Below are positions 1 to 46,388 of a stretch of DNA of 46,388 bases, in pieces (position 1 is the stretch's first letter; every line of letters starts with the position of its first letter). Origin of the DNA: a virus. The position numbers and the translations under genes were made by a program. The notes under the pieces are model-generated. The model was not told where the DNA came from. It was given only the letters and a program-made list of their open reading frames with translations, and did not search any database. The stretch spans positions 1 through 46,388 of the IMG/VR virus record IMGVR_UViG_3300046694_000244, one strand, 5' to 3'.

Positions 1-320
1 ATGATATTTTTTTTATCAACCATCCATTTTCACAGCTGTTTTGCAGCATAGGTAAAAAAAAGATAATAAAATTCTTTTATTTAAAATCAATGAGTTGACT
101 ACAAGAAAACAACAACCATAACCATATGTGAATAGGTTTTTTGAGTGAGATAGCGGATCATAAGGCAAGTAAAAAGCATAGGTAGGTGTGAAAATCAAAA
201 TCGGCTCATGCGTGAACTTGTTACAACTCGCTATGAATTCTTGTAAAAATCTCTTGATCTTGATTAATTTTCAAGATTTAATGAAATATACAAGATTAGT
301 GATCGTCATGGGAGAGTGGT
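1..320. other. Left-end non-coding region upstream of sopA
   Basis: AT-rich stretch with no convincing gene; the only open frame here is a 60-codon minus-strand one without family features. By analogy with N15 this should be the telomere-proximal end of the linear prophage, but I see no complete protelomerase target palindrome, so the hairpin end probably lies upstream of base 1. The last 70 bases hold repeated TTGAT/CAAGAT motifs that look like the partition operon control region. Confidence 0.5.
252..297 (+). promoter_or_regulatory. Probable sopAB promoter/operator
   Basis: Tandem TCTTGATCTTGAT is followed by an inverted repeat (ATCTTGA at 257-263, TCAAGAT at 271-277) and a further CAAGATT at 291-297. 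SopA of F represses its own operon by binding short repeated motifs upstream of sopA, so the repeats fit an autoregulatory operator. No clean -35/-10 pair could be assigned. The function is inferred. Confidence 0.45.
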
Positions 321-1493
321 ATGGGTTTAGGAAATATAATTAGTAATTGCATCAACCTCGGCAATGCAATGACGCGTGAAATCGCTGTTCAGCAGTTTGG
401 TGGAGACAGCCCAGAGGCTCGCGCAATCACCCGCCGGTGGAGGATTTCTGAAGCCGCAGAACTGATCGGTGTGTCTGCACAAAATATTAGAGACGCTGAA
501 GATGCCAACCGCTTACCGCCTCCAGATATAGAGACCCGAGGTCGAGTTCCTCAGCGCGCTGGTTACACCATCGAGCAAATGAACAAGATGCGTGAGATAT
601 TTGGCACTGAAAGCCATCGCCCTGATGGAACTAATCCTGTTGTGGTTGCTATCACCTCTCATAAAGGCGGTGCGTGGAAATCATCTTCAGCTGTGCACTT
701 AGCTCAATGGGAGGCGCTTCAAGGCCGCCGTGTCCTGTTAATTGATGCCAATGACCCGCAGGGAACAGCATCTCTCTATTGTGGCTATGTCCCAGATTTG
801 GATATACATGGTGACGATACTCTTCTTCCATATTATTTGGGTGAGCGAGACGATGCGCTTTATGCGATAAAGCGAACTTGCTGGCCAAACCTTGATGTTA
901 TTCCATCATGCCTTGCGGTTCATCGCATTGAGAGCGAAATGATGCAGCGACATGATGAAGGTTTACTGCCAAACAAGCCGCATCTAATGCTACGTGGCGC
1001 TATTGAGTCCGTATGGGACCAATACGATGTGATTGTGATTGATAGCGCGCCCAACCTCGGCATAGGAACCATAAATGTAGTTTGTGCAGCCGACGTGCTA
1101 ATAGTCCCCACTCCTGCAGAACTTTACGATTATGTATCCGTCTTACAATTTTTCACTATGCTACGTGATGTTTTTTCTTCTCAAGATATAGACATGGATG
1201 GATTTGAACCCGATACGCGCTTACTCATTACCCGCTATAGCAATGCCACTGGCAGCCAGTCCGGATGGATGGATGAGAAGATCAGGGCTGCATTTGGTGC
1301 AATGGTACTTAAAGAGGTCGTAAGGACTACAGACGAGGTAGGAAAAGGTCAGATTCGCATGCGTACCGTATTCGAACAGGCAGCTAACCAACGCTCTTCA
1401 CCTACAGCATGGAGAAAAGCCGTTTCCATATGGGATCCCGTCTGTAGGGAGATTCATGATCGTTGTATTAAGCCATTATGGGAGAATGTATAA
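321..1493 (+). CDS. sopA: SopA-like partition ATPase (ParA, type Ia)
   Basis: Walker-type ATPase that moves SopB-centromere complexes over the nucleoid and represses its own operon. At 390 residues it is the size of F SopA (about 388). The N-terminal helix-turn-helix covers roughly residues 41-62 (RRWRISEAAELIGVS). A deviant Walker A, KGGAWKSS, sits at 115-122, and a Walker B VIVIDSAPN near 236-245. Motifs such as GRVxQRxGYTIEQ and NDPQGTAS match F/N15 SopA. GGGAG at 310-314 supports the ATG at 321. The sopB start follows directly after the stop, so the two genes form one operon. Family assignment is secure. Confidence 0.96.
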   Translation: MGLGNIISNCINLGNAMTREIAVQQFGGDSPEARAITRRWRISEAAELIGVSAQNIRDAEDANRLPPPDIETRGRVPQRAGYTIEQMNKMREIFGTESHRPDGTNPVVVAITSHKGGAWKSSSAVHLAQWEALQGRRVLLIDANDPQGTASLYCGYVPDLDIHGDDTLLPYYLGERDDALYAIKRTCWPNLDVIPSCLAVHRIESEMMQRHDEGLLPNKPHLMLRGAIESVWDQYDVIVIDSAPNLGIGTINVVCAADVLIVPTPAELYDYVSVLQFFTMLRDVFSSQDIDMDGFEPDTRLLITRYSNATGSQSGWMDEKIRAAFGAMVLKEVVRTTDEVGKGQIRMRTVFEQAANQRSSPTAWRKAVSIWDPVCREIHDRCIKPLWENV

Positions 1494-2498
1494 ATGCAAA
1501 TGCGACGTAAGACACTAACCGAAATTAAGAAAAACCAATTACGGAACGTACCTGACATCGATATGAGTACGCTGCAGGTGTTACCAGATACAAAACGAGA
1601 GCCTGCTGCTCCAACCGTTAACGCTCTATTTGACCGCCTTGAAAACCGCGCAGGAAGCAAATTGGTGCTTCCTGTATGTGGGCGAGACGTAACATTCACC
1701 CTGAAAGTTATCCCATCAGAGAAAGTGAAGCGCTCAACGATGGTATGGACCGGAAACGAGCGACTGCAGGACCTTTTAACAGAAAAGGCGCTTGATGACC
1801 TGATCCCCTCATTTAAGAGCAATGGCCAACAGAATCCAGCGTTCGGGCGATCTATTAATGGCGTAATTGAAGTTGCTGATGGTAGTCGCCGCCGCATGGC
1901 CTCAATACTTACGGATAACGACTACCGCGTTCTTGTTGGTGAACTAGATGAACAGCAAATGGCGGCGTTATCATCTATAGGGAATGAATATCGCCCTACA
2001 AGTGCATATGAACGCGGCAGGCGATACGAGCGCCGTCTTAATACGGAATTTAACGGAAAGCTGGCTCAGTTAGCTGAAGCTGAAGGGCTAGCCCGAAAAA
2101 CCGTTTTACGCTGTCTGAATACTGCAAAATTACCATTAGAAATTATATCGCTGTTTTCACACCCTGGGGAGTTATCAGCTCGAACCGGTGAAGCACTGGC
2201 AAAGACCTATCAGAATAATAAAGTGGCCATGTTCGCATTTACCGATAGCCTTATTGCTAGACAAAAAAAAGGAGAGGTATTTGAAACCGATGAGTTGATA
2301 ACTCTACTGAGTGGAGTGACACCGAAACCAGATCGTGAACCTACTAAGGAGCGTAATTTTGGTGATAGTTATCGTATGAAATACAAACCGAATGGGGCTG
2401 TAGCTGTCGAACTAAAAAATGCTCCTGAAGAACTACTAAAGAAAATTGAAGACCTACTTGAATCATATATTCCTGATACCTCGCTCGCTGACGAATAG
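1494..2498 (+). CDS. sopB: SopB-like centromere-binding partition protein (ParB)
   Basis: DNA-binding partner of SopA (334 residues; F SopB is about 323). The central ParB/Sulfiredoxin-like part includes LLTEKALDDLIPSF, VADGSRRRMA and TSAYERGRRY, all shared with SopB. A helix-turn-helix follows around AEAEGLARKTVLRCLNTAKL, then a C-terminal dimerisation domain. F SopB binds repeats of TGGGACCACGGTCCCA. The window has no tandem array of such sites, but seven related palindromes are scattered between 25.4 and 44.4 kb and are the probable targets. It begins immediately after the sopA stop and ends just before a shared terminator. Confidence 0.95.
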   Translation: MQMRRKTLTEIKKNQLRNVPDIDMSTLQVLPDTKREPAAPTVNALFDRLENRAGSKLVLPVCGRDVTFTLKVIPSEKVKRSTMVWTGNERLQDLLTEKALDDLIPSFKSNGQQNPAFGRSINGVIEVADGSRRRMASILTDNDYRVLVGELDEQQMAALSSIGNEYRPTSAYERGRRYERRLNTEFNGKLAQLAEAEGLARKTVLRCLNTAKLPLEIISLFSHPGELSARTGEALAKTYQNNKVAMFAFTDSLIARQKKGEVFETDELITLLSGVTPKPDREPTKERNFGDSYRMKYKPNGAVAVELKNAPEELLKKIEDLLESYIPDTSLADE

Positions 2499-2509
2499 GC
2501 AAAAAAAAT

Positions 2510-2533
2510 GGGCTACTGCGAAAGCAGTAGCCC
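2510..2533. terminator. Bidirectional terminator between sopB and the tail operon
   Basis: A perfect 10-bp stem, GGGCTACTGC / GCAGTAGCCC, with a GAAA loop. Eight T residues follow on the minus strand, so it should stop the long late transcript coming from the right; the plus-strand side has only a weak T-tract (AAATATTTC) and may help end sopAB transcription. Confidence 0.9.
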
Positions 2534-2553
2534 AAATATTTCACTGTTTCCAC

Positions 2554-3855
2554 CTAGGAATAGCCAGACACCTGCCCAAACTTCCCGTTCACAGCATTCT
2601 CATAAATCACCGGCCCCCATGTCGTACTATCGTTTGCCGATGCGGTAAACGGATACCACGCATCCCGCACCAGTACCTCACAGTCAATCATCGAGTTATC
2701 CGGCGCAGAGTAACGACAATTTTTTACCCTGCTGCCGATCAGTGCCGATTCCAGCATTACCCTCGCCGGTAGTTCAGCCCCGTCAATCCGCATCGCCAAC
2801 GTCATTGACCTCCCTTTGTTACCTGCCATTACTATTCCCTGCAATCGCCATGTTCCGGACGCAGCTTGCTCCAGATTCTCCAGTGTTACGTCCCCGGTAG
2901 GACCATCTTTAAACACACAGCCTGCCGTGAATGAACCACCGCTAAATATAGTCCCGGCCTGACGTGGCTCTGTCTGCGATGATACCTGGTAGTACATCAT
3001 CGCAATCGAGCCGGGCGCATCCCATGTTTCAGGGATGAAGGGGTGGGAGCCTCCGTCTTCTCCCTTCGGAATGCCGAAGTTTATGGTTTGATCTGGTGCG
3101 TTACCGGTAATTTCCACCGTTGCAGCCTCACCCGGCTCCAGCGTCGTCACAGCGCCCACCGTCAGCGTATTGGCCTCGCCAGGCTTACCCGGCTTACCTG
3201 CCGGAATACCCATGCTCAGCACCTGATCTGGCGCGTCACCGGTGATGACCACCGTGGCATCCTCCCCTGGCTCCAGCGTCGTCACCGTACCCACCGTCAG
3301 CGTGCTGGCCTCGCCAGGCTTACCGGCAGCAACAAACAGCTCCCACGGCGATCCTGGCGGCGCGATACCGGTTATATCCGCTGTGGCACGATATTCGCTG
3401 CCATCGTATTCGACCAGATCGTTTTCCTGATATTCCGTTTCCAGCTGGAATGCCCCGCGTGGAATGAGTGCGTATTTTTTCGCTGCCGCAGCTGCCAGCC
3501 AGGCGCTTTCCGCCGCTAATTTTGCTTCCAGCAGAATCAGCTGCATTTCCCTCAAAATTTCCGGCGTGACATCATCCGGGTTGAACTCCGCAAGGTACTG
3601 ATTCAGGGTGCCATCAGGGCTATCCGTATAAACATGAATAATGCCGAGATAGTCCGGTGCATACTGGATTTTGGCGCTAACTGCATACACTCCGGGCAGC
3701 ACCGGCATTGAGTAGCTGCCATCGCTTGCCGTGACGGCAGCGGCATTTGTGCCGGTGATACTCACTGTAGTGGTTGTCCTGGCTGTCAGCTGGATCAGGA
3801 CATTGGCCAGCGGTTTTCCGAATGGGTCGTTAAAAATTCCTGAAATTATCGCCAT
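2554..3855 (-). CDS. Tail fibre protein with collagen-like repeats
   Basis: Last gene of the late operon, 433 residues. Residues 1 to about 125 match the prophage tail-fibre N-terminal domain of lambda Stf (SGIFNDPFGKPLANVLIQLT and a VYTDSPDGTLNQYL-type segment), which anchors fibres to the virion. Two 45-residue repeats with GKPGEA-TLTVG--TTLEPGE and Gly-Pro-rich collagen-like links follow. The C-terminal 150 residues look like a host-specific tip (SGGSFTAGC near the start, GQVSGYS at the end). The start overlaps the end of the D-like gene. It is a second candidate receptor-binding protein beside the H-like fibre at 11391-12641. Anchoring is inferred from the N-terminal domain; the receptor is unknown. 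Confidence 0.85.
   Translation of the reverse strand: MAIISGIFNDPFGKPLANVLIQLTARTTTTVSITGTNAAAVTASDGSYSMPVLPGVYAVSAKIQYAPDYLGIIHVYTDSPDGTLNQYLAEFNPDDVTPEILREMQLILLEAKLAAESAWLAAAAAKKYALIPRGAFQLETEYQENDLVEYDGSEYRATADITGIAPPGSPWELFVAAGKPGEASTLTVGTVTTLEPGEDATVVITGDAPDQVLSMGIPAGKPGKPGEANTLTVGAVTTLEPGEAATVEITGNAPDQTINFGIPKGEDGGSHPFIPETWDAPGSIAMMYYQVSSQTEPRQAGTIFSGGSFTAGCVFKDGPTGDVTLENLEQAASGTWRLQGIVMAGNKGRSMTLAMRIDGAELPARVMLESALIGSRVKNCRYSAPDNSMIDCEVLVRDAWYPFTASANDSTTWGPVIYENAVNGKFGQVSGYS
3055..3324 (-). repeat. Two 135-bp tandem repeats inside the tail fibre gene
   Basis: Copies at 3055-3189 and 3190-3324 keep the reading frame (45 codons each). Both contain ACGCTGGAGCCGGG-type sequence and end with the same GGTAAGCCTGGCGAGGCC on the minus strand. 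They encode collagen-like/beta modules, and a change in copy number would alter fibre length. Confidence 0.85.
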
Positions 3856-4898
3856 TATTCAAGCTCCATATTTATTGTAAGACCCTTATCGCTGAGGCGA
3901 AATTCCAGCCTGCCAATCTTCCAGTCGCCGTCCTCAACACTGCCAAACCCGGACAGAGTGATTTTTCCCTCCGCCGTCATCCCCATCAGTTCCGGGGTGG
4001 CGGGCATAGTGAGGCTGACGCCCCGCAGTTTTTTTTGTGCGTGCTTTGCTCCACCTGTTCCGACCTGCTGCGCCGCTTCCAGGCTGGGGAACGGGACGCT
4101 AAGATGCGTGACCGGCTCACCACTTCCGATTGTGAGTTGTTTAATCTTTCCGCCATCTGCCATGTCTTTGTAAGCAACGATGTATGATCCGCTGCCTTCG
4201 GTGCCGCAATCGGGATGATCGCTGTTGTCGTGGTAGCGCCAGGTATCGCACATATCAGGCGTGATTAGATGGATTGGCAAGGGATGGCCGCTTATCGTGG
4301 TTTTTGCATTGCGTGGGGTCAGAACCCAGTAGTCGTGGGTGATTTTACTGACCGCGCCATGACTTTCTGCTATGCGAGTCATCAGGTTCATGTCGCTCTC
4401 ACCGAGCTGGTCAATGTGGCCAACGGAAACGTTAACCAGCGTCGAGTCTACGCGGGCCGTCAGCCCGTGCGAGGCGGCGACGGTGCTGGCCAGGTCACCG
4501 AGGGTTATACCGCTGTTAAACGAGCGGGTTTTCTGTGACTGCAGCGTACTGTGTCCACGTTCGTTTGTTTTTGAAAATGCGCGGGCGACGATCTGGATAG
4601 TGCGGGCCTGCGTCCGGCCACCGCCGGACGAACGAGCATCAACGACAAAAGTCCCTTTGTTGGTCAGCGTGCCGCCGAAGCCGAGCGCCAGGCTGATTTT
4701 CACGCCTTTTGCGGGCAGCTTCATATCAGGTGAAACCACGGTAAAACTGATTTCATCGCTTTTTTTATTATCACCGCCGTAGTCTTTCAGCGTCAGATCG
4801 ACAAGATTTTCCCGAACCGTATCGGTGATGTCGGCTCCTTCTACGGACAGGGAAAAATTAGGTTGCTTCGGACTGCTGCCGGTAACGATATAGGCCAT
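3855..4898 (-). CDS. Baseplate hub / late control protein D-like (P2 gpD family)
   Basis: P2 gpD family protein of 347 residues, structurally equivalent to T4 gp27, forming the hub between tail tube and spike. The N-terminus (PNFSLSVEGADITDTVRENLVDLTLKD) and the LTISGFG...GDWKIGRLEFRLSDKGL-type C-terminus are characteristic. It lies directly downstream of gpX, as in P2. Four bases separate it from the gpX stop. The name late control protein is historical; the hub role is the established one. Confidence 0.9.
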   Translation of the reverse strand: MAYIVTGSSPKQPNFSLSVEGADITDTVRENLVDLTLKDYGGDNKKSDEISFTVVSPDMKLPAKGVKISLALGFGGTLTNKGTFVVDARSSGGGRTQARTIQIVARAFSKTNERGHSTLQSQKTRSFNSGITLGDLASTVAASHGLTARVDSTLVNVSVGHIDQLGESDMNLMTRIAESHGAVSKITHDYWVLTPRNAKTTISGHPLPIHLITPDMCDTWRYHDNSDHPDCGTEGSGSYIVAYKDMADGGKIKQLTIGSGEPVTHLSVPFPSLEAAQQVGTGGAKHAQKKLRGVSLTMPATPELMGMTAEGKITLSGFGSVEDGDWKIGRLEFRLSDKGLTINMELE

Positions 4899-4901
4899 AA
4901 T

Positions 4902-5108
4902 TCAATCCCACAATGAAACTTCGGTTTTCTTCTCGGATGGCTCCACAACCGGCAGCGTCAGCGTCACGCCCGCAGCGAATACTTCGGAGGTGGTCAGGTC
5001 CGCATTGGCGGGGTCGTAAAGGACTTTTTCAAAGGTGTTGTTCACGGTGCCATAGTGGCGGGCGCATATAATGTCTAAGCGGTCCCCGTCTTTGGTTGTA
5101 TATTGCAC
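4902..5108 (-). CDS. Tail protein X (P2 gpX family, LysM-like)
   Basis: Small 68-residue protein of the P2 gpX family. The LysM-like fold is recognisable from YTTKDGDRLDIICARHYG, a long helix with NTFEKVLYDPAN, and AAGVTLTLP. It is thought to act in tail completion or at the baseplate. It lies immediately before the D-like gene in the order X-D seen in P2. Confidence 0.9.
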   Translation of the reverse strand: MQYTTKDGDRLDIICARHYGTVNNTFEKVLYDPANADLTTSEVFAAGVTLTLPVVEPSEKKTEVSLWD

Positions 5109-5139
5109 GTTTTACCTCACAGTAATTAATGGAAATATC

Positions 5140-5271
5140 ATGCGTTTCTTTATCAACAACAAAGGAAGTTTTGGTGCTTCTGTTTCGGCGGGTAAAAGCG
5201 GGAGCGGGTGTTTCAGCCTTATTTTTGGCGCGATTTTTATAATAATTGTTCTTTATTTTTTGATGCGATAA
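5140..5271 (+). CDS. Possible small membrane protein, opposite strand
   Basis: A 43-residue frame on the plus strand in the 180-bp gap between gpX and the tape measure, with an A/T-rich composition unlike the flanking genes. The N-terminus is MRFFINNKGSFGASVSAGKS and the C-terminus is one hydrophobic helix (CFSLIFGAIFIIIVLYFLM). A weak GGA precedes the ATG. It is oriented against the late operon, as in a moron. I do not recognise a family and whether it is expressed is uncertain. Confidence 0.4.
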   Translation: MRFFINNKGSFGASVSAGKSGSGCFSLIFGAIFIIIVLYFLMR

Positions 5272-5292
5272 ACATCACATTGGTGGGCGCTA

Positions 5293-7011
5293 TTACGGTG
5301 ATAGCGGATCGGGAATATCGAACGTATCTGAGGGGCTATTAATGCCTCCTGTTAGTGCGGTGAATTTGTCATATAGCTCCTGTGCGCCTGCTTCCGTCGC
5401 CCCACCGTTGATGACCACATTGAAGTGATACTGGTTATTGTGCGTATTATTCACACTGGATCCTCCAGGCCTTGAAAATACCGGGATAGTCTCTCCGCTC
5501 TGTGATTCCGGCTGAACAGTGTCACCTGAAACCCCTTCGTGCTTTCCTACCCATGCAGTAGCCGCTTCATCCTGGCGTTTTTTAACATATTGCGACCACT
5601 CCCCCGTCCCTGTTGCGCCTCCCCAAAATCCGTCCTTCAGCCCTTTTTTGTCCGCTTCGGCCCCTGCTATTTCTAACGCTCTGACCCTCGCAGCCTGCTC
5701 GCTGTCCATATCTTCTGGCTTGCGGTCTTCCGGCAGAAGCCAGGAGAGTTTTTGCGCCACGGCCATTGTCACGTCGCCAAACATTTTAACAGCATCAATC
5801 GCCCGCTTCGGGCCGCCATCCGTCACCCATTCATTAATAGATTTTGCGATCTGCCCTTTATTTTCCTTGACCCACTCGACTCCCTGCTGCTCCCACGCCT
5901 TAAGCTGTGGCCCCAGGGCAGAACCAAGCTCACCGGTGATCCCCTGCATCGCAGTTTCAGCTGATGTCCACAGATTGCTCAAAATTTGGCTGCTTTCCAT
6001 CGCCCCGCGAGCCTCATCCTCGGAGATATTATTCAGCCGGTCGGCGTTTTTCATGACCTCTTCGTATGATTTGCCGGTGCTGATGATATAGGTCATCAGT
6101 TTGTTGGCCTCACCGCCCATCAGCTGATCGGCCAGTGATTCCCCCTGCTGAGCGGACAGCTTGCCGCTGTTCACGCTCGAACTGATCCGCTCCATCACTT
6201 TGTCGAACTGCTGCTGCTTTGTACCTTTGAGAGCGTCCTTGCTCGCAATGCCCAGTTGCCACAGCAGGGGGTTGATCGTCTTTTCGTTTCCCGCCTCGCC
6301 AAGCTTATTGCTCAGCTCTTCGGTCAGGTCGCCGTAGTTCTCACCGTTCAGGCCCGCCTGCTCCGCAAGAATACTGCCCGCCTTATAGTGCTTAAACGAC
6401 ATACCGTATTGCTTTGCAAGGCGGTATTCTTCGGCTGTTTTGTGATTGAGGGCCACCACGCCGCTAAGTAAACCCGCCCCAGCAGCCCCGATTGCAAGCG
6501 GTGCTTTTGCGACGGTTGTCGCCATCGCCGCCAGGCCACTCCGCCCGGAAGCCGTCAGGTTTTCACCACGCTCTCTCCATTTTGCGCGTCCCGCCTCCAG
6601 CCGCTGTTGCTGCTGAGCAAGATGCTTTTCACGCTCCTGCTCTTTAGTGAGCCGCTCCATTTCCCGGCGGGCGTTCTCGATGCCGATCCCGACTTTGCGG
6701 TAATCTTCAATCAAGAAAGCGGTGCCGGCACGACCGCTTTTGACGCCTTCACGGATTTCCTTTTCCAGCGACTCATGCTTGTTGATCAGCGCCTGAGTAG
6801 CACGCTCCATGTGCTTCATCTGCTCGACGGTACTGGACGAACCGGCTTTCATCTGGCGCTGCCAGGCGGTTTGGGTTTTCATTACCGCCGAGGTTTCAGT
6901 GCCGATGTGATCAATCCCCGACGACAGCCGGTTAAGCGTGCGGGTCATTGACGGGTCAACGGACGCCCCGAAATTTACCGAGGCGTTATACTGCTGGGAT
7001 TTGCTTGCCAT
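5293..7011 (-). CDS. Tail tape measure protein (P2 gpT-like)
   Basis: Position after E/E', high coiled-coil content (residues about 90-160, QEREKHLAQQQQRLEAGRAK) and a central hydrophobic segment (AIGAAGAGLLSGVVAL) mark it as the tape measure, which sets tail length and occupies the tube lumen. It has about 572 residues from ATG 7011, or 576 from an in-frame GTG at 7023. That is short for the family (P2 gpT has about 815), so the predicted tail is shorter than that of P2. It overlaps the end of the E' frame. Confidence 0.9.
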   Translation of the reverse strand: MASKSQQYNASVNFGASVDPSMTRTLNRLSSGIDHIGTETSAVMKTQTAWQRQMKAGSSSTVEQMKHMERATQALINKHESLEKEIREGVKSGRAGTAFLIEDYRKVGIGIENARREMERLTKEQEREKHLAQQQQRLEAGRAKWRERGENLTASGRSGLAAMATTVAKAPLAIGAAGAGLLSGVVALNHKTAEEYRLAKQYGMSFKHYKAGSILAEQAGLNGENYGDLTEELSNKLGEAGNEKTINPLLWQLGIASKDALKGTKQQQFDKVMERISSSVNSGKLSAQQGESLADQLMGGEANKLMTYIISTGKSYEEVMKNADRLNNISEDEARGAMESSQILSNLWTSAETAMQGITGELGSALGPQLKAWEQQGVEWVKENKGQIAKSINEWVTDGGPKRAIDAVKMFGDVTMAVAQKLSWLLPEDRKPEDMDSEQAARVRALEIAGAEADKKGLKDGFWGGATGTGEWSQYVKKRQDEAATAWVGKHEGVSGDTVQPESQSGETIPVFSRPGGSSVNNTHNNQYHFNVVINGGATEAGAQELYDKFTALTGGINSPSDTFDIPDPLSP

Positions 7012-7482
7012 TCGCTTTTTCACTCTGCGCCAGGGCGCGTTTACTCATCGCCAGGGCACGTTTAAAGTAATGCCGCCAGACGCTCAGCGGCAGATCCAGC
7101 TGCTCAGTTAAGCTGAGGTGGCACCAGTAGCGGATGCCGGGCTGGCTGTTGAGAAATCGCTCTTCGAACTCACTTCTTCCTGCGCCGCCTCCAGTGCTTT
7201 CCACTTTGCCTCCCGCGATGCGGGGGGCAGTACCAAAAAATCGTTCATGACCCCCACGAGCTGGTTGTAATCCCAGACGGGTAGTAATACCAAATCGTCT
7301 TTATCACGATTACAAAGGGTCGATACAAGGCTCATTTCTTTTTCAAGTTCTGACCCCTGGCACTTCTCAAACTGGATTTTTTCTCGCATAAGCGGTTCGC
7401 GCAATTCAACGTGGGTAACTTCTTCATCGCCCATTTTGCACGGGCGGGAAAACGTAATGATTTTGGTGGTTGCCGGATAGTT
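6986..7482 (-). CDS. Tail assembly protein E+E' made by -1 frameshift
   Basis: The E' reading frame (to 6986) has no good start of its own and lies in the -1 frame relative to E. A slip at the T6G heptamer (7234-7240) would join the first 81-82 codons of E to a tail that includes FEERFLNSQPGIRYWCHLSL, HYFKRALAMS and a C-terminal QIPAV. In P2 the same arrangement gives gpE+E', a tape-measure chaperone analogous to lambda gpG-T. The E' part probably recruits the tube protein to the tape measure. Frame and slip site are seen directly; function is by analogy. Confidence 0.85.
7108..7482 (-). CDS. Tail assembly chaperone E (P2 gpE-like)
   Basis: The unshifted product has 124 residues, starts at ATG 7482 (preceded by GGAGCAA) and ends with STASPASATGATSA. 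The 11 codons upstream in frame are less likely to be used because of that ribosome-binding site. It sits between the tube protein and the tape measure, as in P2. It shares its first about 81 residues with the frameshifted E+E' product. Confidence 0.88.
   Translation of the reverse strand, partial: NYPATTKIITFSRPCKMGDEEVTHVELREPLMREKIQFEKCQGSELEKEMSLVSTLCNRDKDDLVLLPVWDYNQLVGVMNDFLVLPPASREAKWKALEAAQEEVSSKSDFSTASPASATGATSA
7234..7240 (-). promoter_or_regulatory. T6G slippery sequence for programmed -1 frameshift
   Basis: The minus strand reads GAT TTT TTG GTA within E. T-TTT-TTG is the same slippery heptamer used by P2 and many tailed phages for E/E'. A GC-rich stretch able to form a hairpin (CCCCCCGCATCGCGGGAGG) follows, which could promote slippage. 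Confidence 0.88.
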
Positions 7483-7509
7483 CATGTGTTGCTCCATTGG
7501 AAATAAAAG

Positions 7510-7528
7510 CGGCACTGCTGGGGTGCCG
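7510..7528 (-). terminator. Weak hairpin terminator between tube protein and E genes
   Basis: Stem CGGCAC / GTGCCG followed by TTTTATTT on the minus strand. It lies in the gap between the tube stop and the E start and may reduce expression of downstream genes relative to the abundant tube and sheath, unless Q-type antitermination overrides it. Confidence 0.55.
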
Positions 7529-7558
7529 TGATTGGGTTTAGTAAGCTGAAAAAGGGGG

Positions 7559-8074
7559 TTAATCCATGCCGAGCATGCTGCGCTCTTCGGCCATCGCGTC
7601 CACGCCGTTCACAACGCGTTTCAAGTTCAGCGGGTCGATTTCGTAGTACACCTGGCCTTTAATCGTCAGCTTGTAGTAGTTGATGTTCATCGTGACGGAA
7701 TAGCCCACGGACTCCTGCCCGCTAGGCGCGTGCTCATCCGGCGTCATGGCGCTGATAAGCCCCTCAAATTCATCAATCCATTCCTGCAGCTCGTTAGTGG
7801 TCATATCCTTGAATGTGCGGCGAATCTGCGCCCGGACGGTGCGTCCTTTCACAAAGCCAAAAAGGCCCATCACGTCCGTATCCGCGCTGACCTTAAAATC
7901 AACCTGCATCGCTTCCATGCCGGTATCGATGGACACCGGCGCATCCATCCAGGTATAACGTACTGCGCCGACGGTGTTCGTCAGTGCGGGCGGCGTGTAT
8001 GAGAGAAGGCCCGCCACGCGGATAGCGTTCTGCACGTACAGTGCGCCCTTTGAGTAATTCAGACTCGTATTCAT
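7559..8074 (-). CDS. Major tail tube protein (P2 gpFII-like)
   Basis: This 171-residue protein matches P2 FII, notably at MDAPVSIDTGMEAMQVDFKV and the C-terminus YYEIDPLNLKRVVNGVDAM ending in MLGMD. It polymerises into the inner tube inside the contractile sheath. It lies 12 bases downstream of the sheath gene, the P2 order FI-FII. A second FII-like gene is found at 15664-16170. Confidence 0.94.
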   Translation of the reverse strand: MNTSLNYSKGALYVQNAIRVAGLLSYTPPALTNTVGAVRYTWMDAPVSIDTGMEAMQVDFKVSADTDVMGLFGFVKGRTVRAQIRRTFKDMTTNELQEWIDEFEGLISAMTPDEHAPSGQESVGYSVTMNINYYKLTIKGQVYYEIDPLNLKRVVNGVDAMAEERSMLGMD

Positions 8075-8086
8075 GCTTTTTCCTTA

Positions 8087-9577
8087 TCAGGCCGCCAGCG
8101 ATACCTGGCCGGTGGCTTTGTTGATGCTGTAAGTGAGGATGATTTGCTCCGCCGGTGATTTTGTCGTGATAGCGATATTCACGTACACGATCCCCGCCGC
8201 CAATGACTCGTCCGTATTCAGCTCATCATCAAGCCAGGCGCTGCCGCTGATGATGACGCCTGCCGAGACCTGCTGACGGAGATAGCTGTTAATGGAGCCG
8301 AGCAAGGAGGTTTTGAGCGATTTACCAATGGGTGCGTCGACATACTCCTTTGTCACCATGATCTGAATAGAATCCTCAATGTTGTCCTGAGTCCGGCGAA
8401 CAGCTTCAAATCGCTCCTGCGGGTGGTCAGTACACAACCGGTTGCCCCAATGCTTATAGCCGTCGAGCTGAATAATCGTGCTGACGTTCGCCTGGTTGAG
8501 CTGGTTGGCCATGCAGGTCGGGTCATTAATCAGATAGCTGTCCGCCTGCTCCAGACCGATGAAGCCGTAGACAGGCTGATTCGATTTTGACCACCAGAAT
8601 CCCTTCACGCTGTCGATGCGCGCGCGGTGACCGGCTGCGGCGGCGGAATACGGGCGGCTGTGGGTTTTGCCGGTAATATCGCTCGTCACCATAATGCGCG
8701 GGCGCAGGATTTCAACACGGCCACCATATTGCTGAGCACGGCGGACCACATCCGCTGGCGTGGCCATCGAAGGCGAGTCCAGATAGGTCACTGCGCGGCA
8801 CTTGTCGGCCACGCTTTCCAGCGCCTTGCCCACCCCGTCATCGGTGCTCCACTCCGGGGCGATGAGAATACGCGGATTATAGTTGAGGGTGGTTTGCCCC
8901 AGCTGCAGCGCCTCAATCCCCTGAATGATGGCCGCGCGCTGTAAATCTTCCGCAAGCGGGATTTCCGGCACGCGCACCACGACTACATAAGCCCCCGTCT
9001 GGTTGAGAATGTCGTTCATATCGGCGTACAGCGTACCGAGGTATCCCAATTTTCTGGCCTGGGTGCGGCTGCCGATAATCAGCGATGGCGTGAACAGCGG
9101 GAACGGCTCATTTTCGCCGCCGGTGAGCGCCGTTTTTGTGAAGGGCAGCACAATCCCTGTGCCGTCCGTGTCGTCGGGCAGCGCGGCGGTAATGCCCATT
9201 TCCTCGCCGTCTGGCTCCAGCTCCGCGACAGCCGCCACGACATCCGCAGCGGTGGCCGTAATAGCGCCATCGGGGTCAGTACCGAGGATAATCGTCAGCA
9301 GCCCATCGGCGATAAAGGCGTGCGTTTCAGCACCGCCGGATGAATCCAGCTCGCCAGGCAGCGCCCGCACCTGCAGCTGGTTGCCCGCCTCGCCGGTATC
9401 GCTGGCAGAAAAGAGGATCTGATTGTTCAGCAGGGATGAGCCGCTGGTCAGCGTGGCGAGGGTGCCCGGCTCTGCCAGCGGCGCGGTGCCAACGAGGCCG
9501 ATCACCGACATATTGACGGTCGTGGTCTGTTTCGCTGCTTCATCGACTTCACGCGTAGTAACGCCGTGATTTTGCAT
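8087..9577 (-). CDS. Contractile tail sheath protein (P2 gpFI-like)
   Basis: Sheath protein of 496 residues. Family features include HGVTTREVDE at the N-terminus, ILIAPEWSTDD, SVADKCRAVTYLDSP, YSAAAAGHRARID and the conserved C-terminal GFWWSKSNQPVYG...EYVDAPIGKSLKTSLLGSIN blocks. P2 FI has about 396 residues; the excess is an insertion at about residues 45-165 (Gly/Asp-rich, with GITAALPDDTDGTG), likely an outward-facing accessory domain. This gene proves the virion is a myovirus, unlike siphoviral N15 and phiKO2. Confidence 0.95.
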   Translation of the reverse strand: MQNHGVTTREVDEAAKQTTTVNMSVIGLVGTAPLAEPGTLATLTSGSSLLNNQILFSASDTGEAGNQLQVRALPGELDSSGGAETHAFIADGLLTIILGTDPDGAITATAADVVAAVAELEPDGEEMGITAALPDDTDGTGIVLPFTKTALTGGENEPFPLFTPSLIIGSRTQARKLGYLGTLYADMNDILNQTGAYVVVVRVPEIPLAEDLQRAAIIQGIEALQLGQTTLNYNPRILIAPEWSTDDGVGKALESVADKCRAVTYLDSPSMATPADVVRRAQQYGGRVEILRPRIMVTSDITGKTHSRPYSAAAAGHRARIDSVKGFWWSKSNQPVYGFIGLEQADSYLINDPTCMANQLNQANVSTIIQLDGYKHWGNRLCTDHPQERFEAVRRTQDNIEDSIQIMVTKEYVDAPIGKSLKTSLLGSINSYLRQQVSAGVIISGSAWLDDELNTDESLAAGIVYVNIAITTKSPAEQIILTYSINKATGQVSLAA

Positions 9578-9600
9578 AGTGCTCTCCGGTCAAAAGAAAA

Positions 9601-9614
9601 CCCGCCGTAGCGGG
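9601..9614 (-). terminator. Terminator after the lysis cassette
   Basis: Stem CCCGC-TACG-GCGGG followed by TTTTCTTTT on the minus strand, located between the second lipoprotein gene and the sheath start. It would separate the lysis cassette from the sheath/tube transcript. Confidence 0.75.
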
Positions 9615-9620
9615 TCTGGG

Positions 9621-9788
9621 TTATCGGGTAGTGGCGTTACAGGCGCTGTCGTGTTTGAGCGCCTTATCATTGCTGCACTGAATGTTTCCCTTGCTCTCGT
9701 CGTGCCGGACGTAGGTCAGGATGTTAGAGCATCCCGTGAGTGTTGAGACCAACGCCACGAGGCCCATGATGATTGCCGCTTTTTTCAT
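9621..9788 (-). CDS. Small lipoprotein, lysis-cassette associated
   Basis: A 55-residue product from ATG 9788: MKKAAIIMGLVALVSTLTGC gives a signal peptide with lipobox L-T-G-C (Cys20). The mature part of about 35 residues has two further Cys (IQC, SAC). ATGA overlap with the preceding lipoprotein gene indicates coupled translation. Its place after the endolysin is where Rz1-type outer-membrane spanins or surface-exclusion lipoproteins usually sit, but the mature sequence is not the proline-rich type of Rz1. The function is not known. Confidence 0.7.
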   Translation of the reverse strand: MKKAAIIMGLVALVSTLTGCSNILTYVRHDESKGNIQCSNDKALKHDSACNATTR

Positions 9789-9958
9789 TTTTTTGCCCTG
9801 CATTCGGAGCCATCGGAAACCGTTACATTGCTGCCAAAGCTGTGAATACTGACAACCGGCGGGCATTCGGTGTTTTTACTGTTGCCTTCATAGCTGACTA
9901 CCGTTGCGGAGCAGCCGCTCAGCAGCAGCGCCAGCAGGGGAATGATGATGATTTTCAT
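9785..9958 (-). CDS. Small lipoprotein downstream of endolysin
   Basis: A 57-residue product from ATG 9958, overlapping the endolysin stop by ATGA. MKIIIIPLLALLLSGC is a short signal peptide with lipobox L-S-G-C (Cys16). The mature part (NTECPPVV, SDGSECRAKK) has two Cys. GGAG lies 13 bases upstream. It could be an Rz1-like element or an envelope-protection lipoprotein. No inner-membrane partner (Rz) was found next to it, so a spanin role is only possible. Confidence 0.7.
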   Translation of the reverse strand: MKIIIIPLLALLLSGCSATVVSYEGNSKNTECPPVVSIHSFGSNVTVSDGSECRAKK

Positions 9959-10794
9959 AAACCATAAATCTCCGTGTCGAGCGCCAGCCACGTGTCGTTG
10001 CCGCACATGCCGTCGACCTGTAGTAGGCTTTTGGCCTGGAAAGTCATGATGGCATTTGTTGTATCACTACCGGCCACGCCGTCCGGGCTGAGTCTGAGCA
10101 TCAACTGGACTTCGCGCACGTCATCACCTTTGCTTCCCATCTGCACCAGACTGCGGACGATGCCGTCACCGTTCGCAAGATGGAGTGCTTCTTCAAATTC
10201 AACGGCGTAAGCGGCAATCGTCTGCGCTTTATCGGTGCCGTTGATAATGCGGCGGGCATTGTAATAATCCGTTGCCGTAGGGGTCAGATAGTCACTGAGC
10301 GATTTACCTGTGAACCAACCCTGTGACATGCCGTTGATAGTGACCTGAGCGGCCACCCACGGGACCAGCGCGAGATCGGGATTGTTCACCATGTCGAGGT
10401 CAGGCTTCATGGTGTTGAAGTTAATGACGTACTGCTGCGCTTTCTCGTAGTTCACTTTATGAGTCAGCTGAACATCGCCACGACCGTAGTACACCTGCCC
10501 GGTTTCTGGATCAGGTTTGCCGTAATCGTATCCGGCCCCGTGTCCGTATTCGGCAATTGGTTGCATGGTTGCAGCTGTTTCGTGGTACACCGTTGCCAGA
10601 ATGTATGCCAGCCAGCTTACAGGGATGTTTTTACCCAATACGTTGTTATAAATCAGCCACGCGTTCAGGTAGCGATTAACGCCCTCCTTCTGGCTATCGC
10701 TAATTTTTCCACTGAACAGCGTGGCATTTACGCGGGTCAGAAAGGCGGCACGGGAAAACCCCCGCTGCTGCGGATGTCGGTATTTACAGTGCAT
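9955..10794 (-). CDS. Endolysin: GH19-like muramidase/chitinase fold with peptidoglycan-binding domain
   Basis: Cell-wall hydrolase of 279 residues. Residues about 25-205 resemble GH19-type phage lysins: ILATVYHETAATMQPIAEYG carries the likely catalytic Glu after HE, followed by YGRGDVQLTHKVNYEK. The C-terminal about 65 residues are a PG_binding_1 module (LVQMGSKGDDVREVQLML, DGVAGSDTTNAIMTFQ). There is no signal peptide, so release needs the holin at 29322-29771, which is far away on the prophage map but close across cos on virion DNA. GGAG precedes ATG 10794. Confidence 0.85.
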   Translation of the reverse strand: MHCKYRHPQQRGFSRAAFLTRVNATLFSGKISDSQKEGVNRYLNAWLIYNNVLGKNIPVSWLAYILATVYHETAATMQPIAEYGHGAGYDYGKPDPETGQVYYGRGDVQLTHKVNYEKAQQYVINFNTMKPDLDMVNNPDLALVPWVAAQVTINGMSQGWFTGKSLSDYLTPTATDYYNARRIINGTDKAQTIAAYAVEFEEALHLANGDGIVRSLVQMGSKGDDVREVQLMLRLSPDGVAGSDTTNAIMTFQAKSLLQVDGMCGNDTWLALDTEIYGL

Positions 10795-10807
10795 GGATAC
10801 TCCGGGA

Positions 10808-11419
10808 TTAAAGGAAAGAAGGTGCGGCGGGCCAGGCCGGTTCGGCGGCGGTTAAATCGACATCGCGCAGATCGTCCGCGTACTGCTGCAGCGCCAGCAG
10901 GCTATCGGCATCGCCGTCGCGTGGATTGCCAACGGCGGCACTGGACTGAATGGCGAAAGCGAAACCCGCTGCTTTAGTTAATCGGGCAGACAGCCGCTTT
11001 TGATTTCGTTGCAGGATGTACGCTGCCAGGAGGTCAGCATCCTGATAAACAGCACCGTCAGCAAAAAGCCAGGTGCCGGTATTCAGCTCAAAGCCTTCAG
11101 GGAGCTGGTCTGCAATTTCTGCGACACTCATATTCAGCGGCCAGAGCATTGAGACGGCGTATACGTTGCCGCGCTGCGGCACTGGTTCGGCTACCGCGGC
11201 CCGGATAACCCCACCCGCGTCATACATCACCTTTACGGTCTGGTCGCTGAAAAGCCGCTGGCAGGCATACCAGTCAAGACCGTCCTCTGAAATCAGGTAG
11301 CGATATCTCCCCCCGGTAGCTTTCAAATCCGCAGCACGCTGCGCTGGGCCGGGTTCATATATGGTGAAGTTTTTGATGTTCTGCAGTTGCTCAGCCTTCA
11401 ATCGTTTTGTACGTGCCAT
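10808..11419 (-). CDS. Tail fibre assembly chaperone (Tfa/gpG family)
   Basis: This 203-residue protein directly follows the fibre gene, with overlapping ends. Motifs GGRYRYLISEDGLDWYACQR and the C-terminal AAPSFL segment are typical of Tfa/U/gpG proteins, which fold or oligomerise the matching fibre. Being paired with the H-like fibre, it probably acts on that fibre and not on the distant one at 2554-3855. Confidence 0.85.
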   Translation of the reverse strand: MARTKRLKAEQLQNIKNFTIYEPGPAQRAADLKATGGRYRYLISEDGLDWYACQRLFSDQTVKVMYDAGGVIRAAVAEPVPQRGNVYAVSMLWPLNMSVAEIADQLPEGFELNTGTWLFADGAVYQDADLLAAYILQRNQKRLSARLTKAAGFAFAIQSSAAVGNPRDGDADSLLALQQYADDLRDVDLTAAEPAWPAAPSFL

Positions 11420-12641
11420 TCACATTTTCCTGTATCGGTTTGCTGTACCAGTTCAAATCGTCAGCCCCCGAGTGGTCACGATTCAGGCTTGACCAGAACG
11501 ACCCCTGCCCGGCGTGAATAATTGACGCGTCATTTGGCACGGAAATTTCCGCGCCGAGCTGTACGCCCTGGACGTATTTCGCGTCGCTTTCTGCTTTTGA
11601 ATATGCGTAATTAATTGTGGCAAGATGAACAACGGTATCTGACTCCGTATGGCGAAAATAAGGTTTGTCTACATTACCCGAGTCAAATCCGATAATTTTT
11701 GTGCCATCCTTGATCGGGTAACGGTCATCTGATTCTGTTTTTGTATAAGCATTAATTGACGGTGGCTTATGCACGGAGTCATAGAGCTGCAGCCAGTTTC
11801 CCCACGCGTCACCGTAATAGGCGCGACGGTATTGCTGTCCGCCGCTGTACTCCGTATATATTTGCGTAAACCCGGCATCTTTCAGCACCAGTATTGAGCC
11901 AGCTTGACTCGACGGATAATGATGCTCGGGTGTAGCATTAGCGTTAATGGGGTTGTAATAAATACCGGGCGTTGTCAGCGTGTTTAAATCGATATCGGCT
12001 GTAAGCCCGATTGCCTGTCCGTTGAAAATATCCTGGGACGTAACGTTAATATTTGAACTCAGCGGATGGCCGTTGACTGTCGTTTCCTTTGAAACAGCGC
12101 TCAGGTTATCGCGGGCAGCGGTCTGTGCCTCCGCCCCCTGTGCCGCAATCTCTCCCAGCCGTTTATCCTGGCGTAGCCAGAGCGTATCGCCCTGGTCTGG
12201 CGTCACAAAGCTGCTGCCGGAGTAGACGAGCGTAACTTCTGCGGTATCTGATACCGCCAGCTCGACTTTTAGATCCATTTCAATAGCCAGGCCGGTAGCC
12301 GGATCGGGTTTTATCTGCTCGATGTAATTGCCGACCGCATACAGCGTGCCGTCATCAGTGAACAGGCCAATTTCCCGGACCGTATAGCCGCCAGTATCCG
12401 GGGGGATAATACATTCCGCATCAAGTACCGTGCTGTCACTGGCGTTAACAGTCAGCGAGCTGATGGGGCCGCGATAGACCTCATTCACCAGCTCAGTGCT
12501 GGCCGGGTCCGGCGTGACCGGTGCGCCGCCGCCGTCACCGGCTGCAAAGTCAGACAGCCTGACCGGGGTGCCGCTGGTTTTTGCTGCCGTCTCCAGCGCC
12601 GCACCGGCATCGGTGATAATCATGTAATAGTCAGGCATCAC
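11391..12641 (-). CDS. Tail fibre protein H-like (P2 gpH type N-terminus)
   Basis: A 416-residue fibre. Its N-terminus (MMPDYYMIITDAGAALETAA, then LSDFAAGDGGGAPVTPD) is the P2 gpH / Mu-type fibre base that binds gpI. The middle contains RQDKRLGEIAAQGAEAQTAA and repeated LSSNIN- and YAYSKAESDAKY-type segments. The tip lies near the C-terminus. Its order after gpI and before Tfa is that of P2. It probably determines the host receptor. Confidence 0.9.
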   Translation of the reverse strand: MMPDYYMIITDAGAALETAAKTSGTPVRLSDFAAGDGGGAPVTPDPASTELVNEVYRGPISSLTVNASDSTVLDAECIIPPDTGGYTVREIGLFTDDGTLYAVGNYIEQIKPDPATGLAIEMDLKVELAVSDTAEVTLVYSGSSFVTPDQGDTLWLRQDKRLGEIAAQGAEAQTAARDNLSAVSKETTVNGHPLSSNINVTSQDIFNGQAIGLTADIDLNTLTTPGIYYNPINANATPEHHYPSSQAGSILVLKDAGFTQIYTEYSGGQQYRRAYYGDAWGNWLQLYDSVHKPPSINAYTKTESDDRYPIKDGTKIIGFDSGNVDKPYFRHTESDTVVHLATINYAYSKAESDAKYVQGVQLGAEISVPNDASIIHAGQGSFWSSLNRDHSGADDLNWYSKPIQENVNGTYKTIEG

Positions 12642-13176
12642 GTCTCCTTGCCTTAAGTCTGGCGTTAATCCGCGTTACCGTGGCTCCGCCGATGTAAATT
12701 GTGCCGCTGGCCACCGGGCCGTCGATGTGAATAGTTGAAAGAAAACTGCGCCCGTTTTTCGCATCCATCGCCTGATTGAACGTCTTGCGCATTTCATCGG
12801 GCGTTATGCTCTCGCCGCTGATGATGAGACGGAACGTGTAGGGCTGTTTCTTTGGCTCTTCCTGATGCCAGGAAACCAGCTGGATATCCCGCCCTACTGC
12901 GGCCAGCGCGCGCTTCATCGCGCCCGGTGTCCCGCGAATTTTATTGACCGCTGCAGCACTTTTCAGCGCGCCGCGCTTTTGCTCTTCGCTCCAGCTTTCT
13001 TCCCAGTAAGTCACGCCCATTTCCCACGCCAGCGCGGGAATGACAGAGACGGGGCACAGGTCGAAATTTTTCACGGTGCGAATATCTATCGGCTCGTCGC
13101 CAACGTGCGCCATAACCTGCTCCAGCGCGCGTTCCCCCTCCGTTGAGTTAGGAGGTAGCAGGGTTGGATATGCCAC
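12631..13176 (-). CDS. Tail/baseplate protein I (P2 gpI-like)
   Basis: P2 gpI-family protein of 181 residues: LLPPNSTEGERALEQVMAHV and TPGAMKRALAAVGRDIQLVSWH are the hallmark regions. It connects the baseplate wedge to the tail fibres. It overlaps J by 29 bases at its start and H by 11 bases at its end, consistent with translational coupling. Confidence 0.92.
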   Translation of the reverse strand: MAYPTLLPPNSTEGERALEQVMAHVGDEPIDIRTVKNFDLCPVSVIPALAWEMGVTYWEESWSEEQKRGALKSAAAVNKIRGTPGAMKRALAAVGRDIQLVSWHQEEPKKQPYTFRLIISGESITPDEMRKTFNQAMDAKNGRSFLSTIHIDGPVASGTIYIGGATVTRINARLKARRRDA

Positions 13177-14080
13177 TGGAACTCCTTACTACGGTTAGCG
13201 TAATGCCGGTGCAATATGCGGCGGCCCCGTTACCGGGGTCGATATTGGCGGTCGGTGAATCCAGCTGCACATCATCCACGCCCGGTTGTTTCAGGGCGCG
13301 ATAAATACCGGCAATGGAAACCAGCGCACCAATTTTATGCACGCTGTCGGCGTAACGCTGCATGGCACGCTCCGCCGCCTCAACCACCGTGTCGGCGTCC
13401 GGCCCGTCTGCGATATACAGAGTGGCGATTACTTCGTAATTAACGATGGTCGGAGCCAGCACGGTCAGATAGTCCGTCAGAGGGATAACATCGTCCGGGC
13501 TGAGCGCGTCCTCAACGGTCTGTAAAAGCGCTGCGGACGGCGTGCCGTCACCTTCCCTGCTGAGCACGTAAACATGCACCTCTCCGGGCTGAACAACATC
13601 TGTCCATTCCTGCGGGCCATAGGCACGCGCATCCAGCACGGCACCATCGGCGGAGCGCGTGAAATACTCGTAAGCCTGAATGGAGCCAGCCGTGTTACGG
13701 GCATACCACGACAGCCGAATCCGCAGCCGGTACGCGTCGTCATCTTCCATGACGGCAGCGGTGGGCGGGATAGTTGTGTCGTCTGCGGGGGTAATGACCA
13801 GTCGCGGTACGGCAAAATTGTTTCCCTGCTGGTCAAGGTCAGCACCTTTCGCATAAGCCAGCAATACCGCCAGGATACCGGAATCAAACCGGGCGATATT
13901 TATCATTTCCCGGTAAGCCACAATTTCCAGCAGCTTCACCGCCGGGTCACTTTCAAGCAGGGCGTTAAAGGTCGGATCACGCGCCTGCAATTCTGCCAGG
14001 AGCTGCGCCTTTAAATCCTTAAACTTCGGCATTTCAACCACTGCCGGGGGCGGCAGCGCGCTGATATCGATGGTATTCAC
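13148..14080 (-). CDS. Baseplate wedge protein J (P2 gpJ-like, T4 gp6 family)
   Basis: A 310-residue member of the Baseplate_J family. The N-terminus PAVKLLEIVAYREMINIARF and YAKGADLDQQGNNFAVPRL are diagnostic, followed by DAYRLRIRLSWYARNTAGS and DVVQPGEVHVYVLSREGDG. It forms the wedges around the hub. It overlaps the W stop by four bases. Confidence 0.94.
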   Translation of the reverse strand: MNTIDISALPPPAVVEMPKFKDLKAQLLAELQARDPTFNALLESDPAVKLLEIVAYREMINIARFDSGILAVLLAYAKGADLDQQGNNFAVPRLVITPADDTTIPPTAAVMEDDDAYRLRIRLSWYARNTAGSIQAYEYFTRSADGAVLDARAYGPQEWTDVVQPGEVHVYVLSREGDGTPSAALLQTVEDALSPDDVIPLTDYLTVLAPTIVNYEVIATLYIADGPDADTVVEAAERAMQRYADSVHKIGALVSIAGIYRALKQPGVDDVQLDSPTANIDPGNGAAAYCTGITLTVVRSSSGISNPATS

Positions 14081-14412
14081 AGGCGAATATTCTCCAGCAA
14101 AATGGTGCGTTGGTTTTCCGTATCCGTTGCCCGGACGGTGAGACTGATTTCACCCTCTCCGGCTTTCAGCACGTTGATACTGTTAACGGTAATACGCGGC
14201 TCCCAGCGGGCCAGTGCAACGGCAGTGGCCATTACCGCGCGGATGGCTGTAACCTGGTCTGCGGGATTATCAACAAGCCGCTGCAGATTACTCCCGTATC
14301 CGGGCAGCATTACGCGGGTGCCCAGCGGCGTGCTCAGAATGTCCTGCACGGACTGGCGGATGTGGTCTGTACCGGATAGCGGCTTGCCGGTGTCGCGGTT
14401 CATGCCCTGCAT
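14077..14412 (-). CDS. Baseplate wedge protein W (P2 gpW-like, T4 gp25 family)
   Basis: Small lysozyme-like baseplate protein of 111 residues with IRQSVQDILSTPLGTRVMLP, YGSNLQRLVDNPAD and RWEPRITVNSINV. Proteins of this family start sheath assembly on the baseplate. It follows V, as in P2. A terminator-like hairpin lies just upstream. Confidence 0.93.
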   Translation of the reverse strand: MQGMNRDTGKPLSGTDHIRQSVQDILSTPLGTRVMLPGYGSNLQRLVDNPADQVTAIRAVMATAVALARWEPRITVNSINVLKAGEGEISLTVRATDTENQRTILLENIRL

Positions 14413-14426
14413 AAGTCACCATAAAA

Positions 14427-14448
14427 AACCCGACTCACTGGTCGGGTT
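14427..14448 (-). terminator. Hairpin terminator at the end of gene V
   Basis: Stem AACCCGAC / GTCGGGTT with a 6-base loop, followed by TTTTTTATGG on the minus strand. The stem overlaps the last codons of gene V (stop at 14435). It would lower read-through into the baseplate genes. Confidence 0.75.
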
Positions 14449-15061
14449 CTTCCTCTGTCTGCGTTTTCTGCATTTTCTGGTTTGGCGGGTCCGTTACGCC
14501 CCCACCGTCACCGTTTTCGTTGTGGTCATGCAGGTCATGAACTTCCCGCACTTGCTTCAATGTCCCGACGCCGTCACTGATGTCTTTAGTAACTTTAAGG
14601 CTGCCGTCAATTTCCATGTCACCCTGAAATTTAATGCCACCGGCGGCAATCACGATCACTTTCCCGCCGTCCGGCAGGCTGGTCGTCAGGGTATGCGCCA
14701 CGGTGTCATAGGTCACCGTCGCGCCGTCGCTGTAGCGCGTGACGTGCTGGCCGGGTTCGGCGGACGGCGGTGACCGGTCATCGGTAAAGCCCGCCGGTAT
14801 TACCAGTCCACCGGTAGTATTGCCACCGGGACTCAGGACCATCACAGAAGCGCCAACGGCAGGCATCCGCCAGTCGCTGCTGCTGTTATCCGCATTTGCT
14901 GACCAGGGAAGCCAGTCGGTCGTATGCTCATCACCGCTCACCGGGTCCGTTCCAAACGTGACCCGGCAGCGCGGTGGGCTTGCCTTAACGCTGTGAATGT
15001 TGCCGTAACGGATCATGCGGGCCAGCTGCTGGGCAAGCTTTGCTGTGTCGTAGGTGGCCAT
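14435..15061 (-). CDS. Baseplate spike protein V (P2 gpV-like)
   Basis: Central membrane-piercing spike of 208 residues. It has an OB-fold N-terminal part (GNIHSVKASPPRCRVTFG, LPWSANADNSSSDWRMPAVG, VMVLSPGGNTTGGLVIP). A beta-helical C-terminal part follows, with DGATVTYDTVAHTLTTSLP, then HDLHDHNENGDGGGVTDPP, in which a HxH motif could bind the apical metal ion seen in P2-type spikes. It is followed by W, J and I in P2 order. Confidence 0.92.
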   Translation of the reverse strand: MATYDTAKLAQQLARMIRYGNIHSVKASPPRCRVTFGTDPVSGDEHTTDWLPWSANADNSSSDWRMPAVGASVMVLSPGGNTTGGLVIPAGFTDDRSPPSAEPGQHVTRYSDGATVTYDTVAHTLTTSLPDGGKVIVIAAGGIKFQGDMEIDGSLKVTKDISDGVGTLKQVREVHDLHDHNENGDGGGVTDPPNQKMQKTQTEEEPDQ

Positions 15062-15667
15062 CTAGTTCTCGCTGATAAAGGTGGTTATATCGCTGGCCGC
15101 CTGGTCTGCCTGGGTTCCTGTCGGCTGGTCAACCTGCGCCGGGTCGGCATCGATGCCGGAGAGGCTGTTGCCGTAATACTGCATCGACAGCGTGACCGCC
15201 TGATGCCGAAACTCCCCGGCTCCCCGGAACGCATCAACGCTCTGGTCAATCTGGGTCATGACCCAATAACCCATGACGCGACCGTAGCCGGTGACCAGCA
15301 TCAGCGGGGTTTTCATGCTGGCCTGGTTGCGAAGCCATTCGACCGGATCGTGATTAGCATCGAGCGCGGTATTGGCCTCCGTAAGAAGGTCTGACATGTC
15401 TGTGCTGTCCACAAACTCCGCGTACAGCTCGCAGTCAAATCGGATTGTCGGGGCTTTCTGTCCCGTGTACTGCAACGAATCCCGCCGCCCTATCCGCCCC
15501 TGCGTCGCCCAGTTCCAGCTCTCGGAAAACGTCAGCTTGTTGTATGCCATCGTGGAGAGCTGAAAGACAAAATCACCCCACATCAGAAGCGGCGGGAGCC
15601 GGGTATTTACAACGGGGCTGTCATAACGGGCACCGGCCTCAATCAGTGAAAGCGCGTCTAAATTCAT
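15062..15667 (-). CDS. Tail protein U (P2 gpU family)
   Basis: A 201-residue protein with the P2 gpU signature WATQGRIGRRDSLQYTG and YGRVMGYWVMTQIDQS, plus the hydrophobic start LPPLLMWGDFVFQLSTM. In P2, U lies between T and X. Here it has moved to a position upstream of V, next to an FII-like gene. It is thought to act in tail completion or tube interaction. It overlaps its upstream neighbour by four bases. Confidence 0.85.
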   Translation of the reverse strand: MNLDALSLIEAGARYDSPVVNTRLPPLLMWGDFVFQLSTMAYNKLTFSESWNWATQGRIGRRDSLQYTGQKAPTIRFDCELYAEFVDSTDMSDLLTEANTALDANHDPVEWLRNQASMKTPLMLVTGYGRVMGYWVMTQIDQSVDAFRGAGEFRHQAVTLSMQYYGNSLSGIDADPAQVDQPTGTQADQAASDITTFISEN

Positions 15668-16170
15668 TGCATAGACTCCAGAATGCTTGCGGGCAGGCTC
15701 TGAGCGTTAAACCCAAACTGGCGGCGTATGCCCTGCGCCGGAATGACTTCAAGCAGCGGCTGGACGCCATCAACGGATACGCGGTAATAGCTGACTGAAA
15801 GGGTCATTTCCTGCCCTACGCCTGCTTTGTCGTCGCTGTGGCCATCGCTGCGAATGGAGTCGATAAACCCCTCCATTTCGTCATGAATGAGCAAGACACG
15901 CTCACGCCAGCGAAATACCCTGTGGACCGTAAGGCGCGCGCGGGCACCCGGCGTGAGGCCCAGAAATAAAAATGCGGTCGGGTCAATGCCCAGCATTTTA
16001 TAGCGGGCCGTGAGGGGCTTCATTCCCCTGTCCACCGGCACCGGCGCGTCCATCGCACCGGCTTTATACCAGGCCCTGTCGATAGTGATTTCTGGCGGCG
16101 TATATTCCACGCTGTCGGACAGCTGAAAATTGTTCAGGTACAGGGCGCAGCCGCGATAAATCGCCATCAT
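15664..16170 (-). CDS. Second tail tube-like protein (FII paralogue)
   Basis: A 168-residue protein (ATG ATG start at 16170/16167) whose middle, AGAMDAPVPVDRGMKPLTAR, and MTLSVSYYRVSVDGVQPLLE match the FII tube fold. The C-terminus (QFGFNAQSLPASILESM) differs from true FII. It lies between a tail-completion-like gene and U. It may be a tube initiator or terminator ring, like the tube-like proteins of other contractile systems. That role is inferred. Confidence 0.7.
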   Translation of the reverse strand: MMAIYRGCALYLNNFQLSDSVEYTPPEITIDRAWYKAGAMDAPVPVDRGMKPLTARYKMLGIDPTAFLFLGLTPGARARLTVHRVFRWRERVLLIHDEMEGFIDSIRSDGHSDDKAGVGQEMTLSVSYYRVSVDGVQPLLEVIPAQGIRRQFGFNAQSLPASILESMQ

Positions 16171-16712
16171 TCCTCCTGGCTTTTCGCTATCAGGGTGTAA
16201 TCGTCTTTATGGGCCTTGCCTGTGTCCGGCGAGATGCCGATCCAGACCTCTGTCAATGGCGGCGCGCCGGACTCGTCGAACGGGTCCATGCCTGCGCCTA
16301 TGCATTGTTCAGCCGTCACGCTCCAGACGTGGTGAGAAGAAAGAGCCTTTTCATCCTGGAAGAAGCCGCCCGGCTCAGCGGAAATAAAGCGGATCGGACC
16401 GGTGCCAGGCCCAAATGTACGACCGTGGATCCAGCCGGTAAAAGCCAGCGCGAGATTGCGCAGCTTGCGGTTGTACTCTTTCGCCGCAAACTCCCGGACA
16501 ATGTAAAAATTGCACGTAAGCTGGACGGTAAGGTTCCCGCCGAGATTCACATCATCAACTTCTTCCCAGCGTTCAATTTCAAAGAAAATTGCCGGTGTCT
16601 CGTAGCCATCTTCTGTTTCATCCCAGATGCCCACGGTTTTAAACATATCCAGCGTGGCCAGCTCTGTCTTTACGGCAGAAAGGTAGTCTTCGAAGTTTAT
16701 CAGTCCGTTCAT
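16167..16712 (-). CDS. Probable tail terminator / neck protein
   Basis: A 181-residue protein between the Z-like gene and the second tube gene, with ATGA overlaps on both sides. It contains WDETEDGYETPAIFFEIERWE and TVQLTCNFYIVREFAAKEYN, a layout (target-type beta strands plus helix) seen in tail terminator proteins that cap the tube at the head-proximal end. No unmistakable family motif; assigned mainly from position. Confidence 0.55.
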   Translation of the reverse strand: MNGLINFEDYLSAVKTELATLDMFKTVGIWDETEDGYETPAIFFEIERWEEVDDVNLGGNLTVQLTCNFYIVREFAAKEYNRKLRNLALAFTGWIHGRTFGPGTGPIRFISAEPGGFFQDEKALSSHHVWSVTAEQCIGAGMDPFDESGAPPLTEVWIGISPDTGKAHKDDYTLIAKSQEE

Positions 16713-17368
16713 TTGCGTTTTCCCGTTCTGGAATCAAAGTGAATATTCGCGGCCACACGAGCGTTCAGCTCTTTTTCGAAATAATTCCAGAAAACAGGCC
16801 CGATATTATTGAAGATATGGTCGTCGATACCGTCCTCAATCGACTCGGCAACGGGGATGCGAGCCTCACGTATGCGACCGTCAGGACCGCGTATCCAGAC
16901 GCTGCGGACGCCGTAGCGTTTACCGATGAACGAGTTCTGAAACTCAGCAGGAGACAGCCCCTGACCTTTGGGAACAAAGGTGACGTTCCCCGCGCGGCGA
17001 CCACTTTTTTTCTTGTTGTCCCGCGTCGCAGTGACGCCAGACATTTTCCCCTTCAGCTCGCTGACCCGGAACGGGTTAAGCCCGTACCAGATTTTCGCCC
17101 CCCGCAGCTTCAGCCCGGAAAGGCTTCTCCCCTCCCTGCTGCCGCTGCGCTCGCGTGAAAAGTCCTTAACCCGTCGCCGGACGGCGGCTTTACTTTTTAC
17201 GCCAGCCTGCTCGAGCATAAGCTTCACCGAGTCACGATGAAGCTTTTTTACCGTCTGGGTCAGCGCGCGGTTATAAGCCCCGACATACTGGCTCTGCGTC
17301 GCATTCAGGGCATGCTTGAGACTTTCCAGCGCTGATACGTTGATATCAAACATCTGGGCATTCGCCAT
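16709..17368 (-). CDS. Tail completion / neck protein Z-like (lambda gpZ family)
   Basis: A basic 219-residue protein: NATQSQYVGAYNRALTQTVK, AGVKSKAAVRRRVKDFSRER, LKLRGAKIWYGLNPFRVSEL and GRIREARIPVAESIEDGIDD are typical of the Minor_tail_Z family. In lambda gpZ acts at the head-tail interface. Its presence next to a P2-type tail marks the junction between the lambda-like and P2-like blocks. Confidence 0.75.
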   Translation of the reverse strand: MANAQMFDINVSALESLKHALNATQSQYVGAYNRALTQTVKKLHRDSVKLMLEQAGVKSKAAVRRRVKDFSRERSGSREGRSLSGLKLRGAKIWYGLNPFRVSELKGKMSGVTATRDNKKKSGRRAGNVTFVPKGQGLSPAEFQNSFIGKRYGVRSVWIRGPDGRIREARIPVAESIEDGIDDHIFNNIGPVFWNYFEKELNARVAANIHFDSRTGKRK

Positions 17369-17397
17369 GGTTCCTCCTTTCAGGGCTGCGTAGCGGC

Positions 17398-17784
17398 TTA
17401 GTAAGGGCTGTATTCGCTCTTCTCGCTCGTGGTAACCGGATCAAGGTAAATAACAGAAAGCCCCGCGCCGTCAGGCTGGATTTCACGTACCGAAAACGCA
17501 GTCCACTCCGCCCACTCACTGCGGCCATCGGTGTGCTGAATCCTGCTCAGCGGTACGGTAACGGTGTCACGAGACTGGAGACCGGATGATTCAGCGCTGA
17601 TAGCGGTCAGGGTGATGACCTGCCCCATCACGAAACCACCATCAGGAATATCCGTCCGGGTGTAAGGGTTATCAAATACGGCCAGAATAATGTTATCGAC
17701 AGGCGCGCCCGGCAGCCTCACCGGACGACCGAATGTCGCAATCATCTGACGGTCGCCGTGGGCCAGATCGTCGTCGTAATTCAT
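17398..17784 (-). CDS. Head-tail joining protein (lambda gpFII-like)
   Basis: A 128-residue protein in the position of lambda FII, after an FI-like gene. AVFDNPYTRTDIPDGGFVMG and the DTVTVPLSRIQ...FSVREIQPDGAGLSVIYLDPV pattern resemble the joining-protein family, which attaches finished heads to tails. It has ATGA overlap with its upstream neighbour. It should not be confused with P2 FII (tube). Confidence 0.7.
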   Translation of the reverse strand: MNYDDDLAHGDRQMIATFGRPVRLPGAPVDNIILAVFDNPYTRTDIPDGGFVMGQVITLTAISAESSGLQSRDTVTVPLSRIQHTDGRSEWAEWTAFSVREIQPDGAGLSVIYLDPVTTSEKSEYSPY

Positions 17785-18206
17785 GCTTCGTCCGCGTTTT
17801 TCTCAGCAACCTGTAGCGCCGCTTCCTCAGCATCCACGGTAATGATTCTTCCTGTGGGCACAATTTCACGCACGCGCTTTACTTCATCGGGACGGCGCTT
17901 ATTGCCTCCCTTCTTGTAATGCCAGATATCCAGCGTGCGCTTAAGCTGAATGCGGGCCTGTGCGGCTTTTGGCGCTGGTCCATCTGCGTCGGGGCCAGGT
18001 AAAGGCGTGGCGGAAGGCTTATCCGCTAATACGGTCTGCTGCAGGCTGACTTCATCATCAATCGTTGGCTCTTGTAGCATTTCCAGCTCTGCCTGAGCCT
18101 CGTTAAATCGGGCCTGCAGTACTTCATTGGTGCCTTCCGTGCTCAGCTCGCGGCCCAGCTTGCCGCTTAACTCATTGAGTGCAGCAATCAGATCGGATTT
18201 GTTCAT
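17781..18206 (-). CDS. DNA-packaging protein FI-like (lambda gpFI)
   Basis: A 141-residue protein from ATG 18206. The N-terminus MNKSDLIAALNELSGKLGRE corresponds to that of lambda FI (SAP-like helices), which helps the terminase dock onto proheads. The middle is Pro/Ala/Asp-rich and the basic C-terminal part reads LKRTLDIWHYKKGGNKRRPD. The 24 codons upstream in frame lack a family match and run into the capsid gene gap, so the later start is preferred. Confidence 0.75.
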   Translation of the reverse strand: MNKSDLIAALNELSGKLGRELSTEGTNEVLQARFNEAQAELEMLQEPTIDDEVSLQQTVLADKPSATPLPGPDADGPAPKAAQARIQLKRTLDIWHYKKGGNKRRPDEVKRVREIVPTGRIITVDAEEAALQVAEKNADEA

Positions 18207-18258
18207 TTTTAACCTCGAAAAGAATGGCGGAAAAGACCGCCACGAATGGGAAAAGACG

Positions 18259-19305
18259 TTATGCCAGCTGCACAACAACGAACGCGTCCGGGTCTGGCAG
18301 AATCATCGCCGGTGCCGATTGCGTCATGGTCATGGTGATGCCAGGGTCGCCGGTTATGGTCCATGTTTTCGGGAAGCGTGAGCCTTCTGTTAGTCCTTCA
18401 CGGATAGCATCTTCGTCCACGATGGCGCCGTAGGTACGCAGGCCTTGAGTCATGGTATTACCGAGAATCATGGTATTTACAGGCAGGAAGCGCGTCTTTT
18501 CACCCGTTTCCGGGTCGATATACTGGCCCTTATAAACCGCAATCATCACGTCACCGTAGTAGCCTTTGTAGCTGACTACGTCGCCCAGGTCCTTCAGCGC
18601 CGTTTCCAGGCGGCTGTTGGAGCCTCGGCGGGTATCCATCTTGTCGCGGAATCGCTTGAAGCTGTTGAGTGTTTTCCAGCCCGCCCCGTCCAGCACGATA
18701 ATATCGACGGTCCCGGATGCCTGATCGGCATACATGTCAATATCGTCTGTCGGGTCAAAGGTTTCAGGGTCCTGCGCAGACCATGCCGTTTCGCCAGACT
18801 GTATAATGTTGTTCGCCTCACTGCGCCCCAGGTCGATCTCCTCTGTCGGGAAATTGTCGCTGGTCAGCGTGTATTTCCCGTACAGTACAGCCTGTACGGC
18901 CTGGTATTCTTCCAGCTGAAGAATGGCCAGCTCTTCGTTCTTCAGATTTTGCGCAATAATCGCGGCACGACGATCCGTCATCGACATCGGCTGAGAAGGG
19001 TCCTCGCCCGGACGGCGTTTGATGCTCTGTTTGGGATTAACGGTATGTTTGGATTTTACGTAGCCGGGCTTAATAATTCTGGTCACTGAGCCGCGAGAGT
19101 GGTCAACTTTACCGGTCACCATTGGCGCGCAGTAAACCGCCATCGGTACTTCGCCGGGAATTTTATCGAGATAGACTTCTTCCGACTCAAAGGTATGCGT
19201 TTCAGGGAAAAACAGCTCCAGAAAAAGCTGCTGGAACTTAAACTTCTGGGTCACGACGCCCAGCAGTTCGCGCATGGTATAGAGTGATGTCGCGTTGGTA
19301 GACAT
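18259..19305 (-). CDS. Major capsid protein (lambda gpE-like)
   Basis: HK97-fold major capsid protein of 348 residues in the lambda E family. Diagnostic segments are YTMRELLGVVTQKFKFQQLF, HTFESEEVYLDKIPGEVPMA, RRAAIIAQNLKNEELAILQL and a C-terminal TGDPGITMTMTQSAPAMILP. It is preceded by a decoration protein gene and a terminator, as in lambda D-E. Confidence 0.95.
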   Translation of the reverse strand: MSTNATSLYTMRELLGVVTQKFKFQQLFLELFFPETHTFESEEVYLDKIPGEVPMAVYCAPMVTGKVDHSRGSVTRIIKPGYVKSKHTVNPKQSIKRRPGEDPSQPMSMTDRRAAIIAQNLKNEELAILQLEEYQAVQAVLYGKYTLTSDNFPTEEIDLGRSEANNIIQSGETAWSAQDPETFDPTDDIDMYADQASGTVDIIVLDGAGWKTLNSFKRFRDKMDTRRGSNSRLETALKDLGDVVSYKGYYGDVMIAVYKGQYIDPETGEKTRFLPVNTMILGNTMTQGLRTYGAIVDEDAIREGLTEGSRFPKTWTITGDPGITMTMTQSAPAMILPDPDAFVVVQLA

Positions 19306-19323
19306 AAAAAATTCCTGTAAAAA

Positions 19324-19342
19324 AACCGCCTCGCGGGCGGTT
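19324..19342 (-). terminator. Terminator between decoration protein and capsid genes
   Basis: Stem AACCGCC / GGCGGTT with a short loop, followed by TTTTTTT on the minus strand, in the 60-bp gap between genes D and E. It may set relative expression of the head genes. Confidence 0.8.
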
Positions 19343-19365
19343 ATGATTAATTCAGTAGCTACACA

Positions 19366-19707
19366 TCAGCCGATGCTGATGGGTGTCCCGGCAAAGGCGG
19401 TTTGTTTCTGCTCATCGGTCAGATCGGCTGGCCAGCTAATGGACGTAGCGCGGAATGACCCCTTGTTGTAATAGCTGAACCTCTTCGGCCCGTTAATGCT
19501 TACCTCGTCAAAACACGACAGGCCAACCGCTGTGCCGGTCGTGCCATCCCATGCCACAAACTCATTATCTGAAGAGCCTGATGAACCCACCATCACCGGC
19601 GTAAGGCGAAGCATTTCTTCCCCTTCAGCCAGTGTACCCACGGTTGAAACAGGTAAATCTGGCCCCAGGATGAAATCATCCTGCTCAAAGTATTCAACTC
19701 TGTTCAT
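19366..19707 (-). CDS. Head decoration protein (lambda gpD-like)
   Basis: A 113-residue protein of the lambda D family. Trimers stabilise the expanded capsid. Recognisable parts are GTLAEGEEMLRLTPVMVGSS, FVAWDGTTGTAVGLSCFDEV and the C-terminal FAGTPISIG. It lies between the protease/scaffold gene and the capsid gene, as in lambda. Confidence 0.93.
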   Translation of the reverse strand: MNRVEYFEQDDFILGPDLPVSTVGTLAEGEEMLRLTPVMVGSSGSSDNEFVAWDGTTGTAVGLSCFDEVSINGPKRFSYYNKGSFRATSISWPADLTDEQKQTAFAGTPISIG

Positions 19708-19717
19708 TACATGCTCC

Positions 19718-20119
19718 TTAAACTAAACGGTCGACAGCCGCACTCAGAGCACTGATGCGGGTTTCGGTATTTTGATTTTCAGGCTCGCCGCCGCTGATGG
19801 CTTCAGGTGACTCCTTTCGCATCAGCGCATCCAGCCCGGTTTCGGTTTTAGCCTGCGCACTGACCGGGGATGACGCCAGCGCTGCTTTTGCCGCCTCCAG
19901 CGTCATACCCGGCATTTTTGCCAGCGTCTTCGCCAGCGGTTCACGCCCCTGCGCCTCGTCGCATTCAAGAATGGACATGATGCGGTTCATCTCATCGTTC
20001 GCAGTCGCTGCCGAAGCGCTGGCGTCGGGTTGTTTTGCGGTTAAATCCGGTTCAGTGACGATAGCGTCTCCCGGATTTTCAGTTTCTGGCCCCTGGGCCT
20101 TTGCTGCATTAGCTGACAT
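19718..20119 (-). CDS. Capsid scaffold nested in gene C (lambda Nu3-like)
   Basis: An in-frame ATG at 20119 is preceded by AAAGGAG with ideal spacing (CCCAAAGGAGTACGTATG on the minus strand). It would give a 133-residue acidic, Ala-rich protein (MSANAAKAQGPETENPGDAI to ISALSAAVDRLV) equal to the C-terminal part of the protease. Lambda makes scaffold Nu3 in just this way. The ribosome-binding site is seen directly; scaffold function is by analogy. Confidence 0.82.
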   Translation of the reverse strand: MSANAAKAQGPETENPGDAIVTEPDLTAKQPDASASAATANDEMNRIMSILECDEAQGREPLAKTLAKMPGMTLEAAKAALASSPVSAQAKTETGLDALMRKESPEAISGGEPENQNTETRISALSAAVDRLV

Positions 20120-21022
20120 ACGTACTCCTTTGGGTTTCAGGGCTTCAGCCATTTCAGCAACGGCATCCGCATAATTAACAAGCTGACCGGCAAGGCCCGC
20201 CTTGATGGCATCATCGCCCTCATAAATCGCCGCCTCTGTCGCCAGAACGGCCTTTTTCGATAAACCGGTATACGCTGAGACCTTTGATGCAAACATGTCG
20301 CGGTTATCATCAACGCGTGCCTGAATATCGGCCTGCACATCCTTCGGCAACGCCTGATAGGGGTTGCAATCGACCTTATGGCTGCCGGAATAAATCAGGG
20401 TGATTTCCACGCCCGCATCTTCCAGCGCCTTCTCGACGCTGCGGTGTGCAACCACGACGCCGATCGACCCTACAACGCCCGTCTGGGTAATAAGACGCTC
20501 GCTGCAGGCGGAGGCCAGCAGGTAACCTGCTGAGCAGGCAGTGTCGTTGGCCAGCGACCAGATGGGTTTCTGATCGCGCATGCGGGCAATGAGGTCTGAG
20601 GTGTCAAACGCACCGGCGACCTCCCCGCCCGGCGAGTCGATATCAAGCAAAACGCCCTTCACGTCCGGGTCGTCCATGGCAGCATTCAGGCGGGCGATGA
20701 TGCCGTCATACCCTGTAAAGCCGCTCACCGGCTGCATGTACCCGAACTTATGGACCAGCGTGCCGGTGACAGGAAGAACGGCGATGCCGTTTTCGACCCT
20801 ATAAGACTTAACGCGTCGCCCTCCGCCGTCCTCGCTCCAGCCAATTGCCATCTGCTTCATCTCATCGTCGCTGTAGGCATGGCCGGTCACGCCATCAATG
20901 AGCCGGTCAGCGCCAAAGCGCTCGCCAAGTGCAGAAAAGAAAACCCGCGCATAGGCGGGTTCAAGTAGCAGGGGCTGGTTAAGGACTCTGGCGGCCATGT
21001 GCTGATAACTAGGCCACTGCAT
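19718..21022 (-). CDS. Head maturation protease (lambda gpC-like, S49 family)
   Basis: ClpP/S49-type protease of 434 residues from ATG 21022, supported by AGGAGG at 21027-21032; a longer in-frame start at 21169 would lie within the portal gene. Conserved segments are GVLLDIDSPGGEVAGAFDTS, then NDTACSAGYLLASACSERL with the catalytic Ser in ACSAG, and TGVVGSIGVVVAHRSVE. The C-terminal third is the scaffold domain, also made separately from an internal start. It overlaps the portal gene by 14 bases. Confidence 0.93.
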   Translation of the reverse strand: MQWPSYQHMAARVLNQPLLLEPAYARVFFSALGERFGADRLIDGVTGHAYSDDEMKQMAIGWSEDGGGRRVKSYRVENGIAVLPVTGTLVHKFGYMQPVSGFTGYDGIIARLNAAMDDPDVKGVLLDIDSPGGEVAGAFDTSDLIARMRDQKPIWSLANDTACSAGYLLASACSERLITQTGVVGSIGVVVAHRSVEKALEDAGVEITLIYSGSHKVDCNPYQALPKDVQADIQARVDDNRDMFASKVSAYTGLSKKAVLATEAAIYEGDDAIKAGLAGQLVNYADAVAEMAEALKPKGVRMSANAAKAQGPETENPGDAIVTEPDLTAKQPDASASAATANDEMNRIMSILECDEAQGREPLAKTLAKMPGMTLEAAKAALASSPVSAQAKTETGLDALMRKESPEAISGGEPENQNTETRISALSAAVDRLV

Positions 21023-22583
21023 TTTTTCCTCCTGGTTTATCGTCGGTTTGTGAGGGTTCCCTGACAGCCCAGTCGGGGTCGGCGAGACCGAGGTCCCGGC
21101 GTCGCTGGATTTCAAATTCCTGCTGCTCAAAGACTTCTTCATAATCTTTCCCCTGCAGGGCAAGTTCATCCTGGTATGTGCTCTGGCCGGTCGTAATCCG
21201 CATTGCGCTTTCCTGCGCTTCTTTCAGCCCGTCAATCGCCATGCGGCCAGCACCAATCCAGATTGCATTCGTCCAGGAATTCCTCGCTTCGTAAAAGCTG
21301 TAGCGGGCGGAGGACGGCAGCTTGATAACACCGCGAGCAATGGCTTCTTCAAACCAGCATCCGAACATCAAAGATGCCTGCCGCGATGCGATAAAGCGAC
21401 GACGCCCCATGTAATAACGCCAGCTGATATTTGCGCTGGCGCGAGCACTGGAATAGCTGGTCTGGCTGTAGTCGCGCGAAAGCTCTTCGTAAGACACGCC
21501 AGCACCGGCAGCGATATTGCGAATAATGGAGCCTTCCAGCGGCGTAAATCCGTTGTCAGCGCTCTGGGCTGTCTGCAAATCCATTTCGTCACCGTGCATC
21601 AGGTGCGGAATTTTTACGCCTCCCAGTTTGATGTTGGCCCCTTCGTAGTATTCCTTGGTGATTTTCATCAAGTTCATGAGAGGATTATTGGGTCCTGTCT
21701 GCCCGCCAGCCAGGTATTCAAAGGCTTTTTCACTGTCCAGCGGGGACCTGATGGTCGCGGCATACATCGCCTTAACAATGACCGACTGCAGCTGCGTCTG
21801 CTGCAGCGTATCCAGCATCTTCAGGCGCTCCATGATGGAGTAAAACACGTTATCGCCGCGCGTCTGCCCGTCCTCCATGGGTTCAAAGACATGAATAAAT
21901 GCTGTTCGGCCAGTGCTTAGCCTTGCCGGGATCCTTCGCGCCTTGCCCTCTCCCCAGCTGGGGTAGTTATCATCGACTATCCAATATGCGACGGCGGCAC
22001 CGTGTTTATCCACTTCAACGCCTGCCCGGCGTTCGTTCGTGTCGGACGCGTTGCCGGGGTTTTTAATGCGTTTTGGGCTGACCATTTTGAAGCGGGTGCG
22101 GAACAGAGAACCGGGTGACGTATCCCAGGCGGGCTGCACGCAAACTTCGCCGTTGAATGCGTGGGTCGCCACCCCTTCGCGGATCATCATTGTGAAGGTA
22201 CGCTTGCGCTCAACATCCAGCATACAATTCGGGTCTTCCGCATATTCAGACCATCCTGCTTCAACATCACGCGACAGGGCGCGCGCCTCTTCCCGGCTGA
22301 TGCCAAGATGCCGATAGTTAGGCCGATAGCTGAGCTTAAATAAATTGCCAACAATATGGTCTTTGTGCAGCTCCACGATGTTGGTGGCCAGCGGATTATT
22401 ACGGACCAGATCGTCGGCGCGGGCATTGCCGCGATAAAAGGTCGGCAGCAGCGCGGCGTCAGCGCTTTGCAGGGGTGCGGACCAGTCAAAAAGCTGACCA
22501 CCGAATCCCACGCCAGCCCCCTGATAACCGGCGTACTGGCGCAGTGGGGTAATACCGTCAGGAGCCAGTAACTCTGTTTTCAT
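21009..22583 (-). CDS. Portal protein (lambda gpB-like)
   Basis: Portal of the lambda family, 524 residues. Motifs include ADDLVRNNPLATNIVELHKD, HIVGNLFKLSYRPN, RIPARLSTGRTAFIHVFEPM and SYEELSRDYSQTSYSSARAS. Twelve copies form the DNA entry ring and bind terminase. The start overlaps the gpW stop by four bases. Confidence 0.95.
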   Translation of the reverse strand: MKTELLAPDGITPLRQYAGYQGAGVGFGGQLFDWSAPLQSADAALLPTFYRGNARADDLVRNNPLATNIVELHKDHIVGNLFKLSYRPNYRHLGISREEARALSRDVEAGWSEYAEDPNCMLDVERKRTFTMMIREGVATHAFNGEVCVQPAWDTSPGSLFRTRFKMVSPKRIKNPGNASDTNERRAGVEVDKHGAAVAYWIVDDNYPSWGEGKARRIPARLSTGRTAFIHVFEPMEDGQTRGDNVFYSIMERLKMLDTLQQTQLQSVIVKAMYAATIRSPLDSEKAFEYLAGGQTGPNNPLMNLMKITKEYYEGANIKLGGVKIPHLMHGDEMDLQTAQSADNGFTPLEGSIIRNIAAGAGVSYEELSRDYSQTSYSSARASANISWRYYMGRRRFIASRQASLMFGCWFEEAIARGVIKLPSSARYSFYEARNSWTNAIWIGAGRMAIDGLKEAQESAMRITTGQSTYQDELALQGKDYEEVFEQQEFEIQRRRDLGLADPDWAVREPSQTDDKPGGKNAVA

Positions 22584-22819
22584 ACGCGGACTCCTGCTGG
22601 CGGCAACCGGCCACGAATCAGCCCAAGCCGGGTTTTAAGATCGAGAATATAAGCCTGCAGTAATCCAATGTTGGCCCCGGAATACTGATAGGTCCGGCTG
22701 TTACCGGCTGAGTCACTGCGGGAGAGGGAAACGACAGACTTGCCGATCATCAACTGGTGCAGCGCGGCTTCAGCTTCCAGCAGCTGCAAGCGTAATAATT
22801 CGTTCGTATTTACATGCAT
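22580..22819 (-). CDS. Head-tail connector gpW (lambda)
   Basis: Tiny 79-residue protein with LLRLQLLEAEAALHQLMIGK, SVVSLSRSDS and TYQYSGANIGLLQAYILDLK. This is the gpW connector family, located between A and B as in lambda. It joins the portal after packaging. Confidence 0.93.
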   Translation of the reverse strand: MHVNTNELLRLQLLEAEAALHQLMIGKSVVSLSRSDSAGNSRTYQYSGANIGLLQAYILDLKTRLGLIRGRLPPAGVRV

Positions 22820-22820
22820 A

Positions 22821-24734
22821 TCAGCTTCCTAATGCCTTGCCCATATCGGCCATTGATACAATATTTTCTTTCCCCTGCCCTGACATAACCGCCGTTAACA
22901 TGTCCAGATCAACCTGCAGACGGCTGATGCTGATACGCAATGCCGCCAGCGCATATACCTGGCAGTCGAGCGTTTCATTACGGCGCTTCTGGTTATCCCA
23001 GCGATACACCACCTTGCCGTTGGTCAGCTTCGGTATTCTGACTTCCGCTGTGAGCTGCTTCGCTTCAGACTCACCGAACAATTCGTCGTCATCAGGAAAG
23101 TGGATAGCCCCGCCGGTGGGGTTATCGGCTGAGGGTTCAATCTTCAGGCGGCTGTAAATAAGCTCTTTGGCCGTATCGGTCCCGATCATCGTCAGGTAAA
23201 CCTTATGTTTATTCACTGTTTTGGGCATATTGGCGACGGGGCCGCCGTAGACGTTTGCCCCTTTAATAGGGATAACCCACATTTTCCCGAGCTTTATTGA
23301 GCGCTGATAGACGATGTGCGGGTCAATACCGCCGGTATCCCATGCCCAACGGCTGACGCCCATCAGGGTTCCATCCCGTCGCTTGTACTGGCGGCGAATA
23401 ACGCCGTCAACACGCTGAAGCGTCTCCTCTTCGTCGTAGCGGCCCAGCACGATAACCTTGTCAATCAGCCAGCATTCTTCCCCGGCTCCCCACCCCCAGA
23501 CGTAGCACTCATAGCGCCCACTGGTCTGTGAGTCGATGCCGCCGGTCAGGTACACGGCCCGATCCGGCACCTGCGCGGCGTATTTTTCACGCCTGCGCAG
23601 CAGAATTTCATGGTCCAGCTGCTCGCCAGCATCATCAGCCCAGGTTTCCCCAAGCGTGGTATTCCAGAATCCCTTCAGACCATGCGGATCCTTCTGGGCC
23701 GCCATGTAGTCCCAGATAATCTGCTCCCAGGTAGTAAACGGGCTGTAGGCTGTCCATATGTGAAAGCTGACCGAGCGAGGGGGATGCGCGGCACTGCCGT
23801 CGGCATTCAGCCAGGCCAGTCCGTTTCGCGTACTTAATCCGGTGTTATCGCAAATCCAGATCCCCTCATCCTGGCAAAGCTCAGCCTGGCGGATAACGCA
23901 GCCGTTATGCTCGCAGAGGTAGTAGACCGTCGCGGGCTTTCCCGGCTCCCAGCGCATGCCAAACGGCGTATCGTCGTCGCCGAACTTCAGATACTGCTTC
24001 TCGCCGCAGTGCGGGCAGGGAACGTGAAAGCGCATCATGTGATCGGATTCGGCTGCCGCCTTCTCTATCTGGCATTCACCCTTAATCTTTGGCGTTGAGC
24101 CGCGAATGGATTTGGGCCAGACGGAGCCTTCGATACGCTTATCGCCCAGCTGTGTCGGCGGGCCTTCTTTTTCGATATCCGCATCGAAGGCCGCCAGCTC
24201 GTCATACATCACCGCATCCACCGATTTTTCGCGGTAGTTTTTTGCAGCTTTCCCGCCCAGGCACCACAGGCCGATGCCGTGAGAAAAGCGCTTCATCGAG
24301 AGCGTGTTGTCACGGTTTTTTTTGCCATACCATGGTGCCAGGCTTTTCAGGGCTGGCACTTCGCGGATGGTCGGCTCCACATGCGACTTCATGAAGTTCT
24401 CCGCATCCGCATCCGTTGGCTGGAACATCAGGCAGTTTCGCGTCTTGTGCTCAACGAAGTAAGCCATGATGGCCAGCAGCATTTTTGTGTAGCCCACGCG
24501 GGCAGACTTGATGAAATTGACGGTGCGTATTTCATCGTTGCCCATGCTGTTCATGATGGCCGCCTGAAACGGTAGCGTTTCCCAGCGGCCCGTGTTGTAG
24601 CTGGATTCTTTCGGGAGGTAATAGTGTTCGTTAGCCCACTCAACGGGAGTCATCGGGATGGGGCGTAATAACCCGACCAGACCCTCCCGGGCGGCCTTAA
24701 TCATGTTACTGATCTGGGCGGTCGATATATTCAT
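22821..24734 (-). CDS. Terminase large subunit (lambda gpA-like)
   Basis: Packaging ATPase and cos nuclease, 637 residues (lambda gpA has 641). The start of the ATPase core reads VEWANEHYYLPKESSYNTGR and FIKSARVGYTKMLLAIMAYF, the latter in the Walker A-like position. A zinc-binding-type segment is CPHCGEKQYLKFGDD...YLCEHNGCVI. The nuclease part includes YLTGGIDSQTSGRYECYVWG. It overlaps the small subunit by 29 bases. The lambda gpA family implies packaging by cutting at cos, consistent with the cos-like site upstream. Confidence 0.96.
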   Translation of the reverse strand: MNISTAQISNMIKAAREGLVGLLRPIPMTPVEWANEHYYLPKESSYNTGRWETLPFQAAIMNSMGNDEIRTVNFIKSARVGYTKMLLAIMAYFVEHKTRNCLMFQPTDADAENFMKSHVEPTIREVPALKSLAPWYGKKNRDNTLSMKRFSHGIGLWCLGGKAAKNYREKSVDAVMYDELAAFDADIEKEGPPTQLGDKRIEGSVWPKSIRGSTPKIKGECQIEKAAAESDHMMRFHVPCPHCGEKQYLKFGDDDTPFGMRWEPGKPATVYYLCEHNGCVIRQAELCQDEGIWICDNTGLSTRNGLAWLNADGSAAHPPRSVSFHIWTAYSPFTTWEQIIWDYMAAQKDPHGLKGFWNTTLGETWADDAGEQLDHEILLRRREKYAAQVPDRAVYLTGGIDSQTSGRYECYVWGWGAGEECWLIDKVIVLGRYDEEETLQRVDGVIRRQYKRRDGTLMGVSRWAWDTGGIDPHIVYQRSIKLGKMWVIPIKGANVYGGPVANMPKTVNKHKVYLTMIGTDTAKELIYSRLKIEPSADNPTGGAIHFPDDDELFGESEAKQLTAEVRIPKLTNGKVVYRWDNQKRRNETLDCQVYALAALRISISRLQVDLDMLTAVMSGQGKENIVSMADMGKALGS

Positions 24735-25212
24735 CGAGCATGTCCGGTATTTTTTCGCACGTCCGCACCGCCAGATTCATGGTTTTTGCGACCTGCGTTT
24801 TCAGGTAATCAAGCTGGGATTTCTCCATATCGGAGAATCGCCGCTGCATCGCCAGGGGGATGCCGTCGAGAATGGAAGCGATGTCGTTAGCCAGGCGGGA
24901 TAGCGCGAAAGTGCAAAAGGCGGTATCGACGACCAGCTTTTCATCTTTCAGGTTCTTCAGCCGCTGAGCTGCGGCCTGCTCTTCAGTCAGCGCAATTCTT
25001 GCCAGAAGCAGCTTTTTATCGAGGTCTTCATCATCGCCTTCGTCCGATGATTGCTGCTGGCGTTTATTTCTGTCGTGTTCAAGTACGGCCCGCACATCAT
25101 AAAAAACCTCACGCCCCCGCCGCTCTACTGGCTCAACTCCCCATTTATCAAATGCCTGAACTGATATTCCAATAGAGGCGGCCATATCCCGCTTATTCAG
25201 CAGAACTGCCAT
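24706..25212 (-). CDS. Terminase small subunit (lambda Nu1-like)
   Basis: A 168-residue homologue of lambda Nu1. The N-terminal winged helix LLNKRDMAASIGISVQAFDK should bind the cosB sites just upstream. DTAFCTFALSRLANDIASIL and DGIPLAMQRRFSDMEKSQLD are almost lambda-like. The C-terminal EKIPDMLDEYIDR binds the large subunit. It is the first gene after cos. Confidence 0.95.
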   Translation of the reverse strand: MAVLLNKRDMAASIGISVQAFDKWGVEPVERRGREVFYDVRAVLEHDRNKRQQQSSDEGDDEDLDKKLLLARIALTEEQAAAQRLKNLKDEKLVVDTAFCTFALSRLANDIASILDGIPLAMQRRFSDMEKSQLDYLKTQVAKTMNLAVRTCEKIPDMLDEYIDRPDQ

Positions 25213-25298
25213 AAAATCACCTCAGGTTGTTGTATTTTTTTTTGAAGTCCGCGCAGGACAAGGGCTGGAGGCAAACAACTAAACAACAACCAACCTCT

Positions 25299-25341
25299 GG
25301 AAAATTTTCATAAATAGCGGATTTGTGCGCGTCGTCCGCCC
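25299..25341 (-). other. cos: Lambda-type cos site (cosN and conserved flank)
   Basis: Read on the minus strand, GGGCGGACGACG (25341-25330) is followed 19 bases later by a 21-base segment (25319-25299, CGCTATTTATGAA then AATTTTCC) that I recall as identical to the sequence just inside the left end of lambda. The distance from GGGCGG to the end of that segment is 43 bases, the same as in lambda. The predicted 12-base cohesive end is therefore GGGCGGACGACG (lambda: GGGCGGCGACCT). The region from here to Nu1 (25213-25298) should contain the cosB terminase-binding repeats. Confidence 0.85.
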
Positions 25342-25426
25342 GGCAGGCTTCAGGGGTCCAGGAAGGACCCGCTCAAATGAGAATGACTGTCACTTGCGTG
25401 CGATGAAAACCAGCCATCTGCGTCAA

Positions 25427-25444
25427 GTGTGGCCGTGGCCACAC
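25427..25444. repeat. SopB-like palindrome, site 1
   Basis: GTGTGGCCGTGGCCACAC: 8-bp perfect arms with an asymmetric GT centre. It lies between cos and the 25474 gene. It is the first of seven dispersed copies of a palindrome close to the F SopB site. Confidence 0.7.
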
Positions 25445-25473
25445 CCGAGACAGATGTGGCTTCGCAAAGCGTA

Positions 25474-26130
25474 TTAATAAAGGGGGTTGGGATTTGCAGG
25501 CTCGTTCACAGCTCTAACGAGTTCGCTAACACTCAGGCCTTGAACCACTTTGGTGGACTGGAGGTGGATAAAGCCCCTGTCATTAAGATAATCGACAGCT
25601 TTGCTCAACATGTGCATATCGGAGTGCTGATCATAAGGTGGCAGTTCCCCGCTATGATTTTCAATATACTCGGCTATATTTTTGGACATTTTAGCCAGAT
25701 GATTGAAGCACCTGGCATGAGGGTATTGATACGATGTTTCTTGCTTTGCCGCCTGTTCAACATACTCATCCGATGCAGGCGCGGAGCTGCATACACTAAA
25801 GGTAAACTTGTCATCTTTTTGTGCGTCAATGCCTATAGTGCTCAGGTGGTTTCTGCTTTCATCTTGACGAGCCACCATTTCTGCTATTCTGGCTGCAAAT
25901 GCTGCATCTTCAGGAGTTGCTTCATTGTTTTTTATTTCGATGTTGATTTGATTTTTTACGATGTCGAGGGTGCTTTCTACGGTCAACTCATCAAAAGCTT
26001 CATTGACTGCTTTAGCCATTTTTTTTGCATGCTCACTTCCTTCTGTGCCGCCATAAATACAGGCTGCATTTTTAACTAAAAGAGCGTGAAGAGTTTCAGC
26101 CTTTCGCAATTCGAATTCTTGCTTATCCAT
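25474..26130 (-). CDS. Hypothetical protein upstream of cos
   Basis: A 218-residue, acidic, mostly helical protein of unknown family; no transmembrane segment. The ribosome-binding AAGGA fits ATG 26130 better than the ATG two codons upstream. The C-terminal half includes HLAKMSKNIAEYIENHSGEL and VDYLNDRGFIHLQ. It has palindrome sites on both sides (25427, 26160). A late-operon position just right of cos is typical for accessory cargo. No function can be assigned. Confidence 0.7.
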   Translation of the reverse strand: MDKQEFELRKAETLHALLVKNAACIYGGTEGSEHAKKMAKAVNEAFDELTVESTLDIVKNQINIEIKNNEATPEDAAFAARIAEMVARQDESRNHLSTIGIDAQKDDKFTFSVCSSAPASDEYVEQAAKQETSYQYPHARCFNHLAKMSKNIAEYIENHSGELPPYDQHSDMHMLSKAVDYLNDRGFIHLQSTKVVQGLSVSELVRAVNEPANPNPLY

Positions 26131-26159
26131 TTTCATTCCTTAATTGGTGTAAATAAAAA

Positions 26160-26177
26160 GTGTGGCCATGGCCACAC
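26160..26177. repeat. SopB-like palindrome, site 2
   Basis: GTGTGGCCATGGCCACAC, a perfect 18-bp palindrome in the short gap between the 25474 gene and the first glycosyltransferase gene. Confidence 0.8.
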
Positions 26178-26182
26178 CTTAG

Positions 26183-26776
26183 TTATTTATGTAAGCGCCA
26201 CGCCTCTCGCCGCTCACGCTTCAGTGCGTTATTCCATGGTCTTTCGACTGACAGCCCATCGTCATGGTCAACCAATGAACGGCAGGGGTAGACGATCATG
26301 CCGCCCCACGCATCACCAACCGCGTAGTCTGCGGCCTTGCCTTGTTCCCAGCGGCTCAGCACTGCGGGCAGATGCGCCTGCGGCACGCTGTAGCACACGC
26401 CGTGGATGAGGCGGGGTAATATGATGTGGTCGGCATGAACCCTGTCGGCTTCAATAAGTTTCGTGGCTATCTGCGGCTGATACTGAGGCGGGCGACCAGT
26501 GCCGAGATAGAAGCTAATCAGCTGATCGGGAAACCGCTCAAGCCATTCATGAACCAGACCAGCGAATCCCGCCACCGGTAGCGCATCATCTTCAACCACA
26601 ACGACTCGTTTATCCTGCTGTACTGCCCACTGCATGGCGCGGCGGTGATTCCAGTTCGCGCCATGGTCGCCCTCATCAATCAGAAGGTGAGCATCAAGCG
26701 AATGCGCCAGGGCTTCGGCCTGAGCGCGGCGTTTATGATGCCCGACGACGACAAAGGCTACTTGTGCCGATACCAT
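26183..26776 (-). CDS. Glycosyltransferase-like protein (GT-A fold, GT25-like)
   Basis: A 197-residue protein. It begins with a beta strand VAFVVVGHHKRRAQAEALAH and has the acidic motif VVVVEDDALPVAGF, typical of the metal/nucleotide-sugar site of GT-A enzymes of the GT25 type. LPRLIHGVCYSVPQAHLPAV and WGGMIVYPCRSLVDHDD follow, as in GT25-like proteins. It overlaps the 485-residue glycosyltransferase gene by 19 bases, so the two are probably co-translated and act together. Substrate unknown: virion, DNA or cell surface are all possible. Confidence 0.65.
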   Translation of the reverse strand: MVSAQVAFVVVGHHKRRAQAEALAHSLDAHLLIDEGDHGANWNHRRAMQWAVQQDKRVVVVEDDALPVAGFAGLVHEWLERFPDQLISFYLGTGRPPQYQPQIATKLIEADRVHADHIILPRLIHGVCYSVPQAHLPAVLSRWEQGKAADYAVGDAWGGMIVYPCRSLVDHDDGLSVERPWNNALKRERREAWRLHK

Positions 26777-28215
26777 GCCAGCTCCTTTCCGATGCCATTG
26801 GACTTGAATACCGTGTTTACCTGCGGCCCGTGTACAACACGCTCCCCAAATGACTTAGCGACGATGCCAAAAGCGATCATATCGCCAATGGCTGCCGCGC
26901 TCTGCTCTGTCTTCCAGAATCGATAGCTTTCGATGCGGTAATAGAGACGAACGATGCCATGAGCAAACGCCATAACATCGTCACGGCTTCCACCCAACAG
27001 GCCAGCGTTAAGCATCACATCGTTGAGATGCTGAGCAATGAAGCTCTGATACAGCTTTTCGGGATGGTTTTTTGCCGCCCACGCATCCGCGTAAAGCGTT
27101 GGCTCTGAGCCAACATATATTTTCCCCGGCTCCATATCAGCCCACGGCTCGCGCAACATTTCTACGTCTGTCCCGTCTGTACACCAGACGCTGCTGTATT
27201 CAGGATGAGCGCGCAGATACTGATAAATATGAAGCCAGCGCCTGAAGTAAATATTCATATTCACATCAGTTGCGCGCGCCAGCTTCGCGCCTGCTGGGGC
27301 TTCGCTCAGCTCATCTGCAAGCACGACCGCATCAGCTGCCCTGATTGACTTTGCCCATGGCGACAATAGCGAGGCATCGGCTTTCATCCTCGCCCCGCGT
27401 TGTGGGTCCGGTCTACTGGTCAGCAAAGTGGTCAGCACCAGATTTTTACGCGGTCGATAATCGACGTAGCCGGTGTAGCCGCTGTCGCGTCGCTGATTGA
27501 ACGTACCGGCGTTACGTCTTACCAGACGTACGCGGTCAGGCTGAGGAACAGAACGCTCGACCGCTTCGTGCTCATCCAGCGAGTAAATTAACTTTTCGGA
27601 GCCGGTAACGTCGGCAAATGCCCAGCTCGTTAGCCCTGCATTGTGGATGCGCTGCGCCAAATCGCCGTGCTCATACATCCCACGGCCATAGACCGGATCG
27701 AACCCGCCGACTTTCTCGATGGCGCTGCGGTGGTAGTACAGCATGACCCCACGCTGCCCTGTGTAGGCCACATGGCGCGAATCACTATGCAGCACAGCCA
27801 TGTCTTTCAGCTTCTTAGGGCCAGCCAGATCAAGGAATTGATACGCCAGATGCGGTTCTGGTGATTCGATGTATGGCTTGTGCCAATCATCAGCAATCGG
27901 AAAGGCATCATCGTCCCACAAAAACAAATGCTCACATCCAGCATCCATAAGCGCCGTAAGGCTTGTGTTTTTAGCTGCAACGATACCCATCGAAGTGCTA
28001 TGCCGGATAAGCTGCACACTAGCTGGAACGCTTGCCGCTGGCACCGAACCATCATCAATAACAAATATTCGCGCACCTGCTGGGAGATGCTTTAAATGCT
28101 GCTCAATGGTTTTCTTTAATACCACGGCTCTGTTATGGGTTGAGATGGCAATGCCGATCCTTCCCGCTGATACACGCGCAGGCGCATACGGGGCACCATC
28201 AATAGTGACCTCCAT
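26758..28215 (-). CDS. Two-domain glycosyltransferase (GT2 N-terminus)
   Basis: A 485-residue protein. Residues about 18-240 are a GT2 (GT-A) domain: IGIAISTHNRAVVLKKTIEQ, FVIDDGSVPA with the nucleotide-binding DDGS, HLFLWDDDAFPIADD with the DxD-type metal site, and VGGFDPVYGRGMYEHGDLAQ. A second domain from about residue 260 has its own acidic motif SVWCTDGTDVEMLREPW, so this may be a bifunctional enzyme. GGAG precedes ATG 28215. No membrane helices, so it is a soluble enzyme. The pairing with the next gene and the location beside cos suggest cargo. Confidence 0.8.
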   Translation of the reverse strand: MEVTIDGAPYAPARVSAGRIGIAISTHNRAVVLKKTIEQHLKHLPAGARIFVIDDGSVPAASVPASVQLIRHSTSMGIVAAKNTSLTALMDAGCEHLFLWDDDAFPIADDWHKPYIESPEPHLAYQFLDLAGPKKLKDMAVLHSDSRHVAYTGQRGVMLYYHRSAIEKVGGFDPVYGRGMYEHGDLAQRIHNAGLTSWAFADVTGSEKLIYSLDEHEAVERSVPQPDRVRLVRRNAGTFNQRRDSGYTGYVDYRPRKNLVLTTLLTSRPDPQRGARMKADASLLSPWAKSIRAADAVVLADELSEAPAGAKLARATDVNMNIYFRRWLHIYQYLRAHPEYSSVWCTDGTDVEMLREPWADMEPGKIYVGSEPTLYADAWAAKNHPEKLYQSFIAQHLNDVMLNAGLLGGSRDDVMAFAHGIVRLYYRIESYRFWKTEQSAAAIGDMIAFGIVAKSFGERVVHGPQVNTVFKSNGIGKELAWYRHK

Positions 28216-28245
28216 AGAATCTCCAAAACGAGGATTAAAAACACC

Positions 28246-28273
28246 TTGAATATAATCATTTTTTGATTATACT
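28246..28273 (+). promoter_or_regulatory. Promoter with inverted-repeat operator of the acr/aca-like operon
   Basis: -35 TTGAAT (28246-28251) and -10 TATACT (28268-28273) are 16 bases apart. Between and overlapping them is a perfect 8-bp inverted repeat, TATAATCA (28251-28258) / TGATTATA (28264-28271), with a T5 spacer. An inverted repeat here is the usual binding site for Aca repressors, which shut down acr expression by blocking RNA polymerase. Confidence 0.78.
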
Positions 28274-28304
28274 ATCTTTATCGAAACGCACTCAGGACTT
28301 AAAA

Positions 28305-28763
28305 ATGAAACTCTTCCACGGCTCATACAGCAACACCGCACCAACTATCAAAATCGGTGCGTTCGCTATGTCAGGTGACAACGTATTTGATGGTCTTTTT
28401 GCCAGTGCAGATGCCGATATCGCTGGCTCACACGGTACGTTTGTGCACTCTTACCAGGTCGAGTCTATCGCCGACAGCTCAGATTTAAATGCGCGTATTG
28501 ATGACGCGATTTCATTCCTACGCGGCGAAATTGAAGCAGATGAAGAGCAGCTGGAAGCCCTGGTAAATGCCCTGGCTGACGATGAGTGCGGCGATACTTT
28601 CGCTGATATCCTCATGCCTCGCTCATGCACTGGTGATGCAGGCTGGGAAATGCAGCGTCTACGTGGCCGCGTGGCCGCCCATCTTGGTTTCGATGCCGTA
28701 GAGATGGAAGATGAGCATGGCACCAGTTATTTAATCGTTAACCCGAACATTATCGCGGAGTAA
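28305..28763 (+). CDS. AcrIF11-like anti-CRISPR (ADP-ribosyltransferase fold)
   Basis: 152 residues from ATG 28305 (AGGA eight bases upstream). From memory it shares the AcrIF11 signature: an N-terminal KLFHGSY (residues 2-8), VFDGLFAS (27-34), SHG (42-44), and the C-terminal block WEMQRLRG...AHLGFDAVEMEDEHGTSYL (114-143). AcrIF11 is an ADP-ribosyltransferase that modifies Cas8f of type I-F CRISPR-Cas and blocks PAM recognition. An insertion of acidic residues (about 60-95) differs from the Pseudomonas form. It is divergent from the flanking late genes and is followed at once by a helix-turn-helix gene, the classic acr-aca layout. Activity is unproven. Confidence 0.78.
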   Translation: MKLFHGSYSNTAPTIKIGAFAMSGDNVFDGLFASADADIAGSHGTFVHSYQVESIADSSDLNARIDDAISFLRGEIEADEEQLEALVNALADDECGDTFADILMPRSCTGDAGWEMQRLRGRVAAHLGFDAVEMEDEHGTSYLIVNPNIIAE

Positions 28764-28766
28764 GTT

Positions 28767-28964
28767 ATGAGGCTCACTGAATACATCGCGCTTCACTTTG
28801 CTGGCAACAAAGCCGAGTTTGCCCGCCACATGAATGTTATTCCGCAGCAAGTAACTAAATGGATTAATGCGGAGTGGATAGTGGTCGGGCACACTCTTTA
28901 CAGCCCGCGACGTTCTGTGCCGCAAGACAGCGCACAAGAACCTGTCCATGGTCAACGCGCTTAA
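28767..28964 (+). CDS. Aca-like helix-turn-helix repressor
   Basis: A 65-residue protein starting three bases after the acr-like stop, with GGAG at about 28756. The sequence MRLTEYIALHFAGNKAEFAR, HMNVIPQQVTKWINAEW and VVGHTLYSPRR shows a Cro/YdaS-type HTH and a short basic tail. Anti-CRISPR-associated (Aca) proteins are small HTH autoregulators encoded just after acr genes; the inverted repeat in the promoter at 28251-28271 is its likely operator. Which numbered Aca family it belongs to is not decided here. Confidence 0.7.
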   Translation: MRLTEYIALHFAGNKAEFARHMNVIPQQVTKWINAEWIVVGHTLYSPRRSVPQDSAQEPVHGQRA

Positions 28965-28997
28965 TAATGCACCCCGCAGGATGCATGATAAGGGCAC

Positions 28998-29249
28998 TTA
29001 TTGAGCGACAGCGCCTTTCGGCAATTCGGTAATCCCGTAGATTGGTTGACCTGGTGCATCAGCTGCTTCGACCATGGAAAGGTCGCTTTCGTCAAACCAT
29101 TGCGTCATCGCGCGGCCATCGGCTGCTGCATAGTGAACGCGGTACCCGTTTTCTGAGCCGTTGGCGTATTCTGCGCGCGCCTTAACAGCACCAAACTCAC
29201 CGCTCACGGTAATCTCTACCAACTGGTTTAAACCGAATTTAAAAGACAT
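28998..29249 (-). CDS. Hypothetical late-region protein
   Basis: 83 residues from ATG 29249 (GGAG upstream). It reads MSFKFGLNQLVEITVSGEFG, AKARAEYANGSENGYRVHYA-like beta-rich sequence, then WFDESDL and GQPIYGITELPKG. It is conserved-looking phage protein of unknown function, probably a small beta barrel (KOW/SH3-like). It lies between the aca-like gene (convergent) and the holin, behind a terminator. Confidence 0.65.
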   Translation of the reverse strand: MSFKFGLNQLVEITVSGEFGAVKARAEYANGSENGYRVHYAAADGRAMTQWFDESDLSMVEAADAPGQPIYGITELPKGAVAQ

Positions 29250-29271
29250 ATAGACTCCATATAAAAGAAAA

Positions 29272-29287
29272 CCCCGCATTTGCGAGG
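29272..29287 (-). terminator. Terminator after the holin gene
   Basis: Stem CCTCGC / GCGGGG (one G-T pair) with an AAAT loop, followed by TTTTCTTTTAT on the minus strand. Confidence 0.7.
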
Positions 29288-29321
29288 TGATAGTGAAATT
29301 AACGACTTCAACCGGTGGTAG

Positions 29322-29771
29322 TCATTTAACCAAGTCTGCTGCGTACTCCATCAGATACAGCTTTGGGGCCAGCCAGATTTTTAACCACGTCATATCCATT
29401 ACAGTAATGAAAATGACAAGGGCATACAGGCATATCGCAGCCCCAAAAATAATTGATAACGGGCTTAATTCTCCGTTCTTTTCCCATACTAGGGTTGGCT
29501 TAAATCGCGGCTTCCCTTTTTCCCATGAAGAACCTTCATCGCCGATAAATCCATCAGGTTCCCGCTTGAGCATCATCCTGATTATTTTTGCGGCTAATGG
29601 GATGGTTGCCATTACGATAAGCATCACAATAAGGCTCTTCGTGAATTTCCATAACAGCAGCTGATGAATCACATCGGGGATTTGTGCCTGACTGAATGAC
29701 ACCGCCGCATCAATACCGTTGCTGGCTTTTTTAAGTAACTCTAATAGGACTTTGTTTGCCTGGTCGTTCAT
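29322..29771 (-). CDS. Probable holin
   Basis: A 149-residue membrane protein. The soluble N-terminus (NKVLLELLKKASNGIDAAVS, then FSQAQIPDVIHQLLLWKF) is typical of a phage holin family. Two hydrophobic helices follow: LIVMLIVMATIPLAAKII and the segment around IIFGAAICLYALVIFITVMD. A charged loop (REPDGFIGDEGSSWEKG) links them. It would release the endolysin encoded at 9955-10794, which lies on the other side of cos but in the same late transcriptional direction. AGGAAA precedes the ATG. Confidence 0.75.
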   Translation of the reverse strand: MNDQANKVLLELLKKASNGIDAAVSFSQAQIPDVIHQLLLWKFTKSLIVMLIVMATIPLAAKIIRMMLKREPDGFIGDEGSSWEKGKPRFKPTLVWEKNGELSPLSIIFGAAICLYALVIFITVMDMTWLKIWLAPKLYLMEYAADLVK

Positions 29772-29824
29772 TGATTTTCCTTTGGTTATATGCAGCTCAT
29801 GCTATGTTGGGCGCTAATGTAAAA

Positions 29825-29844
29825 GCCTCGGCAAATGCCGAGGC
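29825..29844. terminator. Bidirectional terminator between methyltransferase and holin
   Basis: Perfect 9-bp stem GCCTCGGCA / TGCCGAGGC, with CTTTTT after it on the plus strand and TTTTAC after it on the minus strand. Confidence 0.8.
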
Positions 29845-29867
29845 TCTTTTTGTTGTGTGAGTTAAAA

Positions 29868-29885
29868 GTGTGGCCATGGCCACAC
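29868..29885. repeat. SopB-like palindrome, site 3
   Basis: GTGTGGCCATGGCCACAC, extended to a perfect 22-bp palindrome by AA/TT flanks. It abuts the stop codon of the methyltransferase gene. Confidence 0.82.
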
Positions 29886-30962
29886 TTAGCAAATCTGTTT
29901 TATTTCACTTACCGTTTGCAGAAAGCGCTCCTCTTCAATCTCAACACCAATAGCCTGTCTTCCCAGCTTAAGGGCTTCCTTTACCGTTGAGCCGGACCCC
30001 ATGAAGAAATCGGCTACCACGGCTCCTGGTCGGCTGCTGCTTTCAATTATGTGTCTCATTAAGGGTGCTGGCTTTTCGCATGGATGTTTTCCTGGATAAA
30101 ACTGAACGGGAGGAAACGTCCATACATCGATATACGGAACATCTGCGGTGACGGTGAAAGGGCGGCGTAGATGTTCGTACTCCGCCTTGAGTTCATCATA
30201 CTGCTGCCGGACAGACTCATACGTTCTTCTCAGGTTGTCATAGTTCAACTTATGGTAATCATACCCAGCGCCATCAAATGGTGGTGGGCATGCGACACCA
30301 AGCTCATGGGCTTTTTTCTGGAACAGGCCATGAAGCTTTTCAAAGTCGTCGCGGATAGGAAGTCGCCACTGAGAAGATGAGAACCAGTGGCTACACATCT
30401 GCTTTCCGGTGGTCGCGTTTATCTCTGCAGCCGTAACCCCTAGCTTTTGACGCGCACTGGCGAATAACTCTATCAGTGGGGAAAATTGTTCGCGCTCAAG
30501 CTCTGCACATTTTGAAGCATAGCCAGACTGACCTTTTGCATACCCACTGGCCCCGTAGTGCTCAGCAAAAAGAATTCTTTCCGTTGATGGGAAAAACTGC
30601 CGCAGTGACTCCTTGTGCTGCCTTTTCCACAGCCCGCTGGGTTTGGCCCATGTGATGCTATTAAGCACATGAAACCTGTCCCGCATGAGCAGCTCAACAT
30701 CTGCCGCAAGCCGAGAGCCTGAAAACATATACAAGCTTCCGTTAGGTTTTAATACCCGCCAGAACTCGGCCAGAAACTCATCCAGCCATGCAAGGTACTC
30801 AGCATCAGATTTCCACTGGTTATCCCATGCCGCCGTTTTCACGCCGAAATAGGGCGGATCCGTTGCTATGAGGTCTATGATGTTATCAGGCAGTGTTTTT
30901 ATAAATTGCAGTGAATCAGCGCATACCAGGCGCGCGCCTTCAATATCGATTGCTTTTGACAT
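29886..30962 (-). CDS. DNA methyltransferase (N6-adenine/N4-cytosine, beta class order)
   Basis: A 358-residue enzyme. The catalytic motif LIATDPPYFGV (DPPY at 35-38) comes first and the S-adenosylmethionine motif VVADFFMGSGSTVKEALKLG near residue 320 comes last, the beta-class order. The middle (about 130-260, with helices KLHGLFQKKAHELGVACPPP and YESVRQQYDELKAEYEHLRR) is the likely target-recognition region. Phage-encoded solitary methylases usually protect DNA against host restriction; N15 also encodes one. No restriction enzyme is nearby. It could alternatively regulate gene expression. Confidence 0.9.
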   Translation of the reverse strand: MSKAIDIEGARLVCADSLQFIKTLPDNIIDLIATDPPYFGVKTAAWDNQWKSDAEYLAWLDEFLAEFWRVLKPNGSLYMFSGSRLAADVELLMRDRFHVLNSITWAKPSGLWKRQHKESLRQFFPSTERILFAEHYGASGYAKGQSGYASKCAELEREQFSPLIELFASARQKLGVTAAEINATTGKQMCSHWFSSSQWRLPIRDDFEKLHGLFQKKAHELGVACPPPFDGAGYDYHKLNYDNLRRTYESVRQQYDELKAEYEHLRRPFTVTADVPYIDVWTFPPVQFYPGKHPCEKPAPLMRHIIESSSRPGAVVADFFMGSGSTVKEALKLGRQAIGVEIEEERFLQTVSEIKQIC

Positions 30963-31101
30963 AGATATCGTTGACCTTGCAGGTAAGCCATTCTCGCGGA
31001 TGTCACGCGGCGAGGCTTAGGGTTCGGCCCTTACTGACGGCGTGGGCTGTTTGTTGGGGGAGGGCATAATCTCTCCCAACACCCAATTTCAGGCGAAAAA
31101 A
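30963..31101 (-). ncRNA. Structured leader upstream of the methyltransferase
   Basis: A 139-base non-coding stretch with a 10-bp stem (GTTGGGAGAG, 31080-31071, pairing with CTCCCCCAAC, 31062-31053, one G-T pair, 8-base loop). GC-rich segments with GGGCCGAACCC and GCCTCGCCGCG follow towards the ATG. It lies behind a terminator, so it would start a transcript or be its leader. A structured 5' UTR, an antitermination site or a small RNA are all possible. Only the hairpin is certain. Confidence 0.4.
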
Positions 31102-31120
31102 AACCGCCAAAAAGGCGGTT
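31102..31120 (-). terminator. Terminator upstream of the methyltransferase leader
   Basis: Stem AACCGCC / GGCGGTT with an A-rich loop, followed by TTTTTTTT on the minus strand. It would end the transcript of the 89/73-residue gene pair to its right. Confidence 0.85.
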
Positions 31121-31205
31121 TCTTATGCCGGGTACAGAAAACCCAACTTAGAAAATAGTACATCAAAAACAGGGTTTTCGGTAACTTTTTTTGTTTTTAG
31201 GTTTA

Positions 31206-31223
31206 GTGGGGCCATGGCCCCAC
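31206..31223. repeat. SopB-like palindrome, site 4 (GGGG form)
   Basis: GTGGGGCCATGGCCCCAC, perfect. The inner GGGGCCATGGCCCC differs from the F SopB site GGGACCACGGTCCC by one base per arm and in the centre. Confidence 0.82.
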
Positions 31224-31226
31224 TTT

Positions 31227-31451
31227 TCACGCATGAGAATTTTTGTACTCTTTCGTCAACGAAAACCCGGTGTCGGTGCTTTCAACTATTCTATTTTGCC
31301 TCATTTGCTCTAGCATGAAGCTTAGTTCCGGCTCTCTGAGCTGGCAGGACTCTGCTAACTGCCTGATTGTCACATTCGCATGCCCCCTCATGACATATTC
31401 AACACTAAGAGCCTGTTCGGTCATTGTTTCGCGCAGTGCTTTAAAATTCAT
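31227..31451 (-). CDS. Small winged-helix-like protein
   Basis: 74 residues from ATG 31451 (GAGG upstream; the 15 upstream codons are unlikely because they fall into a terminator hairpin). IRQLAESCQLREPELSFMLE, QMRQNRIVES and FSLTKEYKN are consistent with a winged helix such as FeoC-like or replication-initiator-like proteins. The function is not known. Confidence 0.6.
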   Translation of the reverse strand: MNFKALRETMTEQALSVEYVMRGHANVTIRQLAESCQLREPELSFMLEQMRQNRIVESTDTGFSLTKEYKNSHA

Positions 31452-31465
31452 GATCTGCCTCTCTG

Positions 31466-31484
31466 AAAAACCGCCCGAAGGCGG
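31466..31484 (-). terminator. Terminator between two small genes
   Basis: Stem CCGCC / GGCGG with a TTCG tetraloop followed by TTTTTC on the minus strand. Confidence 0.8.
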
Positions 31485-31492
31485 CACCATAA

Positions 31493-31714
31493 TCAATCCT
31501 TAAACTGGTAATCCAGATCCGCGATGGCTGTGTAAAGCTTTGCAAAATCATTCTCAACACTTCCGATAACATTACCGGCAAGGCGGTCAGCAAGGTTTTC
31601 GCTGTTGTAGCGGTAGTCTCGTTCCATCTGTTTAATCATCTGCCACATTTCATACATGTTGTTTGAAAGTGTCGCTACGTCTTCTCGTAATTTTTCGTTG
31701 CCGTTGTAATTCAT
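31493..31714 (-). CDS. Hypothetical small helical protein
   Basis: A 73-residue protein, GAGGA upstream. KLREDVATLSNNMYEMWQMI and the following heptad-like stretch indicate a coiled coil; a second helix is DRLAGNVIGSVENDFAKLYT. No family recognised. It is divergent from the toxin-antitoxin operon. Confidence 0.6.
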   Translation of the reverse strand: MNYNGNEKLREDVATLSNNMYEMWQMIKQMERDYRYNSENLADRLAGNVIGSVENDFAKLYTAIADLDYQFKD

Positions 31715-31805
31715 ATTTTCCTCTAATTTCAGTTTGTTATCTATTGGCTATCTGTTCCAACGAGACAAACTTTAACTCTGACTAAATTTCACATCCACTC
31801 ATTTT

Positions 31806-31859
31806 TTCACTTTTTAGTGAATTTTCTCTATTGCGTGAAACTTGCCTTTTTGGTATATT
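31806..31859 (+). promoter_or_regulatory. Promoter and operator of the toxin-antitoxin operon
   Basis: -35 TTGCGT (31831-31836), 17-bp spacer, -10 TATATT (31854-31859). An inverted repeat TTCACT / AGTGAA (31806-31811 and 31816-31821) lies just upstream of the -35, the sort of site bound by HigA-type antitoxins. Confidence 0.65.
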
Positions 31860-31882
31860 ATTTATCACACGGAGGCGCTACT

Positions 31883-32197
31883 ATGTTTGAAGTTATTACT
31901 CACCCGGATGCAGTTCCTGAATTAAAGGAATTACCGGACGAGATGCGAGGCCGGATGTTTCGGCTGATTGAAAGGCTAAGGAATGAAGGGAATCAACTTA
32001 AAATGCCGCATAGTAAGTCCATAGGCGGCGGGTTGTTTGAGTTGAGGGTAGGGGATAAAAACATATCCAGAACGCTTTACGCGTTCGCCGTTGGTCAAAA
32101 AATTTACCTACTCCATACCTTTATAAAGAAAACGCAAAAGACGCCACCTGGCGCGATAGAGACGGCCAGGCGACGCTTGCAGGAGTTAGACAAATGA
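31883..32197 (+). CDS. higB: RelE/HigB-like mRNA interferase toxin
   Basis: 104 residues from ATG 31883 (GGAGG upstream at 31871-31875, deciding the start against an in-frame ATG at 31817). It has the phage-derived Gp49-like HigB pattern: ELPDEMRGRMFRLIERLRNE, LFELRVGDKNISRTLYAFAV, and KIYLLHTFIKKTQKTPPGAI. Toxins of this family cleave mRNA on the ribosome. N15 carries a similar Gp49/Gp48 pair. The stop overlaps the antitoxin start. Confidence 0.88.
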   Translation: MFEVITHPDAVPELKELPDEMRGRMFRLIERLRNEGNQLKMPHSKSIGGGLFELRVGDKNISRTLYAFAVGQKIYLLHTFIKKTQKTPPGAIETARRRLQELDK

Positions 32198-32478
32198 AAG
32201 GTGTATCTTACGAGCAACTAAAAGAAGAGATGCTCAATAGCCCGGAGGCAATCCGGGCATATGAAGACGCTGACAAAGAGCTGGCCATGATCGAGCTGCT
32301 ATACCAGATGAGGGAGCGCGCAGGGCTATCCAAAACCGATTTGGCTAAAAAGCTGGGCATTAACCCATCTGCTATTTCGCGCCTGGAAGGAAACCCAATG
32401 GGGGCGAGTATGAAAACTCTTTCTCGCTATGCTGCGGCATGTAACGCAGCAATAGACATAAAGGCAACCTATCGTTAA
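32194..32478 (+). CDS. higA: HigA/Xre-type antitoxin
   Basis: A 94-residue protein with an Xre helix-turn-helix (RAGLSKTDLAKKLGINPSAI, SRLEG) and C-terminal MKTLSRYAAACNAAIDI. The N-terminal SYEQLKEEMLNSPEAIRAYE segment is typical of antitoxins of Gp49-type toxins. ATGA overlap with the toxin (toxin first) is the HigBA order. It probably represses the operon and stabilises the plasmid-prophage. Confidence 0.9.
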   Translation: MKGVSYEQLKEEMLNSPEAIRAYEDADKELAMIELLYQMRERAGLSKTDLAKKLGINPSAISRLEGNPMGASMKTLSRYAAACNAAIDIKATYR

Positions 32479-32483
32479 AAAAG

Positions 32484-32503
32484 CCGGGAAGACTCCTTCC
32501 CGG
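32484..32503. terminator. Bidirectional terminator between higBA and the antC-like gene
   Basis: Stem CCGGGAAG / CTTCCCGG with a 4-base loop; TTTTTT follows on the minus strand. It separates two convergent operons. Confidence 0.85.
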
Positions 32504-32504
32504 T

Positions 32505-32717
32505 TCAAATTTCCTGGCTAAGCTGGCCCGCATCTTCTAACAATTCACGCGACAAACCGATGACGGTTATAACCTGCTTGGTATGCAGTGACGCTTCTTT
32601 TGAACTCATGATGACGTCAAGGCAATTCATAAGAGCATCAATCTGCTGTAGTCGCGCGCCAAGGCGCTCATTTCTATCGGTCGGTGGTTCTAACGAGTTT
32701 ACCATTTCGTTTACCAT
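32505..32717 (-). CDS. SOS-controlled small protein, candidate AntC-type antirepressor
   Basis: 70 residues from ATG 32717, a mainly helical protein (RLGARLQQIDALMNCLDVIM, KQVITVIGLSRELLEDAGQL). The start is set by the promoter: a -35 TTGCGG (32767-32762) and -10 TACAGT (32744-32739), 17 apart, put transcription start below the upstream TTG at 32747. A LexA box covers the -10. In N15 a small antirepressor (AntC) under LexA control inactivates the CB repressor on DNA damage, and sits in the same part of the early region. The homology is not verified; the position and LexA box are what suggest it. Confidence 0.6.
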   Translation of the reverse strand: MVNEMVNSLEPPTDRNERLGARLQQIDALMNCLDVIMSSKEASLHTKQVITVIGLSRELLEDAGQLSQEI

Positions 32718-32737
32718 ATGTTGGTGTGCCTGCAATT

Positions 32738-32757
32738 TACTGTACAAACATACAGTA
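32738..32757 (-). promoter_or_regulatory. LexA (SOS) box over the antC-like promoter
   Basis: TACTGTACAAACATACAGTA: matches the consensus TACTGT-N8-ACAGTA at all 12 arm bases and has perfect symmetric arms. It overlaps the -10 TACAGT of the downstream minus-strand promoter, so LexA would block transcription until DNA damage. Confidence 0.88.
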
Positions 32758-32810
32758 AATTCCGCAAATGTAGTAGTCCTTATTTTTATAACCTTATATT
32801 TATCACGTGG

Positions 32811-33047
32811 TTAAAGCACTAATGGTTCAGCCAGTGAACGATACTTGAAAGCCCTACCTGGACCACGCTCTTTGCGCGTCACCAGTCCTTCATCAACTGC
32901 TGATTCTAATATCCCGCGCACCGTCCTGGTGTTTAACCCGACATCGAAAGCCAGCATCTTCGTATCTACATATCCATCATTGCCCTGCTTCACCTGGCTT
33001 TCGGTTCGTTGCTGCAGGAAGCGTAAAACAGCGGTATTACTATCCAT
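32811..33047 (-). CDS. Small winged-helix DNA-binding protein
   Basis: 78 residues: SNTAVLRFLQQRTESQVKQG, KMLAFDVGLNTRTVRGILES and AVDEGLVTRKERGPGRAFKY show a MarR/GntR-like winged helix with a basic wing. It is preceded 14 bases upstream by a 12-bp palindrome (33061-33072), suggesting regulation by, or autoregulation at, that site. Confidence 0.7.
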   Translation of the reverse strand: MDSNTAVLRFLQQRTESQVKQGNDGYVDTKMLAFDVGLNTRTVRGILESAVDEGLVTRKERGPGRAFKYRSLAEPLVL

Positions 33048-33060
33048 CTCTTTACCCTTC

Positions 33061-33072
33061 GTGACTTGTCAC
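33061..33072. repeat. GTGACTTGTCAC palindrome, copy A
   Basis: GTGACTTGTCAC just upstream of the 78-residue winged-helix gene and followed by AGCGAAAA. The same core occurs at 38310-38321 and 42930-42941. Confidence 0.6.
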
Positions 33073-33099
33073 AGCGAAAAAAATTAATTTCCGCTACGG

Positions 33100-33438
33100 T
33101 CAAAACTTTATGGAGAGAGCCTTGTGGCCATTAGTCACCCAGCACTCGCTATCTCCCGAAAAAACACACTCTGCAACGGGCAATGATTCCCCGCATTTTT
33201 TGCAGGTCGTCTTATTCAAATTGGCGATCTGCTTTTCCAGTTTTGCATGGTTGGCCCGAATGAGTAGGCCAACCAGTTCATTTGCGGCATAGGGCTGCCT
33301 TCCTGGCCGACGAGCTACGCACAATTTTTGCAGCATGGTTATCTCTTCGTCTTCAAGCATCAGTTGCCTCTGAGGCTTGCCCTCTTCTTTCATGCGAGCG
33401 CGTCGCGCTGACTGACGTTCTGCGGCAGTTTTTGCCAT
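33100..33438 (-). CDS. Hypothetical protein with C-terminal zinc-binding motif
   Basis: 112 residues from ATG 33438 (GGGGAAAA upstream). The basic N-terminus AERQSARRARMKEEGKPQRQ resembles a class of phage early proteins, and the C-terminus has C-x2-C...C...C (TTCKKCGESL, AECVFSGDSECWV) likely to bind zinc. It probably binds nucleic acid. Function unknown. Confidence 0.65.
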   Translation of the reverse strand: MAKTAAERQSARRARMKEEGKPQRQLMLEDEEITMLQKLCVARRPGRQPYAANELVGLLIRANHAKLEKQIANLNKTTCKKCGESLPVAECVFSGDSECWVTNGHKALSIKF

Positions 33439-33470
33439 CACTTTTCCCCTAACTGAGTGTTGCCTATCTC

Positions 33471-33533
33471 AAATCAATGGCAAATTGATTTAACAGATCG
33501 AATTGATTGTATTGATCGCTAATTTCGATCAAT
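33471..33533. promoter_or_regulatory. Cluster of ATTGAT boxes upstream of the zinc-motif gene
   Basis: AAATCAAT (33471-33478) and ATTGATTT (33484-33491) form one inverted repeat; ATTGATCG (33511-33518) and CGATCAAT (33526-33533) form another; a single ATTGAT lies between. This looks like the operator/promoter region of the gene at 33100-33438. The binding protein is not known. Confidence 0.45.
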
Positions 33534-34308
33534 TTTTGCTGGCTGCTGAGGGTTTTGGTGCGTTGTCGAGCATGGCCGTCCAACACATGCGCACTCTATA
33601 CGCCGCTTGCTGGCATCCGCTCATAGCTCTGTACGCATCCCAATCGGATTGTGTACCGAAAAATGGATCGGGTTCAGACTCAAATCCCGCAATGACCATA
33701 TCTTCTGTTGGTATGACTGGCACAAGCTGAAATCCATCCGGCACGGTTACGGCCTGTAGTGGTGGCGCTGGCTCATTGCTGGTTTTGCGGTATTCCTGAA
33801 GCTCGGCGCGTTCTGCTTCGCTTAGCGGCTGTGGGGCGGTGTAGAGCGGCGTATCTGCCAGGTGCCTTGATGGAATATCAACAACCGCATACATACCTTT
33901 GCGCAGGCTCGCTAATTCAATGGGGCTTATGCGGCAAAGAGGTTCTTTACTGGCTTTGCGGTACTCCTGAAGCTCGCGACGTTCGTCATCTGTTAGTGGT
34001 AAGGCCGTATAAAGCGCAACTACTCGATACCCGTCTGTACCTTCGTTGATGTTCAGTTCGTCAGCGATGGTCTGGAGCACGCCAATATCACGCGATACGC
34101 AAACCTCGCCTAAGTGGGCGCATCCATCTGGCTCGGCGATACCGTACATGAAGTAATTCCGGTCAGCAGCGCGGCGCTGGCGCAGCTCTCTCACCATTGC
34201 TTCAAACTCACCGTTGGTGGTATCAAAAAAGCCGCGCAGGGTCGCTATATCGGCAAATTGTTCTAGGCGCTCATCTGGAACGCGTTCGTCTGTTAGAACG
34301 TTATTCAT
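33529..34308 (-). CDS. Modular early-region protein with EYRK repeats
   Basis: A 259-residue protein of the mosaic kind common in lambdoid early regions. Its N-terminus is RLEQFADIATLRGFFDTTNG. A repeated ELQEYRK(A/T)S(K/N)EP occurs twice (near 112-125 and 175-190). The C-terminal FEPDPFF-like segment and AMSGCQQAAYRVRMCWTAML are conserved in phage DUF551-adjacent proteins. It overlaps the 62-residue gene. Function unknown. Confidence 0.6.
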   Translation of the reverse strand: MNNVLTDERVPDERLEQFADIATLRGFFDTTNGEFEAMVRELRQRRAADRNYFMYGIAEPDGCAHLGEVCVSRDIGVLQTIADELNINEGTDGYRVVALYTALPLTDDERRELQEYRKASKEPLCRISPIELASLRKGMYAVVDIPSRHLADTPLYTAPQPLSEAERAELQEYRKTSNEPAPPLQAVTVPDGFQLVPVIPTEDMVIAGFESEPDPFFGTQSDWDAYRAMSGCQQAAYRVRMCWTAMLDNAPKPSAASKN

Positions 34309-34489
34309 CGTCTTTTATCCCATTACGCCACTGGTAATTGTTCCGGTATTCCTGAAGCTCTGTCAGTGCCGAGTGAATTTCCTTAAATTGTTCTACATCA
34401 TTTTTATCCAGGCCAAACTGAAATGCCGATCGCTTGACAATAATAATCAGTCGCTTTAATTTCTCGTCTGTTAGTTTTTTATTGGTCAT
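34301..34489 (-). CDS. Hypothetical small early protein
   Basis: 62 residues, basic, with KLTDEKLKRLIIIVKRSAFQ and LTELQEYRNNYQWRNG; shares the LQEYR element with its downstream neighbour, pointing to common origin by domain swapping. It starts directly after the next gene's stop. Confidence 0.55.
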   Translation of the reverse strand: MTNKKLTDEKLKRLIIIVKRSAFQFGLDKNDVEQFKEIHSALTELQEYRNNYQWRNGIKDDE

Positions 34490-34723
34490 TTAATCGAACT
34501 CCCGACCTAGATATGAAAGAGAGAGGATTGCTGTAATCGTTTCGAGCTGCGTGCTGGCTATCTCTTTAAGGCGTTCTAAATCGTCCTGCGTGACGATCCT
34601 AAATGTCAGCTGCGCAATTCCTGAATACGTGGCGTTCTGGCCCACAACACTCCCGCAGTAGTGGTATCTATTTTCATGCTCCACCGACGATCCCGGCCAA
34701 ACCATTTTCTTGTTATTGCTCAT
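34490..34723 (-). CDS. Hypothetical small early protein
   Basis: 77 residues: VWPGSSVEHENRYHYCGSVV, YSGIAQLTFRIVTQDDLERL and TQLETITAILSLSYL. Beta-rich front, helical tail. No family recognised. A terminator-like hairpin lies upstream. Confidence 0.55.
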   Translation of the reverse strand: MSNNKKMVWPGSSVEHENRYHYCGSVVGQNATYSGIAQLTFRIVTQDDLERLKEIASTQLETITAILSLSYLGREFD

Positions 34724-34732
34724 TCTGTTTAA

Positions 34733-34746
34733 GCCCCTTGCGGGGC
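34733..34746 (-). terminator. Possible weak hairpin terminator
   Basis: GCCCC-TTGC-GGGGC, followed by TTAAAC on the minus strand. The T-run is poor, so it may instead be a processing or pausing hairpin. Confidence 0.4.
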
Positions 34747-34756
34747 CTCCTGTGTG

Positions 34757-35359
34757 TCAAAGCTCACTCACGACAACAGCATTAATAACGCCCAACACAG
34801 ACAGGCAGTCACTTAGAGAGCGGTGAGCCTTTCCTGTGAGTGTCACGCCCTGCTGAACGACTGCGTTTTGCAGGCGCTGGCGTTTTGGTCCGTACTCGTT
34901 TGTTTCGCCATACCACATTGAATAGATGTTCTGCGCATCAATGTGCTGGGAATGAACAATTTCAAATTCAATTTCCGCAGTATTATCATCAAGCGCATAA
35001 ATACCGCTTTGCTCAGTTGTCTGCGCTATCAGTCGGGAATCAAAATTAGAGTTCCACGCCAGATAAGTACGGTTCCATAATATTTTCATCAGAGCTGGAT
35101 ACACATCTGCCCACACTGGCGCGTCAGCAACCATCTCATTCGTAATATTGTTAATGGCTGTTATTTCTGCGGGAATCGGCTTTGAGGGGCGAACAAGTGT
35201 ATCAAGCAGCGCATTGCCACCCATATCAATCACCGATATTTCGATAATTTCCGCATCGGGGCCGAGACCGGTTGTCTCAGTATCCAGGATGACAAAGTTG
35301 CCGCGCATCCAGTTGTCCATTAACCCTGCCAGTAATTTTTTATTCACTCTTAACTCCAC
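34757..35359 (-). CDS. DEDDh 3'-5' exonuclease (RNase T / DnaQ family)
   Basis: A 200-residue exonuclease with FVILDTETTGLGPDAEIIEI (catalytic D26, E28), AWNSNFDSRLIAQT (catalytic Asp) and AHRSLSDCLSVLG (catalytic His and Asp). The compact length and early-region location match phage 3'-5' exonucleases seen in lambdoid phages. It may trim DNA or RNA ends during replication or recombination. It overlaps its upstream neighbour by 10 bases. Confidence 0.9.
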   Translation of the reverse strand: MELRVNKKLLAGLMDNWMRGNFVILDTETTGLGPDAEIIEISVIDMGGNALLDTLVRPSKPIPAEITAINNITNEMVADAPVWADVYPALMKILWNRTYLAWNSNFDSRLIAQTTEQSGIYALDDNTAEIEFEIVHSQHIDAQNIYSMWYGETNEYGPKRQRLQNAVVQQGVTLTGKAHRSLSDCLSVLGVINAVVVSEL

Positions 35360-35565
35360 ATTTTATTTTGAAAATCTCGTGACGGTTTCGGCGCGTTCGC
35401 CATTACAGGCAAATCAACAAAAACAATATGCGTACTTGTTGAGGATTCATCCTTGTCGAAGGCCTCTGTAACAATCACCATCTTCCCCTGTTCGCGGTAG
35501 CGTCTTGCCAGCTGCTCCGCTTCGTGCTTTGTCATCGGGCCTTGCTTGAGCATGTCTCTATTCAT
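35350..35565 (-). CDS. Hypothetical small early protein
   Basis: 71 residues: MTKHEAEQLARRYREQGKMV, IVTEAFDKDESST and HIVFVDLPV. It resembles small phage proteins of unknown function with one helix and a beta hairpin. The next ATG (residue 11) is an alternative start. Confidence 0.55.
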   Translation of the reverse strand: MNRDMLKQGPMTKHEAEQLARRYREQGKMVIVTEAFDKDESSTSTHIVFVDLPVMANAPKPSRDFQNKMWS

Positions 35566-35852
35566 TATTCCTCCAGTGTGGCCATGGCCACACTTTCATG
35601 GATTTCGCTGTATCTTCTGAGCCAGATTTTTTCGATGTGCTTATCGCCAGGCCGGTTCGACATATACCACTCTGTTATCACTGACTGCTTATTCCAGTCT
35701 GGATATGTCATATAGCCGCAGGTCGGGCACCAGATCAGATATTCGTTACGCTCAGCCGAGTATTTGAATACTGGATCTGCTGGCTGTCGGTGCATTAACT
35801 GTTTGCACAGGCATGCGGGCACTTCGGCTCCAATGGCTTGTGGCTTCGTCAT
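35565..35852 (-). CDS. Zinc-ribbon protein, Lar-like
   Basis: 95 residues: CLCKQLMHRQ (C-x-C), LIWCPTCGYMTYP (C-x2-C) and NKQSVITEWYM give the CxC...CxxC...W layout of restriction-alleviation-like (Lar) proteins. If it is one, it would enhance host Dam/EcoK methylation of phage DNA. It overlaps the Q-like gene by 101 bases. The start is uncertain (M20 at 35795 would lose the first Cys pair). Confidence 0.5.
   Translation of the reverse strand: MTKPQAIGAEVPACLCKQLMHRQPADPVFKYSAERNEYLIWCPTCGYMTYPDWNKQSVITEWYMSNRPGDKHIEKIWLRRYSEIHESVAMATLEE
35576..35593. repeat. SopB-like palindrome, site 5
   Basis: GTGTGGCCATGGCCACAC, perfect, inside the 3' end of the Lar-like gene, where it codes for SVAMATL. 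Confidence 0.8.
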
Positions 35853-36507
35853 TGTGCTTCTCCGCCGTCATAAGCATGGCAAGCTCATCAATGCTGAGGC
35901 AGCATTGCTTCATAATTTCCCAGCGCTTCTTGTGGTGCTTTCGCCATGATCTGACAGACAAGCTGAGAAGAGAGCTGATAGTGTTATCTTCTTCGTATTC
36001 GTCGAATGGGGTTTCTGGAAATAGAAATTTAATTCGTGTTTCCTGGATGCAGCGGAAGGTGAGGCTGCGCATTATTTTGAGGGAGTTCTGGTTCATTTTT
36101 TTGAACCCATCGGACTTATGACGGGTCATAAATGCATCCCAAAGTGCGTTGCAGATGTTGACCTGGCAGCCGTAATTCAGCTTGTTACCGTAGCAAAACA
36201 GTAACCAGCTCAATTCCCCAACATCCAGTTTTAGAATAGCCCTGCGCCATCTGGAGGTCTGATAATCGGTTTCCGTAATCAGCGTGGAGGACTGTTTAAA
36301 CTTCTTCCCCTCACGATACGTCACAACGTCTGCAGGTGTAGTGAATGTATAGCCATCAATTTCTACCGTTTTCACAGCCGGTTCCTGATATCGCCCGGAG
36401 CTACCCATTCGCATTTGCTCCAGCTGCACGGCAAGGATACCAGCCTGGCAAAAGCTGGTATCTGCGAGCGCCAGTTTCACCATCGCCCTGATTTTATCCT
36501 GTGACAT
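35752..36507 (-). CDS. Probable late antiterminator Q-like protein
   Basis: A 251-residue protein directly after cro. Features: WRRAILKLDVGELSWLLFCY, QVNICNALWDAFMTRHKSDG, NQNSLKIMRSLTFR and SVRSWRKHHKKRWEIMKQCC (LSIDELAML). This pattern resembles a class of phage Q-type antiterminators. Q would let polymerase pass the many terminators in the late region. It overlaps Cro by 14 bases. The family call is from pattern only. Confidence 0.6.
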   Translation of the reverse strand: MSQDKIRAMVKLALADTSFCQAGILAVQLEQMRMGSSGRYQEPAVKTVEIDGYTFTTPADVVTYREGKKFKQSSTLITETDYQTSRWRRAILKLDVGELSWLLFCYGNKLNYGCQVNICNALWDAFMTRHKSDGFKKMNQNSLKIMRSLTFRCIQETRIKFLFPETPFDEYEEDNTISSLLSLSVRSWRKHHKKRWEIMKQCCLSIDELAMLMTAEKHNDEATSHWSRSARMPVQTVNAPTASRSSIQILG

Positions 36508-36724
36508 GATCGCCCTCCCGGAGCTGCTTCATCTCTTTTGCCAACCGCTGCAGGGTAAATTCACTCTTCAGCTCGTATCCGGTCCTGACTTCAATGTCGC
36601 TCTGTCGTAGAACAGGAATCTGGTCGGCCTGCATCCACTGATAAACAGCCTGCACAGAAACGTTCAGGCCTTTCGCGGCCTTATCCGGTGTTCCAAAGTG
36701 GCTGATTAGCTGATTTATTTTCAT
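36494..36724 (-). CDS. Cro-like repressor
   Basis: 76 residues from ATG 36724. The N-terminal ISHFGTPDKAAKGLNVSVQA, VYQWMQADQIP is the Cro/YdaS helix-turn-helix; the rest (SDIEVRTGYELKSEFTLQRL) resembles phage Cro proteins. It is divergent from the CI-like gene and shares its operators. Confidence 0.85.
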   Translation of the reverse strand: MKINQLISHFGTPDKAAKGLNVSVQAVYQWMQADQIPVLRQSDIEVRTGYELKSEFTLQRLAKEMKQLREGDHVTG

Positions 36725-36750
36725 CAAAGTATAATAAAACTGTGTCTGGA

Positions 36751-36793
36751 TTAAAGCCAGCTTAAACTTAAAAAATATTATAGCTGGCTTTAA
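36751..36793. promoter_or_regulatory. CI/Cro operators
   Basis: A perfect 12-bp inverted repeat, TTAAAGCCAGCT (36751-36762) and AGCTGGCTTTAA (36782-36793), lies in the AT-rich gap between cro and cI. Each arm contains a near-palindrome (AAGCCAGCTT), so this is best read as two operator half-regions for the CI- and Cro-like proteins. The spacer has TATTAT (cI side) and TATAAT (cro side on the minus strand) as possible -10 elements. Confidence 0.75.
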
Positions 36794-36815
36794 AATGATC
36801 GCGTATCATAGAAGA

Positions 36816-37442
36816 ATGAAAACAAGAGGCGAAAGACTACGAGCACGGCGGCTGGAGCTGGGCCTGACACTCAGAGAAGTATCTGATTACGTCGATATCA
36901 GCATTCCAGGTGTGCAAAACCTTGAACGGACAAACAGTGATGGCACAAGTGTTATGCCATCGCTGCTCATTGGCGCTGCCCTGGCAAAGTGCTACAAAAA
37001 ATCGGTTGAATGGATTTTGACTGGTGAAGATATCGATCCGCGTGTTCCCGTCACCGGAACGACGAATACAGGGCCGCAAAAGCGTGATGAAGGTAAGGAT
37101 TTTGATAAATACTTGCCGTTGTCTTGTATACACCGCGACACTGGTTCAGTTTATGCTTTGACTATCAGCAGCCTGGTCAGTGAAAACGCAGGATATCAGG
37201 TAGGAGACTACTTGCTTCTTGACTCAGCTATGGAGCCGATAAGCGGTGAAGATGTGCTGGTCATGAGGGTGGGCGGGGATATTGCAGTGCTTCGTCTGTC
37301 ACGTATCGATGAAGATGGCAGGTTTTACTTTGATTTCCCTGGCCAACCGCGTGTTATCATTGAAAAAAATGAGATTGAGTTTTTGCACCAAATCATCGGC
37401 ACGATCAAAAGTTTTGCCGTGGAGAGAAGCGAGAAACTATAA
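36816..37442 (+). CDS. CI-like prophage repressor
   Basis: 208 residues from ATG 36816, or 215 from ATG 36795; ribosome-binding signals are weak for both, and lambda cI is itself leaderless. N-terminal Xre HTH: RLELGLTLREVSDYVDISIP, GVQNLE. The C-terminal part has a LexA/S24-like fold (QVGDYLLLDSAMEPISGEDV, VMRVGGDIAVLRL) but the usual GDSM catalytic Ser region is not present, so RecA-driven self-cleavage is doubtful. It lies opposite cro, in the position of N15 cB. Confidence 0.85.
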   Translation: MKTRGERLRARRLELGLTLREVSDYVDISIPGVQNLERTNSDGTSVMPSLLIGAALAKCYKKSVEWILTGEDIDPRVPVTGTTNTGPQKRDEGKDFDKYLPLSCIHRDTGSVYALTISSLVSENAGYQVGDYLLLDSAMEPISGEDVLVMRVGGDIAVLRLSRIDEDGRFYFDFPGQPRVIIEKNEIEFLHQIIGTIKSFAVERSEKL

Positions 37443-37551
37443 AGAAGCACAAATAAATTATCGGTGACTTTAATTTTTGGGCTGACTGCTTTAACCTGTA
37501 TGTATGATCGGGTTGGATCAAGTCAGCAGTCACCAGAAAAAGGTCGTAAAA

Positions 37552-37575
37552 AAACCCGGTTTGGCGACCGGGTTT
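37552..37575 (+). terminator. Terminator after cI
   Basis: Stem AAACCCGGT / ACCGGGTTT with a TTGGCG loop, ending in TTTTT. It stops cI transcription before repA. Confidence 0.88.
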
Positions 37576-37596
37576 TTGAACAGGATAAGCGCCACA

Positions 37597-37671
37597 ATGA
37601 AACAGACACATACCCCCGCAAGTGGTTGTGCAATCATTGTGGCCGTTCCTGCGGACTTTTTCAACCCCTGA
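37597..37671 (+). CDS. Possible leader peptide upstream of repA
   Basis: A 24-residue frame, MKQTHTPASGCAIIVAVPAD then FFNP, 30 bases ahead of repA. GGATAAG lies 10 bases upstream. It may couple or attenuate repA translation. Whether it is translated is not known; a longer frame over the same region (37464-37694) crosses the terminator and is less credible. Confidence 0.35.
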   Translation: MKQTHTPASGCAIIVAVPADFFNP

Positions 37672-37700
37672 AAAAGCAAAATTCGCAAGGATAGGTCAAA

Positions 37701-40700
37701 ATGAACCTACAGCAATTCTATGCGGCACACTTCAATAGTGATCCGTTTACACTACTCGACGCAGCGCATGCAGAGCTGGCAGAACTTGCCGCCATGGCAG
37801 GTATTGACTGGTCAGCATGTGCCAATGACATTCAACTCAACCCGCGCGGTGGAGTTGAGAAGTTCAGCAAGTACGCAAATCACACCCCTAAAGCGCTTGA
37901 AAAGGGGCTGAAAGGGCGCGTTGAAGTTTATTCCCGTCGCGAGTCTACCGATGATGGCCTGCAGTACCCCTTCATAAACTTCGTCCGTAAAGGCACCGAT
38001 GCCGGTACATGGAGCGGCTTCCAGTTCCTTCTAAATGAATATCGTCATGCAAAAAGACAGGATGGTATTTCCGTTCCTGTTAGCCAGGCTGAAGCCGAAC
38101 GCATTTCCAGGCAAGCAGCTGCGCGCGTTCATCGCGAAGAATTAGCCCTGAGTCAAAAATTCAAGGCAAGTCAGATCCGTGAAGAAGCGCTGCTCGGCTG
38201 GCTGGCATTCAGCCAGGCATTTGCTACCGCACCACGCGAAGATGGCTCATGGCCATACGCAATCCGTAAAGGAATACGTGACGTATTTGCTGATTGTGAT
38301 GTTCGCCGTGTGACAAGTCACGACCAGCTAAAGTGGGGCCGTGGCCCCACTCAATATATGGCCATACCATTGGCACATCTGGATGGCCGCCAGGACGGCA
38401 GGATTGTTGGCTGGCAGCGTGTTGATGTTAAGGGCGAAAAATTCCAGACTAATGCCGTCGATAGCGGTGATTTCGTTGGGGCTTGCTGTGTTATAGGTAA
38501 TTTAGACGGTGCATCTTATGTCGGCACTGCAGAAGGTTTTGCTACCGGCGCGTCCGCCTGGTTGGCATCACAAACTAACAAAAACCCGGACAAACGCTTT
38601 GATGCAGTGGTTGTCGCAGTGTCGGCGGCCAACATGATCCCCGTTATTGAGCAGCTCACTGACCTTTGTCCTTCTGCAAAACTGACCGCCATTCTGGACA
38701 ACGACAGGGAAAAGGAGTCGAAAGGGAAAGGGAACACCGGCCTGCGCACCGGCTTTGACATAAAAGCCAGATTCCCGCAGGTAAAATGCGTTTACCCGAT
38801 ATTTGAGGACGACCCGTCTCTTAAGTGCAGTGACTTTAACGACCTTTACGCCCTGCGTGGACCGGTAGAAACTGCGCGCCAGCTTGATAAAAGTGTCCTA
38901 CAGTGTGGACAAAATGCCCTCTCTTTAGCCCTGCGACGCTTAAAAACCGTGCCATACGAAAACGGCGGCTCATTTGCAAAAGTGCTTTGTAAGGCGATAA
39001 ACGTTGGCATGCTGTCCTGCCCCGCGCAGATCAGCCCCAAAAACCTGAAACACATGTTTTGCGAGGCGCTGCGGGATATGGGGCTGGAACGCCTCTACAA
39101 ATCGACGGTCGTTGACCATATCAACCGCTGCTGGTTCAGAAAATGCCGCGTGGCGCAGTCATCCCGCTCGTTCAGTGAGCGCATCACTAACCCGTTAAAC
39201 CGACCGTCACACATCAACTACAGGCAGTTTGATACGACCGAGGTCAATGATGAGGTACGTCAGTATATAAACAGCCTCAACGGTCCGGTAATCATGCGGT
39301 CGGGGATGGGTTCAGGAAAAACAAAAAACGCACTGCGTCCGATGATGCTGGAGGCAACAAGGGGGATTCTGATCGCCCACCGACGCTCCCTTATTGGCGG
39401 GATGCATGAAACCGTAACGAAGGGGCTGGGCGCTAAAGCTGATGTGCTGCATTACCAGGATGAAGGATACGCATCACAGGCTGCCTACGCGCAAAAGCTG
39501 ACCATCTGCGTTAACTCAATCATCAAACCTTGCTGGCAGCCGCTGATGCGGAACCATGATTTCATTGGGCTGGATGAGGCCACCCAGGGTATCCGTGCCA
39601 TTCTTTCAGGTAAGGCAATGGGAAACCCTGTCGCCGTATTTAATACGCTCATCGATGCGATGGCCAGAACAGAGAAAACCGCCATTATGGTGGATGCCGA
39701 CGCTAACGACCTGCTTATCGATTTTGCAGAGCTGGTCATGAAGCGCCGTGAGGAGCTGGGCCTACCGGTGTGGCCTCAGATTCATGTAATAGATCTACCT
39801 GTTAACGTCAAAAACCGTGAAACCAAAGCGCCTATCCGGGTGTTGTATACGGACAGTGCCCGCATCGTTACCGAAGTGAGCAAAGCCGTTAAACGCGGTG
39901 AAAAAATCCTGCTAGCCACTGACAACTCCGCTTTATCGGATGTGGTAGCTGCCAACCTGAGATCGGACTTCCCGGACAAGAAATTTTTGCTGGTTAATGC
40001 AGATACCAGCGAAGAAGCAGATGTTATCGAATTTACCGAAAAACCAAAGAAGACCGTGCTGAAATATGACGGCCTGATATACAGCCCGTCCATATCTTCC
40101 GGTGTGTCATTTGAAAAGAAACACTTCGATCGTCACTTTGGCGTGTTTTGTGGTGAGGTTGTCCCGAGTGACGCCATTCAGATGCTTCGCCGCGACAGGA
40201 CGGCGACGGAGTTTATTGTCGGCTTTGACAGGATGCGCGGCAGGCGCGAAACCGATCCTCAGAAAATAAAACGAGGTTACGCTCTGGCCGCGCTGGAAAC
40301 CGCGCTGAAGAATGGGGAACTGACGGACGTAGTGCTGGAAAAAGACTATATCCACTGCGGTGTTGCCAATACCGATTTCATGGAAATGAAACTTAAGGCC
40401 ACGGCTATGGAAGCTGTCGCCCGTAATGATTACGCAAACAACATGATTTGTATCATGTACAGCGACGGCTATGTCATTGAGCAAATGGCAGAAAATGAAG
40501 ACGCCAGCGCAGCCGGGAAGGCACTCACAAAAGAAGCGAAAGAGATAATCTGGCAGGAAGCGCTGGAGCGTCACATGTGTGTAGAGACGCCGCATGAAGC
40601 CGAACGCGAAAAACTACTCAACAAGCGCGCGCTGTCGCTGGATGAGCAGGCGCAGCTGCATCGCTGGGATATCGAAAACGAACTAAAAACCCCGGTAACC

Positions 40701-41723
40701 GAAGCATCACTGAAATTCTATCTCGACGGCGGGCTGTCAAAAGTCCGCGCGATGGAAACGGTGCTGCTTGATGAAATGACGGCGCGCCGCCTCGACCGTG
40801 AGGAAGCCCTGGTTAACTTCGGGTACGCGTTTAAAACGGAAACCGGACAGTGGCATAACTTTACTACCTCTGCACTGACCCGCGAGGAAGCCGACGCTGT
40901 ATTTAACGAGCGCTACCCTGGAATAAAGCCGCTGAAGGTAAAAGAGACGCCACGTGTTGAAATGGCCATGCGCCATTACTACGGCCTGAAATCCAGATTG
41001 CTGAAAAAGTATCTGCAGGACTGCGGCATTGACCCCGAAACGCTGATCGGCGAAGCGACACCACAGCAGCAGAAGCTGGCCCGCGACAACTTGTTTAAAC
41101 CGGAAATGCTGGATTTGCTCAACGTCCTGCGCATCGGCGGCTACACGCAGGAAAAATCAGTGCCTAAGCAGCCCGCTACGGTACTGAAAAGCATTTGTGC
41201 GTCTCTGGGGCTAACGACCGAAACGCGTCGCGCCCACGACAGCGACAAGCGCCCTACGCTGAGATATATCGAGCCGGAGTCCGCTGAATTTATCCGGGAG
41301 ATACTGGAGAAACGCAAAGAGGCTGGGCTGGCATTGCAGGCTCGCAAGGTTGAAAACACTGCTGTTGAAACGGATCGCGATTTGGATCTTAGTATATATA
41401 CAGATGGAAAATCGCGATCCACGGATCTGGACGTTTCAACCTCCCCGGAATCAGCTATATCAGAGGCTCTGGCGGCTCTCCCGGTCGATATACCAGAAGA
41501 GTGGGCAGAGACGGTGCTGCCAGCAGACGCTATGACAGGTATGAGGAAATGGGCAGTCAGTGATATAGCCCGAACACTGGCCTCGTTGTATCTCACCGAG
41601 TGTATGCACCGGCTATCAGCCATTGAATTCAGGCTCCTCGCGGCGTTTGCAAGCAAGGATACAGATGACCGGTTCACACTAAAAACGGGCCAGAACGGAC
41701 CGATAGAGGCTTTGTATGGATGA
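37701..41723 (+). CDS. repA: RepA replication protein (primase-helicase, N15/phiKO2 type)
   Basis: A 1340-residue multidomain replication protein with the length and architecture of N15 RepA (about 1320). The N-terminal primase-like part includes VRKGTDAGTWSGFQFLLNEY. A toprim-like motif LTAILDNDREKESKG is near residue 330. The helicase Walker A is MRSGMGSGKTKNALRPM near 537 and the Walker B-like FIGLDEATQGI near 625. The C-terminal part is origin-binding-like. In N15 RepA alone starts bidirectional replication and the origin lies inside repA; the same is likely here. It contains two palindromes (38310, 38333). Confidence 0.95.
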   Translation: MNLQQFYAAHFNSDPFTLLDAAHAELAELAAMAGIDWSACANDIQLNPRGGVEKFSKYANHTPKALEKGLKGRVEVYSRRESTDDGLQYPFINFVRKGTDAGTWSGFQFLLNEYRHAKRQDGISVPVSQAEAERISRQAAARVHREELALSQKFKASQIREEALLGWLAFSQAFATAPREDGSWPYAIRKGIRDVFADCDVRRVTSHDQLKWGRGPTQYMAIPLAHLDGRQDGRIVGWQRVDVKGEKFQTNAVDSGDFVGACCVIGNLDGASYVGTAEGFATGASAWLASQTNKNPDKRFDAVVVAVSAANMIPVIEQLTDLCPSAKLTAILDNDREKESKGKGNTGLRTGFDIKARFPQVKCVYPIFEDDPSLKCSDFNDLYALRGPVETARQLDKSVLQCGQNALSLALRRLKTVPYENGGSFAKVLCKAINVGMLSCPAQISPKNLKHMFCEALRDMGLERLYKSTVVDHINRCWFRKCRVAQSSRSFSERITNPLNRPSHINYRQFDTTEVNDEVRQYINSLNGPVIMRSGMGSGKTKNALRPMMLEATRGILIAHRRSLIGGMHETVTKGLGAKADVLHYQDEGYASQAAYAQKLTICVNSIIKPCWQPLMRNHDFIGLDEATQGIRAILSGKAMGNPVAVFNTLIDAMARTEKTAIMVDADANDLLIDFAELVMKRREELGLPVWPQIHVIDLPVNVKNRETKAPIRVLYTDSARIVTEVSKAVKRGEKILLATDNSALSDVVAANLRSDFPDKKFLLVNADTSEEADVIEFTEKPKKTVLKYDGLIYSPSISSGVSFEKKHFDRHFGVFCGEVVPSDAIQMLRRDRTATEFIVGFDRMRGRRETDPQKIKRGYALAALETALKNGELTDVVLEKDYIHCGVANTDFMEMKLKATAMEAVARNDYANNMICIMYSDGYVIEQMAENEDASAAGKALTKEAKEIIWQEALERHMCVETPHEAEREKLLNKRALSLDEQAQLHRWDIENELKTPVTEASLKFYLDGGLSKVRAMETVLLDEMTARRLDREEALVNFGYAFKTETGQWHNFTTSALTREEADAVFNERYPGIKPLKVKETPRVEMAMRHYYGLKSRLLKKYLQDCGIDPETLIGEATPQQQKLARDNLFKPEMLDLLNVLRIGGYTQEKSVPKQPATVLKSICASLGLTTETRRAHDSDKRPTLRYIEPESAEFIREILEKRKEAGLALQARKVENTAVETDRDLDLSIYTDGKSRSTDLDVSTSPESAISEALAALPVDIPEEWAETVLPADAMTGMRKWAVSDIARTLASLYLTECMHRLSAIEFRLLAAFASKDTDDRFTLKTGQNGPIEALYG
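38310..38321. repeat. GTGACAAGTCAC palindrome, copy B, inside repA
   Basis: GTGACAAGTCAC, 11 bases before SopB-like site 6. This is the same element as copies A (33061) and C (42930) read in reverse. Confidence 0.6.
38333..38350. repeat. SopB-like palindrome, site 6 (GGGG form)
   Basis: GTGGGGCCGTGGCCCCAC inside repA; 8-bp arms, asymmetric centre. It codes for WGRGPT. One of two copies of the GGGG subfamily. Confidence 0.78.
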
Positions 41724-42102
41724 CAATCTGAAAGTATTTAACATTCGTTGGGCTGAGTTGGTGGATTTTACTCTCACCATTGATATCAGTATCTGGACAG
41801 CAGATAAGCTACACGAATATCTGGCGGCAAGAGGCCTTTCTGAACGAGTGAGATCGGATAGCTCAGGAATGCTTTATTTTCTTCCGTCGCAACTCATACC
41901 AGTCTTTTTAGAGCTTATCTGGGAAGACCTGGTTTCAGCTCTGATGTCAGCTGGGGAGAATCCCATTCAGGACGCAATAAATAGGTTAAATGCGATTGAT
42001 TACCTCCCGCGTTTTGATGGTTCAGAGGGGTTAAAAATATCGGATGTAGAGACATACTCACCTGATGAAGAGTTCCTGAGCATCACCGAACTGGAAAATT
42101 AA
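41716..42102 (+). CDS. Hypothetical protein overlapping repA
   Basis: A 128-residue acidic protein starting within the last codons of repA (TATGGATGA), so probably translationally coupled. IRWAELVDFTLTIDISIWTA, YFLPSQLIPVFLELIWEDLV and NRLNAIDYLPRFDGSE; no family recognised. Confidence 0.65.
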   Translation: MDDNLKVFNIRWAELVDFTLTIDISIWTADKLHEYLAARGLSERVRSDSSGMLYFLPSQLIPVFLELIWEDLVSALMSAGENPIQDAINRLNAIDYLPRFDGSEGLKISDVETYSPDEEFLSITELEN

Positions 42103-42178
42103 AGGCCAGGCGCTATCAAATTGATCAGAACTTGGAAGCTGTTTTACCGGGAAATTTGGGATATTGGGGGGAGGAAGA

Positions 42179-42505
42179 ATGTCGACTACTGAATTTTTGA
42201 ACAAGCTGGATTACGAACAGCTGAAGTACTGTCGCGAGCAGTGCAATAACCGCATCCGGGCTATTGAAGCCGAAGATAAAAAAATGGCTTGGGCAGTTAC
42301 TGATGGCGGTATTAACTACGGATGGTTCCGAACAGAGGACTATCTGAAGGCAGTCGAATGCTTGGCTGTTACGGCTGCAGAGCGGTGGGACGAATCGGAT
42401 AAGGAAGACCCTTCTGGGCGGGGTTGGCTTGACCTTTCAATCCGTGGAAGCCGTTTGCCTGCATCCGAGTACGAGGCGTTATTTTCTGATGGGCAGTGGG
42501 GATAA
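42179..42505 (+). CDS. Hypothetical protein downstream of repA
   Basis: 108 residues from ATG 42179, chosen because GGGGGGAGGAAGA lies just upstream. FLNKLDYEQLKYCREQCNNR, MAWAVTDGGINYGWFRTEDY and PASEYEALFSDGQWG; no function assigned. Confidence 0.6.
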   Translation: MSTTEFLNKLDYEQLKYCREQCNNRIRAIEAEDKKMAWAVTDGGINYGWFRTEDYLKAVECLAVTAAERWDESDKEDPSGRGWLDLSIRGSRLPASEYEALFSDGQWG

Positions 42506-42508
42506 ACC

Positions 42509-42862
42509 ATGATTTATCGACGTGGATGGGTGCCGGTTCTGTTCCGTAGCGAACTGGAGGAGAAGCTCAAAGAGCAAGGCTTCGAGAATTGGGAAAAAAT
42601 CTCGCGCTTCCTTTGTGAAGGGGATGCAAAAGCCTATAAGGATTACGAACTCAGCCAGGAGCAGTTTGCTTATCAGGTCGTCAATAACACTGAGTGGATG
42701 GCCAGACGTGATGCAACTTTTTGGCAGCGCCTCAATCGGTTGTGGTTCGTGCCGTTGTATTTGTTGACTATACCGTTCCAGTGGCTCATCCGTGGCCGCA
42801 TGGGATTTGAGTCAACGTCTAAGGTTGGTGCGCTTATTAGCCGTTTGACGGGACTTAAATAA
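42509..42862 (+). CDS. Small membrane-associated protein
   Basis: 117 residues, four bases after the previous stop. The first half is acidic and helical (ELEEKLKEQGFENWEKISRF), and a hydrophobic stretch LWFVPLYLLTIPFQWLI lies near residues 78-95, flanked by basic residues. This could be an inner-membrane protein affecting the host envelope or superinfection; not tested. Confidence 0.6.
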   Translation: MIYRRGWVPVLFRSELEEKLKEQGFENWEKISRFLCEGDAKAYKDYELSQEQFAYQVVNNTEWMARRDATFWQRLNRLWFVPLYLLTIPFQWLIRGRMGFESTSKVGALISRLTGLK

Positions 42863-42929
42863 TCTGCATTGCCAAAATTGATCAGATGCTGATCAGTCAG
42901 TACCTATGGCGATAGAAACATCTATGCGT

Positions 42930-42941
42930 GTGACTTGTCAC
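42930..42941. repeat. GTGACTTGTCAC palindrome, copy C
   Basis: GTGACTTGTCAC followed by AGCGTAAAA, in the region before the immunity RNAs. Copies A and C share the AGCG(a/t)AAA flank. Confidence 0.6.
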
Positions 42942-43003
42942 AGCGTAAAATTTAAGACGTAACGTGTTGACGTATTGAGTGTTCGGGAGTTATTGTTACG
43001 CCG

Positions 43004-43079
43004 CTACAGACAAAATCTGTAGTCGGGCGTAGGAACCCGGATTAAACGAAGCGCACAACACGCGGCGGCGTGTTTTTTT
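43004..43079 (+). ncRNA. Hairpin and terminator upstream of the C4-like RNA
   Basis: Hairpin CTACAGA-CAAAA-TCTGTAG (43004-43022), then GTCGGGCGTAGGAACCCGG, then a terminator with stem ACACGC / GCGTGT and a T7 tail (43058-43079). The order hairpin-terminator just before a C4-like RNA suggests a short attenuated transcript that is part of the immunity control. Confidence 0.6.
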
Positions 43080-43107
43080 GTGTGTATTGTCTGCGCATAC
43101 CCAATTT

Positions 43108-43190
43108 ATGGTGGCTCAGGCGGGGCAGCCGTTAGGCTGGCCGGTTTCTTCGTTTACCGGTATTCCTACCCCCGTTTGGGCTACCACCAT
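43108..43190 (+). ncRNA. C4-like antisense RNA of the antirepressor locus
   Basis: ATGGTGG (43108-43114) pairs with CCACCAT (43184-43190) to close a structure that contains a GCAGCC / GGCTGG hairpin and a CCGGT / ACCGG hairpin. The segments CTACCACC and CCGTTTG inside it are complementary to GGTGGTAG (43210-43217) and CAAACGG (43228-43234) around the icd-like ribosome-binding site. This is how P1/P7 C4 RNA blocks translation of icd and ant. The match to the C4 class is from structure and memory. Confidence 0.7.
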
Positions 43191-43244
43191 TCAAGAGTGT
43201 AGGAACTCAGGTGGTAGCACCGTTAATCAAACGGAGTGCGTACC

Positions 43245-43409
43245 ATGTATACATTCAAATTCGCGGCAGTATGCCGTACCGATAAGAAAACCCACATTCA
43301 TCACCTGTCAGCTATCGCCGCTACTGAAAGCGAAGCCCGCAAGCAATACGCCAGTAAGTTCGTCCTGTTCTTCTCAGCCCGCCTTCCAGCGGTAGGTGGT
43401 GCAGCATGA
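43245..43409 (+). CDS. icd: Icd-like host cell division inhibitor
   Basis: 54 residues from ATG 43245, MYTFKFAAVCRTDKKTHIHH, then ATESEARKQYASKFVLFFSA, RLPAVGGAA. This is the P1/N15 Icd-like family (division-inhibitor-like, SARLP near the end). Its ribosome-binding site (ACGGAG) lies in the C4-complementary segment, so translation should be turned off by C4 RNA. Its stop overlaps the next start. Confidence 0.8.
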   Translation: MYTFKFAAVCRTDKKTHIHHLSAIAATESEARKQYASKFVLFFSARLPAVGGAA

Positions 43410-43636
43410 ACGAAGTGAAACTGAACGAGCGCGGGCTTCTGGAGCTGATGGAAAGCGCTGTGTGCCGTGCTGATGCCTTGGTTTGCTCTACCCGCCTAAA
43501 TATCGAATCTACAGCCTATACGCTATACATGGCTGAAATGGGCTATACCCTGGACACCGCGCGGTATTTGCTGGCTGAAGCTATGCAGTACCATGCCGAG
43601 CTGAAAAAGCTCGTTAATAAGGAGGCCGAACAGTGA
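43406..43636 (+). CDS. Hypothetical protein between icd and ant
   Basis: 76 residues, MNEVKLNERGLLELMESAVC, TAYTLYMAEMGYTLDTARYL; ATGA overlaps on both sides indicate coupled translation from icd to the antirepressor. A helical protein of unknown role. No match to AntA could be claimed. Confidence 0.6.
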   Translation: MNEVKLNERGLLELMESAVCRADALVCSTRLNIESTAYTLYMAEMGYTLDTARYLLAEAMQYHAELKKLVNKEAEQ

Positions 43637-44412
43637 ATAATGTAGGCGTTTTTTCTTTTCAGGACGGCCAGCAAGTTCGTGCAATCATGATCAGTGGTGA
43701 GCCATGGTTTGTTGCTAAAGACGTATGCGATGCACTCGGCCTGAGAAACTCACGCAAAGCAATTGGGATGCTTGATGATGATGAAAAGGGTGTAACTTCA
43801 AGTTACACCCCTGGCGGTATGCAGGCAGTTAACGTCATCAACGAATCCGGCCTCTACACCCTGATCCTCCGCTGTCGCGATGCGGTTACGCCAGGCACTG
43901 TCTCCTACCGTTTTCGCAAGTGGGTAACAGGCGAAGTTTTGCCTTCCATCCGCAAAAATGGAATCTATGCCATGCCAACCGTTAGCAAGCCAAAAGGTGA
44001 GCCGCTAACCTGGCAGGATGATAACGCGCTAACGGGGGTAGTAGGACTCATAGCGTCCGGCTTTAAGTATCAGCTACGCTGGAGAACAGCTATCTGGAGA
44101 GCATTACGTAAAGCCTGCGGAAACCCATCGCCAGCGCCGATAACCGTCGAAGATATGCCTGCAATCTTGCTTGAACTGCGGCGTATTATTTCCATCGTTG
44201 AAATGATGAAGGGAAATATCGACGAGTACGAAAATGCCGTACTGCACAAGGCGATCAGGCGTGGCGGCAATTTGGTACCCAAAACATGGACCAACGGCGA
44301 TGAACTCAATACAAATAAGGATCTGCCCGCATACCTTGAGTTGGCGTTGAAGGCGCTGGAGCGCTTTGAATCGCGGGTAGGGATAGAAAAGTGTGGCCAT
44401 GGCCACACTTGA
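43633..44412 (+). CDS. ant: BRO-N type phage antirepressor
   Basis: 259 residues from GTG 43633. The BRO-N domain (about 1-110) has GVFSFQDGQQVRAIMISGEP, WFVAKDVCDALGLRNSRKAI, NESGLYTLILRCRDAV and FRKWVTGEVLPSIRKNG; the C-terminal half is a variable partner domain. It would inactivate the repressor and start lytic growth. Expression is coupled to icd and thus controlled by the C4-like RNA. The stop lies inside SopB-like site 7. Confidence 0.88.
   Translation: MNNVGVFSFQDGQQVRAIMISGEPWFVAKDVCDALGLRNSRKAIGMLDDDEKGVTSSYTPGGMQAVNVINESGLYTLILRCRDAVTPGTVSYRFRKWVTGEVLPSIRKNGIYAMPTVSKPKGEPLTWQDDNALTGVVGLIASGFKYQLRWRTAIWRALRKACGNPSPAPITVEDMPAILLELRRIISIVEMMKGNIDEYENAVLHKAIRRGGNLVPKTWTNGDELNTNKDLPAYLELALKALERFESRVGIEKCGHGHT
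44391..44408. repeat. SopB-like palindrome, site 7
   Basis: GTGTGGCCATGGCCACAC, perfect, at the 3' end of ant where it codes for KCGHGHT. It is the site nearest to the right telomere. Confidence 0.8.
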
Positions 44413-44436
44413 GGCTTCAGCACTTTGCAAGTACCA

Positions 44437-44550
44437 CACGAGCTTTGAGCAATGATGAAAAAGGGTGTGCATTGAATGCACACCCTTGGTGGCCAACAGG
44501 ATTTCACCATCATCAACGAAAAGGGTACGTATTCAATACGGACCCTTTAG
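44437..44550 (+). pseudogene. Remnant of a second BRO-N antirepressor
   Basis: Conceptual translation gives RALSNDEKG, then (after a frameshift and a TGA) MHTLGGQQDFTIINEKGTYS, IRTL and a stop. The DEKGV...TLGG...NEKGTYS pattern matches the BRO-N domain of the intact gene (DDDEKGV...NVINESGLYT). Two palindromes (44461-44487 and 44521-44547) overlap it. It is too broken to be functional. Confidence 0.6.
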
Positions 44551-44585
44551 GAATTATTGAGAACCCAATGAAGGCAACCAAAAAC

Positions 44586-46388
44586 TTAGAAATAGTTGTT
44601 CCACGCAGCCTTCATAGCAGCCAGAGTATTATCGGCCTTACCACGCCAGAAGTAGTTTTTACCTTGCAGCGAAAACTCAACCACCCAAAACCCTTCCTTA
44701 TCGCGCTTTGGTGTTTTGAATCTGGGTAGTTCTTTCTGTTCTGCTGGCTCACTCTCCGTGTATTCAGGCTCATCAAGTGCCGACTCATCCTCTTCATATT
44801 CCTCATCCTGAGCTTCAACATCATCTTCATCCTTACCCAAAGAAAGGACAACAGGGGAAGCCTGGGCATCAGCGCTTTTTAGCCAGCCGTTTTCTCCAAC
44901 AGCCTGTCCCAATGCATCTGAAGCAAAATCAAGGTATCGCCGTACCAGGGTCGGATTGAAACCTATTTTTCGAAGGGTATTAGTATTAATAACTACGTTC
45001 CCGCCTTCCTCAACAAGCTGTTTCACCGCATTATGAATGCGCACACCGGCATCGCCTTTAGCAAACTCAGGCATATGGTCGTCGAGCGCTTGCAGGGCTG
45101 CTAAGCGCTTATTTTCAACACCAGTGTTTGGCCTCCAGCTGCGAGTGAAATTATGTAGTTTAAATTGCTTGTAGTGCAGCTGTGTATTTTCGTCGTCATG
45201 CCCTAAAATTTCCGCAAAAAACACATCTTCATCGACATTCTTCCAGCGCGGATCGTATTTGAACCACGCTTCGTATGCGATACGGGCATAAATGGCGCGA
45301 GAATCTTTAAATGTTCTTCGATCATCGTTAAAGAACTCTTTCGCAAATTTATTAAAACAGCTTCCAAGTATTGAGGCTATGCGTACATTTGCAGCCCGAT
45401 AGCTCTCATCATTAAGTAGCTCCCTGATTTCATCAAAATCAGCTGCCGCTGGGCAGCTACGTAACTCCTGCAGACGTTGAGCAAACATCTTTGCATCACA
45501 GAGGGTATAAATTTTCCTGCCATTGTCCTCTCCGGTACGCTTTTTAGCTTGCCCATGGAAAATCACTTCATAACGCCCTACGATCTCGAAGCTACCCTGC
45601 ACCATAACTTCAATCATTCGACGCCCAGAGACCGCTGCAAGAGCGAATGCTAAAGGGGCCATATCTTGCCGCTGATTAATAAATTGAGGGTTGAACGGGG
45701 CATAAATGATGTCGGTTATCCGCTGCATATAGGTCGGATAGTCCAATAATATTGTATTGCGTTTCTTCTCTCCGAGTACGTTATCCCACTGAGTCTGAAT
45801 AGAGGCGCGTTCTGAGGCGCTGAGCTGCAAGTGATACAGTATTTCGTGATTTATACGTAACTTATTTAAGTCCTCAAGGAGCCTACTACCTTGTTGAAAA
45901 ACCTGATGTGTTTCTCGCTCCGCTCCCTTCCAGTCATCACTGGCCAATGCCGTTAAATTGGCAGACCAATCAGGATACTTTGAGGCTAATTTCTCTAACT
46001 TTTTCTTTGATGCAGGCCCGCTCTTAACATCAGACAATGCTTCCGCAAGTGACATAATCATGCGTAACTTGTTCTGCAGCTGGTTGAACCGCTGACGGAT
46101 AGCTGCAGCAGGTAATAACTTCCAGCTCTCAAGTTCTCCTGCAAACGCAGGGTAGCGCCCCGCCAAACGTTCTACACTGACGTGAAAGTGATGATGAAGT
46201 CTGTCGTCAAACTGCTTTCTTATTCTGGTTACATATGCGTTGTAAGTATTTAAAGTTATTCGCTTTTCTATCCCTTTCCCGGAATATTTTCTTTTATCTA
46301 AAAAGAGTTCATTTTTAACTTTTGATGCCGCTGCTTTGTACTTTCTGGTTTTATCTCCTTGAGGAATACTTGATACTTCTATCTCATC
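44586..46388 (-). CDS. telK: Protelomerase (TelK-like), 5' end outside the window
   Basis: The reading frame extends without a stop to the window edge, so it is partial; about 15-20 N-terminal residues are missing. At least 600 residues are present. Catalytic region: LAAVSGRRMIEVMVQG (Arg), SRAIYARIAYEAWFK (Arg) and ILGHDDENTQLHYKQFKL with the active-site Tyr in LHYKQF. Residues before the first ATG in the window (46166) continue the TelK-like sequence (FDDRLHHHF, NTYNAYVTRIRK). The acidic linker and a C-terminal DNA-binding domain match phiKO2 TelK. It makes the hairpin ends of the linear prophage. By analogy its target lies just beyond the window. Confidence 0.95.
   Translation of the reverse strand, partial: DEIEVSSIPQGDKTRKYKAAASKVKNELFLDKRKYSGKGIEKRITLNTYNAYVTRIRKQFDDRLHHHFHVSVERLAGRYPAFAGELESWKLLPAAAIRQRFNQLQNKLRMIMSLAEALSDVKSGPASKKKLEKLASKYPDWSANLTALASDDWKGAERETHQVFQQGSRLLEDLNKLRINHEILYHLQLSASERASIQTQWDNVLGEKKRNTILLDYPTYMQRITDIIYAPFNPQFINQRQDMAPLAFALAAVSGRRMIEVMVQGSFEIVGRYEVIFHGQAKKRTGEDNGRKIYTLCDAKMFAQRLQELRSCPAAADFDEIRELLNDESYRAANVRIASILGSCFNKFAKEFFNDDRRTFKDSRAIYARIAYEAWFKYDPRWKNVDEDVFFAEILGHDDENTQLHYKQFKLHNFTRSWRPNTGVENKRLAALQALDDHMPEFAKGDAGVRIHNAVKQLVEEGGNVVINTNTLRKIGFNPTLVRRYLDFASDALGQAVGENGWLKSADAQASPVVLSLGKDEDDVEAQDEEYEEDESALDEPEYTESEPAEQKELPRFKTPKRDKEGFWVVEFSLQGKNYFWRGKADNTLAAMKAAWNNYF

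Follow-up and report, generated by a model that had tools for sequence, protein, structure and literature searches.

Within the 46,388-nucleotide stretch of viral DNA analysed here (the window), two small genes on the plus strand sit among late genes that are all carried on the minus strand on both flanks. An earlier note, made from the letters alone, had read the pair as an operon of an AcrIF11-like anti-CRISPR gene and an Aca-like regulator gene on a mobile linear phage-plasmid. We asked whether the first gene encodes an AcrIF11-type inhibitor of type I-F CRISPR interference, what the second gene is likely to do, and what kind of element carries them. The reading we favour, to which we assign a probability of about 0.88, is that an N15-like linear phage-plasmid carries the pair as cargo, as an acrIF11-aca operon in which the enzyme is predicted to block Cas8f and the HTH protein to act as repressor.

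Under this reading, a plus-strand sigma-70 promoter, directed opposite to the late genes, would drive both genes on entry of the DNA. Once the type I-F surveillance complex has assembled, the enzyme (P0001) would bind it and put ADP-ribose on the PAM-reading Asn of Cas8f/Csy1 (N250 in Pseudomonas aeruginosa numbering), and target DNA would no longer be bound by the modified protein. The HTH protein (P0002), presumably as a dimer, would bind an inverted repeat that lies between the -35 box and the -10 box, and would shut the promoter once it is abundant enough.

The enzyme gene and its predicted target

The first gene (28305–28763, plus strand; ATG at 28305, TAA at 28761–28763) encodes P0001, a 152-residue acrIF11 homologue and predicted ADP-ribosyltransferase. 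The HTH gene (28767–28964, plus strand; ATG at 28767) encodes the 65-residue P0002 and begins three bases downstream, with its Shine-Dalgarno sequence GGAG (28757–28760, plus strand) inside the 3' end of the acr gene. The pair is flanked by minus-strand glycosyltransferase genes (26183–28215) on one side and by the minus-strand gene of a small phage protein (28998–29279) on the other; further minus-strand genes in the flanks encode a phrog_3054 protein and a DNA methyltransferase. The first gene is not a chance open reading frame, since it has relatives at 93–46% identity in 27 viral contigs and purifying selection acts on its frame, with a dN/dS of about 0.08 in comparison with the L007 protein (93% identical).

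All four motifs on which the earlier note had based its family assignment (KLFHGSY, VFDGLFAS, WEMQRLRG and VEMEDEHGT) are present in P0001, and the two computational checks that it had proposed, a search against AcrIF11 profiles and a structure comparison, both uphold that assignment. P0001 has a single NCBIfam match, to the AcrIF11 equivalog model NF052490, at 128.9 bits (cut-off 50), with residues 1–144 aligned to profile positions 1–142; Pfam holds no family for it. A phmmer search of the PDB recovered both solved AcrIF11 structures, 6KYF (AcrIF11Pae1; E 7.2e-15) and 8DWQ (AcrIF11Pae2; E 4.6e-4). A first AF2 model of P0001, built from 19 close sequences, had a pLDDT of 69; with distant relatives added the AlphaFold model reached a pLDDT of 92 and a pTM of 0.88, and its top Foldseek match in the PDB was 6KYF (E 1.2e-9; TM 0.70/0.77, the higher value on the target).

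The residues of the active site are conserved as well. D136-E137 of P0001 (codons at 28710–28715, plus strand) fall on D146/E147 of AcrIF11Pae2 in the 8DWQ alignment, and in the phmmer alignment D136 is paired with the Asp in the MEDEH loop of 6KYF. We take this Asp to be D115 of AcrIF11Pae1, because the deposited 6KYF chain is five residues longer than the natural 132-residue protein. H5 (codon at 28317–28319, plus strand), within an FHGS motif, is equivalent to the invariant NAD-site His by sequence alignment only. None of H5, D136 and E137 varies among 25 relatives, one of which is only 31% identical. Mutating D115 (Pae1) or D146/E147 (Pae2) abolishes both ADP-ribosylation and CRISPR inhibition, and the H-F-H-D residue set that includes the His matched to H5 has been described (PMC12421852).

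These sequence and model comparisons support the placement of P0001 in the known AcrIF11 family. It resembles AcrIF11Pae1 (6KYF) and AcrIF11Pae2 (8DWQ) in its full-length sequence match, fold and His/Asp-Glu active-site residues, and in a phage or plasmid location with an HTH gene behind; it differs in that its subgroup is enterobacterial and has a longer helical region, and in being carried by an N15-like protelomerase phage-plasmid. P0001 belongs to phrog_11282 and P0002 to phrog_10103 (E 3e-16), both without a function in PHROGs and here linked to AcrIF11 and to an Aca5-like putative repressor, respectively. The occurrence of AcrIF11 on phages and plasmids with HTH partners behind it has already been published; P0001 adds a member carried by an N15-like phage-plasmid.

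The Asn that P0001 would modify is conserved in potential hosts. N250 of Csy1 (P. aeruginosa numbering, from the 5uz9 alignment) lies in a GG-x-K-x-x-N motif found by pattern in 16 of 17 enterobacterial Csy1 loci; the enterobacterial form of the motif is GG(T/S)KPxN, and the seventeenth locus (L179) reads GGDNKQN, with the Asn kept. Csy1 scored over the cut-off in about one in six sampled genomes (16/99 and 25/149, in overlapping samples). Brenneria sp. 4F2 and Yersinia vastinensis each combine a close AcrIF11 gene with a type I-F system in their genome; no type I-F system was found in the assemblies of Pectobacterium fontis and Rouxiella badensis, both of which have AcrIF11. The Brenneria Csy3 retains K58 and lacks K60, both of which AcrIF11Pae1 needs. 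This agrees with a published proposal in which Csy ortholog specificity is tuned by the variable helical region of AcrIF11 (PMC12421852), and the helical region of P0001, thought to set the Csy ortholog recognised, differs from those of the tested P. aeruginosa proteins.

The divergent helical target-recognition region, the absence of K60 from the enterobacterial Csy3 checked, and the presence of more distant ADP-ribosyltransferases in the same operon slot (L039 and L194) could also be read to mean that P0001 keeps the AcrIF11 fold and has been retargeted, to a host or competitor-phage protein or to another CRISPR subtype, and is not a Cas8f inhibitor. We consider this improbable, given that the 128.9-bit match is to an equivalog model, that the target Asn and Csy3 K58 are conserved, that a type I-F system is present in at least two genomes with a close AcrIF11, and that Csy1 is modified by AcrIF11Pae1 as well as AcrIF11Pae2, with a similarity of only about 27% between them (PMC12421852). 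P0001 is best regarded as a putative Cas8f inhibitor, which would be catalytically active, would modify Csy1 in the host of the carrier and would inhibit type I-F interference.

The carrier element and its cargo slot

The description of the carrier as a linear phage-plasmid is supported. A TelK-type protelomerase gene (44586–46388, minus strand) is cut by the contig end, with 600 codons open up to the final base and without the known N terminus; it shares 54–63% identity with its counterparts in N15, phiKO2 and Salmonella elements. The window also encodes ParA and SopB domains, a 1340-residue replication protein of phrog_4913, of the phage RepA type, and an antirepressor. This gene content supports an N15-like linear phage-plasmid as the carrier. 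Among 34 other AcrIF11-bearing records tested, only the element of Rouxiella badensis (viral contig L027, plasmid pSP2) has a protelomerase too. A predicted catalytic type I-F inhibitor is thereby placed on an element that combines phage-type spread with persistence as a plasmid.

In three related phage contigs both flanks of the operon are kept, AcrIF11 is absent and other genes take its place, so the operon is cargo in a variable slot. This cargo hotspot lies between the glycosyltransferase gene and the small gene at 28998–29279. Other genes occupy the acr-aca slot in L189 and L190, and in L191 (4885–5556) the slot holds genes that by eye are HicA-/HicB-like, on the same strand as acr-aca.

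Among the plasmid records of PLSDB, 512 match AcrIF11, 254 of them across 80% or more of its length and most of these being conjugative plasmids of Escherichia and Klebsiella, and 577 match the HTH family.

The HTH gene, the promoter and the predicted operator

P0002 has no match to an Aca model in NCBIfam or Pfam (in Pfam there are only sub-threshold matches, YdaS among them) and none in a sequence search of the PDB. It is 58% identical to the HTH protein behind acrIF11 in Pectobacterium fontis and 55% identical to 60-residue HTH proteins of the same series. The family alignment was too diverse for a degenerate search, with no conserved stretches, and was split into two sub-alignments for that purpose. 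A member of the HTH family stands behind acr in 23 of the 27 AcrIF11 viral loci (L030 being counted via L086), in most relatives within a few bases, and the family also closes operons that are led by different small proteins, often acidic. This arrangement is that of Aca5, whose position is fixed while the acr candidates in front of it vary (PMC7648647). Aca proteins repress through inverted repeats in the promoter (PMC9410906).

The earlier note had delimited the locus from position 28246, which is exactly the first base of a -35 box, TTGAAT (28246–28251, plus strand), conserved as TTGNNN at the same place in relatives. A -10 box, TATACT (28268–28273, plus strand), follows 16 bp from the -35 box and overlaps a predicted operator, the perfect inverted repeat TATAATCA-TTTTT-TGATTATA (28251–28271), which lies between the two boxes. 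TATAATCA-N5-TGATTATA has no other match in the window, even at three mismatches (0.18 expected). Relatives have a repeat at the same promoter position with different letters, both arms having changed together in a compensatory manner. Taken by themselves, the sigma-70 boxes do not exceed chance expectation, with 1 found against 1.9 expected, and the case for the promoter therefore rests on conservation and on the operator.

The window and most relatives share a conserved 5' leader, ATCGAAACGnnnTGAGG, between the promoter and the start codon, about 10–35 bases before acr begins; it also precedes some non-acr cargo. Rfam gave no element in the operon region and no match for ATCGAAACGnnnTGAGG.

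The operon can be compared with that of Aca5 (WP_039494319.1, 60 residues, Pectobacterium carotovorum; PMC7648647, PMC9410906). Both regulators are small HTH proteins in the fixed last place of Enterobacterales acr operons, behind acrIF11, and both operons have an inverted repeat in the core promoter. P0002 differs in its length of 65 residues, and the HTH family seen here, unlike Aca5, has several distinct operator types. We call P0002 Aca5-like by operon layout, family-wide linkage and the predicted core-promoter operator, the same features that sustain the earlier label of an Aca-like regulator.

The order of the two genes resembles that of a toxin-antitoxin module, here an ADP-ribosyltransferase toxin with a small HTH antitoxin, and the sub-threshold YdaS match of the HTH protein, a weak fold similarity of P0001 to the MbcT toxin and the HicA/HicB-like genes in the same slot of a relative phage agree with such a module. 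We nevertheless hold it to be extremely unlikely, because AcrIF11 occurs without the HTH protein and the HTH protein with unrelated partners: AcrIF11 genes in L026, L027, L031, L046, L049 and L164 have no HTH neighbour, which argues that no antitoxin is needed, and the same HTH family stands behind many unrelated small proteins with the same operator type. Csy1 is, moreover, the only AcrIF11-modified protein detectable in cells (PMC12421852).

Unrelated small proteins are encoded in the slot of AcrIF11, with the same operator type, in L052, L053, L064, L068, L070, L085–L093, L104 and L105. An NCBIfam scan of 20 same-slot proteins identified nothing beyond a further AcrIF11-type enzyme and a single weak match, DinI-like, and the small genes in this slot are candidate anti-defence genes. 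Divergent AcrIF11Pae2-like enzymes with a DEQG motif, accompanied by a TQW-type member of this HTH family, are found at L039 (2461–2889) and L194 (1022–1501; Providencia phage PSTNGR2lys), the latter with two tandem ATAAAGT-N5-GCTTTAT-like repeats upstream. On the plasmids L041 (Salmonella) and L044 (Enterobacter), a longer HTH gene stands solo, with a perfect ATAATCA-N5-TGATTAT just upstream, and adjoins a gene annotated as 'abortive infection family protein'; these solo HTH proteins are possibly repressors able to silence incoming acr operons.

Recognition helix and operator sequence

Across 51 non-redundant operons, the distance between operators tracks the distance between recognition helices (r 0.57). 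After removal of the similarity of the rest of the protein, the partial Mantel r is 0.55 (0 of 2000 permutations), compared with 0.33 for the rest of the protein. Mutual information with the operator peaks at HTH residues 28, 25, 35, 31 and 30; the recognition-helix segment of P0002, VIPQQVTKW (residues 24–32; 28836–28862, plus strand), contains residues 25, 28, 30 and 31.

This covariation bears on whether the HTH gene is an unrelated passenger that does not regulate acr. The lack of a P0002 match to Aca models in NCBIfam and Pfam would suit a passenger, and binding and repression by P0002 are themselves only predicted. The adjacency of the two genes is, on the other hand, conserved across diverged loci, and the promoter operator covaries more strongly with the recognition helix than with other parts of the protein, which makes a passenger very unlikely. 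The helix-operator data indicate that the HTH family reads the operator, and P0002 most likely autoregulates its operon, a mode of control established for other Aca proteins (PMC9410906).

The clearest single correspondence involves residue 26. Arg or Lys at this position goes with G at the outer base of the half-site in 14 of 14 operons and any other residue with A in 37 of 37, counts that are inflated by relatedness; by distinct helix sequence they become 7/7 and 12/12. On a tree built without the helix there are seven changes of residue 26 and seven of the outer base, of which only two independent pairs lie on supported branches; both agree, and because there are only two we claim no significance from the tree. 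Loci outside the 51, on plasmids and phage (L041, L043 and L044; L192 and L194), agree for the classes that they represent, in a check made after the rule had been seen and without pre-registration; for L193 the site of the clade type came second in the ranking, and no clear site emerged for L195. The recognition helix is not the whole code: the operator paired with the helix VLPQQVTKW is ATAATCA in one clade and ATAAACC in a second, which differs at residues 20–22.

From these alignments we think it somewhat more probable than the contrary that Aca5-like repressors have a readable DNA code, in which residues 25, 26, 28, 30 and 31 would set the operator. Arg/Lys26 would specify the outer G, QQ-TK the sequence AATCA, QA-NK AGTCA, QK-QD AACCG, and TQ AAAGT or ATAGT, and the code would hold across operons with unrelated cargo. 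We found no description of such a rule in the literature searched; it is the least expected part of the analysis and worth following.

The acrIF11-aca pair offers a ready enterobacterial set of enzyme and repressor for testing what sets Csy ortholog specificity. If the helix-operator rule is true, a matching helix and operator may let repressors cross-silence the acr operons of other elements, and helix and operator together could locate anti-defence genes that are as yet unknown. Under the rule, one could predict, and directly test, how acr is repressed and whether mobile elements cross-repress one another.
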